From Utricularia gibba (Eukaryota; Streptophyta; Magnoliopsida; Lamiales; Lentibulariaceae), in assembly GCA_002189035.1 (NCBI GenBank), contig CM007991.1, positions 4,836,001 to 4,900,000 of the forward strand: DNA of 64,000 nt, in the 5' to 3' direction. Positions 1 to 64,000 of the stretch are shown piece by piece. The notes under the pieces are model-generated. The model was not told the origin of the DNA, made no database searches, and worked only from the letters and a program-made list of their open reading frames with translations. A program made the translations under genes and the position numbers. Each line of letters begins with the position of its first letter. Position 1 is the stretch's first letter.

Positions 1-359
1 AAAAAATAAAATATATTTTAGAACTTTTCCAGAATATTTCTTATGACTGAAAAAAATAATTAGCAATGGAAAAAAGTAAAAATTAAAATAAATTGTTTGA
101 TATATGTATCACATAATATTGATTATCTACGAATAAGTTTATTTACTTGATATTTCTAGATATTATAAAAATGCAATATTGATTTGTTACTAACAGACCC
201 TATTTTTTGCATCTATCATTGCAAATTGATATCCCATGCTCAATAAGCTTGAGAGATCTAGTTCTTTAGACCTCCAAAGAGGAGCTAATAAGTCAGTACG
301 GGAGAGTAAGGTAAAATACAAACAACAAATAAAAGTAAGGTAAATAACAAATAAGGACG

Positions 360-1000
360 TCAGAGAAGCATCGCAAATGCACATTCTAGTGCTTGATATT
401 TTAAATTTTTTATAAAAAAATGTAAGCATTGAAATGCCACATTTGAAATATATAATGAAATCTGTGCAATCCCACATTGGAGAGAATAGGGTTCTGCAGT
501 TAAGTGCAATCTGTGCAATCCTAGCTTATATATATATATATATATATTAATAAATGTATATTTGCAGTACTTGTGATATTTTTAATGTTTTATATAAAAA
601 AAGTAAGTACCTAAATGCACATTTGTGGTGCTTATAATTTTTTTATAAATGGTGAAGCACTGCCAACACACATTTGCAATCCTTGTGATATTACTAAATT
701 GAGAGAATCGCGCCGTGCTACTTATTTTTTTTAAATAATTATTTCTTTTATAAATGAGCATCGAAAATACAAATTTGTACTATTTGTTAAATTTTTATTT
801 TTTTTAGAGAAAAATATTACCACCCCAATGCATATTTGCAGTACTTGCAATACTTTTTTATAAATGGGGCTCGCAATTTTTTAAAAGAAAATGGGAAAAG
901 CATCGCCAATGCACATTTATTGTGATAATTTTAATTTTAGAGAATGGGTCGCCAGTTTAGTGCAATCCACGGCCCCAATTTATTTTTTTTAAATTTTTTT
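360..1000. repeat. Degenerate short tandem/dispersed repeat block
   Basis: A motif close to AATGCACATTTGCAGTACTT, usually followed by TGTGATATTTT, an A/T-rich spacer and ATAAATGG-AAGCATCGCC, recurs about seven times (near 375, 432, 555, 613, 663, 825 and 908) at irregular spacing of roughly 50-160 bases. Copies are diverged and some are partial. It looks like an eroded satellite-like array or the repeated leader of an old element. No coding potential is visible. Confidence 0.5.
528..550. repeat. (TA)n microsatellite
   Basis: An uninterrupted alternating TA tract of about 11 units is seen directly. It lies inside the degenerate repeat block and is likely length-polymorphic. Confidence 0.85.
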
Positions 1001-2079
1001 TCATTTTTAAATTACCATGTTGCTTTAAAAGAAAAAACATTTGAAAAACCTTCAATGAAGTCTTTGAAGTTTCCCATTTAATTACAAGGAAAAAGAATGA
1101 ATACAATTGTTTGGATTTGATCATTCCATTCGCCAACATGGTGCATTAGGGGCCAATGAATTACTAATTTTAGAAAATGAGATCATGCGGTTTAATGCAA
1201 TCTGTACTAACCTTTTTTTATTAAAAATAGTTTTTAAAAATAAATGAACACGTTGATTTATAAAAAAAACATTTGAAAGATCTATAATGAAATCTTTCAA
1301 CTTTATATTTAATTATTAGAGAAAACAATAAGCATATCGAATTTTTTATTTGAGTAGTGAGTTGGCTTTTGAAGGAACTATAGAAGCAAATGAAGATCGA
1401 TAACTTGCTAAATGATCTTTCAATCATCTGATACGACTTGCATCATGTTTGAGAGACAAAAATAATTCATGATGAACTGATTTTATGAACAAACAAAGAG
1501 CAACATACCATAAGGGATCTCCTTTCTCCATACCATCTATTGATTCCAAAACTTGGACACATTTCTCCATTGTGAATTTTCCTTTAAAGTAATATGATAA
1601 ACATTAAAATATCATCATTTCCTGTATAAATTTGGCAACTGAATCACTATTGATGGAGCATGCTTTCTGTTTTTTTTTTTTGGAAGATGTGAACTGCTGT
1701 TGCTCTCGTTGTTCAAATGTATGAAGAACTTCTTCATTGTAGGAGTATAGAAATCATCAAGACAAGGTATTAGTTAGGCATTCAAACCTGTTTATTCACT
1801 GATTTCTACATCTCCATCATCAATTTCATGTGGCAGAATTCTTGAACTTGCAATGTACATCATTACTTATTCACTTTAAGGGAATGAAACATGTCAACAT
1901 CGACATAATATTTAACGAAAAACACAATTGACAGCAAGCTTCAAAGAAAAACAGAATTCATTTAATATAAATGAATATATTAAATAAGATCTTAGTAAGC
2001 GATTTCACTTAACGAGAACTCTGTTTTTGTTTTAGATTTTTCTTTTTTTATTATCAGCATTTGAAAATATTTTATTTAA

Positions 2080-2430
2080 TTTTTAGGTGATTTTTAGTTG
2101 TTATAGTTAATGTTTTAATGTTCTTTTAGAGGAATTTTCTCCCTTTGGATTCTAAGATTCATAAGACTACAAGAAAAAATATTTGTGAGATGATTGTCCA
2201 CTATAAATAATGCGAAAAGATTTCTAGACACGTGACAGCGACACAAATTTATGTCTATTAAATGACAGTTTGCCAATGAGCTACGTGATTTTTTGTTGTT
2301 ATAGTTAATGTGTTTATGTTCTTTTAGAGGAGAACCTCTTTTCCCGTTCGATTCGAAAATATGTTCTTTTAGAGGAGGAGCTCATCTCCCCTTGGATTCA
2401 AAAATTAAGAGGAGTACGAGAAAACAACAT
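2080..2430. repeat. Duplicated noncoding segment (two full copies and one partial)
   Basis: A segment with GTTATAGTTAATG, then ATGTTCTTTTAGAGGA, then CCTTTGGATTC and an ACGAGAAAA-like tail occurs at about 2087-2180 and 2285-2350, with a third partial copy at about 2362-2425. The copies are clearly related but diverged. It resembles duplicated LTR or untranslated DNA of an old retroelement. No function is inferred. Confidence 0.5.
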
Positions 2431-2499
2431 TACGATAGGGAAAAAAAGACCAAAAAGTAAGCTGCTAACTCAATCATGGGCCATCAAAGTCAAATTCCC

Positions 2500-2834
2500 G
2501 ATGAACTATTTGAAAATACAGCGGAAGATTTGGAGAAAGATGGTGGTGATGGACACTTGAAATAAACATTACTAAACCCCCATTTCCAGGAAAATTATAG
2601 AGCAATGAAAAAAGGACTGAAGCTTAAAGAATAATTTTGAATTTAAATTCAGCAATGGTAATAATGAAAGTTGTTGATTATTTGAATCAAGTTCCAAAGG
2701 GGTTGAAAATTTTTAAGGAACTATGGTGTGATTCAAAAATTTTTTCAAGGAGAAGGATGATGTGATGATTAATGCAAGTATTGATACCCTTATTGATAGG
2801 ACTCCTTCCTAAATGTGATGATATAGGTATACAT
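2500..2834 (+). pseudogene. Broken Ty3/gypsy gag-protease junction remnant
   Basis: A discontinuous reading shows the proline-rich stretch PPFPGKL, then a segment reading like VVDYLNQVPKGLKIFKEL. That matches the region just before the protease in Gy2 (31644-32207, - strand), which reads AVEYLRQVPKGMKVLKDL. Frameshifts and stops break it throughout, so it cannot make protein. It stops exactly where the 5' LTR of Gy1 begins. A short piece reading PKCDDIG at the edge, continued past the far end of Gy1 near 9005, may be the start of the protease of the same old element, meaning Gy1 landed in it. Confidence 0.55.
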
Positions 2835-4183
2835 TGTTAAGTGTCATTTTCTTATTATTTCTTAGGTTGTTTTTATGTTTAAATATGATTAGAAGTGCCT
2901 AATTAGGAGTCTATAATGTGAGATTTGGGTTTTTATCTAGTTTAGAGTAATTATCCTAAATCTTGTATTATATCTATTAATTTTACTAGTTTTAATTGAG
3001 TTTTTCTAGAGGCGCACACGTGGCAGGAAGTGAGAGAAAGAGGGTATCAGATGGCGATAAATTGGATCTTCCCGAGCTGACATTCCCTTGATTTCCGGAA
3101 GACTGCAGATGCCTAATCATGAGCCTTGACGTGCGGAACACGGGAGTCTCTGATAGGCAACATCATTAGCGTACCAGTGTCAGACGTTGCTTGCAAGTCA
3201 TCCCAAGTGCAGCAGAATCATAGGGACATGAAAGCTCAGACTCTCAATGAAGTTCAGTTCTGTTCAAACAAGTTTAGTTTTACTTTCAGTTTAGTTTTCC
3301 CTTTTTCTTTCTCTCTCTAGAGGATTTTTCCTCTAGCTTCTCTCTTGAACCTTGTTTGCGTTTCCTTTAGTTTGTATGGCCGTTCGCGGCTAAAAGCTTC
3401 CATTTCTGGGTTGGAACACCCCCAGATCTATGTATCGTTAGCTTATCTTCACATTTTCTCTGAATCCGAACGGGTTTTGTTGTCTTCGCGCGACTATGTT
3501 GCAGTCTTTCTGTAACAGTCCCCTTGTTCAAGGTTCATGGTTAGCTAATCACTACCCGCAGATTTTGGAGAGGAGCAAGGTGGAAAGCACCAACTCGAGC
3601 CCTTTTGACAGGAGGAAGACAATGTTTTGTCTGTGGCCGTACCTTAGGATCAATGGACAGGTAGTGACCTCGTATCTGGACTCATTGGGTCATTGGCAAC
3701 ACTCGGGCACACGCGCGCAATTCGGCCGTGAGGGTACACTGGCAGGACCTCTTATTCTCACGTTCGTCCAAGGCGGAGAAATATTGGGCTATTCCCGTGC
3801 CTTCTTGCAAGAGAGTGTAAGGGGGGGTAGGCAATTCCTTACTCCTATAACCGAGTACTCGAGAGGACCAGAGAAGAGTGAAGACGCAACGAACATAGCT
3901 GGACAGGATTCCAAACCCAGAAACATTTACTTTATTTAAGGTTCATCGCTTACGTTCATTTTAGTTGTTTGCTCAAAACCCCTCTCATTCCCTTACTCAA
4001 GCTTCATCATCAACGTTTCTCGCACCTTTTACCTTCAAAACCGTTTACAAATCGTGACAGTTGTATTCGGGGTGCCTCACCTTTCACTCAAAAACAACTC
4101 CCTGTGTTCGACACCCGTACTACGCTTTTGTGTTTTACGAGTTTTAAAAGTATTAAAATTTTTTGTGGAAATGACACGCATCA
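2835..4183 (+). repeat. 5' LTR of Gy1
   Basis: It begins TG and ends CA, is about 1349 bp long, and is followed six bases later by the primer-binding site. Its last 455 bp (3729-4183) match 8546-9000 closely and with the same length. The upstream part around 3660-3728 is not in the 3' copy but is present in the related LTR pieces at 35262 and 43926, so it truly belongs to the LTR family. The LTR start resembles 27606-27885. A 147-codon open frame at 3496-3939 is an LTR frame, not a gene. Confidence 0.75.
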
Positions 4184-4189
4184 AATTTT

Positions 4190-4207
4190 TGGCGCTGTTG
4201 CCGGGGA
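4190..4207 (+). other. Primer-binding site (tRNA-Asp)
   Basis: The sequence TGGCGCTGTTGCCGGGGA is complementary to the 3' end of plant tRNA-Asp(GUC) with one mismatch (C to T at the seventh base). It starts six bases after the LTR end, the usual position for minus-strand priming. The Gy3 copy of this site (43441-43458) is perfect. Confidence 0.9.
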
Positions 4208-4359
4208 GTTGAATTTTTTTGTGTTTGGTGTTGTGTGTGTGATTTTTGTTTTATCTTCCTTTTTGTTTTCTTGTCTTTTTCCTTTTTCTTTCTGTTTTTC
4301 TTCCCTTTCCTTGTTGTTTCTTTCCCTTGTTTCCGTTTCTGCTTTGTTTTTCTCTTTTT

Positions 4360-5812
4360 ATGCAGCCAGGTCCACCAAGGGCTCGTCCAAGCCTGAGATC
4401 TTACAGAGAAGTTTTATATCCTTTGGACCAAGAGGTGGAACGAAACTTTCTTGCCAAAAAGAGAGAGTAGACGTCCTGTTCAACCACTAGAGACATCATG
4501 GCAACACATGTACTCGTTGGAGTACCAATAGTGCCCGAGACCCAGGGAGAACAACCTGACGGAAACTTTCCAGTACTAGTTCCCACTAACTATGGACCAT
4601 CAAGGAGGAAATCACTGCAAATCATTTAGACCGTCCCTTATGCATCATCTTCGATGGAGAAGAAGACTATGAGCTACGTCCTTACTTATTCCAGATGCTT
4701 CGAAAGTTTGCTGGAAGGGAAAATGACGACCCCAATCGTCATCTACGTGAGTTGCACATGGCTTGTGCATCCATGCGCCCCAAGGGAGCTACGGAGAATC
4801 AAGTCAAGCTTAGAGTATTTCCCTTCAGTCTTACCGAATGAGCTTTGGAGTGGCTCTATGGACTTCCCCCTTCATCTATCGCCACATGGAAGAAGATGGT
4901 TCAAAAGTTTTTGGATCGCTATGCACCACTAGGAAGAGCTTCTGCCAGAAGGAGAGCTTTAACAACCATGATGCAGAGTGAAGGAGAAAACTTGCAAGAG
5001 TATTATGATCGTTTCAACCGAATCTGCAACTTCTACCCTCAGCATGGACTCACTGAAGGCCAGATCTTACAGCACTTCTATGAAGGATTGACTCCTATGA
5101 TCCGAGGACAGATGGATGCCGCTTGTAATGGATCATTATTAGCGAACCGTCACAGTGTTGATGCCCACAGACTCATTGAGCAAATGACTGCTAATTCCTA
5201 TTCCACAGCCAATTGTTATGACAACTCCTATAGACCACCTGGTGGAAACATTGGAATAGCGAAAGCGGTCTATGGAGTGGACAACTCAGAAGTACTGGCT
5301 CAACTTGCAGCAATGAGCGACACATTGAAGTTTGGTCTTCAAGCCTTGCTTCAACAAAAGGAAGGATATCAAGGAACCTCAAGTTCTATGCCATCTCACT
5401 TTGACTCTGGATCAAGAATTCCTGAAATGCCGGTGGAAGAAGTCAATGCCTTTTATCAGAACCAAGGTGGGACATACAACTATGGAAATTATCAGATGCC
5501 TCGAAGAGACCATCCTGGTTTTTGCTGGAGACAGCCAGCACCCCTAGTCAAGCACCATCATTAGGGAACCCACCTGGTATTACTCATCAGACTATCACTG
5601 GACCACCTCAAACATTGCAGATAACTTGACCTCCAGAACAACACATGGTTCCATATCAACTGAATCACAGTTTAGAGGCCATGGTCAAATCTCTCGCTGA
5701 AAGCACCTCCAAGATGCATGTGGAGCAGAAGGACATGAAGGGCCAAATCACAAGTATACAAGGCCAAATTACTCAGCTTGCGCAGGCAATGAACCGCTTG
5801 GAAACAAAATGA
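4360..5812 (+). pseudogene. Gy1 gag, broken
   Basis: This encoded the capsid-type Gag polyprotein that packages retroelement RNA. The first ATG lies after a long pyrimidine-rich leader (about 4220-4358). A stop follows 36 codons later (4468) and at least two further frame changes occur before the best stretch, 4845-5564. That part reads through the retrotransposon gag core: a W-rich segment (WLYGLPPSSIATWKKM), then LQEYYDRFNRIC, then a QHFYEGLTP motif typical of plant gypsy gag. The 3' end returns to frame near 5640 and reads to a TGA at 5810 that interrupts an otherwise continuous frame into the protease region. The close relative in Gy3 (42567-43091, - strand) shares the RRALTTMMQSEGENLQEYYD segment. 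Confidence 0.8.
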
Positions 5813-7209
5813 GGACTGCCATCACAACCAGTGCAGAATCCAGAGCACATCAATGCCATCTTGCTGAGAAGTGGAACTGACCTACCAGACCCTTACCCAT
5901 GGTTCACGAACAAGGTAGACAGATCCGAAGAAAAGGAGATGGAGGTCATAGACAGTGATTTTGATGTCGATGAAGTAATCATTGGTGACGATCTAGATGA
6001 CTCACCACTGCAAAACAATGATGTTCCTAAGCCACTCGAAAATGTTCAGGAGAAGGAGGCAATTGAAATTCCTCAGGCCAAGCCTTTGGTCATACCGCCA
6101 CCCTCCCCGATGAGGCTTCGAAGAAGGAACAAGGACAAGAAAGGATTGAAAACTTTTATGGAAATGATGAAAAAGGTTAATGTTTCTATTCCTCTTCTTG
6201 ACATGATTGAACAGGTCCCCAAGTATGCCAAGTTGCTGAAGGACCTATGTGACCCAAAGAAGAAAGCAAAGGTGGAACAAGAAGTGATCCCTCTGACCGA
6301 AAACATTTCAACTATCATTCAAAGGAGAATGCCACATAAGTGTAAGGATCCCGGTATGTTTTCAATTCCCGTTACCATTGGAAATACAAAGATTTCAGTA
6401 GCTATGTGTGATCTTGGTGCCTCGGTTAATGTTATGCCTATATCTCTTTATTTGTCTCTTGCATCTAAGTTAGGCAAACTTGAACCGACGAATATTGTAT
6501 GCTACCTAGTAGATAGATCACAAGTTATACCGGATGGTAGAATTGAAGATGTATTGTTCATGTTGATGATTTAGTTTTCCCAACTGATTTTTTGGTTATC
6601 CCCATGGAAAGTGACAATCCTAAGGTTTCGGAGTCCATTATTTTGGGACGACCATTCTTGGCTACTGCAGGTACAAAGATTGATGTTAAAGCAGGCACCA
6701 TCAGTCTCCAATTCGATGGACAGGTGCTGGACTTCAATCTTGACCAAGCCATGAAGCATCCTGACCAGATCAGTGAGATATACACGATTTCCACATGTGA
6801 AACTGATACTGAGCACTATGAGATGATGCATGAGCAAGATCCTGAATACGAACGTGACACCAAAGTTTCTCAATCTGAAAGTTTTTCTCTTGCTACTCTT
6901 GAAGTTTTCCATCATTAAGATGATCTGCCCAAAGAACCTGAAGTTCCAGATGGTTATTTTCTTTGCATGGAAACACCTAGCGAACCGCTGGTGCCTTCTA
7001 CTATTCGTGATCCATCATTAGAGTTCAAAACATCACTCAAACATTTGAAACATCTATCCATTGATGGTTGTGATAGTTTTCTTGTGTTTATTGCGTGCTC
7101 ACTAATCATGGAACAGGAAGAGAAACTAAAGACGATGTTCCAGGAGCATGAATTGACAATTGGATGGATGTTAGTTGACATCAAGGAAGTAAGGCCTGCC
7201 ATTTCAACT
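5813..7209 (+). pseudogene. Gy1 protease and start of reverse transcriptase
   Basis: This is the aspartic protease portion of pol. The active-site motif reads CDLGASVN (Asp codon at 6410-6412), the plant gypsy form of D-[TSL]-G. An acidic, proline-rich linker (LVIPPPSPMRLRRRN) and the conserved VPKYAKLLKDLCDPKKK segment precede it. A frameshift near 6570 separates the two protease halves; the second continues with ESIILGRPFLATAGTKIDV. After about 6920 the frame shifts again and reads up to an AIGW-like motif (TIGWMLVDIKEV) that normally precedes the reverse transcriptase fingers. The catalytic domains that should follow are absent. Confidence 0.8.
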
Positions 7210-7473
7210 CACCTCATTGGCTGGGAGCATGAGCTGGAACAAATTTCACTCACTGCCAACTCCAACCCATTCATCTACAAGGATTTGGTAAAACATCTCC
7301 AGGGTAACAGGTTGCCTGACCAAAACTTTATGGTTGTTCCGTCAGTTTTCCTATTTGGTACGAACTTGCAATCTTTTCTAGGAAAGCTAAGATGGAAATG
7401 GCTAGGAGCTTATAAAGTTATGCATGTTTTTCCATTTGATGCATGTTTGCTCTTAATCGAGGATCATCAGTAG
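7210..7473 (+). pseudogene. Gy1 integrase C-terminal fragment
   Basis: The frame that carries the reverse transcriptase start runs without a break into a segment reading GKLRWKWLGAYKVMHVFPF. This matches the C-terminal integrase region of Athila-type elements (KLRSRW-GPF-V-VFP). The junction lies at about 7200-7250 and marks an internal deletion of the polymerase, RNase H and catalytic integrase. The ORF ends at 7471-7473. Shortly after, near 7505-7530, comes CACGGGAGGCAACCCGTGAG, a conserved noncoding motif that follows pol in Athila-like elements. Confidence 0.7.
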
Positions 7474-7817
7474 CGTACCAAGTCGGCCAACGACTTTAAA
7501 TTGGTGCTGCACGGGAGGCAACCCGTGAGTTAATTCTCTCTTTCCTCTTTTACTTTTGTCTGACGTCGCAGGTTCCCCAAGATTCTGTTGGGATTACACA
7601 CTATCCCACACATCATTACCGAGAGACGTTAAAATTTTGCTTTCCTTTCCCCTCATGATTATCCTCCTTGGGACCCTTCTCTCACCATAACTACCCATTT
7701 CCCCATTCACACCACTACTTCTATCACATTCCCCACTTTTCCGTAAGACATTCCCCACTTCTGCCAATTTCCAGTTTACCTTCTTCCTCACCTTGTGGCC
7801 CATCGTAACCCACAGCC
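7474..7817 (+). other. Gy1 spacer between pol and the third ORF
   Basis: This is noncoding. It contains the GGGAGGCAACCC motif, then T/C-rich DNA and a run of ACCACTTC/CCCCAC-type sequence. No additional gene is seen. In Athila-like elements this is where the promoter or splice acceptor for the 3' ORF would lie, but none can be identified here. Confidence 0.5.
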
Positions 7818-8545
7818 ATGAAGGGAACATCCTCTGCTTCATCTCTTCGTACCTCTGTTAGGAAACCCCGCACAGCCAGGCAACGCCAGGCCATCACTGA
7901 AGGTCCATCACGGAGGAACCAACAGCGTTTTGCTTCACCCTCACCCAGACCTCACAAACGCCAGTTTGTGCCTCCACCGGAAACTTCACCCTGGGAGATT
8001 TCTCCGTTGTTTTCCCCAGTCCCTTTAGCCGTACTCCCTCCTATTTTGTACCTTCCATGGAAAGACGAGGATTCTTCGGCAGCCCAAGAGATGCACGCTG
8101 CAACCCCGGAGAGAGAAGCCATATCAGAACCTGTTGAAGAGGAGACACCAGAGCAAGACCCCGTTGCAACCTAGACTCATACCGATAGCTCTGATGAAGA
8201 TTTTCGACTGGACAACTTGGAGGAAGAAGACGAAGAAACTGAAGTGGAAGAGGCGTCTAGCCCACCAACTGCTGCAAACAGACGCTCACCCCATGAGGAA
8301 GGGGAAGGTAAAGATGATAATATTGATTCTGAAGTGGATTTGTGGATTGCAGAAATGCAGGGAGCTGCTAACGAAGGACCACCACTAACATTCCAAGACG
8401 GGGAGCAGGCCATCAACGAAGAACCTCTCATTTCCTTTCGTTTGGGTGGGAAAGACTTTGAACTTTATGTTAATGATTTTAATGTTGCTCTTGGCTTGGT
8501 GTCTGAGGATGAACTTACTTCTGCTCGATATTTGCAAGCTTGTTG
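7818..8545 (+). pseudogene. Gy1 third ORF (Athila-type 3' protein), truncated
   Basis: A first frame starting MKGTSSASS runs from 7818 to a stop at 8172-8174 and is rich in Pro, Arg, Ser and Glu. The next frame, from 8217, continues with an acidic stretch (EEEDEETEVEEASS) and ends with a segment reading FELYVNDFNVALGLV, which resembles the start of the plant transposon protein domain found downstream of pol in Athila-like elements. A more complete relative is in 48950-49544. The frame runs straight into the 3' LTR at 8546, so the rest of the domain was lost by the same deletion that removed the front of the 3' LTR. Function is unknown. Confidence 0.6.
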
Positions 8546-9000
8546 TGAGGGTACGCTGGCAGGACCTCTTATTCTCACGTTCGTCCAAGGAGGAGCAACA
8601 TCGGGCTATTCCTGTGCCTTCTTGCAAGAGAGTGTAAGGGAGGGTAGGCAATTCCTTACTCCTATAACCGAGTACTCGAGAGGACCAGAGAAGAGTGAAG
8701 ACACAACGAACATAACTGGACATGATTCCAAACCCAGAAACATTTACTTTATTTAAGGTTCATCACTTACGTTCATTTTAGTTGTTTGCTCAAAACCCCT
8801 CTCATTCCCTTACTCAAGCTTCATCATCAATGTTTCTCGCACCTTTTACCTTCAAAACCATTTACAAATCGTGACAGTTGTATTCGGGGTGCCTCACCTT
8901 TCACTCAAAAAGAACTCCTTGTGTTCGACACCCGTACTACGCTTTTGTGTTTTATGAGTTTTAAAAGTATTAAATTTTTTTGTGGAAATGACACGCATCA
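8546..9000 (+). repeat. 3' LTR of Gy1, 5'-truncated
   Basis: It matches 3729-4183 base for base with scattered substitutions and has the same length, 455 bp. It ends CA at 9000 and is followed by ACAT, matching the left flank. About 894 bp of the LTR front is missing compared with the 5' copy. The apparent TG start at 8546 is therefore a deletion junction, not the true end. Confidence 0.8.
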
Positions 9001-9076
9001 ACATTTATCTACAAAAATTGGAGGATTTAGTGTTTAAGGTTAGACAAGGGATGTTTAAACATGGTGTTTCCAATGA
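9001..9076 (+). other. Old host sequence between Gy1 and the Harbinger complex
   Basis: These 76 bases separate Gy1 from the Harbinger terminal repeat. One frame reads LEDLVFKVRQGMFKHGVSN without a stop, and the sequence appears to resume at 17170. It looks like a fragment of older coding-like DNA that received both insertions. I do not recognise the family. Confidence 0.4.
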
Positions 9077-11274
9077 GGGCGCGTTTGGTTGCAGGTTTTA
9101 GGTGGGTTACGGCGTGGGTTTAGTCATAAACCCACGTTTGGTTCGTGGGTTTCAGGTGGGTAAAAACAAACCCACTTGTTGACCATAAACCAGGTGGGAA
9201 CCCGTGGAGCTGGGTTTAGCTAAACCCAACTCGGCACTTCCAATTTTGCCCTCACGTGAACTACATTTGAATGCAGGTCTACAACCCAGAATTTGTTCGT
9301 GCTTTGCCAGTAGCGTCGCCTGTTCAAGCGTAAGAGGATGGTCTTTCGGTAAGTATGCTTTCTGCTCTTGGTGGGTTGGTCCACGGTAGCACCACGAGGG
9401 GCCGACTACGCCAGCACCGCATAGTGGATTTTTATCTGTGAATTTCCAATTTCAGAATCTGTGGTGCTGTTTCCGTGAACCAATTTTGCTCAATTTTTGT
9501 GACTGTTGAGGGGACATGGATTTTGAAACGGAGGGTCATGTTATCTTGAGTGCGGCAGCGGTAGTTTTGACTGAATACTTGGTGCAGATGAATGTGTTAG
9601 TGTTGGGTTTCTCGTATACATCGTATGTCTCAAAAGCAGCGGAATTTTAAAATTTTGAGAAACCCCCAACGCAGATCTTGGAATACAGTATACATCAGAC
9701 TAAGGGATGCTGAAATACCTTTCAGATGACTCTGTTGTTCACCAACCGCCAATAGGAGACAGCCTCTATGGTATCCACACGTGGAGCACTCCGTCGATAA
9801 CCTTCTCAAGGCTCTTGAATGCTGGTCGAATTCCTCAGGTGCTGGGTAGAGAAAAAACGCCTCCTTGTGGATTAGTCTCAGAGAGCACGAAAACCCATGG
9901 AGCAGATCTCAAGATCTAAATCTTTTGATAGATATATGGTAACATATCAAATCATATCTCCGTAAAGATCTTATCTTGTGGAGATATGTATATGTTCCAA
10001 ATCTTATCTATATATGATCTTTCATTTTGAGTTTAATCAATATTAATCTCAAAATAACTCTCAATGTAATTTATCCACTTTACCAATTACATCTCATGTA
10101 ATTGTGTCATTCTATTTTATATCGTTGAGTGACTCCACTATTGTGTGTGACCCTATAGGCTTCTTCAATCAAAGCCGTAATATTGGATTTATTAATTAAC
10201 TCTTAATTAATCAAATCCATCATTATCGATCATGAGTGATGTCTAGCAACACATCATGATCCCAAGATGTAAGAATAATCAGGTGAACTTATTGAGCCTT
10301 TCCATGACTAGCCACCATGCAATGAACAGCTTTCATCATACTTATATCTCATTCGATACTAGAACATGGGTGTGTGTCTTTCTGAGGTATGGAACTTATA
10401 ATTGCATTCAAGCACTAACACTCAATGACCTACTCAAACAATTCGAGTGTCATTACCCTAGGCCCAGGACTTACTGTTAGGCTTTGATGCAATTACTTGA
10501 GATATGATCTCATCGCTAACATGAGTGATGAATCCTTTATTGATCAATCAACTATCTCCAGCCTTAAGGAGTCACATCCCTACTCATCCATACTAGGCAA
10601 GCCATGGTTAGGCTCTCATTAGTAATGAGCGAAAATGCGAGATTAAGATCAAGATAACTTTGTTGACCTCAAGTCTAAGTTTAATTGCACGGCTGTCATA
10701 TTCGAGATCTTGCTATTGACACTTGGTTAGCTTCCCATAGTAGCATCTCGAAGATGAGTCATCCAGTGAATCGATTCTCTAATTGACACCCACACATAGG
10801 TTCTAGTAATCTCATTACATCAATTGTGAGAACCATTGCCTAAACAATTTAGGGAACTCAATGTGTGCCAGCTTATCCGTATTTGTGATATCCTCATTTC
10901 AAAAATACTCTAGCTAGGGAGTTTTTAACTTGATCATGAGTGCTTGAAGAATCTCACATTATGATCTCATCATAATTTCTATAGCACATAGATCAACTAG
11001 AGGATTTTATCAATGATATAAATTTGATCACAATTCAAAGTAAATATCATAAGATAAGATTTACCAATGAGTTGATTGTCTCTAGAACACATACACTAAC
11101 AGTTAGTATACTTACATTGGAGGAAATACCGTAGGGGACATAGGCTAAGACGCAAGTATTCACTTACACACAAGATTCCTAGAGAAGTTGAGTTTATTAG
11201 TAGGTTGGTGAGTGATGTGAACAGCGTATCCATTGAGAATTTGAGAATCAGCCGAGATGCATTGGGTGTTTTAT
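9077..11274 (+). mobile_element. Truncated PIF/Harbinger copy split by a copia solo LTR
   Basis: The left terminal repeat GGGCGCGTTTGGTTGC starts at 9077, after the bases TGA. The copy follows the long copy (11413 onward) closely through the subterminal AAACCCAC/GGGTTT-rich region and the first transposase exon (ATG at 9516). It is interrupted at 9600 by a copia LTR, resumes at 11107 and loses homology near 11274. The matching uninterrupted sequence at about 11955-11985 in the long copy is the empty site. No right terminal repeat is present. Bases 11275-11412 have no recognised content. Confidence 0.8.
9601..11101 (-). repeat. Copia solo LTR (copy A)
   Basis: It is 1501 bp, in reverse orientation relative to the LTRs at 50577 and 56794. 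It begins TGTTGGGTTTCTC and ends ATACACTAACA. The target duplication GTTAG is perfect (9596-9600 and 11102-11106). No internal copia sequence remains, so this is a solo LTR produced by LTR-LTR recombination. Short open frames inside it (for example 9707-9919, 10256-10480) recur in all copies of the LTR and are not genes. Confidence 0.93.
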
Positions 11275-11884
11275 GCATTGGTTATTGTTGTTGTTAATGC
11301 AAAGAACTGTATGTGTGCTATATCCAAGATTCATGCATTTTTAAGGAATTTATCGATGGTATGTGTTCCACATAAGAAAAAGGTATTTGACCTACATTCA
11401 ATCAAAATCTAAGGGCACATTTGGTTGCTGGGTTTAGGTGGGTTGCGGCGTGGGTTTAGTCATAAACCCACGTTTGGTTTGTGGGTTTCAGGTGGGTAAA
11501 AATAAACCCACCTGTTGACCATAAACCAGGCAGGAACCCGTGGAGCTGGGTTTCGCTAAACCCAGGGGGGGGGGGGGTCGGTTTAGCTAAACCCTTCTCG
11601 GCACTTCCACTTTTGCCCTCGTGTGAACTGCATTTGAACGCAAGTCTACAACCCAGAATTCGTTCGTGCTTTTACAGTGGCGTCGCCTGTTCGAGCGCAA
11701 GAGGGTGGGTCTTTCGGTAACTATGCTTTCTGTTCTTGGTGGGTTGGTCCACGATAGCACCGCGAGGGGCCAACCACGGCAGCACCGCGCTTGTGGATTT
11801 TTATCTGTGAATTTCCAATTTCAGAATCTGTGGTGCTGTTTCAGTGAACCTATTTTGCTCAATTTTGGTGACTGTTGAAGGGAC

Positions 11885-13166
11885 ATGGATTTTTTCACGG
11901 AGGGTCATGTCATCTTGAGTGCGGCAGCGGCAATTTTGACTGAATACTTGGTGCAGATGAATGTGTTAGTATACTTACATTCAAGGAAATACCGTAGGGG
12001 ATATAGGCTGAGACGCAAGTATTCACTTACACACAAGATTCCTAGACAAGTTGAGTTTATTAGTAGGTTGGTGAGTGATGTGAACAACGCATCAATTGAG
12101 AATTTGAGAATCAGCCGAGATGCGTTGGGTGTTTTATGTAGTCTATTAGAAAATCGTTCTAATATTAGGTTTGCATGTTTTTAGGAATATTAGGTCATCA
12201 TAAAAAAATGCGGGTGCAGAAGCATACCTACGGGAGGAGCACCGAGACTGTGTCTGTGAAAATGCGGTGCTCTGCCTCCATGAGGTGCTGTTAGAGACCC
12301 CGGTAGTCGCTACAAAATGTGCATCCGAAGGAAAGTTTAAACACTTCCAGGTTGACACATCTTTCATGCTTATTTTTACGAATGTGTATCCTAAAATTGA
12401 TTATGCATTTGTAGGGTTGTGTTGGAGCCCTAGATCGCACATACATCGGTATAGAAATCGAAAGGGGGTGATATCCACCAACGTGTTGGGTGTATGTGAT
12501 GAACAAATGAAATTTATATATGTGCTTGCCGGGTGGGAGGGGTCTGCTGCAGATAGTCGGGTGCTCAACGATGCACTATCACGATCCAACGGTTTCCGTG
12601 TACGCGCAGGTATTTAACTTGTTTAGCCCTTGCGCATGTGATTCCAATGATTTTTTGCACCTGGTATACGTGATGACACAGGAACATATTATCTATGTGA
12701 CAATGGATACGCCAATAGAGAGGGCTTTTTGGCACCATACCGTGGAGTCCGTTACCACTTGAAGGAGTGGGGCCAGGGAAATGGAGCACCCCAGAATGCG
12801 AAGGAGTTATTCAACATGCGGCATGCATCAGCCAGAAATGTTATTGAACGAGCTTGGGGCATGATGAAGATGCGGTGGGGTATACTACGGACGGCTAGCT
12901 ACTATTCTGTAGACACACAGACCCGCATTGTATTGACATGTGCTTTACTTCATAACCACATTCGAAAGGAGATGGTGGTCGATCCCCTGGAGGATCAAGT
13001 CCCATTGGACTTCCAAGATGAAGCTGGGGACACGAGCTATCCAGAAGATGTCACGACATCTACCGGAGGGAATCAAGCATGGAATAGCTGGCGTGATCAG
13101 AAGCCGAGGGGATGTACACAGAGTGGCTGGCATCCCGCAGGCGCCACTAGTGTAACACTGTTTTAG
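11885..13166 (+). pseudogene. Harbinger DDE transposase (HarbA), damaged
   Basis: This enzyme cuts and joins transposon ends. Exon 1 (ATG at 11885) encodes a basic N-terminal part (RKYRRGYRLRRKYSLTHK). A middle section of the protein is missing or replaced around 12180-12290. The first catalytic Asp is seen in GCVGALDRTYI (about 12420-12450), where the usual Gly after Asp is Arg. After a frame change come RYRNRKGVISTNVLGVC and EGSAADSRVL with the second Asp. An intron with GT-AG ends (12608-12681) leads to YLCDNGYANREGFLAPYRG and ASARNVIERAWG with the catalytic Glu. The C-terminal exon is intact to 13166. The D-D-E triad is visible but the gene needs at least one frame repair, so it is probably inactive. 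Confidence 0.85.
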
Positions 13167-14020
13167 ACATTGTCATGGTAGTGGTTATCCTTAATTCCCG
13201 TATCGAACCTACCGTGTCGTTTGCACTCCAACTTGAACTTGAAATTGCAAAGTATTTGGTAGTTGATGCACAAATTGTTGGCATTGTACCATAGTATCGT
13301 GTGTTACCATGGTAACACACAGTGGATCATTGGAGCCAACACCGCGATCCTCATTTGAGGTGCTATAGAGGCTTGTACGACACCAACGTTGTGGGCAGCA
13401 CCATGTGTTTCATTGTATCCAGTGCTCATAAAAATTAAAGATGAAATACGTGTGAAGCTGATGCATAGTAGTGAGGGTATTTGGTATTTGACCGAACACC
13501 GCAAACCGTAATATGCGGTGCTTCTGTACGCTTGGGCTATGCCGCGTTCAGTGCTGCACCGAATGTTTCCTCGTATCTGGTGCTGTCAAAATTTAGAAGT
13601 ATATGTGTATGTAGCTGGTACATGTTAGCATGGGTGATTGGTAGTACAATAATACTCCATTTGACGCAACACCGCGCTCCGTAATATGCTGTGTTTCTAA
13701 ATGCCTGAGGTACGCTATGCATTCCACAGCACCGCGAAAACATAATCCGCTGTTCTGAGTTCCAAAAACAAAATGCCATAAAATATTGCAGTTATCCAGC
13801 ATTAAATGAAACACCAACGTTAAATGAAACATAAAATGCGCATATGATGATTGGTGACTAGTTTTGTATGGGTATGCCCACTCACCGCTGCAGAATGGCC
13901 AACAACGTTGACATTGTCAGAGAATGTGGGACACCCATAAGGTAATCATAAACAATTACTTCGGATATTCACACGTATTGTTGAACAGTACTCATGTTTT
14001 TTTTTTGTTTGCGTTGTAGG
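13167..14020 (+). other. HarbA spacer with repeated CACCGC/GCGGTG hairpins
   Basis: No gene is clear here, though a short candidate exon starts at an ATG at 13895 (reading MANNVDIVREC) with a GT-like donor near 13940. The spacer repeatedly shows an arrangement of ACACCGC, about ten bases, then TAATATGCGGTGCTTC or a close variant (near 13496-13525, 13668-13695 and 13730-13760). Each can fold into a small hairpin. The same words recur between the FCP1-like gene and ORF1. Confidence 0.5.
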
Positions 14021-15271
14021 CATAGAGGTATTGCCAAAACGTGCGGCAAGGAGGTTTGTGAATTTATTCTCTTGCAGAACAAAGTCCTTGGTGGACGTCT
14101 TGCCCCCCTTCATCAATGCCCTTAGGACACATCATTTGTGGTGCGGAACCCCTCGACACCGTAGACAACGTGGGAGTACAAATGATGATCTTGAGGAGGT
14201 GACCCATGAAGAGGATGAAGATGTGCAGCTAGAAGTCGGGGGCAACACGGAGGGGCCAACACCGATTTCGACACACGACGACGGGTGCGGTGCTGCCACT
14301 ACACAGTATATCCAAATGGACAGACTGTATGCAGAGAATCTTGATCTCTATGGTCGGCTTGCATGATATGAAGCAAGGTGGCCATACGGTGGACCATCGA
14401 GTGATAACACGGCCCACCACGGAAGTTGCTTATATTTGACGTGAATGGCGTACTTGCGGACATTATGTATCCTCGCGAAGTCAGATGGGGAGCGCTGAAG
14501 CTGGATGCCGTCATTTACAGGCGAAACAGTAATGCAATGTCATTGATATGCATTTAATATTTGGTGCATGTGTCAGTACTATTTCTTGTGCTTGTAGTGT
14601 ATCTTCGACCAAGTGCACGTGAGTTGATACAGTTTTGCATGGAACACTTTGACGTCACCATCTGGTCTTCAAGAGGGCGGTAAGACTGACCACCTAGCAG
14701 ACAAGGGGGTCCGCATTCCTGCTGACATTTTTTTTTCTGACGACATGTGGCAGTGAACAATTGCATGATGTGATTCAGTGGTTACTAGAGACTGCAGCAG
14801 CCAGCAAGCTCGTCTTCCAATGGGATGGATCCAGGTGTGTGGACACCGGCTATCCGGTGCACGACAACAGGAATAACACAGTTAAGCTTAAGCTTTTGAA
14901 TCATGTATGGGGCGCCAACCAAGAGTTCAAGGGCAAATATCACCGTCTTAATATGCTTCTCATCAATGATGCGCCGTACAAATCACTACACAATCCGGTG
15001 AGTTTCTGGTTGTGCTCATTCTCCACCATCTTGCATCCTATTTCACTTGTTTAGTTTCATTCGACACCTCGAAAATGCCATATTTCCAACCACCTTCAAG
15101 TACACCGCGGTCAATGATTGTTCGCTTGTTCGAGGGGGAGATATTAGGACGTTCCTGGAAGCTCTGATTGACCAAATGGATGTACCCACGCACGTCGATC
15201 GCCATCGGGTAGGTCAACTTCCAATAGATGAGGAACACCCATTGTGGAAGCAATACAAGACTCTTGTGTAA
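14021..15271 (+). pseudogene. FCP1-type (HAD) phosphatase-like gene inside HarbA
   Basis: Four exons can be read. Exon a, 14021-14528, holds an acidic linker (EEVTHEEDEDVQLEV), then RKLLIFDVNGVLADI, the HAD motif I (Asp codon 14438-14440; the second Asp of DxD is Asn). Exon b, 14598-14679, reads YLRPSARELIQFCMEHFDV then TIWSSRG (motif II). Exon c, 14754-14997, reads KLVFQWDGSRCVDTGYPV and LLINDAPYKSLHNP (FCP1-type late motif with ND for DD). Exon d, about 15052-15271, reads AIFPTTFKY and ends HPLWKQYKTLV. The first three introns have GT and AG ends in phase; the last acceptor is one base out of frame. A TGA (about 14365) and a one-base frameshift near 14405 break exon a. The fold is that of C-terminal-domain phosphatases, which dephosphorylate proteins. 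With altered acid residues, activity is uncertain. It lies wholly between the Harbinger ends, downstream of and parallel to the transposase. Confidence 0.82.
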
Positions 15272-15345
15272 TCGATGGTGCACCTTTGAAATTGCATGGA
15301 TCTTGCGTGAACTATCCTATGTTGACCTTGTTAGTTTTTTATCGA

Positions 15346-15566
15346 CCACTTATCGTAATGGCACCGGATGTTCAGCATCCGGTGCCGTCTCTGGATTTGA
15401 AACCTTGTGTGTAGACGTGGTGCTTCGTAATATGCAACACCAACGCGGTGCTAGTCCACTTATCGCGATACCACCGGATGTTATAACATCCGTTGCGTTC
15501 ACTGGATATGCTTCTTTGTGTCTAGACGTGGTGCTTCGTAATATGCAGCACCAACGCGGTGCTAGT
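15346..15566 (+). repeat. Two tandem 110-bp repeats with perfect palindromes
   Basis: Units at 15346-15455 and 15456-15566 share CCACTTATCG, CACCGGATG, GACGTGGTGCTTCGTAATATG and CAACGCGGTGCTAGT. Unit 1 contains a perfect hairpin GCACCGGATG-TTCAG-CATCCGGTGC (15361-15385). Unit 2 has the 16-base palindrome GGATGTTATAACATCC. A further CACCGC hairpin follows at about 15643-15675. The block sits between the 3' ends of the FCP1-like gene and ORF1. Confidence 0.85.
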
Positions 15567-15797
15567 CCATCACTTCTCGATAGCACCGCTATGAATGGGG
15601 CGGTAGTTGCAGTACAATGTTTGCGGAAAAGTGATCAAGAAGGAAACACCGCGCTCGTTCATACGCGGTTCTTCTAGCTCATGAAGTCAGAACACTGTCT
15701 ACCCTTTGCAATGCTCATGCCAGTTGAAAGGATGAATAGAAGATGAAATACATCTAGTCCATGAGTCTAACATAAGGCGGAGCACCACACAACAGAT

Positions 15798-16845
15798 TTA
15801 AGATCTACGTTCTGATGCTAAACCACGCACAATAAGCTCTCTTTCACAGTCACTGGAGGCAAGGAAGTAGCGCAACCTCGCAGGGTTGGAACTAATTGTC
15901 TCTGCTATGGTAAAACGTTCAATGGCAGTTAATTTCACCGACATACCTCTAATGAACTCCCTGCCTGACGCTGATTATCCACCAACTCCCGCGCTTGCTG
16001 CACCACTGTTAATCCCAAGTGACGTAGCTCTTCGCATGTGCGCACATTAAGCTCCTTCATTTCTTTGATGAACTGCACATCATCGTCGATTCCCCTCGGT
16101 CCCTGCCGCTTCGTCCATTCCGCTGCGACGAGTCGGTGCTGTTGTGTGACTCGGAGTCCCTACTAGGCGTGACGTTCACACCCTCCATAGTGCAACCAAT
16201 TGGGTCACAAGGTGTGTCAGTATACGAGAAGTTCATATCGTGTCCAGTGCTATCCGGGTCCAGAGGGCAATCCGAAGATACTTCCAGATTCTCCCCAACA
16301 TCTTTTATGAATTTCCTCTTCCTGGTCGCATGAACATAGCTCATCGTTTTTTCTCCTGTAGCTCGATCCTTCCCAAAGATTTCCTGCCACTCCATGTAAT
16401 ACGGCCACGCTTTGTGTCTTAGGGTGCGCAGTCTGGGTGCATGCTAACATAATAACACGGTCAGCACCGAATATAACAACGCGACAACAAGGCATACGTA
16501 CCGGATCAATCTCCTTCCAAACCTCATCGTCTGTGTCTACGGTGTAGGTCAGCTCACTGAAACCGGTGCCCGACCTAGATAAAAAATCTACAAGGAGGTA
16601 GTAGTCTTTTTTCTAGGTATGCACCTTGCTAGATATATGCGGGTGTGCGCGAATGTCGGTTCTAGGGCGAAGTTTCAAGAACTCTGTCTCTAACGCTCGG
16701 TGATACCCACCCTAAAACCATTCTCAATTTTCCAGCCTTCTTTCACTATCGGTTTCAAAGCGTGCAACAAGTCTTTCTCCTCATCTGGCTTCCAGGCGCG
16801 TTTCGTTCTCTTGTGAGAGTGTTCCACCACGATTGGGCTGTGCAT
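15798..16845 (-). pseudogene. Harbinger ORF1: Myb/SANT-like DNA-binding protein (HarbA)
   Basis: In PIF/Harbinger elements the ORF1 protein is a DNA-binding partner needed with the transposase. On the - strand an ATG at 16845 begins MHSPIVVEH; the Myb_DNA-bind_3-like domain follows (RAWKPDEEKDLLHALKPIV, then, after a one-base frameshift near 16705, LETEFLKLRPRTDIRAHPH and KKDYYLLVDFLSRSGTGF). An exon boundary with a GT donor lies at 16501, and the next exon starts after an AG near 16450 with PRLRTLRHKAWPYYMEW, then IFGKDRATG, a hallmark of this domain family. A Ser/Asp-rich linker and a helical C-terminal region (FIKEMKELNVRTCEELRHLG) end at a stop at 15798. One in-frame stop and two frameshifts are visible. 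It is transcribed toward the FCP1-like gene. Confidence 0.8.
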
Positions 16846-17169
16846 ACCTGCAATCTGTGCTGGAGGAAAGAAAACAGCAAGAAAAAAGCACCTACACCGA
16901 GCACTTACCACAAGTAAACCGTAAAATTCACTCAAAATTCAACGGATTTCGAACGACAAACTCTCCGCAACTAAGGGAGTATACAAACTGGACATAACCC
17001 ATGGCTGTTCACTCTCAATTACTGGTGAAATCGAGAGTTCATTTAAATCCAAATAATGTAAACCATCAACCAAACACGATTCCTAAATAAACCAACAAAA
17101 CCGGGTTTCCTAAACCCAAATAAACTAAACCTGGGTTTAGTCCAAACCCAGCAACCAAACATGCCCTGA

Positions 17170-17533
17170 AGGTTTATGAATTGATTCTGCAAAGGTTGAT
17201 ATAATCACTAATATTACACCACAATGGAATGTAAAAGATGATCCATCTTTGGTCCATGTGGGCTTACTTGAGCACCTACAAATATCCTGCCAAACCCTAA
17301 TTGATTTAGCTTCTACACAAAACTTACAATTGAAAACTAACTGTTTTTATGAATGGACATATACTTATTACTACTATATTTACATTCTAGTAAAATATTT
17401 TATGAGATACTTCATCCTGTGAATTTTTGGAATGACAGGAGAAAAGTAGTATACAAAAATCATTTGAAAAAAGACCTGAAATCAGAGGAGCATTGATGAA
17501 TCCCACCAAGATGATGATGAGTATTTGAGAGAA
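17170..17533 (+). other. Unassigned sequence right of HarbA
   Basis: This appears to continue the DNA seen at 9001-9076. No gene or repeat can be named. Reading frames are broken. It ends in a gypsy remnant. Confidence 0.35.
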
Positions 17534-18090
17534 TGTTAAGGATGTGACACACGTGGATACTTTTGACATCAAAATTATTTTACTTAGACCAATCACAACG
17601 AGTAAGAGTAAGAAAATTGAAACTACACTCAATAATCTACTCAACCATAGGAGCTCAACTACTTTAAAATGGATTTATCTTAAACCCCAAAACATGCCAT
17701 TATCATTGATGTATTCTATTGGACTCGGTAGGCTTTCTTTTAATTTGGTTTGGGCTTTGTAATGTGATAGCTCAACTCTAGAATATAAAGACTCTATAGA
17801 TGTACTCTTTGAAGGGATCTTTAGCTTATTTCATGAATTTTGTGAGGAATTTCATTTTCTTTGAGTACTTGAACAATCTTAATTTATTAAGCTCTTGAGC
17901 TTGTGGTGTCCAAGGATTATCAGTTCCAATCTCTCTTCAATCTAAATTGTGGCTTTTAATTTACCTTTCCTTCATAGTCTAGATGCAAAAGATTCATTCT
18001 CTTATGGATAGATTTGGGTGGGTTCCTTTCTAATTATCAAAATCACCTCATGTTTATGGGTTGCTAATCTCTTTAAATTAGAGGATTACA
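17534..18090 (+). repeat. Del/Tekay-like gypsy 5' LTR remnant
   Basis: The right end (...GAGGATTACA, 18090) is directly followed by a tRNA-Met-type primer site. A TATA-like box (TATAAAG, 17784-17790) and pyrimidine-rich DNA after it fit an LTR promoter. The left end is uncertain. A frame at 17544-17640 reads RPITTSKSKKIETTLN, resembling the GPITRSRAKK segment found near the ends of Del-type polyproteins, so the true LTR may start later than 17534. Confidence 0.5.
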
Positions 18091-18095
18091 TCATT

Positions 18096-18113
18096 TGATA
18101 TCAGAGCTTTGGG
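18096..18113 (+). other. Primer-binding site (tRNA-Met type)
   Basis: TGATATCAGAGCTTTGGG matches the common plant primer site TGGTATCAGAGC (initiator tRNA-Met) with one mismatch in the core. It starts five bases after the LTR end. This separates the element from the tRNA-Asp-primed Athila-like elements elsewhere in the window. Confidence 0.75.
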
Positions 18114-18879
18114 ATTACTTCTCCTTATGAATATCTTGTTCTCCTTTTAGTTTTTCACTTCCTGTTTATTCCAAAACAAAAAAAGAGAGTCACAGCCTTC
18201 TCGATATTTTAGCCTTTGGCAAAACAAAAAAAAAAAGAAGAAAAAAAAAGGTGCAAAGGAAGTTCATTGAAAAAGAGCTCGTAATTCACACCCAATTTAA
18301 GTAGCAAGAACACCTTAAAGATCAATTTCAAATGTGTAAAAGAGGAGTGTGAAGGCACCCATCACTTGTTATTAAATTGTCACTATCATCCCATTATAAA
18401 ATTCCATTTGTTTCTTGCTCATCTCTCTATTTTATCCTTTTCAACAAGTAATCTATTTCTTGTTTTTCTTTTATCTCAATGATCCATTCCTTGTCATTTA
18501 CTTGTTATTATCATCCCATTTTAAAACCCTCTTTATTTATTACCTTTTCCTCTATCTCATCAACTTTGACAAGCAACATATTTCGGGTTTAGTGTCCATT
18601 CCTCTGATTCATATCCTCTTCTGTTTATTTTTCATCCCTTTTTTTTCATCTAATCCAATAAGCAGCCAGCCATTGACCTTATTTTAATTCAGCCACTCTA
18701 CTTGTCCCTATCTTAACTTAATTATCATTCCTAGCCTCACTTAATCTCATCATAACACCATGACCATTACCACTATGGAAGTGATTTCATTATTGGAATG
18801 CCATGAGATCTAGAATGATGATAGTAAAGAGTGCATAAAGGACTTGAAGCTTGAGGATTAAGTGGTAATAACCGTGAAC

Positions 18880-19190
18880 CTTGAACAGGGTGAAAATGAC
18901 AATGTACATGGTGATATTAATAGTATCAAGATGAAGATACTCAAATTTCAAGGAAATAATGATTCGGATGTGTATCTCCAATAGGAAACTAGAGTAGAAC
19001 ATGTCTTTGATTGTAATAACTTTTTGAAAAAAAAGAAAATCAGAATGGGTTCCATGGAATTCAATAATTATCTTATAATTTGGTGGGATTAATTAGTGAC
19101 TAAAAGAAGGATTGATTCTAAAGAACCAATTCATACTTGGGCTTAGATGAAAAGAATCCTAAGGAAACTATCATCATAATGTTATTATGC
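18880..19190 (+). pseudogene. Del/Tekay-like gypsy gag remnant
   Basis: Between stops the + strand reads KMKILKFQGNNDSDVYLQ, then VEHVFDCNNF, then MEFNNYLIIWWD and HTWAQMKRILRK with a stop replacing one residue. This is the standard order of the plant gypsy gag core (IP-F-G-ND-YLEWE, VE-IFDC-NY, EF-DYA-IWWDQL, TWEEMKRIMR). At least five stops or frameshifts are present. It follows the tRNA-Met primer site at the usual distance and belongs to the same decayed element. From 19190 to 19403 nothing further is recognised. Confidence 0.7.
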
Positions 19191-19403
19191 TTCCCGAGTC
19201 ATATTGGGCTACATGTGTGTGTTGGTTTTATCATGGGTTGAGTATTAACATGTTGCAGCAATGGTTGGAGCGGACGTGCCAACAGTGAAATGCAGGAGAA
19301 GTGATGATAATATTAAGACCAAAAGATACTGGAAACCTAATGAAGAATGCTTTCTGATCCACGCTCTTAAGGATATCAATTAAATTGGGTGAAAAGCAGA
19401 GAA

Positions 19404-20000
19404 TGCATAAAATAGTTATTTTCTAAATGATTATTATGCATTATTACGTGTTAATTTAGAATTAAGTCATCCAATTAAGAGTAATATTAATAACTATTTT
19501 ATTTTATTAGAAAAATCTAATTATTGTCATTTATATATATTTTTGAATAGTTTTTCATGTGCTTTCACCCAAATTGGCAAGAATCAATCTTGGAGTGTTG
19601 CAACAGACAAGATACTGATATTTCATGATTGATACGTGACTTGGATCCATTGTAGGCAGAAGGGTGACATTGTTCAAGGCTCATGGCTTACGACATGCCA
19701 AAGTCTGCAATAATAATTAAAACTAGTTATTCGGAAAAGACCAATGACAATTGAGGCGAGAAAAATAAAAGAGGAAATGGAATCTCTTTATTAAGAATTG
19801 CATCTCTTAGTTAATATTCATTACTTACGTTGCATTTTGTATTCTAGTATTTCGAAACCCCTTTTTCAAATGCATGATAATTTGTGATAGGTTAACATAA
19901 AACACTTTTCACAAAACTCAATTTCTATTGACACTCGTATTATGCTTTATTTGTTTTCTAAGTTTTTCATAACTAAAATTTGTTGAGAAAATGACACGCA
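19404..20000 (+). repeat. Degenerate Athila-like LTR
   Basis: The left part (TTATTATGCATTATTACGTG, then AATTTAGAATTAAG) resembles the LTR front at 27606. The right end, GAGAAAATGACACGCA, matches the Gy1 LTR end (GGAAATGACACGCATCA). The middle shares the CAACAGACAAGA and TGATACGTGACTTGG region. No primer site follows, so it is a solo or truncated LTR. Confidence 0.6.
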
Positions 20001-20039
20001 ATACCCAGTTTAAACATCAGATGCACGCCAAATATGCAA

Positions 20040-20860
20040 TCAAAGATTCATAACTAGAAAAAAAATTACGACACCCTATTTGACTTTCTCAAAGAGTCAA
20101 GTAATAGCTTTAATAACTCTACAAACATGGTAGACCCTAGTGAGGATTTATAGGCGGAGTTCAAATAGGTATTGTTATTCTAATGTGTATGAGTAGATCG
20201 TTCATACAAGATTGTTTAACTGTACAATGAGAAGGTGTAGAACTTGTTGGGGTTTAAGTGCTAGCCCTACTAGCCACATTGGTGCATTATCATTGGGATA
20301 GAACTACTTGAGATTTTGCGGAGTGTGTCCCTAATGCTGCTAATGCAACACACCAAGTTGATAACTCTATGGTTGGATTGCAACAACCAATGCATCTTCT
20401 TGAGTACCCTGAAGTGGAGGCCAACTCGAATAAAAATGGTGACCAGTGATTGCATGATGCATCCTTTGTATATGAAGAGTATCCCTCATCAGGGGAACTT
20501 TTGGAAATCACACAAGTAATTTCTCTACACCGATCTATGGTGACAAGCCTAAGAAGAAAAGGAGGCATGGTCTAGAACTTAATACCTTGATGGAGGAGTT
20601 GAAGGAAATGAGTAACCGAACAAACGATGACATCACACAACTAGGAGAAACTCTTACTACTGAAACCAATGACCTATGGGAGCATAGAAATGCAGCTGTT
20701 GACATCATTAGAGGAATTCCTTTGCAATTAACTACATGCAGTGTTTAGGAATAACTGAGGTCATTTTTAATAAGCCCATAAAACTACAACTTTTTTTGGA
20801 CAGCAAAAGTGTAGAATGCGAGCTTATGGTGGATAGGATTGCAAAAGGCCTATAATATGT
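20040..20860 (+). pseudogene. Myb/SANT-like ORF1 remnant (HarbB)
   Basis: Fragments in shifting frames recall the HarbA ORF1: an HYHWDRTT segment where HarbA has IFGKDRATG, then a KPKKKRRHGLELNTLMEEL basic-to-helical transition, and a terminal helical part (TEVIFNKPIKLQLFLDS) like the C-terminal tail common to Myb/SANT-like proteins. A stop lies near 20746 and the frame ends about 20860. The N-terminal DNA-binding helices are not clearly visible. The position and opposite direction to the FCP1-like gene match HarbA. Confidence 0.55.
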
Positions 20861-21039
20861 GTTACAACTTCAATTTGACTTTGTGTTTTTCTTTTTTTTA
20901 ATCATATCCACCTATGATATCCATGTATCGTGACGATCATGTTGCTTTCATTGATAATATTACGTTTTGTATTTTTGGTATGAGTAGCATATCTTTGCTT
21001 TTAATTTGCATAACCATACACCTTTATCAAGTGGTGTAA

Positions 21040-21602
21040 TGTGTAGAAGGCACAGTGGCAAGCATCGTCCCTTCTAGGCACCAGAAATATGCAGAGCATT
21101 GCCTGGAAGAGGTGCACCAATTTAGACTGTGTGCATATCACCTGACCTTACCTCCCACATGCATTTTGGAATATTGACTGCACTACATTGCCCTTTAGAG
21201 GCATGTGTCATAGTCTTCTCAACATTGAAAATATGTGGATGCGATGCCTGTAAGAGGTGCACCAATTGAGACCATATGCATAGAACCTAGCCCTATCTCC
21301 CATATGCACTTTGGAATTCACTGCACTACGTTGTCCTTGAAATGTATTTGTCCTAGTCCTCAAGGCACCGGAATTATATAGATTAGGTGTCTAGAAGAGG
21401 TGCACCAACCTACACCATGTGCATAGCAACTGGCCCTGCCTCCCACCTACACTCTTGAGTATTGACCATTGCCCATTAGAGGCATGTGTCCTACTCTTCT
21501 AGGCACCCAAAATATGCAGATGTGATGCCTGGAAGAGGTGCACCAACTAAGACCATGTGTGTAGCACCTGGCCTTGCTTCCCACATGCACTCCGGAATAT
21601 TG
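21040..21602. repeat. Four tandem ~140-bp repeats
   Basis: Each unit contains GGAAGAGGTGCACCAA, then GACCATGTGCATAGCACCTG, CCTCCCACATGCACT, a variable spacer, GGCATGTGTCCTAGTC and AATATGCAGATG. The GGTGCACCAA word is at 21111, 21256, 21399 and 21538, so the period is 145, 143 and 139 bases. Units are diverged by substitutions and small gaps. The array lies between the FCP1-like gene and ORF1 of HarbB, the same place as the 110-bp pair in HarbA. Confidence 0.88.
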
Positions 21603-21681
21603 TTTGGTTTCCATGATTGAAATAGAGTGAATAAAATAGTAGTGTTTAGAAACCCAAACCACTATTACATGTTATGAATGT

Positions 21682-22640
21682 TTATGCAACCTTTTTGCAA
21701 TAATTCCATAAAGGGTGTTCAATATCCAGCGGAGGCTGTCCAATTCGTGCATGCTTCACAAAGTTGGGTACATCATCTACTTCTAGTAGACCTTGAAGGA
21801 ATGTGTGTATTTCTTCACACTCACCTAGCGTAGCCTCCCTTACATCCATGTACTAGTATGGCATCAAGAAGACAACGTTTTCATGTTGTCTCACAAGAGA
21901 CGTATATAAGCATGAGCACCTAACATATATATTAGAACATATGAATGCAACTTACTTAACTGAGATTCTAATGAACTTGAATGAAGAGTTGTCATATATA
22001 TTAGAACATGAACTATTTGGATCAAGCCCGAACACTCACTTGATTATCTCATGTAGTTGTCGCTATAGAAAAGTGCACATGTTAGAGAAATAGATAGTAG
22101 TGCAGGAACTATTGTTTTCATAGAGTGGGACTTATGTGCCCCTCGAAGACCATATGCTAACATCGAAGTTCATTAGACATCATTGGATGAACTCACATGC
22201 GAAGGGCCTGAGGAAGACTCTATACGCAGGAAAAAACTAGAAGACCACTTGAACATCACACAATCATGTGGCGATCTAAACATGTCTTACTATTTTGCTC
22301 TTATATGACAGCGTCTGGTTTCTGATGCAGCCTTTTGTACTTGGCATTAAAGAAAATGTCTGCAAGCATTCCATTGACATCAAACACAAGCAGCTTGTGC
22401 ACATGTCACTTGATCGAAGAAGTGAGGCCAATGTATGCCCACCTCCTTTCATACCAATCAAGCCTTGCACATAGTTGGGCATTCTCTTCCAAAATTCCAT
22501 CCACATCCACACCAGCAGTTAGTTGCAGATATTCTTCCTCCATGTTGCTCTCAGCATCCCTCTGTGGGTTAGAAATAAATGTTAGTGACATCTCTTCCTC
22601 AATGATCACATTGTCAGGTTTTGGGCACTCACCTATCACT
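21682..22640 (-). pseudogene. FCP1-type phosphatase-like gene (HarbB)
   Basis: Reading leftward: ENAQLCARLDWYERRWAYIG (HarbA has ENLDLYGRLA-YEARWPYGG), then after a stop HKLLVFDVNGMLADIFF with HAD motif I, ending near 22283. After an intron, FLRPFACEFIQ and, past a stop, CLMNFDVSIWSSRG (motif II). The third exon is reduced to a scrap (FYSDNYMR); the INDAPYK region is not found. The final exon reads ECEEIHTFLQGLLEVDDV then ARIGQPPLDIEHPLWNY and stops at 21682. The exon order and boundaries agree with HarbA. At least three stops and a lost exon make it a clear pseudogene. Motif I has the same Asn as in HarbA, so the substitution predates the split. Confidence 0.75.
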
Positions 22641-23519
22641 CAGCCCTAACCGCACAAGAAGTGTCGAGTACTAACGATGTCCATCACAGGGGGTACTATG
22701 TCGCTCAAAGGCTTGCTCTTTTAACTAAACATAGTCAACTAGGCATCCTCCCCTTACGTCAATAGTCTATAAAATCCTACAACATGATTAACCAAATAAC
22801 ATAAATCAAAATATGCTAGCCATGCAAGTGTACTAGATCACATGTTACCCTTTGTCTTTCCGATTGTCTTGGAGAAGCCGAGAGTAGTTGAAATTCGTAG
22901 GTCGTTAGGAAAACACACCCAAATGAAGCTTGTCTACCAAGGATCATATCCACGTAGAATAGAATTGACAACTGCAATACCTGGCTTGCCCTTCAACGAG
23001 AAATGTTTAGTTTTCCAGTTTTCAATACACACACTTACAGCAAAAATATTGGTATGACTATTGTAATTTTTTACTCCATGCACACACTCATAAAAGCTAG
23101 CACATGAGCTATTGAGTGAGGAGTTAGGTGAGGCAATGGGACCTCCAAATATGTCAGCAACTTGCACACAAAGGGTGGTGGTGGCAATCGAAGTCCACAT
23201 CGAAAGTGTTTAGTGGACACAAAAAAATCCTGTTACTCCAACTCTAAACGTAACCTCACCATCAATGGTCTCATCCCTTGTGCCATAGATATTAGGTCTC
23301 TAGAATCATAAACTGAATTTGTTGTTTCTTGGAAGTAAGCATTTCTTCGGATAGACAAATTACAAGAAGCAAAAAATGAAGCAGACGATGCAGCTAAGGC
23401 AGAGACAATATGCACTGGTTTGTAGTGTGCAACGATGAATGCATGGTGAAAGGATGTGGTGATTGGGTTTGAAGGTTTTTTTTGAGGCCAAGATATGCAA
23501 GGCTGTCTAGATCAGTCCG
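22641..23519 (-). other. HarbB interval upstream of the FCP1-like gene
   Basis: By position this should hold the first exon(s) and intron of the FCP1-like gene. An 88-codon open frame at 22934-23200 (- strand) exists but resembles nothing I know. No other feature is supported. Confidence 0.35.
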
Positions 23520-24588
23520 TGATGTGTGTTATTTCCACAACAAATTTGAAGGATTTTTAAAATTTGTAAAACACAAAATGCATAGTATGGGTATCAAATA
23601 TAGGGAGTTGTTTTTCCAATCAAGGGTAAAGTAAATGTAAAATTTGTAAAGTAAAGAGTGCGAGAAATGTAAATGATGAAGCTTGAGTAAGGGGATTGTA
23701 GACAAACAACAAATAGAACGTAAGCAATAAACCTTAAATAAAGACAATGCTCTTGGGATTGCAATCTTGCACAGCTACGTTCCTTGCATCTCCACTTGGT
23801 TATAGGAGTAAACAATTTTCTACCTTCTCTTACACTCTCTTGCATAGAGTCAAGTAAATAGTATGATGTTGCTCCCCCTTGGACGAACGGGAAGATACGA
23901 GGTCTCGCCTTCATACCCACATGGTCAAATTGTGAACATGTATCTCCTAATCTAGCCACTCACAATGAATCCCATAAGCAAGCTCTTATAAACATAAATT
24001 GAGAATGTCATCATATCCAATGCTAGAAAAATAGCAATTATGGTAAAATATTCGTGAAATGATAACAAAGATAAAATGAGTTTCTACTTCTGTTTGTTAC
24101 TATTCACAGTTGGGAATAGTTACGCTGAACTGTGTTCTTGAGCTTGTTCTTCACATTGAGGCTTTTCCTCAAGAAGATTCTTCTTCTTCACCCCTTTCGT
24201 TTGTTATGGAGCTTCTTCGTGTGTGTTCTTTTCTGTTGAAGCTCTCTTTTCAATTCTCTCATTCCAAAGATATCTCCCCTTCTTTACTCTAATGTGTTGT
24301 TTCTGACACTAGTACTATTACTGGCCTAAACCTACAAAACTGTAAACCTTTGGATATTGTGGCTCCTTTAGCTTGATCCATACATCTTTTAGTTTGGTTT
24401 TTATGCTACTCCTCCTACTTAACTTAATTAAGCATTAGTAAAAAAAGATAGACTAAATCAAAGGAATTTGTGCACTTTCCAACATAAACACAAAATAAAA
24501 ATAAACATCACATAAAATATGAAAAACCGCACAAACCTAACCTAAACCACAACAAAACATCATAATTTTGTATTATAAAATTTTAACA
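23520..24588 (-). repeat. Athila-like gypsy LTR inserted in HarbB
   Basis: It is 1069 bp on the - strand. It begins, in element sense, TGTTAAAATTTTATAAT at 24588 and ends AAATAACACACATCA at 23520. The last part matches the Gy1 LTR (lightly diverged: CTTGGACGAACG, TATAACC-AGTGG, AAGCTTCATCATTTACATTT). The front matches 38345-38830, including GTGAA-AGTAGCAAACAGAA. Five-base flanks do not match (GTCCG and AAATA), so it may not be a simple solo LTR. Confidence 0.8.
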
Positions 24589-25480
24589 AAATATGTGCAT
24601 CAATACCTTATACCCTTCTTCGTGTGATATCTCTCCATTGCGTGAACATTGTCTCAACCATTGAATCTCGCCACTGTGTCCATTTCTTAAGTTTGCTATG
24701 GAGGAAATATGTTGATCATCTTCATAGTCCCATGAATTCGAATTCCAATACTCTTCCAGGATGACTTCTTCACATGGATTGGTTAGCACTTCTTGCTAGA
24801 TAAAATTGTGAAGTAGGGCACATGTGAGTATGATGCAAGCCTATGTTTTAATGGGGTAAAAATTGTAACTTCATAAAATATCCCACCTCATTTTCATTAG
24901 ACTCCATGCCACCTCAATAACGTTCTTCGCAGAAGCATGCTGTAGTTTGAAATATTCCTTTGCATTTTGTGGAGCATTGGACCTGGCACCCCACTCTTTC
25001 AGATGGTACTGAACATCCATATAGGGTGCTAGAAATCCCTGTGGGTTTGTTTATCCATTAGCATACAAGTAATAGTGCCATAGGAAAAATGAAATACATG
25101 AAAGTCACTTGAGACAATGAACTTCCACACATGTTAAGGACTTACCTTTGCATATAAGAAATGCCCTCTGCCGACAAACTACATCTCCTAGCAGCCTACT
25201 ATCAGTGGTTGATCCCTCTCAACCAAAACACAAATAGAAGAACATCAGCATATCATCACACACTCCTAACACGTTAGTGGACTCTATTCCTTTGCGATTC
25301 CTCCACTTTGGTTTATCCTAGTTCTTGACTTTCACCTAGAAATATGAACCATCCAATATGGCCAAGAAACTCTGAAAACTAACTAAGAAAATTACCTCAT
25401 GTAAAATACACATCGCATATCCACAACTACAATGTAACGTCTACATGCATATTTCGAAAATCTGAAGCTAGATTTAGGAT
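24589..25480 (-). pseudogene. Harbinger DDE transposase (HarbB), broken
   Basis: On the - strand the following appear in order: KWRNRKGIESTNVLG, EGSTTDSRLL (second catalytic Asp), NPQGFLAPYMDVQYHLKEWG, NAPQNAKEYFKLQHASAKNV followed by IEVAWSLMKMRW (the catalytic Glu), and the tail LTNPCEEVILEEYW. Each has a direct counterpart in HarbA (RYRNRKGVISTNVLG, EGSAADSRVL, FLAPYRGVRYHLKEWG, NVIERAWGMMKMRW, VDPLEDQVPLDF). Stops and frameshifts are scattered through it. The C-terminal end is next to the inserted gypsy LTR. Confidence 0.8.
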
Positions 25481-26590
25481 CAGAAACATCGATTGGCACA
25501 GGTTTCTTAAGTAAATGTCATGTGATGACAGCATCAAGGAGAATACCACATTGAAATATTTATACACTGTCCAACTGCTTCGCATGAATTCAAATTTTTG
25601 ATGCCTTCTTTCCTATGATGACCTGAAATATCCAAAAACAATACACCGTGCTCTGGAACATTGACATACCTTGAAGTAGTTAATCTACTATTACTTTAGA
25701 GAACATAGCATAAGTTGTTGAAGATATCTACACTTAAGCGTAAGTTTTGAGACAAGCATTTCTTTAGTCAGATAAAAGTGCAGTCGAATGCTCTATTTCC
25801 CAAGGTATTTTTTTGTAGTACAAGAACCAAATACTCCTATCAGTTGGTGTAGAGCAGTAATGCAATATTATCACAATAGTAATTCGCATAATACATAGGT
25901 GCTTACCAACATAATGCGTCGCAACAAGTGCGGCCAAAATAATTTCATTGGAAATGCATCGCAACAAGTGCGGCCAAAATAATTTCATTGGAAATGCATC
26001 GCAACAAGGTCAGCCAAAATAATTTCATTGGAAATGATTGCAACAGCCTCAATAAGCAACGTACAATCTATTGAAATTTTTGCAAAAAAAAAAAAAAAAC
26101 CGCCCAACCCCATCATATACAAAAGAGACAATAGGAACCCTCAGTGTAATTTGAAGCATGGGTTTTATTAGAATATCAAAATTCACTTACTCACCGTCTA
26201 CCTACAGAAACTCAACTGATATGTGATGAAGAGGATGAAAAAAATACACATATATTTGCTGCAGATTTGTTTATGGAGGAAAGGTATTATTGTCAATGGT
26301 ATATTAGCTATCGATGGGTTTCAGAAAACCCATCTCATACATGAGTTTGCGAAACTAGCAGCGACATGTTTGGAATGAGATAACATAAACCCATGTATTT
26401 CACTAAATCACTATAATTAATGCATATAACAACTTTTACCAAAGGGATTAGGGGGTTAAACCCACCTAAAAAATTTGGCCTAAGTGCTTTTATGTAAAGG
26501 ATGGTATGAGTTTGGCTTTAAATAAACCCACATTTATATGATTAAAAAAACCCATGTAGACCCAAGTTTATTTAAACCTAGGTGATTTTT
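25481..26590 (-). other. HarbB 5' region with 40-bp tandem repeats and subterminal words
   Basis: The transposase N-terminal exon should lie here but cannot be read. Three tandem copies of a 40-bp unit (GCAACAAGTGCGGCCAAAAT plus AATTTCATTGGAAATGCATC) occur at about 25913-26040. A poly-A run is near 26084. From about 26440 to 26590, GGTTAAACCCACCTAAA, AATAAACCCACATT and AAACCCATGTAGACCC resemble the reverse complement of the HarbA subterminal region, marking the outer end. Confidence 0.6.
25913..26040. repeat. Three tandem 40-bp repeats
   Basis: Units start at 25921, 25961 and 26001 with almost no divergence between the first two; a partial unit precedes. The low divergence implies recent expansion compared with the surrounding decayed element. 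Confidence 0.9.
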
Positions 26591-27419
26591 GAGCTGAACT
26601 AAAAGGAATGTGATATTCCATTCTTCAAATGGTTTAAAATAATAAATATCTTTTTTATATTCTTGATTAGTGGAATCTCTAATGTAACATGGGTTCCTTG
26701 AACAATGTGATATCTAACATGGGTAAATCCTTAACCCTTCCTCTCTACTAACACTGAAAACATTCTTGTGTATTATGACAAATACTGGGTGGCTATACAA
26801 GCAATGATTTCAAATCCACAAGTTAATCATACTCTTGCAACTTTATCTAGGGCAGAGTTGGTTTGTTGGGGTGATGGTGTAAAAGTTGACAAATAAGTTA
26901 CTCTTAGTGCCACCTCTCTGAACAATACATGAGACTCTGAACTCTTGTGCCTTTTGAATTCTTTCGAATTTATTGGATCCTTGATGTGCTCAAGAATACC
27001 CTCCCTTCTTCCACTAAGTCTCAAGGAGGAACTAGGAATATTGTAGTCACATTTTCATGTTCTAATTGAACACTTTGTTTTCTTGTTATTTCTAAGTAAG
27101 GAATTTAAATAAAATAAAGTAGGCTAATAGACTTGAAGGAAGATCCCAGCCAAGCTAGCCGATAAAGCTTGATATCAGATATATCCCATGCAATAAGCAT
27201 CAAAGCAAACTAGATGGATTGGTCAAAATGAATTCTTATTTTAACTGCTTGACTAATTTGGTGCAAAATCTTCAACTTTTGATTGGTTACACAATTCAAT
27301 CGTAGATTACAAAAAAAAAATTCATTCTTTTTTTTAATTTTATTCTTGAGTTCTAATCAGCTAATTACTTCTTTGTTTGCTAGAAACTATTTTTCTTAGT
27401 CTATGTGTGATCGGTTGCA
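26591..27419. other. Unassigned AT-rich sequence
   Basis: No protein, RNA or repeat family is recognised on either strand. Short open frames are unsupported. Confidence 0.5.
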
Positions 27420-27605
27420 TTGAATAACTCATTCAAAATGTGTGTATGCATTGTTGAACATTGTTGGACCAAACCTGAGAATGCGTGTATGCATTGTGGA
27501 AGAAGGTATCACAATGCTAATACTTGCTGGTGGCGTCTTGAACCTTGGTGCACCATCTTCAAGTCAAAAGGACACAAGGATAAAGAGTGCCCAAGAAAAA
27601 ATAGT
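27420..27605 (+). pseudogene. Gag-type zinc-knuckle fragment
   Basis: A 63-codon frame reads CMHCGRRYHNANTCWW and then, with one ring Cys replaced, KSKGHKDKECPRK. This is the double CCHC pattern of plant retroelement Gag proteins (CX2CX4-5HX4C). It ends exactly at the LTR start at 27606, so it was cut by that insertion. The element type cannot be fixed from this scrap. Confidence 0.6.
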
Positions 27606-27885
27606 TGTTAAGTGTCATTTTCTAGTTTATTATTAGTTATTATTATGTATTAATTTAGTATTAAGTTGCCAAATTAGGAATTATATGGATAAGTAATTGA
27701 TTTTCCTAGAAAATTTCTATTTTCCTATTTTGTATATATTTTCCTTTTCTTTTTTGTACACTTTGATTGAAGTGTGGCAGGAGACAATCGTGGAATGTTG
27801 CAGGAGGATTGCAGGAGGTCAGACCTTGACTTTTCATGCCTTGCACGCGACTTGGAATGATTGTGGGCGGAAGACTAATATTGGT
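27606..27885 (+). repeat. Athila-like LTR front fragment
   Basis: It starts TGTTAAGTGTCATTTTCT, identical for 17 bases to the Gy1 5' LTR start. It continues with GAAGTGTGGCAGGAGACAAT and GCCTTGCACGCGACTTGG, shared in diverged form with 19404-20000. It is cut at about 27885 by a copia LTR fragment. Confidence 0.75.
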
Positions 27886-29094
27886 CAAGCACTCATGATC
27901 AAGTTAAAAACTCCCTAGCTAGAGTATTTGTGAAATGATGATATCACAAATACGGATAAGCTGGCACACATTGAGTTCCCTAAATTGTTTAGGCAATGGT
28001 TCTCACAATTGATGTAATGAGATTACTAGAACCTATGTGTGGGTGTCGATTAGAGAATCGATTCACTGGATGACTCATCTTCGAGATGCTACTATGGGAA
28101 GCTAACCAAGTGTCAATAGCAAGATCTCGAATATGACAGCCGTGCAATTAAGCTTAGACTTGAGGTCAACAAAGTTATCTTGATCTTAAGCTCACATTTT
28201 CGCTCATTACTAATGGGAGCCTAACCATGGCTTGCCTAGTATGGATGAGTAGGGATGTGACTCCTTAAGGCTGGAGATAGTTGATTGATCAATAAAGGAT
28301 TCATCACTCATGTTAGCGATGAGATCATATCTCAAGTAATTGCATCAAAGCCTAACAGTAAGTCCTGGTCCCAGGGTAATGACAGTCGAATTGTTTGAGT
28401 AGGTCATTGAGTGTTAGTGCTTGAATGCAATTATAAGTTCGATACCTCAGAAAGACACACACCCATGTTCTAGTATCGAATGAGATATAAGTATGATGAA
28501 AGCTGTTCATTGCATGTTCACTTGATTATTCTTACATCTTGGGGATCATGATATGTTGCTAGACATCACTCATGATCGATAATGATGGATTTGATTAATT
28601 AAGAGTTAATTAATAAATCCAATATTACGGCTTTGATTGAAGAAGCCTATAGGATCACACACAATAGTGGAGTCACTCAACGATATAAAATAGAATAACA
28701 CAATTACATGAGATGTAATTGGTAAAGTGGATAAATTAAATTGAGAGTTATTTGGAGATTAATATTGATTAAACTCAAAATAAAAGATCATATATAGATA
28801 AGATTTGGAACATATACATATCTCCACAAGATAAGATCTTTACGGAGATATGATTTGATATGTTACCATATATCTATCAAAAAGATTTAAATCTTGAGAT
28901 CTGCTCCAAGGGGTCTTCATGCTCTTAGAGACTAATCCACAAGGGGCGATTTTCTCTACTAGCACCTGAGGAATTCGACCAGCATTGAAAGAGCCTTGAG
29001 AAGGTTATCGACGGAGTGCTCCACATGTGGATACCATAGAGGCCGTCTCCTATTGGCGGTTGGTGAACAATGTAGTCATCTGAAAGGTATTTCA
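27886..29094 (+). repeat. Copia LTR fragment (copy B), truncated at both ends
   Basis: It aligns with 50727-51956 of the 5' LTR of the full-length copia element. The first ~150 bases and the last ~80 bases of the LTR are missing. The left junction is at TCAAGCACTCATG; the right is at TTTCAGC, where gypsy integrase (Gy2) begins. No target duplication can exist with both ends lost. Confidence 0.85.
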
Positions 29095-29867
29095 GCCATA
29101 AGCCTTAGTTTTTCTCCTATAGCAAGACTTGGCATCCTTGAAAACTGTTGGCCAATAATAACCACAATCCAGCACCTTCTTGGCAATACAGTTGGGACCA
29201 TGGTGCACTCCACAAGGAGATGCATGACAGAAAGCCAACACTTGCTGAATATCATCTTCGGCCAAGTAGCGTCGCGCAACACATTAGCACAATTTTTCCA
29301 CAGATAGAGGTCATCCCAGAAATAGTGCTTACTCTCACTCTTCAACTTTAGCTTCTCATAACTCTTTAAGTCTAATGCCATCTCTCCAGTGCACAGATAA
29401 TTGGCTATGCCAGCGTACCATGGTTCCTTAGTCTTCCCTGCATCAGTCTTAATCACACAGAGTTGTTCATCTGGAAATTCTTCAACAATTGGAACACCAT
29501 CCCTGGGTTGCTCAATTCTGCTAAGGTGATCTGCAACTTCATTGAGCTTCCCAGGCTTATCCCTCATTTCCACATTGAACTCTTTCAGCAACAAGACCCA
29601 CCTCATAAGCCTCGGTTTGGTCTCCTTCTTAGACATGTGGTGTTTATTGGTGGCATGGTTTGTGTGCACAATCACCTTATTGCCCAACAAATAGCTTATG
29701 AACTTTTCCAAGGCAAATACCACAGCTAGCATCTCCTTCTCGGTTGTAGTGTAATTTGCTTGGGCATTATCCAAGCTTTTTGAGGCATAGCTGATAACAA
29801 TGTCTTTTCCCTCAAGTGTCTGGCCTAACACAACTCCTACTGCATAGTTGGATGCATTAGTCATCAC
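29095..29867 (-). pseudogene. Gy2 RNase H and integrase zinc-finger region
   Basis: RNase H begins with [14 protein letters not shown], where the family has DASN; the first catalytic Asp is Asn here. It continues [21 protein letters not shown] (the Glu is kept), [12 protein letters not shown] and the linker [11 protein letters not shown]. The integrase N-terminal part follows ([28 protein letters not shown]). A frameshift near 29270 breaks the HHCC finger, after which short pieces such as [10 protein letters not shown] are readable in another frame up to the copia junction. RNase H degrades the RNA template; integrase inserts the DNA copy. Confidence 0.85.
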
Positions 29868-29969
29868 ATGGAAGGCTCACTCCAATTGGGTGCTTGTATG
29901 ATAGGAGCTGATGTCATGGCTGCCATGAGAGTGTCAAAAGCATGCTTACATTCATCTGAAAAATAAAAC

Positions 29970-30725
29970 TCAACGTCTTTCTGCAAAAGATTGGTTAGTG
30001 ATCAAGCAATTTGAGTAAAATCCAACATGGCCTAAAAATGCACGAACTACTCTTTCATCGCGTGGATATGGTAAACTAGAAATAGTAATGACCTTAGCAG
30101 GATCTATCGTAAGACCTGCTTCAGAAACAACATGCCCAAGTACAATTCCTTGGCATACCATGAAACAGCATTTTTCAGAGGTCAAAACTAAATCCTTCTC
30201 AACACAACGTTTCAACACAAGTTCCAAATGATTCAAACAATCATCAAAACTAGTCCCATGCACAGTAAAGTCATCCATGAATACTTCAATGAAATCATCA
30301 ATATAATCCGAAAAAATGCTGGTGACACACCTTTGAAACGTTGCTGGGGCGTTGCAGAGACCAAATGGCATCTTCTTGTACGCATAGGTGCCAAATGGAC
30401 AGGTAAAGGTCGTCTTTTCTTGATCATCCAGTGCCACAGCGACATGGCTATACCCTCAGTACCCATCAACAAAGCATTAAAAACTCTTACCACTTAACCT
30501 GTCCAGCATTTGGTCAACGAAGGGTAGAGGGTAGTGATCCTTCCTTGTTACTTCGTTCAGCTTTCTGTAGTCAATACATACCCTCCAGCCATTTTTATCT
30601 CGCATCGCCACCTTCTTTTCATCAGCATCTTCGACAACTGTAATTCCTGTCTTTTTAGGGACTATGTGGATAGGACTTACCCACGTGCAATCGGAAATCG
30701 AATAAATCACTCCAGCTTTCAACAA
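29970..30725 (-). pseudogene. Gy2 reverse transcriptase
   Basis: The first part (30477-30725) has VSPIHIVPKKTGITVV, RVCIDYRKLNEVTRKDHYPL and PFVDQMLDRLSGK. After a frame change the second (29970-30437) has FTCPFGTYAYKKMPFGLCNA, PATFQRC and the catalytic FMDDFTVHG. Then GIVLGHVVSEAGLTIDPAK and FLGHVGFYS lead toward the RNase H. The order matches gypsy reverse transcriptase fingers, palm and thumb. The frameshift prevents a full protein. Confidence 0.9.
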
Positions 30726-30728
30726 CTT

Positions 30729-31640
30729 CTAGATTTCCTTCTTCACTACCTCCATGAGGGTAGGATTAAGCCTTCTCTGAGGTTGTCTAACAGGTTTTGC
30801 TCCGTCTTCAAGATAAATCCTATGCATTGTGACAGAAGAGCTAATTCCGGTTATATCATCCAATGTCCAACCGATAGCCTTGCTGTTAGCTTTGAGAACG
30901 TCCATCAACTTCATCTCTTCTTCACAAGAAAGATCAGCACTAATGATCACCGGCTTCGAATTGTCACCAATAAATGCATACTTGAGATGTGAAGGCAAGG
31001 GTTTCAATTCTGGTGGTGCAACACTAGTCACCTCTCCAAGCTTCACCAAGTCTTTATCTTCAATGAAACATTCCAGAATTACATGCTCAGCTTCCTCCTC
31101 TTCGAGCTCAATGTCTTGTCTGAGGATTTCAAGAATATCATGCTGCTCTTCATCAAAAATTTCCTCCACAAGTTCATCGACGACATCAACTCCAGTCACA
31201 TGTGCAAAATCATCAAGGAACTTTTCAGCTTCATTGGTCTTAAAAATAGAAATATCGTTAGCATAATCGATAGTGTTTGCTTTTTTCCTACAATCAATTT
31301 GAGCATTTGCAGTAGCTCGGAAAGGGCGTCCCAGAATCAAAGTATTGTCATTTACCCTAGCTGGAGGCATTTTCACAACAACAAAATCGCAAGGGTAGCA
31401 GGTATTAGAAACTCGATCTAAAACATCTTCAGCAATACCCTCTGGAATGGCCACGGATCTGGTTGCAAGTTGTAATTTCAAGTTTTTTGGCCTGAGAGGT
31501 TCCATGTCTAGTGCTAAATAAACTTCATAAGGCATCATGTTGATTGAAGCGCCTTGATCTGCCATTGCCCTGCTGATAAATTTAGTTCCTACCTGAATAG
31601 GAACAAAAAATGTTCCAGGGTCTGAACATTTTTCCGGCAT
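30729..31640 (-). pseudogene. Gy2 protease
   Basis: A 303-codon open frame starts MPEKCSDPGTFFVPIQVG. The aspartic protease site reads ADQGASINMMP, with Gln where Leu or Thr is usual. It continues NTLILGRPFRATANAQIDC (the flap/second strand region), an acidic region (LEEEEAEHVILE), then ELKPLPSHLKYAFIG and AIGWTLDDITGISSS, which lead into the reverse transcriptase. It processes the Gag-Pol polyprotein. The frame is intact, but upstream and downstream stops (31641-31643 and about 30726) cut it from its neighbours. Confidence 0.85.
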
Positions 31641-31643
31641 TTG

Positions 31644-33190
31644 CTATGTCAGGTAGGCTGAGACTTGAGCACTGACTTTGATCACTTCTTTATCCTTGCT
31701 CTCTCTCTTAGAACTACATAGATCTTTCAGTACTTTCATCCCTTTCGGCACTTGCCTCAAATATTCTACAGCCTTCATGGTAGTCATAGAAAAATCTAAG
31801 GCTGTAATTATGGAGTTCTTCTCTTCTTGCCTTGCTCTAGCTTGTAATCTTCTAGGAAAAGGAGGCGTCTTCTTGATCTCAACAACACGTTCCCCTGCTG
31901 CTTTTCCTTGCTGTCTCGTAACCTCAGAATTAATTTCAGAACCTTCAAACATTTTATTATGACTTGCAGGGGCCTTTCGGTCAGGTAGTTGCTTGCCCCC
32001 TCGAAGTTCAATAGCAAAAATGTTTGCTTTCGGATTGGCATTTGGCTGAGATGGTAGTTTCCCTGAATTTTCTTTCAGTTCAGCGAGCTCTATAGCAAGT
32101 TGGCCAATTTGCCTCTCAAGACTCTTCGTCATCTTCTCTGATTCAGCATCTCTCTTTGCTTGTTTAGCATCACGTTTGGCCATATTTTCCAGCATCATCT
32201 TCATCATTTCTTCAATTGAAGGAGGTGGTTTAACACCCGAAGTGCTTGGCTGGTCGACTCTCTGATGTGGGGTTGATAAGGCCTTCTTTGATACCTATTC
32301 CCCTGCTAAACACTCTGTCCTTGCTGAAACGAAATTGGTGTGCTGCTTGCTGCTGCGATTGAGTGAATCCCAAGTGTTGTGGATTTTCAACGTTGGTACT
32401 TCTCCAATTGAAATTGGGATGACTCCTCATAGGCTCAAATCGTTGGTCATTCTTGGGCCTGAAATAATCAGCTCTGTTATTCATGTACCTCATTGCATTC
32501 ACTCCTTCAAGTGGTTCTTCCAGATTTCCTTTCATGGAGCAATGGTCAGGAGTATGCCCAGAATGCCACAGACTTCACAAGGCACAGATTTTGCATGAAC
32601 AAGAAATAATCCTTTCACCATATTTCTTCAATTCATCAATTCATCAATATCCTTGTCCTGCCTTGCTTCTTCATCTTCTCTTAACACTCCCATCTCATTC
32701 ACTTGTCGCTTGGCTCGAGATCGAAACAGAGAATGTCTTGAATGTCCAACCATTTCTTTAATCTTCTCCCAGCCTTCAGATGGGGTCAGAGTCCTCATAT
32801 TACTATGTGCAGCAGAATCCAATTTATCCCGTTGGGTAGCAGTCAATCCCTCCAAAAAACACTTCAACTGCTTCAATTTATCAAATCCATGATGTGGGCA
32901 GCTCGAAAGAAGACTTGTAAACCTGTCCCAATACTCATGTAAAGGCTCATCATAATCCTGAAAAATATTTTCAATTTTGCTTCGAATTTCATCAGCTCTA
33001 GAGGTTGCAAAAAATTGATTTAAGAATGCCTTCTTCATTTCCATCCAACTTCTAATACTTCAAGGTTCAAGTGTGTTGAACCAGGTCTTGGCATGTCCTT
33101 AAAGAGTGAATTAGAAGACTCTGAGTAGTAAATTGTCCTCAGTCATGTCCTTGGGTCGCAGCACAGCTCCAACAACAATTCAATCATCAA
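31644..33190 (-). pseudogene. Gy2 gag
   Basis: The N-terminal part near 33190-33050 is in frames broken by stops (RPKDMTEDNLLLRVF). The main core at 32628-33044 reads MEMKKAFLNQFFATSRADEI, EYWDRFTSLLSSCPHHGF and CFLEGLTATQRDKLDSA. A complete zinc knuckle (CEVCGILGHTPDHC) is at about 32549-32590. The C-terminal region (31644-32207) has an alpha-helical, Lys/Glu-rich stretch (AKRDAKQAKRDAESEK) and then IELRGGKQLPDRK and AVEYLRQVPKGMKVLKDLC before the protease. Stops at 32208-32229 and 32600-32627 interrupt it. Confidence 0.85.
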
Positions 33191-33663
33191 TATGCATGAT
33201 TCAGATCAAGAGCAAGTGGAATACTCTTTGAAAATACTCGGGTTGCTATAGAGGATTGACCAAAATGACTTGGATAGGCTGGGATGATGATGGTTGGACT
33301 ATCAAGATGGATGCTGAGTGGTGGTATCTTCATATTCAGGTTATTATGATTTTTTTTTAATCATTACTATCATTATTTTTATGAGTTTTGTTTTTAATAG
33401 CACACGGTTTCTTTGAGTGTTGCTGGTGGTAGGATGGGATATGACACTCTTAGCTTTTATGATGATTCACTTTTTCATTAATGAGACTTTGTAGCAATGT
33501 AATAGTAATGCAGCTTTTCCTTTATCACTTTGTGTCATTTTCATGTCAGAGTGATGTACTCGTTACTTGTGTTACACATCACTTGCTTCACATGACTCTC
33601 TAAAGAGTTCTATTTCCCTCTATTTAAATGGAAGTCTTGGCTTCAATTGAAGTGAGCAAGCAT
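33191..33663. other. Unassigned sequence between Gy2 and Harbinger HarbC
   Basis: No coding similarity is seen. It includes T-rich runs around 33346 and 33390. It probably contains the left part of HarbC, but no terminal repeat can be identified. Confidence 0.4.
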
Positions 33664-34962
33664 GATGAATCAATCATCATTGTCAACAAGCCACTCGTCA
33701 TCCTCCATAAAAGAAGATAGTGATGAGGAATTATCTTAGTTGCAGATGTCAATCCTTGCTAGTGGAAGGGAATTATTGTGGGTAACTACCATCAACAATA
33801 TCTGGTACGACAACCTGTCCATGATTGTTCAATATCGGGTTGGGCATTATTATTGTCAATGTTAAATGGGGCAGACATCAGAGCATACCAAGACTTACGC
33901 ATGAAGCCTTCAGTCTTTCTTAAATTTTGCAGCGTGTTAGTTGATGAGTACGGCTTGAAAAAGTAACGTCATGTTACTGTAGAAGAAGAAGTTGCTATAA
34001 TTTTTAAGATTGTTGGAACTCGAATGGTGAATCGAAGTTTACAGGAGTTTTTTCAATGTGGTGCAGACACTATTAGCACTTCACTACATAATGTTTTAAA
34101 AGCTTGTTGCCGAATGGCAGATACATGGATTAAGCCTACGAGGGATTATACACAGGTATCACCTTATATTAGAAACATAACTCAATATTATCCTTATTTT
34201 GAGGGCTGTGTTGGTGCAAACGATGGTACCCATATAAAAGCTTGTGTGCCTGCGAATGAAAGAGTTCGTTACATTGGACGAAAAGGTGTTCCTACACAAA
34301 ATATTCTAGCAGCATGTTATTTCAATTTATCATTCACTTTTGTTGCTGCTGGGTGTGAAGGTACTTGGAATGATAGAAGAATGTTGATGGAGTGTTTGCG
34401 AAATGTCGACGACAAATTTCCCAAACCGCTTCATGTTTGTTTGATTGTCTAATTTATTTTGTCTATAGATACATTTATCAATTATTTCTTTTTTAAATTT
34501 GAATATATGCAGGGAAGTATTATTTGGTTGACGCTGGCTTTGCCAATACTAATGGTTATATGGCTCCATATCCCCGTACACGATATCACCTCCCTGAATG
34601 GAAACGTGGCAAGGCATAGCTATAATAGACTAGAAGAGTTATTCAACCATAGGCATTCAGCATTACGTTCTATTATTGAAAGAGTATTCACAATTTGGAA
34701 AAAGCATTTTTGTATGGTCAATGACATGCCATGATATTTGAAATTATATCATCAAGTTCGATTAGTTGTAGAAACTGTGGCTATTCATAATTTTCTTCGC
34801 CAAGTTAGTGCCGAAGATGATGGATCTGAGTTGAGTGTCTATGAAGATCTTAATCCATTGCTTGCGGGTGATGATGATGATCCTATTGAAGACAATGCTA
34901 CTGAATTAGAAGAATCTGGTTCAATGATGACAATTAGAGGCAACATTCATGATCAACTCTAG
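33664..34962 (+). pseudogene. PIF/Harbinger transposase of a different lineage (HarbC)
   Basis: The reading begins MMNQSSLSTSHSSSSIKEDS, then after a stop and frame change RAYQDLRMKPSVFLKFCSVL. The long exon 34024-34452 is open: LQEFFQCGADTISTSLHNVL (helix-turn-helix-like), EGCVGANDGTHIKACVP with the first catalytic Asp, RYIGRKGVPTQNILAAC, and CEGTWNDRRML with the second Asp. A probable intron ends at about 34511 (TATGCAG). The next exon reads KYYLVDAGFANTNGYMAPYP with one frame change, then HRHSALRSIIERVFTIWKK with the catalytic Glu, a stop near 34735 and the tail VETVAIHNFLRQVSAED. It differs from HarbA and HarbB (NDGTHI against ALDRTYI, IIERVFTIWKK against VIERAWGMMKM) and carries no FCP1-like gene or ORF1 nearby. 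Confidence 0.87.
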
Positions 34963-35261
34963 AGAAATCATACTAGGATTATTTAGTTGAGCTTGGTTTG
35001 TGTTTTATTATATTGAGTTTTGTTATTTAATTATGTATGTTTATCTCATTATGAACTTTATTATTAATTACTATTTTTACTCTTCAAAAGTATTTTTTCC
35101 AAAACACTATCACATTTGAAAAATATTTCTCTATCTATTTTTGCAATTTTTCACGAATACATCATTTCTATTTCTAATTCTTCAAAAAATTTCTATTTCT
35201 ATTTTTTATTTTTCCAAAAGTAAAAACAACATTCAAAAATTTTCAAGAACACACCTATAGT
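34963..35261. other. AT-rich sequence after HarbC
   Basis: Repeated TTCTATTTCTATTTTT-type words and A/T runs; no gene. It may include the 3' end of the HarbC element. Confidence 0.4.
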
Positions 35262-35525
35262 GACCTTGTATCTGGACTCATTGTCTCATTCGCTACACTT
35301 GGGCACATGTACGTAATTCTTCCATTAGGGTACGGTGACAGGATCTCTTATCTTTACATTCGTCCAAGGAAGAGCATCATCGGGCTATTCATGTGCCTTC
35401 TTGCAAGAGAGTGTAAGGGAGGGTAGGCAATTTTTTACTCCTATAACCGAGTACCCTAGAAGATCAAAGAAGAATGGAGACGTGATGAATGTAGTTGGGC
35501 TGGATACCAATCCCAAGAATCCGTG
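35262..35525 (+). repeat. Athila-like LTR middle fragment
   Basis: It matches 3660-3925 of the Gy1 5' LTR (TGACCTTGTATCTGGACTCA, TCGTCCAAGGAAGAGCATC, TGCAAGAGAGTGTAAGGG, CTATAACCGAGTACC). Unlike the 3' LTR of Gy1, it includes the 70 bases before TGAGGG/TTAGGG, which proves that the family LTR extends further left. Both ends are truncated. Confidence 0.8.
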
Positions 35526-36689
35526 ATCCCACCATCCCCGCAAACTTTTAGCAGATTCACCTAGTAGGTAAATTTTATAAGTATTGTGATGGTAATTTTG
35601 CAAGTGCACATAAATCGTCGAAGTAATAAAATAAGATCTTATCCATAGAGATTTTTTATTGGAATTTTCTTTTCAAACAAAGACTTAAAAAGACTGAAAA
35701 TAAAAGAAAAATTTGGTTTTAAGACAATGAAGAAAAAGTGACCTTGGATATAAGATCCACCTTGCTCAAAACGCGTCCAAACTTGTGAGTGCAAACGTTG
35801 AGGATTGACCTGCTTGCACAAGTTTTGGGGTGATTTTAAAATAGTGCAACTCGTTATAGCACCTTCCCTTGTTTAGTGGGATTATAGAATCAACCATGCC
35901 ACCAGAGCCATTTCACCTTTTATGATAACCCATGTTTTCCACACACCCAAATCTAGCCCTTACACATCACACCTCATAGACAGATCAGAAAGAATGTGTC
36001 TAACCAACAATCTTCTCCTTAGGTGATTAGACAGATTAGATTCTCTCACACTCCCTTTGGGTTATGTGATATTAAAGAACACATTGGTAAAGAAAATGTT
36101 ACAAAAATAGAATCAAACCTCAAATTAAATGTTGAAAAATATAGTAAAAAGTTCACACACGCAGGACTTGCGAGAGCAACGCTTCACCCCAAGAGCTCAA
36201 ACACATGAGCTTGAGTCTAACATGAAAATAGACACACAAATAAAAAAAACACAAAGGAATAGTGGTCAAAAGACATCTCTAATGATTGAGAGAGTGAGGT
36301 ATTTATAGGAGAGCATATCTAAGTCTTCGTATTGGGCTTGCTTGATGGGCTTGGATAAGATTTTCTATCCAAATATTTTATTCTAATTTTCCAAGATCAT
36401 CTTCAAATTTTTATTTTATCAACGAATCTTGGATCAAATCTTTGTCATTTGACCGAGTCTTGGGCTAAGATTCGTGGCCCATCAAGTCCATAATTTGGTG
36501 AGTCTTGATTTCTCCTCAAGTTGATCCAAAAATACCCTAAAATCAACAAAATACAATTTCTCTCCAAAAAGATCAAAGTAGTGTGAAAGATGAAAAATTA
36601 ATTGAAAATAATGAGAAAGTGAAGTCTAAGATAAGTGAAAAAAACATTCAAGAGTAATGGAAAAACATTTTTTGAAACAACACAAAATC
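35526..36689. other. Unassigned noncoding sequence
   Basis: No protein similarity is found. A GCAAGTGCACATAAATCGTC segment with AATAAAATAAGATC and TATCCATAGAGATT resembles a widespread plant noncoding repeat type, but I cannot name it. Short open frames are not supported. Confidence 0.4.
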
Positions 36690-38336
36690 ACTTATCATAT
36701 TGTCATTGATTTTCTCAATGACTTGAAAGGGTTCGTCTCCTTCTGGTGGAAGCTTTGAATGTCTCTTGATTGGAAATGTACCCAAGCTCAATCTCTTAGC
36801 TATAGGATTACTTACTTTCTATTCTTGTTTGCCTTTGCTACATACTCCTTACTTTTGGTATCTAGTTGGTTTCAAACTTTTTCATGAAGTGCTCTGATGG
36901 CATTTGGTCTCTTAACACTGTCAAAGCTATGAAATTAATTAGATGACAATGGCAACAAGTCTATTGGAGCACGAAGATTAAATCCATACACAATGTCAAA
37001 AGGAGAGTAATGGGTAGAAAACTGTACCGCTCTACTGTATGCATACTCAATATGAGGCAAGCAACAATGTTTTCCATAACTTTCTTATATTTGATGGCAT
37101 ATGGAAATGCATCAATAAGTTCCACCCATTCTGTATGTTTTCTATTGAGGTTTCTTTGACACTTAACATGCTTCAAACTCTTGTGGTATGTATGGATCAC
37201 AAATTCGTTGTACCAAATATAATGTTTCTGAATTTCTAGTGGTCTTACCAATGAGTATAGCTCTGTAATTGTAAGTTGGGAAATTGAGCATGACTCCACC
37301 TGGCTTTTCATTGAAGTATTCAATGAGTCACCCTCCTTGCCTTAGATTTACAACTATTCTAACTCCAGAAGTATCACATTCAATTTCAAATATTTTAGAA
37401 AAATCAAGTAATGCAAATAAAAAAGCTTTGCTGAACTTATCCTTAATCTTCTGGAATGCAAGCTCTCGTGCTATTCCAACTCCAGAAGTATCACATTTTT
37501 CTTGATAACCTTATTCAATGGTGCAACGAGTATGCTGAAATCCTTAATAAAATGATGGTAGAATTTACCAATTCATTGAAACTACTTACTTCTCCAATTG
37601 TAATAGGAGTGGACCATTCCCTAATATCTTTTACCTTTTTCTCATCAACTGAAATTCCTGCATTACTCACAATGTAGCCAAGAAAAAAGATTTTATTTGT
37701 GCAAAAGTCACACTTCTTGATATTAGCATAGAGACACTCTTTTCCCAAGACAAGTAGCACATCACGTAAATGACATATATGTTCTTCCAATGTTTTACTA
37801 TACACAAGAATAGAAACAAAGTAAACAACAAAAAATTTATCAAGAAAGGGATGCAACACAGGATTCATCAATCTCATGAAAGTATTAGATGCATTAATCA
37901 ATCCAAGATGCATAACCAACCATTCATATAAACCAAACTTAGTTTTGAAAGCACCCTTCCATTCATCTCTCTTCCTTATCCTAATTTGATGATATCTACT
38001 ACACAAATCAATCTTAGAGAACATGCATGACTCACGTAATTCATTTAGCATATCATCAAGCCTAGGTATAGGATGGATGTACTTGACTGTTATTTGGTTG
38101 ACGACTCGACAATGTGCGCACATTCTTCATGTTTCATTAAATTGTGGCAACAATAACACTAGAAGAGAGCATGAATTATCACTTTCTCTCGGCACGAGTT
38201 CCTCTACTTGGCATTGAATCTCCTCAATTTCTTTTGGGTTGGCCATATAATCAGCACGATTTGGGATTTGAGAACCTGGAAAAAAGTCAATTTGATATAT
38301 GTTCCTTGGTATGGCAGAAATCATGATGACACACAT
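36690..38336 (-). pseudogene. Tekay/Del-like gypsy pol with deleted integrase core
   Basis: Reading leftward: VEELVPRE (linker before the polymerase), then [55 protein letters not shown] and [12 protein letters not shown], where the family has VVYFDDILIYS. Both catalytic aspartates are gone. Next come [18 protein letters not shown] and the RNase H tail (TELYSLVRPLEIQKHYIW, FVIHTYHKSLKHVK, HTEWVELIDAFPY). This joins near 37020 directly to an integrase C-terminal piece (THYSPFDIVYGFN, then KANKNRK and a WVHF segment), skipping the integrase zinc finger and catalytic domain. Stops are frequent. The right end is cut by the LTR at about 38345. Confidence 0.85.
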
Positions 38337-38344
38337 TTTCTTTG

Positions 38345-39573
38345 CACTTTATAATGCAAAACTATAATGTTTTACTATGGTTTAAGTTAGGTTTGTGTGG
38401 TTTTTCATGTTTTATGTTTTGTTTATGTTAATTTATGTTAATTACAAATGTTTAATTAAGTTCAGCAGGAGGATTAGCAGCAAAATCAGATTGAGAGATA
38501 TGTGGATCAAGTTAAAGGGCACAACATCCGAAGGGAGACAAAGAGCACTGTTCTGCCACCAAAAGGATGCAAGTTCAGGTCGATCAAAAAAGTGCAATGA
38601 AGTAAAGGAGGGGACATCTTTTTGGAGGAGAGAGAGACCCCAAGAGGGTGAGTAGTAGGAATCACACACAAAGAAGCTCCAACAACATGAACACCGACCA
38701 AAAAAGGGGAAGAAGGAGATTCTCATGAAGAAGACTTCCATCCTCAAGAACACCACCATAAACCAATTCAACGCTAATGTTTTGGGCCGTGAACAGTAGC
38801 AAACAGAAATTAGAAAAATCTTTTACTTTCTTTTCGTTTGCTGAATGTTTTTAGTTTCTATGACTGACTTCCTCACAATGTTTCTGTTACTTTGGCTATT
38901 TCATCTTAATGATATTATGTTCCATTTTCCAAGTATGAGTGGCTAGATCTTAGGGATGCCTTAAAGGTATAGCATTGTGATGTGGGGCTAGGGTTCATAA
39001 GAGATTTGATCAATCTATCTTAGCTTTCATTTCTATCATTCCATGGGTACACCTAAAGGGGGAAATAAATAGCTTTGCAACTCAAATGCTTGATTTAGAG
39101 GTAGACTAAAAAATCAAGGGGAGAATAATAGGTATTAGTCCTGGGTAGACATAGTAGAACCGGGTAGATTTTGCATGAGGGTAGACCTAATTGTGAAATT
39201 GGTGATGATATTGAGGATTATCTTAGCCGAAAACATAATAAATTATCTGGGTAGACTTAGATTGTTTAGAGTTGTGAGTATAGGAATATTGTCAATTGAA
39301 TTAAGGACCTTAGTACCACATCACCTGCATACCCATAAGGCATCTTACTGTTACTTTGTACTAGAAATCATATTGTTACTTTCAATGTTGAGACTTGATA
39401 TTGTTTGCTGAACTTGACTACTACTGTTAGTTTGAGCTTAGACTAAGAACAATGCTTATTCTGAATTCTGTATTTTCTAAAACACTTTGCAAGCACCAGC
39501 TCCTTGTGATCGACCTCGAAATCCACTATACAAGTTTTCTAAATTCGTATTTTGTGTAGATTAAGGCTTATCA
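38345..39573 (+). repeat. Athila-like LTR (second subfamily)
   Basis: The front (TTTATAATGCAAAACTATAA, TTAGGTTTGTGTGGTTTTTC) matches the start of the LTR at 23520-24588. The 3' end reads CAAGCACCAGCTCCTTGTG, ATCGACCTCG and ends GGCTTATCA at 39573, like the LTR ending at 59443. Neighbours differ on the two sides (Tekay-like pol left, Gy3 integrase right), so it did not simply insert into one element. Open frames inside (38395-38655, 38442-38771, 39175-39411) are not genes. Confidence 0.7.
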
Positions 39574-40470
39574 AATGAGGTTCCAATAGGACTCTTGTAT
39601 GCTGTTCGTATGGCCCAAAGTGCATCCTTCAACCTCATGCTCCAATCTTTCCTATTTGGATTAACAACTTTCTCTAGGATTTGTTTGATTTCCCTATTGG
39701 AGACTTCAGTTTGTCCGTTAGTTTGTGGATGGTATGCTGTAAAAGGCTTGAAAAAAACATTAAAATGTTTCAAAACACTTCTTAAGGCCTAGTTGTAAAA
39801 ATGGGTTCCCCTATCACTGATCATAGCATTAGAAGTTCCATATCACGTGAAGGTATTGTTGCACGAGAAGTTAATCATAGGCTTTGCATCATCAGTCCAT
39901 GTAGGGATTGCCTCAATCCAATTGGAAACATAATCAACCGCAACCAAAATATAATTCTAACCTGCTGATGTAGGAAATGGTCCAATAAAATCTATACTGC
40001 ATACATCAAATAACTCACATACTAGAATTCCTTATAGAGGCATTTCATTTCTATTTGATAAATTTCCCACCATTTTCCATGGTTCACAACCTTTGCCATA
40101 ATCATAACAATCTCTGAAAAAATGAGTCCAATAGAATCAACAATCTAGAATTTTTCTAGTTGTTCTATTTGGTTCATGATGACCACCAAAAGGTCCTGCA
40201 TGAAAAGAATCAATGATTTTTGTATCTCTTCCATAAATATGGATCATCCTATATATAGTATTTGGCATCACTCTTTAACTTGTTCCTCGTATGATAGTCT
40301 ATTCCAGGTGGCATCACCACTATTGAGACGAAGTTTGCAAGATCAGCAAACCAGGATTCGCGTATAGTAGTCCGAACTGAGAATAGTTGTTCATCCGGAA
40401 ACGTCTCAGTGATGATTCCATCTCCTTCACTTCCTTCAATTCTGCTAAGATGATCAGCCATAAGGTTCTT
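39574..40470 (-). pseudogene. Gy3 integrase
   Basis: The catalytic C-terminal end reads [34 protein letters not shown] and [14 protein letters not shown] at 39561-39773, including the Glu of the DDE triad in the [10 protein letters not shown] segment. The N-terminal linker [11 protein letters not shown] and FADLANFV lie at 40249-40461. The middle is interrupted by stops (DD region around 39850-40150, with fragments like the GPFP and NCVLVAV strands readable in other frames). It is truncated at the left by the LTR ending at 39573. Confidence 0.8.
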
Positions 40471-41825
40471 TCTTCTAGGCCTGTACTTTATCTTGACATC
40501 AAACTCTTAAACTAGAAGGACCCATTTGATAAGTCTTGGTTTGGAATCCTTTTTCTACATCAAGTGCTTCATCGTTGAATGATTAGTTTATACCACCACT
40601 TTGCTACCTAAAAGATAAGAATGAAATTTTTCCAAGGTTAAAATAACGACAAGAAATTCCCTTTCAGTGACGATATAATTTTTCTAGACTTCGTCCAAGG
40701 TTTTTGAAGCATAAGAGATAACATAGTGCTTCCCTTCAATTTTCTGTCCCAAAAAAGCACCCACACCATGATTACTTGCATCACATATGATCTCAAAATC
40801 ATACCTCCAATCAGGTGGTTCCATCACAGGTTCATTAGTAACAGCTTTTTTCAAAGAATTAAAAGTATGCTTACATGAATCATCAAAATTAAAGGCAATA
40901 TCATTATGCAAATGCCTACTAAGAGGCAAAATAATTTTCAAAAATTTTTTAATGAACCTTCTATAAAAACCAACATATGCTATAAAAACCAAAAATTTTT
41001 TCACATCAATAGGGTAAGGAAGTTCAGTCATAATCTCTATTTTCGCCTTATCTACTTCAATTCCCTTTTTCGAAATCACATGCCCTAAAACAATTCCATG
41101 ATCCACCATAAAATGACATTTTTCAGAATTCAAAACTCAGCTCTTTTCCACACATTTTTCAGAATCCAAATGATCTAAACATGACTCAGAATTTTCTCCA
41201 TCTACCGCAGTCATCCATATATATTTCAGTAAAATCCTCACCAAAATTGAAAAAAATACTAGTCATGCACCTCTGAAATGTGGTTGGGACATTACACAAC
41301 CCAAAAGGCGTTCTCCTATAAGCATAAGTTCCAATGGGCATGTGAAGGTTGTCTTATCTTGGTCCTACCCTAAAATAGGAACCTGATTATATCTAGAATA
41401 TTCATCCAAAAACGAATAAAACGATTTTCCTCCCAATTTTTCCAATATGTGATCAAAAAAGGCAAAGAATAATGATCTTTCTTTGTAACTTCATTTAATT
41501 TTCAGTAATCTATGTAAACACGCCATCCATTTTGCACATTTTGTGGAACAAGCTCGCCTTTCTCATTTTCCATCACAGTTATCTCAGACTTCTTTGGCAC
41601 AACATGATTGGGGTTCACCCACTCACTATCTGTGATAGAGTAAATAATCTCTGCATCATGAAGTTTAACAATTTCTTTTCTTACCACTTCCATCATATTT
41701 GGGTTGAGGCGTCTCTGAGGTTTACGAACTGGTTTGTCTCCATCCTCCATGAAAATTCTGTGCATGCATATCCCTTCAATGGCATCAAGCGTCCAACCTA
41801 TTGCCTTTTTGTTTCTGTTCAATCT
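40471..41825 (-). pseudogene. Gy3 reverse transcriptase and RNase H
   Basis: The start (41502-41822) reads AIGWTLDAIEGICMHRIFME, RRLNPNMMEVVRKEIVKLHD and WVNPNHVVPKKSEITVMEN. Around 41220 the catalytic EIYMDD motif is present in another frame. The second half (40684-41133) reads GIVLGHVISKKGIEVDKAK, YVGFYRRFIKKFLKI and FEIICDASNHGVGAFLGQK, with the RNase H Asp intact, then YVISYASKTLDEV. At least three frameshifts or stops occur between these blocks. Confidence 0.85.
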
Positions 41826-42570
41826 TGGTTTGAGCTCAGAACAGAGGAGATGATAATGGGGTTTCTAAGCTCTGCGTCAAGAAAAAATATATTTTAAATG
41901 ATTAGGCAATAGTTTCAATTCAGCTAACCTTTCTTCCTGAGTCTTGGCTTGCAGCACATTTAATTTCTAGAATTTTTCATCAACTTTCAGTTTCGCAAGT
42001 AGAGATTCTTCATGAGCCTCTTGTTTTTCTTGAATTTATTTCTCCAAGTGCTCCTCAATGAGTCCACTCATCACATCTACTGCAAAAATGCTCTCTAAAT
42101 CATTGGGATAATTCTTCACATTTTCAATTTCGAGTGTAATTCTATCTTCATCAAAAGAGAGCTCAATAGTCCCCACCATCACATTGATGATATCGTTTGA
42201 TGTACTCAAAAATGGTCTCTCCAAAATAATAGTAGTGACTTTAGATCCTTCAGTAGGTATGTTCACAACATAGAAATCGGCTTGGAACACCAAGTGCTCT
42301 ATTTTCACCAAAACATCCTCCACCAAGCAATTGGGAGAAATCACTCTCCTATCCTAGCTCAATTTGAACACCCAATACTTGAAAAGGTCCCAACCTAAGT
42401 GTCTCAAAAACAGAATTTGATTTGACACTTATAGAAGCTCCCAAGTCTGTCATAGCTCTCCTGATGCACAAATCTCTTATTTTGCATGGGATAAAAAAAG
42501 TACCTAGATCCTTGCATTTTTCGAGTAGTTTCCATGTGAGAAGTGCTGAGCAACTTTCACTTAATTTCAC
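41826..42570 (-). pseudogene. Gy3 protease
   Basis: The frame at 42349-42570 reads FFIPCKIRDLCIRRAM then TDLGASISV, the aspartic protease site. After a stop near 42346 the frame at 42036-42344 continues CLVEDVLVKIEHLVFQADFY and TIILERPFLSTSNDIINV. A broken acidic linker extends to 41826. Gy4 has the same blocks in one frame. Confidence 0.85.
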
Positions 42571-43200
42571 CTTACTTTTCTTTTTTTGGGTTTAGACATA
42601 CATAGCTGCTTTAAATATTTGACACTCTTTAGCACAAGATTAATATACTCCAAGAGAGTTAAATTTACTCTCCTGCAAATTCTATTGAAACAATCATAAT
42701 ACTCTTGCAAGTTTTCTCCTTCGCTCTGCATCATGGTAGTCAAAGCTCTCCTTCTGGCGAAGCTCCTCCTAGTGGTGCTCTCATGTGGCGATAGATGAAG
42801 GTGGAAGTCCATAGAGCCACTCCAAAGCTCGTTCAGTAAGACTGAAGGGAAATACTCAAAGTTTAACTGGATTCTCCGTAGCTCCCTTGGGGTGCATGGA
42901 TGCACAAGCCATGTGCAACTCACATAGATGATGGTTACGGTCGTCATTTTCCCTTCCAGCAAACTTTGGAAGTGTCTGGAATAAGTAAAGACGTAGCTCA
43001 TAGTCTTCTTCTCCATCAAAGATGATGCATAAGGGACGGTCTGAGTGATTTGCAATGATTTCCTCCTTGGTGGTCCGTAGTGCTGGTTCACGGTTAGCGG
43101 GAAGTAATACTAGAAAGTTTCCATGAGGTTGTTCTCCCTAAGTCTTAGGCACTATTGGTACTCTAACGGGTAAACGTGCTGCCATGATGTCTCCAGTGAT
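42571..43200 (-). pseudogene. Gy3 gag with internal deletion
   Basis: A 174-codon frame (42567-43091) reads LEGKMTTVTIIYVSCTWLVH in a shifted frame of the original, then returns to RRALTTMMQSEGENLQEYYD and CFNRICR. It jumps at about 42690 to VNLTLLEYINLVLKSVKYLK, which in Gy4 follows a long zinc-knuckle and Gln-rich gag C-terminus. About 1 kb is therefore deleted. The ATG region near 43180 corresponds to the DIMA segment of Gy1 gag. Confidence 0.8.
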
Positions 43201-43440
43201 TGAACAAGAGGTATGCTCTCTCTTTTTAGAAAGAAAGGTTCTAAAAAGGATATAGAACTTCTCGGTATGATTTCCTCCTTGGTGGACCTGGCTGCATAAA
43301 AAGAGAAAAATAGAGTAGAAACGGAAACAAGGAAAAGGAAGAAAAAGAGTAAAAGAAAGAAAAAGAAAAGGAAACACACAAAAAAGAAAAAGAAAAACGA
43401 AACTCACACACACAACACCAAACACAAAAAAAAATTCAAC

Positions 43441-43458
43441 TCCCCGGCAACGGCGCCA
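43441..43458 (-). other. Primer-binding site (tRNA-Asp)
   Basis: On the - strand TGGCGCCGTTGCCGGGGA is perfectly complementary to the 3' end of tRNA-Asp(GUC). It lies six bases inside the LTR end at 43465. It fixes the orientation of Gy3. Confidence 0.95.
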
Positions 43459-43464
43459 AAAACT

Positions 43465-43935
43465 TGATGTGTGTCGTCTCCACAACAAATTTTAATATTT
43501 TTAAAACTCGTAAAATACAAAAGTGTAGTACGAGTTTCGAAGACAGCGAGTTGTTTTTCAGTGAAAGGTGAGGTACCCCGAATACAACTATCACGATTTA
43601 TAAACGGTTTTGAAAGTAAAAGGTGCGAGAAACGTTGATGATGAAGCTTGAGTAAGGGAATAAGAGGGGTTTTGAACAAACAACTAAAATAAACGTCAAC
43701 AATGAACCTTAAATAAACTGAATGTTCCTAGGTTTGGAATCTTGAACTTTGTTCGTTGTGTCTTCACTCTTCTATGGTCTTCTCGAGTACTCGGTTATAG
43801 GAGTAAGAAATTTCCTACTCTCCCTGGCAAGAAGGCACGGGAATAGCCCAATGTTGCTCCTCCTTGGACGAACGTGAGAATAAGAGATCTTGCCAGCGTA
43901 CCCTCACGGCCGAATTGCGCACGTGTGTCTGAGTG
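43465..43935 (-). repeat. 5' LTR of Gy3, truncated by a copia LTR
   Basis: In element sense it ends CGACACACATCA at 43465. It follows the Gy1 LTR 3' part closely (AAGCTTCATCATCAACGTTT, CTATAACCGAGTACTCGAGA) and includes the ACACGTGCGCAATTCGGCCG segment upstream of TGAGGG. It ends abruptly near 43930 at copia LTR C. The missing LTR front is not found on the other side of that copia LTR. Confidence 0.85.
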
Positions 43936-45415
43936 TATTGGGGTTCTCATAGACATCGTATGTCATAAAAGCAGCGGAATTTAAAAATTTTGAGAAACCC
44001 CCAACGCAGATCTTGGAATACGGTATACATCAGACTAAGGGATGCTGAAATACCTTTCAGATGACTCCGCTGTTTACCAACCATCAATAGGAGACGGCCT
44101 CTATGGTATCCACACGTGGAGCACCCCGTCGATAACCTTCTCAAGGCTTTTGAATGCTGGTCGAATTCCTCAGAAGCTAGTAGAGAAAAACGCCCCCTTG
44201 TCGATCATTCTCAGAGAGCACGAAGACTTGGAAGCAGATCTGTAGATTTAAATCTTTTGATAGATATATGGTAACATATTGAATCATATCTCCGTAAAGA
44301 TCTTACATGTGGAAATATGTATATGTTCCAATTCTTATCTATACAAAATCCTTTATTTTGAGTTTAATCAATATTAATCTCAAAATGACTCTCTATTTAA
44401 TTTAGCCACGTTACGAATTACATCTCATGTAATTGTGTCTTTTCATTTTATATCGATGAGTGACTCCACTATTGTGTGTGACCCTATAGGCTTCTTCAAT
44501 CAAAGCCGTAATAATAGATTTATTAATTAACTCTTAACTAATCAAATCCATCATTATCAATCATGAGTGATGTCTAGCAACATATCATGATCCCCAAGAT
44601 GTAAGAATAATCTGTTGAACTGATTGAGCCTTTCCATGACTAGTCACCATGCAATGAACAGTTTTCATCGTACTTATATCTCATTCGACACGAGAACATG
44701 GGTGTGTGTCTTTTTCTGATGTATCGAACTTATAATTACATCCAAGCACTAACACTCAATGACCTACTCAAACATTTCGAGTGTCATTACTCTGGGCCCA
44801 GGACTTACTACTAGGCTTTGATGTAATTATTTGAGATATGATCTCATCGCTAACATGAGTGATGAATCCTTTATTAATCAATCAACTATCTCCAACCTTA
44901 AAGAGTCACATCCCTACTCATCCATACTAGGCAAGCCATGGTTAGGCACCCATTAGTAATATCAATATAACTTTTGTTGACCTCAAGTTTAAGCTTAATT
45001 GCACGGCTGTCATATTCGAGATCTTGCTACTGACGCTTGGTTTGCTTCCCATAGTAGCATCTCGAAGATGAGTCATCCAGTGAATCGATTCTCTAATCGA
45101 CACCCACACATAGGTTCTAGTAATCTTATTAAATCAATTGTGAGAACGATTGCCTAAACAACTTAGGGAACTCAATGTGTGCCAGCTTATCCGTATTTGT
45201 GATATCATCATTTCACAAATACTCTAGTGAGGGAGTTTTTAACTTGATCATGAGTGCTTGAAGAATCTCACATTATGATCTCATCATAATTTCTATAGCA
45301 CATAGATCAAGTAGAGGATTTTATCAATGATATAAATTTGATCACAATTCAAAGTAAATATCATAAGATAAGATTTGCCAATGAGTTGATTGTCTCTAGA
45401 ACACATATACTAACA
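43936..45415 (-). repeat. Copia LTR (copy C) without matching target duplication
   Basis: It is about 1480 bp in the same orientation as copy A. The outer end reads TATTGGGGTTCTC (TG changed to TA) and the inner end ATATACTAACA at 45415. The flanking bases are GAGTG on the left and AAAAT on the right, so there is no target duplication. Left flank is the LTR of Gy3 on the - strand; right flank is gag of Gy4 on the + strand. This suggests a rearrangement using copia LTR copies. Confidence 0.9.
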
Positions 45416-45421
45416 AAAATA

Positions 45422-46020
45422 TGGCTTGCAGGAACTTCCACATGATGGGACACATTGCTGATAAATGTTCCGATTTAATGGAGGAAGAACATGTGAAGGC
45501 GATGGGATATCTAGAGCCACAAAGGAAGAAATATGATCCCTATTCGAACAACTACAATCCTTGATGGAGGGATCATCCAAATTTCAGATGGAGTAACAAT
45601 GAAAATTCTTACAACCGTGAGAGTTCATCTGTTGGGTAGCAAGGATTTCAGCAAAATTTCCAGGAGCAGCAACAATGTTCTTATCAAGCTCCGCCATTTC
45701 GCAAGTCAAACCAGCAGATTCAACAGCAATTTCAGCCTCCAAACAAGAATAATATAGGAGGAAATTCTGGAAATTCATTGGAGGATATTTTGAAGACTTT
45801 TATGACCCTATCCATCACAAACCAAGCTAAGAACCAACAAGCTATAAGGAACTTGGAGATTCAAGTAACTCAGTTGGCATCTGATGTTGCGGAATGGAAG
45901 CAATAAGGAAGCTTACCGTTGCAAACCAAATGGAATCCCAACTTCGAGGGAGGACAAAATATCTGCGCAATGACAGTAAGAAGTGGGAAAGAAAAACTTT
46001 GAAGAGAATTAGTCCAAACT
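45422..46020 (+). pseudogene. Gy4 gag C-terminal part
   Basis: It begins within a CCHC knuckle (the pieces FHMMGHIADKC are left), then reads QRKKYDPYSNNYNP and a Gln/Asn-rich region (QQFQPPNKNNIGG), NQAKNQQAIRNLEIQVTQLA and SGK. In-frame stops occur at about 45562, 45640 and 45904, with one more near 46001. Confidence 0.8.
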
Positions 46021-46035
46021 GAGAGTAATTTAGAG

Positions 46036-46911
46036 ATGGGAGAAGAGTATGAAGTTGTGGTGGAAGGAGATGCTGAAAAACAAGAGGTGGAGATTGCAAT
46101 AGAGTCTCTTGTGGTAAAAGTAACCCCACCACTATATCCAGGAAGGCTTAGGCGAGAGAGGAACAAAATGAGAGAAAAAATGTTGAGAGCTTTGGATAAT
46201 ACTCAATTAAATTTGACATTGCTAGAGTATATTGACTTGGTGCCCAAAAGCATTAAGTACCTGAAGCAGCTCTGTATATCAAAGCCAAAACTGAAGGAAA
46301 AAGGCAAGGTGAAGCTGAGTGAAAGTTGTTTAGCCCTTTTGACTTGGAAGCTACCTGAAAAACGCAAGTACCCTGGAACTTTTCTTATTCCTTGCAAAAT
46401 AGGTGACTTGAACATCAGGAGGGCAATGGCTGACCTGGGAGCCCTTATCAATGTGATATCATTCTCTGTGTATAAAACTCTCAGGTTAGGACCTTTAAAA
46501 GCCTCAAGAGTGCAAATTGAGCTTGCTGATCGAAGAGTTATTTCTCCAAAGGGGTTGGTTGAAGATGTTCTGGTGAAGATTGAGCAGCTAGTGTTTCCAG
46601 CAGACTTCTATGTGGTGAATATGCCTGCTGGATGTTCAAGAGATACGACGATCATCCTCAGAAGGCCATTCTTGAGCACTTCCAATGCCATAATTAATGT
46701 GAAGATAGGCATAATAGAATTATTTTTTGATGAAGAGAAGATAGTGCTGGACATGAAGGAGGTGAACAATTATCCTAGTGATTTTGAGAGTGTGTGCTTA
46801 GTGGATGTGATGATAAGTTGGTTGAGGAGCACCTTGAGAAGCCTATCCAAGAGAAGGAAGAAGAGAATGAGAAATCATTTTTTGCAAGAGTGGAAGCCGA
46901 AAAAGAGTTAG
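46036..46911 (+). pseudogene. Gy4 protease region
   Basis: A 291-codon open frame. After an acidic start (EEYEVVVEGDAEKQEVEI) it reads PPLYPGRLRRERNK and EYIDLVPKSIKYLKQLC. The protease site is ADLGALIN, followed by VISFSVYKTLRLGPL, LVEDVLVKIEQLVFPADFYV and TTIILRRPFLSTSNAI. A frameshift near 46810 moves the acidic linker to the next frame (DKLVEEHLEKPIQEKEEE), which continues to 47160 with KAIGWTLQILK. The frame itself is long enough for the whole protease domain. Confidence 0.85.
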
Positions 46912-47161
46912 AACAGGTAAATGCTATGCAAATCAAGACACTGGAAGAGAGAACCACTGAGTTGAAGCTACTACCCACATACCTGAAGTATGCATTCTTG
47001 GATGAAGAAATGAACAACCCTATAATCATCTCTAATAGTCTGAGCTTAGACCAAGAATCGCGTCTGCTGGAGGTGCTGATCAGGAACAAGAAAGCAATTG
47101 GCTGGACCCTTCAGATATTGAAGGCATCTCTCCTTCTATATGTATGCATAGAATCCTATTA

Positions 47162-47735
47162 GAAGATGGAGCCAAACCTGTTCGCTAGCCACAAAGACAC
47201 CTCAACCCAAATATGATGGAAGTGGTAAAAAAGGAAATTGTCAAACTTCATGATGCAGGTATTATCTATTCCATCATAGACAGCAAATGGGTGAGTCCAA
47301 TCCATGTGGCACCCAAGAAGACTCGCATGACGGTGGTGGAGAATGAGAAGGGGGAGCTGGTGCCACAAAGAATCCAAAATGGGTGACGCATGTACATAGA
47401 CTATAGGAAATTAAATGAAGTGATTAAGAAGGATCATAAGCCTTTACCTTTCATTGATCATATGCAAGAAAAATTAGTAGGAAAATCTTTTTATTACTTT
47501 TTAGATGGTTATTCTAGATATAACCAAGTTGCAATTTCAGGTTCGGATCAAGACAAGATCAATTTTACCTATTCATTTGAGACTTACGCCAATAGAAGGA
47601 TGTCTTTTGGGTTGTGCAATGCCCCTACTACCTTCCAGAGGTATATGACCAGCATCTTCTCCAATTTTGGTGAGGATTTCATTGAAATTTTTATGGACGA
47701 TTTTATAGTGTATGGAGAGGATTATGAGTCGCGTT
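47162..47735 (+). pseudogene. Gy4 reverse transcriptase, N-terminal two thirds
   Basis: A first part reads NMMEVVKKEIVKLHDAGIIY and SIIDSKWVSPIHVAPKK in a frame beginning 47162. A stop at 47383 precedes MYIDYRKLNEVIKKDHKPLP, FIDHMQEKLVGKSFYYFLDG, RMSFGLCNAPTTFQRYM and FIEIFMDDFIVYG with both catalytic aspartates. It is cut seven residues later by the hAT terminus. Confidence 0.88.
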
Positions 47736-48950
47736 TAGGGGTGTAATTGAGCCGAGCTTTTATCAAGCGGCCTGAAACTCGGCTCGATAAAAGCTCGACC
47801 CGCATTCCATTTACAAGAGCCCGAGCCCAAGCTCGATCCATCAATCGGGCTTGATACATCTAATCGAGCCGAGCCTGATCAAGTATGGGCTCGGCTCGAT
47901 GGCTCAAGTCCCAGCTCGAGTACACTTTTGCTCTTGGGCTGCTTTGACCAATCAAGGGTTTTTGCTTTGCCAAGAATACATCAAAGCAGCGTATTACGAT
48001 TCTCGAAATCCTTGTCAAGCGATTTTTCAATTTTCGAATTACATGTAAGTTTTCTGATATGTTAAAAATCATTTTGTGGATTTTGGAATTATTTAAGTTT
48101 CTAAAATATTTTATTATGTTTTTTTATGTATCTATTAACTATTACATTGTGATTTCTTCTCTAAGATTTAGATGGAAGAAAATTCAGAATTTATGGAAGA
48201 ATGTGGATAAGGAAATCTTAATTTAGAGGAAATATTAAGTGCTGATGTTGAACAAGAAAACATTTACAAAGATGATGATGTTATTGTAGAGGAAGAAAAT
48301 GACAATGATGAAGATGATGAAAAACTTCCATGGTGTGGAAGGAGTTTGAGGAGATTACTTTGGCTAATGGTGAGAAAAAGGCCAAGTGTATGCATTGTGA
48401 GCAAAAGTTGAGTATATCTAAAAGTTAGTCAACTACTCATTTGAAGAGGCATTTAGAAAAAACATGTTCATCTAGAGCTCTTTTTTTGAAGAATCAAAGG
48501 AAACTAAATCTTCAAACGATGGAATCTAAAGTGGAAGGGCCTATTATTTCGAGTGGTATATATGATCATGGAAGACAACGTGAAGGTGTGGCATATTGGA
48601 TACTTATGCATGAGAAGGCCTTTAGTGTGGTTGAAGAAGAAGGATTTACATTTTTGATGAAACTTCACACACCTGATTATACAAAGATATCTCGAGATAG
48701 AGTTAAAAATGATTGTGTAGCTGTGTAAGAGAAGGAGAAGAAAAAATTGAAGACACTTTTACAGAAGGTAAGAAATATTTCTCTTACCACTGATATATGG
48801 AAATGCTCATCACAAGGGATCTCTTATATGTGTGTTACTGGTCATTTTATGCTTGATTGGAAGCTTGAAAAATGTTTACTCAATTTTATTGTTATTCCTC
48901 CTCCACATTCAATCGCTGAATGGAATGTAGCTATAGGTTTTTGTATAGAA
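47736..48950 (+). mobile_element. hAT transposon 5' part
   Basis: The left end reads TAGGGGTGTAATTGAGCCGAG, typical of plant hAT terminal repeats (C/TAGGGGTGT). It is followed by subterminal GAGCC/GGCTC-rich DNA (GAGCCCGAGC, GGGCTCGGCTCGATGG) to about 47940. A BED-type zinc finger is then encoded. The right part of the element is missing; sequence changes to an Athila-like 3' ORF at about 48950. The 8-bp target duplication cannot be tested. Confidence 0.82.
48171..48740 (+). pseudogene. hAT transposase N-terminus with BED zinc finger
   Basis: An acidic leader (EENDNDEDDEKLPW) is followed by KKAKCMHCEQKLSISKS and, after one TAG, STTHLKRHLEKTC. Together they give the C-x2-C ... H-x3-H spacing of a BED finger. 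The following part reads SKVEGPIISSGIYDHGRQRE and HEKAFSVVEEEGFTFLMK, in agreement with the hAT linker before the RNase H-like domain. A stop at 48726-48728 separates it from the next segment. The BED finger binds DNA at the transposon ends. Confidence 0.82.
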
Positions 48951-49544
48951 CAGCATGTTAAGTCCCATGAATATGCTACCTCATTGTTTGCTTATTCTGA
49001 TGATTTTGATGCTGAAGAGGTGTATGAAATTTTAACTTATCAACATGTGATTGAATTTAAATCCAAAGGGACGATAGCTGATTTATTCACAGACCCTGCT
49101 ATGCAATATGTTCACTTGCTTGTTTCTATTGTGCTGTTTGGTAGGGCCTTAGGATTTAATTCTCTGTATAAACGTGATTTGTTTGACATGTGGTGCTTGC
49201 GGCACAAAAAACCCTTGAATTTACGGACGATTTTAGTAGAACAAATGAACAGGGAATATCAGAGGAATACCATAAACCATCTTGGGTTCGGTAATGTTGT
49301 TACTTTTCTTGCTCAAAGGTTATGCTCTAATAAAATTTCTGAGTTGGAATTTTCGCATGTAGAAGCGAAAGCCCCTCTTAATGCTAATTTTCTTAAAACT
49401 ACTGGACTAATTCAGGCACAAGGGGTTAGATTTGTTTCTAAGTCTCTTGGAGGACTTTGTGGGGAGGCACCTCCACTAAAGGGACAGGGAGAAACCTTTG
49501 ATCAGATAGCCACGACCCGAAGGAATGAGGAAGATTGCTGCTAG
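48747..49544 (+). CDS. Chimeric ORF: hAT transposase start fused to Athila-type 3' ORF
   Basis: A single 265-codon open frame. The first ~65 residues are hAT transposase: VRNISLTTDIWKCSSQG (first catalytic Asp in TTDIW), YMCVTGHF, DWKLEKCLLNFIVIPPPHS. From about residue 68 the sequence becomes unrelated: YEILTYQHVIEFKSKGTIAD, MQYVHLLVSIVLFGRALGFN, SLYKRDLFDMWCLRHKKPLN and HLGFGNVVTFLAQRL. This fits the plant transposon protein domain encoded between pol and the 3' LTR of Athila-like elements. The fusion keeps frame across the junction at about 48950. Expression is unknown; it may be chance. Confidence 0.65.
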   Translation: MKTLLQKVRNISLTTDIWKCSSQGISYMCVTGHFMLDWKLEKCLLNFIVIPPPHSIAEWNVAIGFCIEQHVKSHEYATSLFAYSDDFDAEEVYEILTYQHVIEFKSKGTIADLFTDPAMQYVHLLVSIVLFGRALGFNSLYKRDLFDMWCLRHKKPLNLRTILVEQMNREYQRNTINHLGFGNVVTFLAQRLCSNKISELEFSHVEAKAPLNANFLKTTGLIQAQGVRFVSKSLGGLCGEAPPLKGQGETFDQIATTRRNEEDCC

Positions 49545-50538
49545 AAGGAGAGGATTGACATGATATATGATAGGCTTGGGAATCTGTTGCGGGAGGTAAA
49601 AGAACTTAAATAGGGAGTGAAGGACTCCTCCCTGATCAAATAACATTGCTGCCATTGCTCTGATTTTATTTTTATTTTTATTTTTATAGCGTTGATCTAA
49701 GTTATGAATAATTTAGTAGTTGGGTATTAGGATCAGAAGAATTTCGCAAGCTATTTGAGGAATTTACATATGCATGTGTGATGCTTTTCATGAAGTACAA
49801 GATGCATTAATTTTGCTTTAACCATTTCGACACCTATGAGCATGACTTTATCCTGCTTATCTTCGTGAGGTAGCAACATGTGTGATGGATTCTGATTTGT
49901 GCATTCGAGATTTTTTTTGTGCAAACTGACATAGTTGGTTCTTTCATGGAAACTGGTGGTCGAAAAGCTTATAGAGGGATGAAAAAAAAGAGGAGGTCAG
50001 AAAAGCATCATCATAAGAAAAGCGATGAGACCCCATGTCTTGAAAAGTAATACACAATTAAAAAGCGTGTGTAGACAATAGAGTAAAGAGAAAAGGAAGG
50101 TTATTGGAATGACTCAGAGGAGTAGAAAACCCTAGGAGGAATAAGGAGAGGAGTGCTTACCCCACACTCCATATACAAAGGAGGGGAGTGACAATTGTCT
50201 GAGTTGAGCTTGGAACCTTCCCTAAACTCGATATCTATACAAAATAAAGAAAAAAAAAAGGTGGAAAAGAAGAAGAAATGAAAAGTGACCACTAGTATCC
50301 CTTTGAAAGTCTAAATGTGTCATGTGAGCTTATTTAATCTTTTAAGGCACTTATTTTGATGAAATTCATATGTATTTTGAGTGATTACCCGTCTTGCACA
50401 CAAGCACTCTTTAAATTCTTGCATTCTAGACTTAAATGTTAAGTGTCTATATGGTTGTTTGGAAATCCCTCAATTGCTCAGCTCCTGTTAGTCTTAGTTA
50501 GGACTTAAAGACAAGTCTAGTGTCGTTGTAGCATAATG
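49545..50538 (+). other. Gy5: Athila-like 3' untranslated region
   Basis: After the ORF stop (a short KELK-ending frame continues to about 49610) comes noncoding DNA. The segment ATTGCTCAGCTCCTGTTAGT, then TTAGGACTTAAAGACAAGTC and TAGTGTCGTTGTAGCATAAT is a typical pre-LTR sequence of Athila-like elements. No gene is seen. Confidence 0.6.
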
Positions 50539-50576
50539 TGATAACACATATTTTTGAGTATTTAGAAGTAGGAAAA

Positions 50577-52031
50577 TGTTAGTGTATGTGTTCTAGAGAC
50601 AATCAACTCATTGGCAAATCTTATCTAATGATATTTACTTTGAATTGTGATCAAATTTATATCATTGATAAAATCCTCTACTTGATCTATGTGCTATAGA
50701 AATTATGATGAGATCATAATGTAAGATTCTTCAAGCACTCATGATCAAGTTAAAAACTCCCTAGCTAGAGTATTTGTGAAATGAGGATATCACAAATACG
50801 GATAAGCTGGCACACATTGAGTTCCCTAAGTTGTTTAGGCAATGGTTCTTACAATTGATGTAATGAGATTACTAGAACCTATGTGTGGGTGTCGATTAGA
50901 GAATCGATTCACTGGATGACTCATCTTCGAGATGCTACTATGGGAAGCTAACCAAGTATCAGTAGCAAGATCTCGAATATGACAGCCGTGCAATTAAGCT
51001 TAAACTTGAGGTCAACAAAGTTATCTTGATCTTAAGCTCACATTTTCGCTCATTGCTAATGGGAGCCTAACCATGGCTCACCTAGTATGGATGAGTAGGG
51101 ATGTGACTCCTTAAGGTTGGAGATAGTTGATTGATCAATAAAGGATTCATCACTCATGTTAGCGATGAGATCATATCTCAAGTAATTGCATCAAAGCCTA
51201 ACAGTAAGTCCTGGGCCCAGGGTAATGACACTCGAATTGTTTGAGTAGGTCATTGAGTGTTAGTGCTTGAATGCATATGTTGCTAGACACACATCCATGT
51301 TCTAGTATCGAATGAGATATAAGTATGATGAAAGTTGTTCATTGCATGGTGGCTGGTCATGGAAAGGCTCAATCATTTCACCTGATTATTCTTACATCTT
51401 GGGGATCATGATATGTTGCTAGACATCATTCATGATCGATAATGATGGATTTGATTAATTAAGAGTTAATTAATAAATCCATTATTATGGCCTTGATTGA
51501 AGAAGCCTATAGGGTCACACACAATAGTGGAGTCACTCAACGATATAATATAGAATGACACAATTACATGAGATGTAATTGGTAAAGTGGATAAATTAAA
51601 TTGAGAGTTATTTTGAGATTAATATTGATTAAACTCAAAATAAAAGATCATATATAGATAAGATTTGGAACATATACATATCTCCACAAGATAAGATCTT
51701 TACGGAGATATGATTTGATATGTTACCATATATCTATCAAAAAATTTAGATCTTGAGAGATGCTCCAAGGGTCTTCGTGCTCTCTAAGACTAATCCACAA
51801 GGAGGCGCTTTTCTCTACTAGCACCTGAGGAATTCGACCAGCATTCAAGAGCCATGAGAAGGTTATTGACGGAGTGCTCCACGTGTGGATACCATAGAGG
51901 CCGTCTCCTATTGGCGGTTGGTGAACAACGGAGTCATCTGAAAGATATTTCAGCATCCCTTAGTCTGATGTATACTGTATTCCAAGATCTGCGTTGGGGG
52001 TTTCTCAAAATTTTAAAATTCTGCTTACAGG
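50577..52031 (+). repeat. 5' LTR of copia
   Basis: It starts TGTTAGTGTATGTGTTCTAG. It ends at ...AATTCTGCTTACAGG, lacking the GAGACATACGATAT segment and terminal CCCAACA present in the 3' LTR. Short open frames (51723-51956 -, 51854-52159 +) recur in other copies and are not genes. Confidence 0.9.
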
Positions 52032-52050
52032 TTGCGGAATACGTGTATAC

Positions 52051-52290
52051 GTTAGAATCTTTGTTGATTTTGCGAGACGTTCTTGTATGTTGCCTTGCCG
52101 GTGACGTTAGAATCTTTTCTGATTTTGCGAGATGTTCTCGTATGTCACCTTGTCGGTGAAAAGTTAAAATCTTTGCTGATCTGTGAGATGTTCTCGTATG
52201 TTGCCTTGCCGGCGATTATTGTGATAGCATGTGATTGCGAGATGTTCTCATATGTAGCCTTGCTTGCGATCATTATAATAGCATGTGATG
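52051..52290 (+). repeat. About four tandem 55-60 bp repeats after the copia 5' LTR
   Basis: Units start at 52051, 52106, 52163 and about 52229. Each contains GTTAGAATCTTTGCTGATTT (missing in the last), TGCGAGATGTTCTCGTATGT and TGCCTTGCCGGCGA. The block lies where the primer-binding site and leader should be. Confidence 0.85.
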
Positions 52291-53134
52291 CACGAAATCT
52301 GATTATTTTGGATTGCTTTGCTGCCTTAGGATGCACGAAATTTGATTCATGATTGATGCTTTCGAGAATCATATCTTACGTGTATATGCGCATCATGATG
52401 ATGCTTTATATGTGTGTAGTCGTGGGGCATGATGGACTTTGTGCGAATTTTGATCATGTTGATCATATTGGTGAATTATCGATGCATATGATGTTTGATA
52501 ATTTATTTGTGACCAAGGCATCTAGGGTCAATTAGGATTTTCGAGCTTTTTGTGTGAAAATCCAGGGATATGATGCATTATGAACGAAAGGGCAAGGGTT
52601 GTCAAGATGCCTATTTGATAGGATATTGATATCCATAATGCAAGAGTTGCATATGGAAAAATCCCCTTCTAAATAATTAAGCTTATTCCTTCCACTAACA
52701 TAAGGAGAACGAGAGTCATTTTTAGTGCATAGAGTTGTTGGCTACCGTCAAGCTCTCCACTACACATGACATGTTCGAATTATGGAATTAGATTCACGGT
52801 GGGTTGGCTTAACTGATTTTATCAACTTGTTGACTAAAGCCAAGGTTGGTAAAATTGTAGGAAAGGTTGAGGCAAATAGTTTTTACATCAAGAGTCGATG
52901 ACTCAATGATGCAGTGGTTATATGAGAGATACAATTGGCATGAGATGACTACTTGTTTCATTCATTAAAACTTGTTGGCTACAGTCAAGGTGGAGATGAA
53001 TGAAATGGGACACTATCCCACTAAGAAAATCTGATTTTCTCGTTTTGTCAGTAAGGGGCTGCCATCTCGAAAAACATAGTGGGAGTATATCACATCTAAT
53101 AAAGGCCAGTTAGATGTGATTTAAGGAACACTAC
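52291..53134 (+). other. Copia leader region
   Basis: No frame of note. A TTGTTGGCTACAGTCAAG-like sequence occurs twice (near 52734 and 52972) together with ATGACATG/ATGAATGAAATG words. It reads as an untranslated leader of the copia element. Confidence 0.5.
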
Positions 53135-54151
53135 ATGATGTGTTTGCTTTCTCTTCTTCAGGTTGAAGATATGTCTTCCAGCGTGAATTTGAGATCCATT
53201 CTAGAGTCCAACAAGTTGGTTGGCTCGAATTTTACTGATTGGCACCGCAATTTGAGAATTGTTCTCCAGGCAGAGAAGATTGCTTACATCCTTGAGCAAG
53301 ATGTTCCTGCACAACCCAGGGCTAATGCAGCTGAAGATGTTCGGCGTGCATATCAGAAGTATGTAGATGATGCTGAGCTTGTCTCCTGTATTATGCTTGC
53401 TTCGATGGCCCCTGATCTCCAAAAACAACATGAGGCGATGACTTGCCAACAGATGATAACACACCTCAAGGATCTGTTTGGTGAGCACTCACGACTTGAA
53501 AGGTTCAAGACATTAAAGCTGTTGTTCAATTGTCGCTTGGCAGAAGGAAGTTCTTCTGCTGATCATGCGACATTGATGTTGAGTTACATTGAGAAGTTGT
53601 CCACTCTTTGTTTTGTGTTGGATAAGGACTTGAGTATTGACTTAATCCTTACCTCACTACCTGATAGCTACTCACAGTTTGTGATGAACTATCAGATGAA
53701 CAAGATGGATCAAACTGTTCCTGAATTGATTCAGTTACTCAAGTATGTTGAGACAACTATCACAAAGGAACAAAAGAGTGTCATGCTTTTGTCTTCAAGG
53801 AAAAAGGTTTCCAAGAAGAAGAGTCAAGACAAGAAACTCAAAGCTAAAAGTGAGATCAAGAAGAAGAAGCCTGTTGAAAAACCGCCTAAGGGTGAATGCT
53901 TTCATTGTGGGAAATCTGGTCATTGGAAGAGATACTACAAAGCCTATCTAGAGTCAATCAAGGGCAAGAAGCAGAATGAGAATTCAGCTTCAGGTATACA
54001 CATGATTGAGATTAATACTACTATAGAGAATGGTTCTTGGGTGTTAGATTCTGGTTGTGGTGCTCACATTTGCACTAACATGCAGGACCTAATGAGTAGT
54101 AGAATCTTGAAGAAAGGCGATGTTGACCTAAGAGTTGGGAATGGTGCATGA
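53135..54151 (+). pseudogene. Copia gag and protease
   Basis: The likely start is the ATG at 53171 (MSSSVNLRSILESNKLVGSN), the usual Gag opening of this group; the upstream ATG at 53135 is in frame. Gag core segments are NFTDWHRNLRIVLQ, TCQQMITHLKDLFG, LKLLFNCRLAEG and LLKYVETTI. A basic region (KKVSKKKSQDKKLKAK) precedes a CCHC knuckle, CFHCGKSGHWKRYY, in which the last Cys is Tyr. The protease site is WVLDSGCGAHIC. The frame ends in a TGA at 54149-54151, within the protease, after LRVGNGA. A packaging and processing polyprotein in intact relatives. Confidence 0.92.
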
Positions 54152-55260
54152 GTTGCTACCATGGCAGTTGGGACTTGCCACATCGCCCTACCTTCTGGAT
54201 TATCTCTTGAATTAGATTCTGTTTATTGTGTTCCCTCATTGTCTAAGAACATCGTCTCTATTTCTTGTTTGGACAAGATTGGTTTCGAGTTTTATATAAA
54301 GAACAATTGTTGTTCCATACGAAGAGGGAGTGTGCATTATGGTACTGCCACAATAGTAAACGGAATATATGTTTTGGATCAGCATGATTCAGAACAGATT
54401 AACATGTGCATAAAAAGGCCAAGGATTGACAACATCTTGAATTCTTACCTCTGGCATTGTCGTTTAGGCCATATAAACAAGAAGCGTGTTGAGTACTTAC
54501 ATCGATTGGGATATTTGGACTCAGAAGATTTTGAATCTTATGAAACATGCGAATCTTGTTTATTGGGAAAAATGACAAAGCAACCTTTTCTAGGAAAAGG
54601 AGCAAGAGCTGAAAACTTATTGGATTTAATACATTCTAATGTATGCAGTCCAATGAGCATCACTGCTAGAGGGGGTTTCTCGTATTTCATCACTTTTACC
54701 GATGACCATTCAAGATATGGACGCATCTACTTGATGAAACGAAAATCTGAAGCCTTTGAAAACTTCAAAGAGTTTCGGATGGAGGTCGAGAACCAGCTTG
54801 AGCGTTCCATCAAGAAACTTCGATCAGATTGTGGTGGGGAATACTTGAGTAATGAATTCAAGAATCATTTGAACGACAATGGTATTGCCTCAAAAAGAAC
54901 TCCTCCTGATACACCTGAGCACAATGGTGTTTCTGAGAGGAGAAATCGAACTTTGCTTGACATGGTTCGATCCATGATGAGTTTTGCAGAACTATCAAAG
55001 TCCATGGGATATGCTTTAGAGGCAGCGGCTCATGTTTTGAACAAAGCCCATCGAAATCGGTTGAAACGACTCCTTATGAGATTTGGACTGGTAGAAAACC
55101 GAGTTTCTCCTATCTCAAAGCGTGGGGATGCCCTGCTTATGTAAGAAGGTTGAAGTCAGATAAGTTGGAGAACAAATCTGACAAGTGTTTCTTTCTGAGA
55201 TATCCACAAGAAACCATGGGATACTACTTCTATAATCCTCAAGAGGGAAAGGTTTTCTGA
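54152..55260 (+). pseudogene. Copia protease end and integrase
   Basis: It continues the same frame after the TGA: LPSGLSLELDSVYCVPSLSK, then the HHCC finger (WHCRLGHINKKRVEYLHRLG and CESCLLGKM). The integrase catalytic core shows HSNVCSPMS, FTDDHSRYGRIYLM and RSDCGGEYLSNEF, with the Glu retained; the first D is replaced in the HSNV segment (family: HTDV). RRNRTLLDMVRSMM follows. Near 55050 a one-base shift sends the frame wrong; in the next frame TPYEIWTGRKPS, AWGCPAYVRRL and NKSDKCFFL are readable to about 55258, where a stop occurs. Confidence 0.92.
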
Positions 55261-56170
55261 GATGTTTGAGAACGAGCCAGTGACACCTATAGAGACGCCA
55301 GTGGGTGACTCAAAAGGTAATCTAGGCTCACTATCTCGAAATTGTGTCCCAGAAGCTGGTAATGTACCAGTGAGCAGTCAACTTGAGCAATATGACTTGC
55401 CAAATGTACCAAGCGCGTTTTCTGCCAGAAGATCAGTCCGACAACGTAACCCTATTGTGAGATATGATTTCATTGTTGATGCCGAAGGCATGGGAGACCT
55501 CATATTAGATGAGGAACCTCGGACTTATGACGAAGCAATCAATAGTGCTGAGTCAAGTAAATGGCTTGTTGCCATGAGGGCAGAAATGGATTCCATGCAT
55601 GAGAACAATGTTTGGACATTGGTCGATGCTCCAGAGGGAGTAAATCCTATTGGATGCAAATGGGTATTCAAAAGGAAAACTGACATGGATGGAAATATAT
55701 CTACCTATAAGGCACGACTTGTGGCATAAGGGTATCGTCAAAAACAAGGTGTTGATTATGACGAAACCTTCTCGCCTGTTGCTATGCTGAAGTCCATTCG
55801 AATTTTACTTGCCATTGCTGCTCATTTTGATTATGAGATATGGCAGATGGATGTGAAAACAGTCTTCTTAAATGGAAATTTGGCTGGGGAAGTGTACATG
55901 ACACAACCTGAAGGTTTCACACAAGATCCTAGTAAAGTGTGTAAACTGAACAAATCCATCTATGGGCTAAAGCAAGCTTCAAGAAGTTGGAACATCAACT
56001 TTGATGAGACAATCAAAGAGTTTGGTTTCTCTCAAAATGAAGATGAACCTTGTGTATACAAGAAGGTAGATGGCTTGGCAATCGTATTTCTCATACTATA
56101 TGTGGATGACATATTAGTAATGAGAAATGATGTTGCAACAATGCAATCAGTAAAAATCTGGTTATCCTAG
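55261..56170 (+). pseudogene. Copia reverse transcriptase
   Basis: A linker (SARRSVRQRNPIVRYDF) precedes the fingers: SKWLVAMRAEMDSMHENNVW, CKWVFKRKTDMDGN and YKARLVA, then a TAA at 55727 in place of a Lys codon. It continues VDYDETFSPVAMLKSIRILL, MDVKTVFLNGNLAGEVYMTQ (family has MDVKTAFLNG), LNKSIYGLKQASRSWN and LYVDDILVM with both catalytic aspartates. A TAG at 56168 ends this block. Confidence 0.93.
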
Positions 56171-56640
56171 ACCTTTTCAATGAAAGATCTTGGAGATGCG
56201 GCTTATATATTGGGCATAAAGATCTATAGAGATAGATCAAAGAAACTGAGTGGACTATCACAATCGACCTACATCGATAAAGTGTTAAAGAGGTTTAACA
56301 TGGCTGATTCCAAGAGAGGTTTAACGCCCATGACACATAGAGCACTATTAAGAGTGATGTGCCCCAAAATAGAAGAAGATAGGGATTAGATGGCTCGAAT
56401 CCCACATGCTTCTCCTATTAGGTCAACAATGTATACCACGCTGTGTACTAGACCAGATGTGTCATATGCTTTAAGTGTTGCAAGCAGATATCAGTCGAAC
56501 TCTAGAATGGATCATTGGACTGTATTCAAGAGCATTCTTAAGTACTTAAGAAGGACTAAATACATGTTCCTGATTTATGGTGGTCAAGATCTCGAAATGG
56601 GAGAATATGTTTCCAATCTCATTTGACTTGACGTCTCAAT
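56171..56640 (+). pseudogene. Copia RT thumb and RNase H start
   Basis: FSMKDLGDAAYILGIKIYRD and LSQSTYIDKVLKRFNM are the RT end. A stop at 56387 follows. Then PIRSTMYTTLCTRPDVSYAL, ASRYQSNSRMDHWTVFKSIL and KYLRRTKYMFLIYGGQDLEM lead to RNase H. The GY-DSD-AG segment with the first RNase H aspartates is missing: the frame turns to nonsense after GEYVSN and stops at 56624. Short scraps such as NGGAV are readable nearby, so most of RNase H is deleted. Confidence 0.88.
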
Positions 56641-56781
56641 CAATATACATATTCACCCTAAATGGAGGTGCAGTCACTTAGAAAAGTTCTAAGCAAGATT
56701 GCTCATTCACAATGGACCTAGGACGTCCATGGAGTACATAGAGTCCATTGGTATAAGATACATGATTGATTGGCTCTAGTT

Positions 56782-56793
56782 CAAGTAGGAGAT
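56782..56793 (+). other. Copia polypurine tract
   Basis: CAAGTAGGAGAT lies directly before the 3' LTR start TGTTAG at 56794, as required for priming plus-strand DNA. Confidence 0.8.
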
Positions 56794-58292
56794 TGTTAGT
56801 GTATGTGTTCTAGAGATAATCAACTCATTAGCAAATCTTATCTTTTGATATTTACTTTGAATTATGATCAAATTTATATCATTGATAAAATCCTCTAACT
56901 GATCTATGTGCTATAGAAATTATGATGAGATCATAATGTGAGATTCTTCAAGCACTCATGATCAAGTTAAAAACTTCCTAGCTAGAATATTTGTGAAATG
57001 AGGATATCACAAATACGGATAAGCTGGCACACATTGAGTTCCCTAAGTTGTTTAGGCAATCGTTCTCACAATTGATTTAATAAGATTACTAGAACCTATG
57101 TGTGGGTGTCGATTAGAGAATCGATTCACTGGATGACTCATCTTCGAGATGCTACTATGGGAAGCAAACCAAGTGTCAGTAGCAAGATCTCGAATATGAC
57201 AGCCGTGCAATTAAGCTTAGACTTGAGGTCAACAAAGTTATCTTGATCTTAAGCTCACATTTTCGCTCATTACTAATGGGAGCCTAACCATGGCTCGCCT
57301 AGTATGGATGAGTAGGGATGTGACTCCTTAAGGCTGGAGATAGTTGATTGATCAATAAAGGATTCATCACTCATGTTAGCGATGAGATCATATCTCAAGT
57401 AATTGCATCAAAGCCTAATAGTAAGTCCTGGGCCCAGGGTAATGACACTTGAATTGTTTGAGTAGGTCATTGAGTGTTAGTGCTTGAATGAAATTATAAG
57501 TTCGATACATCAGAAAGACACACACCCATGTTCTAGTATCGAATGAGATATAAGTATGATGAAAGTTGTTCATTGCATGGTGGCTGGTCATGGAAAGGCT
57601 CAATCATTTCACCTGATTATTCTTACATCTTGGGGATCATGATATGTTGCTAGACATCACTCATGATCGATAATGATGGATTTGATTAATTAATAGTTAA
57701 TTAATAAATCCATTATTACGGCCTTGATTGAAGAAGCCTATAGGGTCACACACAATAGTGGAGTCACTCAACGATATAAAATAGAATGACATAATTACAT
57801 GAGATGTAATTGGTAAAGTGGATAAATTAAATTGAGAGTTATTTTGATATGAATATTGATTAAACTCAAAATAAAAGATCATATATAGATAAGATTTGGA
57901 ACATATACATATCTCCACAAGATAAGATCTTTATGGAGATATGATTTGATATGTTACCATATATCTAACAAAAGATTTAGATCTTGAGAGATGCTCCAAG
58001 GTCTTAGTGCTCTCTGAGACTAATCCACAAGGGGGCGTTTTTCTCTACTAGCACCTGAGGAATTCGACCATCATTCAAGAGCCTTGAGAAGGTTATCGAC
58101 GGAGTGCTCCACGTGTGGATACCATAGAGGCCATCTCCTATTGGCGGTTGGTGAACATCGGAGTCATCTTAATGGTATTTTAGCATCCCTATGTCTGATG
58201 TATACCGTATTCCAAGATCTGAGTTGGGGGTTTCTCAAAATTTTAAAATTCTGCTGCTTTTGAGACATACGATATCTACAGGAAACCCAACA
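56794..58292 (+). repeat. 3' LTR of copia
   Basis: 1499 bp, TGTTAGTGTATG to GGAAACCCAACA, followed by the target duplication GAAAA. It is complete, unlike the 5' LTR, and serves as reference for copies A, B and C. Confidence 0.93.
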
Positions 58293-59443
58293 GAAAATGT
58301 CTAATATTTTGCCACAAAACTCGAGTTCTAACATGAATTTTTATGTTTTTATGACTAACACGACAGTCGCGTGTTTTATTTCTAGCTAGGACTAAATCTA
58401 TGATATAGTCTTAACCTTGTTTCTAATAGTTACTTTGAGCAATGCAGCTATTGACAGCCACCCCAAATCTCGAGGAGCCGGAAAAAAACAGTGCAGTCAC
58501 AGAAAGTATGAGCAAAAAGATGGATGAAGTACAAACAAATCCCAAGGAAGAGTAAAAGGAGATTTTTGGAAATAATGGGAGAGAGAGAAGAAGGGGAGGA
58601 CCATTTTTTAACAATGAGAGGGACTTATGGAAAAATATCTCTTAATGGCAACAACACCCAGAAGGGAGGGGGGTGACGATCCAAAAAGAAAAAGTTTCCC
58701 TTTTAAGGTTTTCTTCCATTCTTAATGAACACTGTTCCTAGCTGAGATTAGTTTTAGTTTTCCCTACATGAACAATTTACTGTTTATGTTTTGTTATACA
58801 TCTTATGTTGTTGTTTAACCTTGAGAACAGAATGCTGCTTAGTATGTGTTATGAAGATGCTTTCCTTTCCTTTATTATGAGTAGCTAAGTACTTAGGGGT
58901 TCCTTGGAGTGAAAAGGGGATAAATGTGCTAATCAATCTTTAGACTTTATTACCCATAAGCCACGCCACTTCCTCAGCAAACTAGGATAGATCCACAAGG
59001 GAAAAGTAGTGAAACTTATCTCAACAACCTTAATTAGAGGTAGACCAAAGATTAGGGGGAAAACAAGAGTCCGAGGAGACCTAGACTTTGTTTGTTAGTT
59101 GTTTGAGTTATGGTTTGTGTGAGTATGTTTAATGATAAGCATACATCCCCTAGGAGTCCCAAGGCATCACCCATTTCATCTTAGAAACAACCCAGTTCCA
59201 AAGCATGTTACTTTTGTTTATTGTATTCCATCGTGGTTCTGCCTTAGTTTTAATTAAGACCAAATCTATCAACGTGACACTGATTGCGTGCATTGATAAT
59301 CACATAACAAGCACATGCTCTTCGTGTTCGACCCTAATCACTATGCTCATAATTGTATTATGTTTGAATGTATATTAGGTTATAAATTTTATTTAATAAG
59401 AAAATTCATAATTCAACGACATTGCAATATTTTTTGTTTATCA

Positions 59444-60199
59444 ACGCCACCTATTTTGAATGTAGACTTTGATACTATCTTGATAAAAAAAACCATGCTT
59501 TAACATTTCCTCCTAGTTTCTTTTATGTTTTCTACTTTAATATTCACCTTGTTTAAATGTCTTTCTCAACTGAACTTGTTTACTTCGTCATTTTTGTTAC
59601 TGTTTTCATATGCGAATGGGAACAATAACTTGAGGATGTTGTAGCCTTTTCAATTATGGTTCTCATGGATTAAGTGAAATATTTTATGTTAATTTCCCGA
59701 GGTACTAATTTACATATTCTATTCGATGCTTCATGATCAAGGTGAGTAGATGTATTTTATAAATTTAGTTAGAGTAGACAGCCTTTTTGCAAACAATACC
59801 CCTATTTAATCTTGTTTATGCATAGGACTAATAACTGAAAATCATGTACTTTCTATGTATCGACCTGAACTTACTACTACTACACTATTTTTTTTTGTGT
59901 GAATGAAATGTTATTATTTGTTCAGTTTACAAATATCTTTTGATGGGGAAGATCTTTATAGCAACAACACATTTAGAATTTTCCATCCATTAGTTTGAAG
60001 AGATGCTTTGGTGTTTCAACTCCTCTTCACTCTTATACCAAGGCTTTGGGCCTAATTACCTAAGACAATCCCATCATTCATCAAGCACTTGTTACGTCAA
60101 TTGGCTGCTTAATGTTTTTGAAAAAGTTACACATCTGATCTTGTTCATATAGTAAGCCTAGTCTCATGTTATATGCATTGTCTAATTGCTAAGCTATTG
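59444..60199. other. Unassigned sequence
   Basis: AT-rich DNA with no recognised protein or RNA. It may belong to the decayed copia element whose tail follows. Confidence 0.4.
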
Positions 60200-60724
60200 A
60201 CTTGTTTCAAGAGGATCTTATGCTATGTGGGACGAACAAATGAACATGGGTTATTTAATTAGAAAGAGACTATCATTATATTCAAAGACTGTGAATGCTA
60301 ACTTTGCTAGAGATATTGATATCAAGCACCAATGGGTAATATTTTTCCATCTTGGCACTACCATGATCAACCGACTTCAAAAAAAAAATAAAACAAAGGA
60401 TGATTTCTCCATCCATCATAGAGGTTGAATTTGTAGTTGCACTCGTAGCTAAATACAAGTTCAAGCAACTCACACCCATTGTATTACATTGTGACTCCTC
60501 AAGTACCATAGCCATGATCAAAGTCTCAATTTTTCATCGTGGCAAAAAGCACATTGTAATCAAATACCATGTGATTCAACATTTATTAAAATATTCATAG
60601 ATTCACACTCAATATTGCCCCATAAGTAGCAAATAGCTAATGTAATGACTAACTCTTTGTCTGCATGATTATTTCAGCATTTGGAGAATAGATTGGAACT
60701 TAGAGTTGCCTTCAAGGGAGAGTT
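60200..60724 (+). pseudogene. Decayed copia RNase H tail (second copia family)
   Basis: A segment reading NANFARDIDIKHQWVIFFHL recalls the copia D-DFA-D--KR-STSGYVF-LG stretch. After frame changes, SIIEVEFVVALVAKYKF (family: STTEAEYVA) and PIVLHCDSSSTIAMIKV, KKHIVIKYHVIQHLL follow, which is the terminal RNase H block (HCDS-SAI--A-N--FH-RTKHI). The catalytic residues are partly altered. A purine-rich AAGGGAGAGT precedes the putative LTR. Confidence 0.7.
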
Positions 60725-61012
60725 TGTTTGATGTTAAAGTCAACTAGCAAAGTTGAGTGGCCTAGCAAGTGTGCCAAGTCAAAGAGGAGAACCTTGCGCT
60801 ATCATCCATGCCACGTTTATGAGTGTACTTTCTTAATCAAGATCATGGCATTGCATGATCCCCATGATCATATTCTCAGTTGTAATTTTGTTGAAACTAA
60901 TGAGAATCAAAAGATTTATGTTATGGAATCATCTGTGTATGTTGTTTTGATATTTTTGATTAATTCAATAATTGATTTCCTTGTTATTGCAATTTACAAT
61001 TCTCATTTACAC
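60725..61012 (+). repeat. Probable 3' LTR of the second copia family
   Basis: It starts TGTTTGATGTTAAAGTCAAC directly after a polypurine-like tract. The right end is uncertain, near TTTACACTAG. No second copy is in the window for comparison. Confidence 0.45.
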
Positions 61013-61529
61013 TAGTCTCATACATTATGGTAAGTGCAAACATTGATAGCCATGGATTGGTTCCAACACCAACAGCAGGTGACTTGATTTCCAATAGGAA
61101 CTACATGTTTGACAAATGCAACAAACACAGCTTTGTGGATTATGGTCATCGGTATCTTTGCGCCGTGTGGTGAGAGAGATGAGGAGGATGCATCGTATCG
61201 TACATATATCTGCACCTGAAATCAACAGTTTGCGTGGGGGTGTGGAAAGCTAAACCCGCTTTGGTGAGTAAAAATAAGCCATAAAAACTGTATCCATGCA
61301 TAGACGCGCATGTATCGTATCATCAAATCAATGCCTCTGCTTTATTTATTTATGTGGGTGATGACTGCCCTGCCCTGCCCTGCCCTGCAGCACCCATGTG
61401 GGGGTGGGGGTGGGGGGGTGCCCAGACAGGGGTGGACTGTGGAGTGGAAATCGCTCAAACTTTGGCGGAAACCGAAGAAAGAAAAGCGAAAGGCTGAAAA
61501 AGCTACCAAGAGCAATTTCATTTCTCAAG
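61013..61529 (+). promoter_or_regulatory. Upstream region of the FRIGIDA-like gene
   Basis: The composition rises in GC toward the right. It contains four GCCCT units (61367-61386) and a G-rich stretch (GGGGGTGGGGGTGGGGGGGT, about 61400-61420). No coding frame is supported. The transposon remnants end about 0.5 kb from the likely transcription start. Confidence 0.5.
61367..61386 (+). repeat. (GCCCT)4 microsatellite
   Basis: Four perfect pentanucleotide units, followed by GCAG. It lies about 145 bases upstream of the TATA box. Confidence 0.9.
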
Positions 61530-61537
61530 TATAAATA
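61530..61537 (+). promoter_or_regulatory. TATA box of the FRIGIDA-like gene
   Basis: TATAAATA, in the plant TATA consensus. The start of transcription would be about 61560-61570, giving a leader of about 255 bases that is rich in CCTTCCC/CCCCTCCCC near the start codon. Confidence 0.6.
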
Positions 61538-61821
61538 AATACATGTATACAGTAGGGTGCATGCGAGCGAGGGTACAGCCCCGCGGCCCACCCAGGGCCA
61601 GGGCCATGGGTCTTCTGATCCTTAAGTCCAAGCATCACACACCACCCTATTCCAAGAATCAATGATCCCGCAAACCAAATCAACCTCACCCGCCCCGCCA
61701 TCCATCATTTTCTACACTTTGTTTTTCTTTTTTGGTTTCCGCTGCCCTCCACCCCCCAACTTTCCCTTCCCTTCCCCTCCCCTCCCCTGCCTGGGTAAGC
61801 AAACCAATTGCAGTGGGCGCC

Positions 61822-64000
61822 ATGGGTTCTTTGCCCGATCCTGGCGAGGTCAGCGACCCTCTCCCCAGTTTCGACGACTTTCAGCGCCAAACATCCCTTA
61901 TGACCAGCTGCACTCTTCTTTGGAAGGAACTCTCCGATCACTTGTTCTCTCTCGAGCAGGACCTCATCAACAAATCAGATGCTCTCAAGGCCAAGCTCCA
62001 AACCCTAAGCACCGACACCCAGCAAGCGCTTAAGGCCCTCGATTCCCGCGAGTCCTCCATTTCTAAATCCATGTCTATCACTTTTCAGAAGTTGGATGAC
62101 AACGCCAAAATGTCCATGGCTTCCGCCCTTCTTCCTGCTTTTGCGCACACGGACGACCCTGAAGTTGATGACTCCCAAGGTTTGTTGCTGAAACTTCAAA
62201 GCTTTTGCCGCAGGATGGCCGCCAAAGAGCTCTGGATCTTCGTTACCTCTCGGAAGAAGGAATTTGAATCTTTGAGATTGGAACTGCCAAAAGCTCTAGC
62301 CGACTGTGTTGATCCCCCAAAATTTGTCCTAGAAGCTATATCCGAGGTTTTCCCGTTTGCCCCTCCCAACAACACTACTAATTGCTCGGATCTGGGATGG
62401 GCGTGCGTGTTGTTTCTTGAGTCACTCATTCCGGTAATGATGGATCCAGTATTGGGGAAGGAGAGGATGTTGGTCACTCCCTTCATTAAGTTGAAGGCGG
62501 AGGAGATAGCTGAGGCGTGGAAGCAGAGCTTGGAGGACAGGGGAGGAGTTGAGAATATCAAGACCCCAGATGTGCATTCTTTCTTGCAGCATTTGGTTAC
62601 TTTTGACATCGTCAAGCGCGAGGATTTGAATTTGTATAGGAAGCTTGTGGTAGCTTCTGCTTGGAGGAGGCAGATGCCCAAGCTTGCGCTTTCACTGGGC
62701 CTGAGGGATAAGATGCCTGGTATTCTAGTTCTTGGCTAGTTGTTATTTTTCATAGGATTGCTAACGTCGCTGTGTCTTTCTCACACTAAACTTTGGGGGT
62801 TCGATGTGGAAATACTGCATCCTACTTTGATCTCCATGACATTTGTATCTCTCTTGCAGCTGATGGTTGATGATCACTGATGTTTCGTTTTTTTATCATA
62901 GAATATGACGTTACTTCCCTAGCTAATCCTTCACTACAGCACTTGTTGTAAAATTGGTCTTCAATAGCATCTTATTCCACCTAGAAGTCTGGCTCTGCGT
63001 AGCGCTTCTTTCAGAGCGTGCTATCGTCTTATTTGTTCAGGGATGTTATGTGCACTTTAAAAATATTTATTCGTGGTTCCTTTGTCTCACATGCTATATT
63101 TCTCATAATGTCACACGCGAATTTCACTCTGTGACGTATTAGACATTTAATTTTTTTATTGTTCCCTCATTTTTTTCTTTTACTGATCTTAATTACTCAC
63201 TGAACAGATATGATTGAAGAGCTGATTGGAAAGGGGCAACAGCTGGATGCTGTGCATTTTGCACATGAAGTTGGCCTTGCTGATAAATTCCCTCCGGTTC
63301 CTTTGCTGAAAGCTTTCTTGAAGGATTCAAGAAACGCTTCTGCATTCATACTAGCAGATCCAAACAATTCAGGCCGTGCCTTGGTGAGCTTCTTGCATTT
63401 GATATATGAATGTTTTCTTTGAAGCTCGCTTGGTGCCCTCTTCCAAATAGTTTGAATGTTCAGTATGACGCCTTTCCTTTTTCTAGTTTAGATTTTCTTC
63501 CTTTCTGGAAATTGGATTCCTCACGTCACTACCACCCTGATTTCAAATAAATACCTGTTTACTTGTAATACTCATGTGCCTGAGATCAAATTGGTTGTGT
63601 TGTTGACGCCTTAGCAACATTTTGTGTATTTTGCAGCACATGGCTGCAAAAAAAGAGCTATCAGGTATTCGTGCTGTGCTCAAATGCATTGAAGAATACA
63701 GGCTGGAGGCAGAATTCCCGCCTGAAAGTCTCAAGAAACGCCTTGAGCAACTGGAGAAAGGGAAAACAGAGAAGAGAAATCCTTCCAGCCCAACAGCTAA
63801 AAGAACTCGCGGCAGCGGTGGACCGATGCCCCGGCCAAGGCAGGCCGCTCAACAAATGCTTATGTTTCATCCTTCCCATCACCACCTCCGTATATTCGGT
63901 CTCCTTCCCACGCCCAATACTCTGTTTCGCCGGCATATCCCGCACCCCCGGCAATGTATGGTCATGGAGGCAGGAGCCCGCCATATGCCTATTCACACGA
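61822..64000 (+). CDS. FRL4A-like: FRIGIDA-like protein (FRL4A/FRL4B type), 3' end outside the window
   Basis: FRIGIDA-family proteins act in the nucleus in flowering-time and related transcription control. Exons are 61822-62719, 63208-63383 and 63637 to beyond 64000; introns begin GT and end AG and keep frame (G|AT at junction 1, phase 0 at junction 2). I chose the ATG at 61822 (GCCATGG context; MGSLPDPGE matches the FRL4 start); the frame opens further upstream at 61732 but that part is 5' leader. Exon 1 has a coiled-coil region (LEQDLINKSDALKAKLQTLS) and the FRIGIDA core (ELWIFVTSRKKEFESLRLEL, WACVLFLESLIPVMMDPVLG). Exon 2 reads LIGKGQQLDAVHFAHEVGLA and PPVPLLKAFLKDS. Exon 3 has LRAVLKCIEEY-like and KKRLEQLEKGK segments, then a basic KRTRGSGGP. 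After a C run at 63829-63832 the expected Pro/Tyr-rich tail (NAYVSSFPSPPPY) is in the +1 frame relative to the upstream frame, so one base is missing. Confidence 0.9.
63829..63832 (+). other. Probable one-base deletion in FRIGIDA-like exon 3
   Basis: The run CCCC occurs where family members would need CCCCC to read PMPPAKAGR. The frame as given reads PMPRPRQAAQQ and stays open to the window end without resembling the family, while the other frame gives the conserved tail. It could be a real frameshift or a homopolymer error in the assembly. Confidence 0.75.

Follow-up and report, generated by a model that had tools for sequence, protein, structure and literature searches.

We found that a gene joining a Transposase_28 domain to an FCP1/HAD-like domain (T28-HAD) sits inside Harbinger transposons of Utricularia gibba that are bounded by terminal inverted repeats (TIRs) and target duplications, that its HAD part was under purifying selection in one of these families (family A), and that its kin lie next to transposases of the hAT and MULE types in fixed orientations, a description in which we have high confidence. 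T28-HAD appears to be an accessory gene that three superfamilies of DNA transposons have exchanged.

A Harbinger Element Carries a Third, Spliced Gene

The window analyzed here is a stretch of 64,000 nucleotides (C3:4836001-4900000), and the genome searched was the 100-Mb assembly of 516 contigs. A PIF/Harbinger element occupies window positions 11413-17166 and encodes a DDE transposase, an FCP1/HAD-like gene, and a convergent Myb ORF1. It is bounded by the terminal repeats GGGCACATTTGGTTGCTGGGTTTAG / GGGCATGTTTGGTTGCTGGGTTTGG at 11413 and 17166. The features of the element are as follows.

11410-11412: left half of the 3-bp target duplication, TAA (right half, 17167-17169, TGA)
11413-11437, plus strand: left TIR
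11885-12184, plus strand: transposase, N-terminal coding remnant
12204-12614, plus strand: transposase, first DDE_Tnp_4 exon
12651-13163, plus strand: transposase, second DDE_Tnp_4 exon
13359-13733: noncoding stretch with GGTGC[CT]/GCACC motifs
13857-13937, plus strand: T28-HAD exon 1, remaining 3' end (other Transposase_28 exon sequence deleted)
14019-14527, plus strand: T28-HAD exon 2, linker and HAD motif I (DVNGVLAD), with a premature TGA at 14364-14366
14600-14677, plus strand: T28-HAD exon 3, HAD motif II (IWSSRG)
14755-14997, plus strand: T28-HAD exon 4, HAD motifs III and IV
15071-15271, plus strand: T28-HAD exon 5 (acceptor AG is AC at 15066-15067)
15346-15582: 111-bp noncoding tandem repeat rich in GGTGC[CT]/GCACC
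16057-16443, minus strand: Myb ORF1, third exon
16463-16612, minus strand: Myb ORF1, second exon
16690-16938, minus strand: Myb/SANT-like ORF1, first exon (PF12776)
17142-17166, minus strand: right TIR

The transposase contains stops and belongs to DDE_Tnp_4 (PF13359, over the cut-off in both exons; second exon, E = 1e-13), and the spliced reading of ORF1 is Myb/SANT-like (PF12776, E = 8.6e-6, over the cut-off). The third gene encodes an NLI/FCP1-like domain (PF03031, NIF; E = 1.8e-9). An earlier note on this DNA had proposed a Harbinger element with a third, spliced FCP1/HAD-like gene, and the TIRs and the three domain matches bear this out. A 174-bp copy (about 95% identical) of the transposase stretch 11965-12138 is present at window 11102-11275, 137 bp outside the left terminal repeat.

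The flanks of the window copy (TAA/TGA) agree at 2 of 3 bp. All 11 other copies that have both ends carry identical 3-bp flanks (TTA in five, TAA in two, and TAG, ATA, TAT, and TCA in one each); these 11 copies show the short TIRs and 3-bp target duplication of PIF/Harbinger. When the genome was searched with the element as DNA, 136 matches at about 30 loci were obtained, about 18 of them spanning the FCP1-like part, so that a chance arrangement can be dismissed. Neither outcome that the earlier note named as refuting its reading was seen in this genome. The terminal repeats pair across the phosphatase-like gene in these 11 other copies, and therefore the third gene belongs to the element. Likewise, its homologues in this genome were mainly found outside single-copy host loci; most are in repeats and many adjoin transposases. 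A host single-copy locus with a chance neighbor was ruled out by the copies with TIRs and target duplications. Two copies (C1:5486859-5489232 and C413:2496530-2498765) have like internal deletions (element 1-750, from 1384, and 5480-5754), a common pattern as expected of a non-autonomous derivative that has moved.

T28-HAD Is a Two-Domain Gene, Broken in the Window Copy

Full-length relatives of the third gene encode about 490-510 residues, with an N-terminal Transposase_28 domain (T28, PF04195), a linker, and the FCP1/HAD domain. The copy at L031 comprises five exons and 486 residues and has both Transposase_28 and NIF domains in one spliced reading, its NIF score being 20.4 bits against a cut-off of 21.8. 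Exon 1 matches Transposase_28 over the cut-off in family A (E = 1e-8), in a second Harbinger family, B (1e-9), and in L031 and family C (2e-7). The window copy itself lacks Transposase_28, since most of exon 1 is deleted near 13808-13838. Hence the size of about 240 residues given earlier was an underestimate; the relatives are larger and fused to Transposase_28.

The premature TGA of the window copy is CGA in relatives, and its exon 4 reads LLINDAPYK where most copies read LLIDDAPYK. With exon 1 largely lost, the TGA in exon 2, and the exon 5 acceptor broken, the window T28-HAD copy is a pseudogene, and the element as a whole is a dead copy. The earlier statement that in-phase GT-AG introns are kept is correct for the family and fails for the window copy at the exon 5 acceptor. 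The introns lie at common positions in families A, B, C, and L031, which rules out capture as a processed cDNA, as the note had argued.

Purifying Selection Acted on the HAD Part in Family A

Differences found in at least two copies (shared, older) were compared with those found in one copy (singleton, mostly post-insertion) by their ratio of nonsynonymous to synonymous rates, omega. In this test, which ignores tree kinship and leaves methylation-driven C-to-T changes in the rates, omega for HAD in family A was 0.53 for shared and 1.18 for singleton differences (Fisher p = 4e-5). The corresponding values were 0.62 and 1.02 for the transposase, and 0.55 and 1.48 for Myb. For T28, constraint in family A was not significant (0.62 shared, 0.82 singleton; p = 0.31). 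Noncoding stretches read in three frames gave shared omega of 0.82-1.22. We conclude that HAD was under purifying selection, like the transposase and Myb, while family A moved.

Related Genes Accompany Harbinger, hAT, and MULE Transposases

Harbinger family B has the same order as family A, namely transposase, T28-HAD, and convergent Myb; the two are about 60% identical in the transposase and 35-45% in HAD. The following counts of Harbinger, hAT, and MULE loci are lower bounds from the best candidates scored. Among the matches listed, 30 of the 70 loci matching both T28 and HAD exons have a Harbinger transposase within 7 kb, and in 27 cases it lies 1.2-3.2 kb upstream on the same strand. Conversely, 72 of 117 Harbinger transposase copies have no HAD match within 8 kb among the matches listed, which we attribute to decay, deletion, or families lacking the gene. 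A second three-gene element, diverged and decayed, is present at window 19315-25814 (transposase 25814-24634, minus strand; T28-HAD 23275-21685, minus strand; Myb 19315-19407, plus strand); a search for its terminal repeats found none. In the window block 20001-26000, GGTGCAC is the top over-represented heptamer.

Family C T28-HAD genes have a hAT transposase (PF05699, E = 1.9e-21) upstream. In L031 (group D), T28-HAD converges on a hAT gene that is nearly complete; this transposase on the other strand rules out L031 as a domesticated solo gene. Family E genes are divergent from a MULE transposase, which at the C414 locus matches PF10551 (E = 1.6e-12); one T28-HAD gene of this family has, about 2 kb downstream, what we take to be an acyl-CoA-dehydrogenase-like host gene (L047:8118-9600). 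With 92 hAT loci at 45% identity or more and a limit of 4 kb, T28 was present at 25 of 92 among the matches listed, compared with a mean of 2.6 and a maximum of 8 for shuffled positions; of these listed pairs, 20 have hAT upstream on the same strand and 5 are convergent. For MULE, T28 is within 7 kb at 16 of 43 loci among the matches listed. Thirteen of these are divergent, while shuffling gave a mean of 1.7 in any orientation and a maximum of 8. The orientation of T28-HAD to the transposase is fixed and superfamily-specific. A scan of the L031 and L037-L042 stretches for hAT TIRs with 8-bp target duplications gave no convincing pair enclosing both genes, and because element ends were not found, co-mobility at hAT and MULE loci rests on position statistics. 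The earlier note had presented the third gene as a Harbinger feature; it is indeed inside the element, but the hAT and MULE loci rule out a Harbinger-only gene. At one further locus (C3:5128700-5138500, comprising L042 and L040), parts of an LTR retroelement (LTR, primer-site, and polypurine-like stretches) flank hAT, T28-HAD, and another T28 ORF with a coiled coil. Given this mixed history, the locus was left out of boundary calls.

Could T28-HAD be a separate mobile unit that repeatedly inserts in or beside other transposons? L039 carries T28-HAD without an upstream transposase, and among the matches listed 24 of 70 two-domain loci lack both DDE and hAT within 7 kb, with MULE accounting for 8 of the 24. 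Against these cases, each superfamily keeps its own distance and orientation, and the slot between transposase and Myb is the same in families A and B; we regard a separate unit as very improbable.

T28-HAD May Have Passed between Superfamilies

HAD, T28, and joint trees place Harbinger family B with the hAT-linked L031 (support 78, 81, and 98) and family A apart from both, in alignments where groups D and E are represented by one sequence each and stops in uncorrected matches were entered as X. Some rows of alignments A1 and A2 are composites typed from several copies; in row B of A2, one residue that is R in L032 stands as G, and Q takes the place of a stop. Because the transposases of A and B are related, yet T28-HAD of family B groups with L031, the trees suggest that T28-HAD may have passed between transposon superfamilies.

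The host genes L043-L046 lack T28 and show motifs of the types DLNGLLADI (read in L045), WSSR, and LLLDDSPYKALLNP. We infer that the HAD part probably derives from them. The HAD domain would then have come from a host FCP1-like gene of the DLNG type and been joined to a Transposase_28 domain, and the fusion would have been handed from one transposon superfamily to another.

A captured host gene could instead be a passenger that hitchhikes without benefit: plant MULEs often carry pieces of host genes (PMC6446971), and most T28-HAD copies are broken. A passenger would, however, hardly show purifying selection on shared substitutions, recurrent linkage to three superfamilies, or a frame and motifs kept across families at 43-61% HAD identity, and we give this explanation a slim chance.

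The HAD Domain Departs from the Phosphatase Motif

HAD motif I is DxN, not DxD, reading D-V-N-G in element copies and D-L-N-G in host gene L045; Asn replaces the second Asp in the related host gene as well as in those element families that were examined. The domain has NIF/FCP1 homology and lacks the FCP1/SCP motif DxDx(T/V). It keeps the nucleophile Asp and, in the later motifs, Ser, Lys, and Asp. In HAD phosphatases, the second Asp of motif I is the general acid. Because this residue is Asn, normal catalysis appears doubtful and phosphoprotein binding plausible. Judged by its residues, ordinary phosphatase activity of the HAD part is doubtful, and we do not class T28-HAD as an active phosphatase. 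A change in host phosphorylation, put forward in the earlier note, presumes catalysis and is doubtful for the same reason.

When the PDB was searched with the T28 profile, no solved structure matched. The best solved relative of the HAD part is UBLCP1 (E = 1e-6), and this nearness to CTD-phosphatase-like proteins (UBLCP1, NIF) fits a helper that promotes transposition or expression by way of the transposase, Pol II, or repair, with no part in countering silencing. Selection on HAD as strong as that on transposase and Myb also favors a helper. Direct contact with the transposase is unlikely, given three superfamilies with unrelated transposases, and a helper would leave the motif arrays described below without explanation. 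Overall we consider a helper role a serious but rather doubtful alternative.

GGTGC Arrays Suggest a Target within the Element

GGTGC[CT] abounds in the noncoding DNA of the elements, with 28 occurrences in the window element compared with 5.5 expected, 16 in L031 (3.8 expected), 14 in family C (L037; 2.3 expected), and 11-22 in family B (about 5 expected). The excess, a post hoc and uneven one with z up to 8.7, is seen in A, B, C, and D elements and is weak in L036, L039, and L033; family E favors other words (CACCGTA and CACTGTA). In L031 and C, the motifs form arrays between genes. One neighboring window block has 13 GGTGC[CT] motifs compared with 3.9 expected, three of them inside the element.

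The arrays might instead be bound by the transposase or by Myb ORF1, or have arisen as repeats by chance, with no relation to T28-HAD. Indeed, Harbinger ORF1 has a Myb/SANT-type DNA-binding domain, the motifs lie near all genes, and the remaining window background is about twofold above the GGTGC expectation. Yet C and D hAT elements carry arrays with no Myb gene in the DNA seen, and, in one case, a DDE_Tnp_4-like transposase gene (window 33850-34881, plus strand) with no T28-HAD or Myb nearby lies in a block without GGTGC excess. Such an origin of the arrays is improbable in our judgment.

By analogy with VANC, which binds arrays of short motifs within the element that encodes it and brings about methylation loss (Hosaka et al., 2017, PMC5735166), the arrays suggest that T28-HAD may bind its own element and counter silencing. 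We assume that T28 binds DNA. The Transposase_28 part would bind GGTGC-type arrays in noncoding DNA and thereby bring the protein to its own element. The HAD part would probably bind a phosphorylated host protein that belongs to the machinery of transcription or silencing, rather than act as a normal phosphatase, and the element's genes would stay expressed in the manner of VANC. As a whole, such counter-silencing across superfamilies, in which T28 reads GGTGC arrays and an altered HAD blocks a host silencing or transcription factor, is a tentative proposal that we consider unlikely in its full form.

Discussion

T28-HAD as a maintained, shared accessory gene is supported; a phosphatase role is not. 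That it is a flowering-plant transposon accessory gene working by the mechanism proposed above is possible, if somewhat short of probable. Canonical PIF/Harbinger elements have a transposase and ORF1, both needed for mobilization, and no third gene (PMC2836001). Like T28-HAD, VANC of Arabidopsis VANDAL/MULE elements is an accessory gene beside a transposase, and its elements have short noncoding motifs, often in tandem repeats, that differ between families (PMC5735166). VANC is a different protein, however; its anti-silencing activity and binding have been demonstrated, whereas those of T28-HAD are proposed by analogy, and unlike VANC, T28-HAD spans three superfamilies. TET/JBP dioxygenase genes of fungal DNA transposons were likewise exchanged among many lineages, hAT and Harbinger included, but they are fungal, encode an enzyme of known chemistry, and have no T28 or HAD (PMC12730594). 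Antisense TRP28 (PF04195) ORFs of Retand LTR-retrotransposons are, according to the accessible text of PMC11963269 and PMC7264820, accessory ORFs that share the N-terminal domain; their setting is a retrotransposon, and that text does not mention an FCP1/HAD domain. The PMD/PP7 module of Arabidopsis (MAIN, MAIL1, PP7L, and MAIL3) also combines transposon-derived and phosphatase-family domains, in cis or trans, and acts on silencing, but its domains differ by name and it consists of host proteins that promote silencing (PMC7156037). In the literature searched, which excluded most subscription journals and Repbase, no earlier description of T28-HAD was found.

Few transposon genes besides the transposase are known to be common to unrelated superfamilies. 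Fungal TET/JBP, which is of this kind, and VANC, a comparable accessory gene, have given pointers to how elements resist host silencing, and T28-HAD would be their counterpart in flowering plants, from which alone Transposase_28 has been reported (PMC11963269). T28-HAD ties Transposase_28 to an FCP1-like host family, and would give this domain, whose role that paper describes as unknown, a concrete, testable job.
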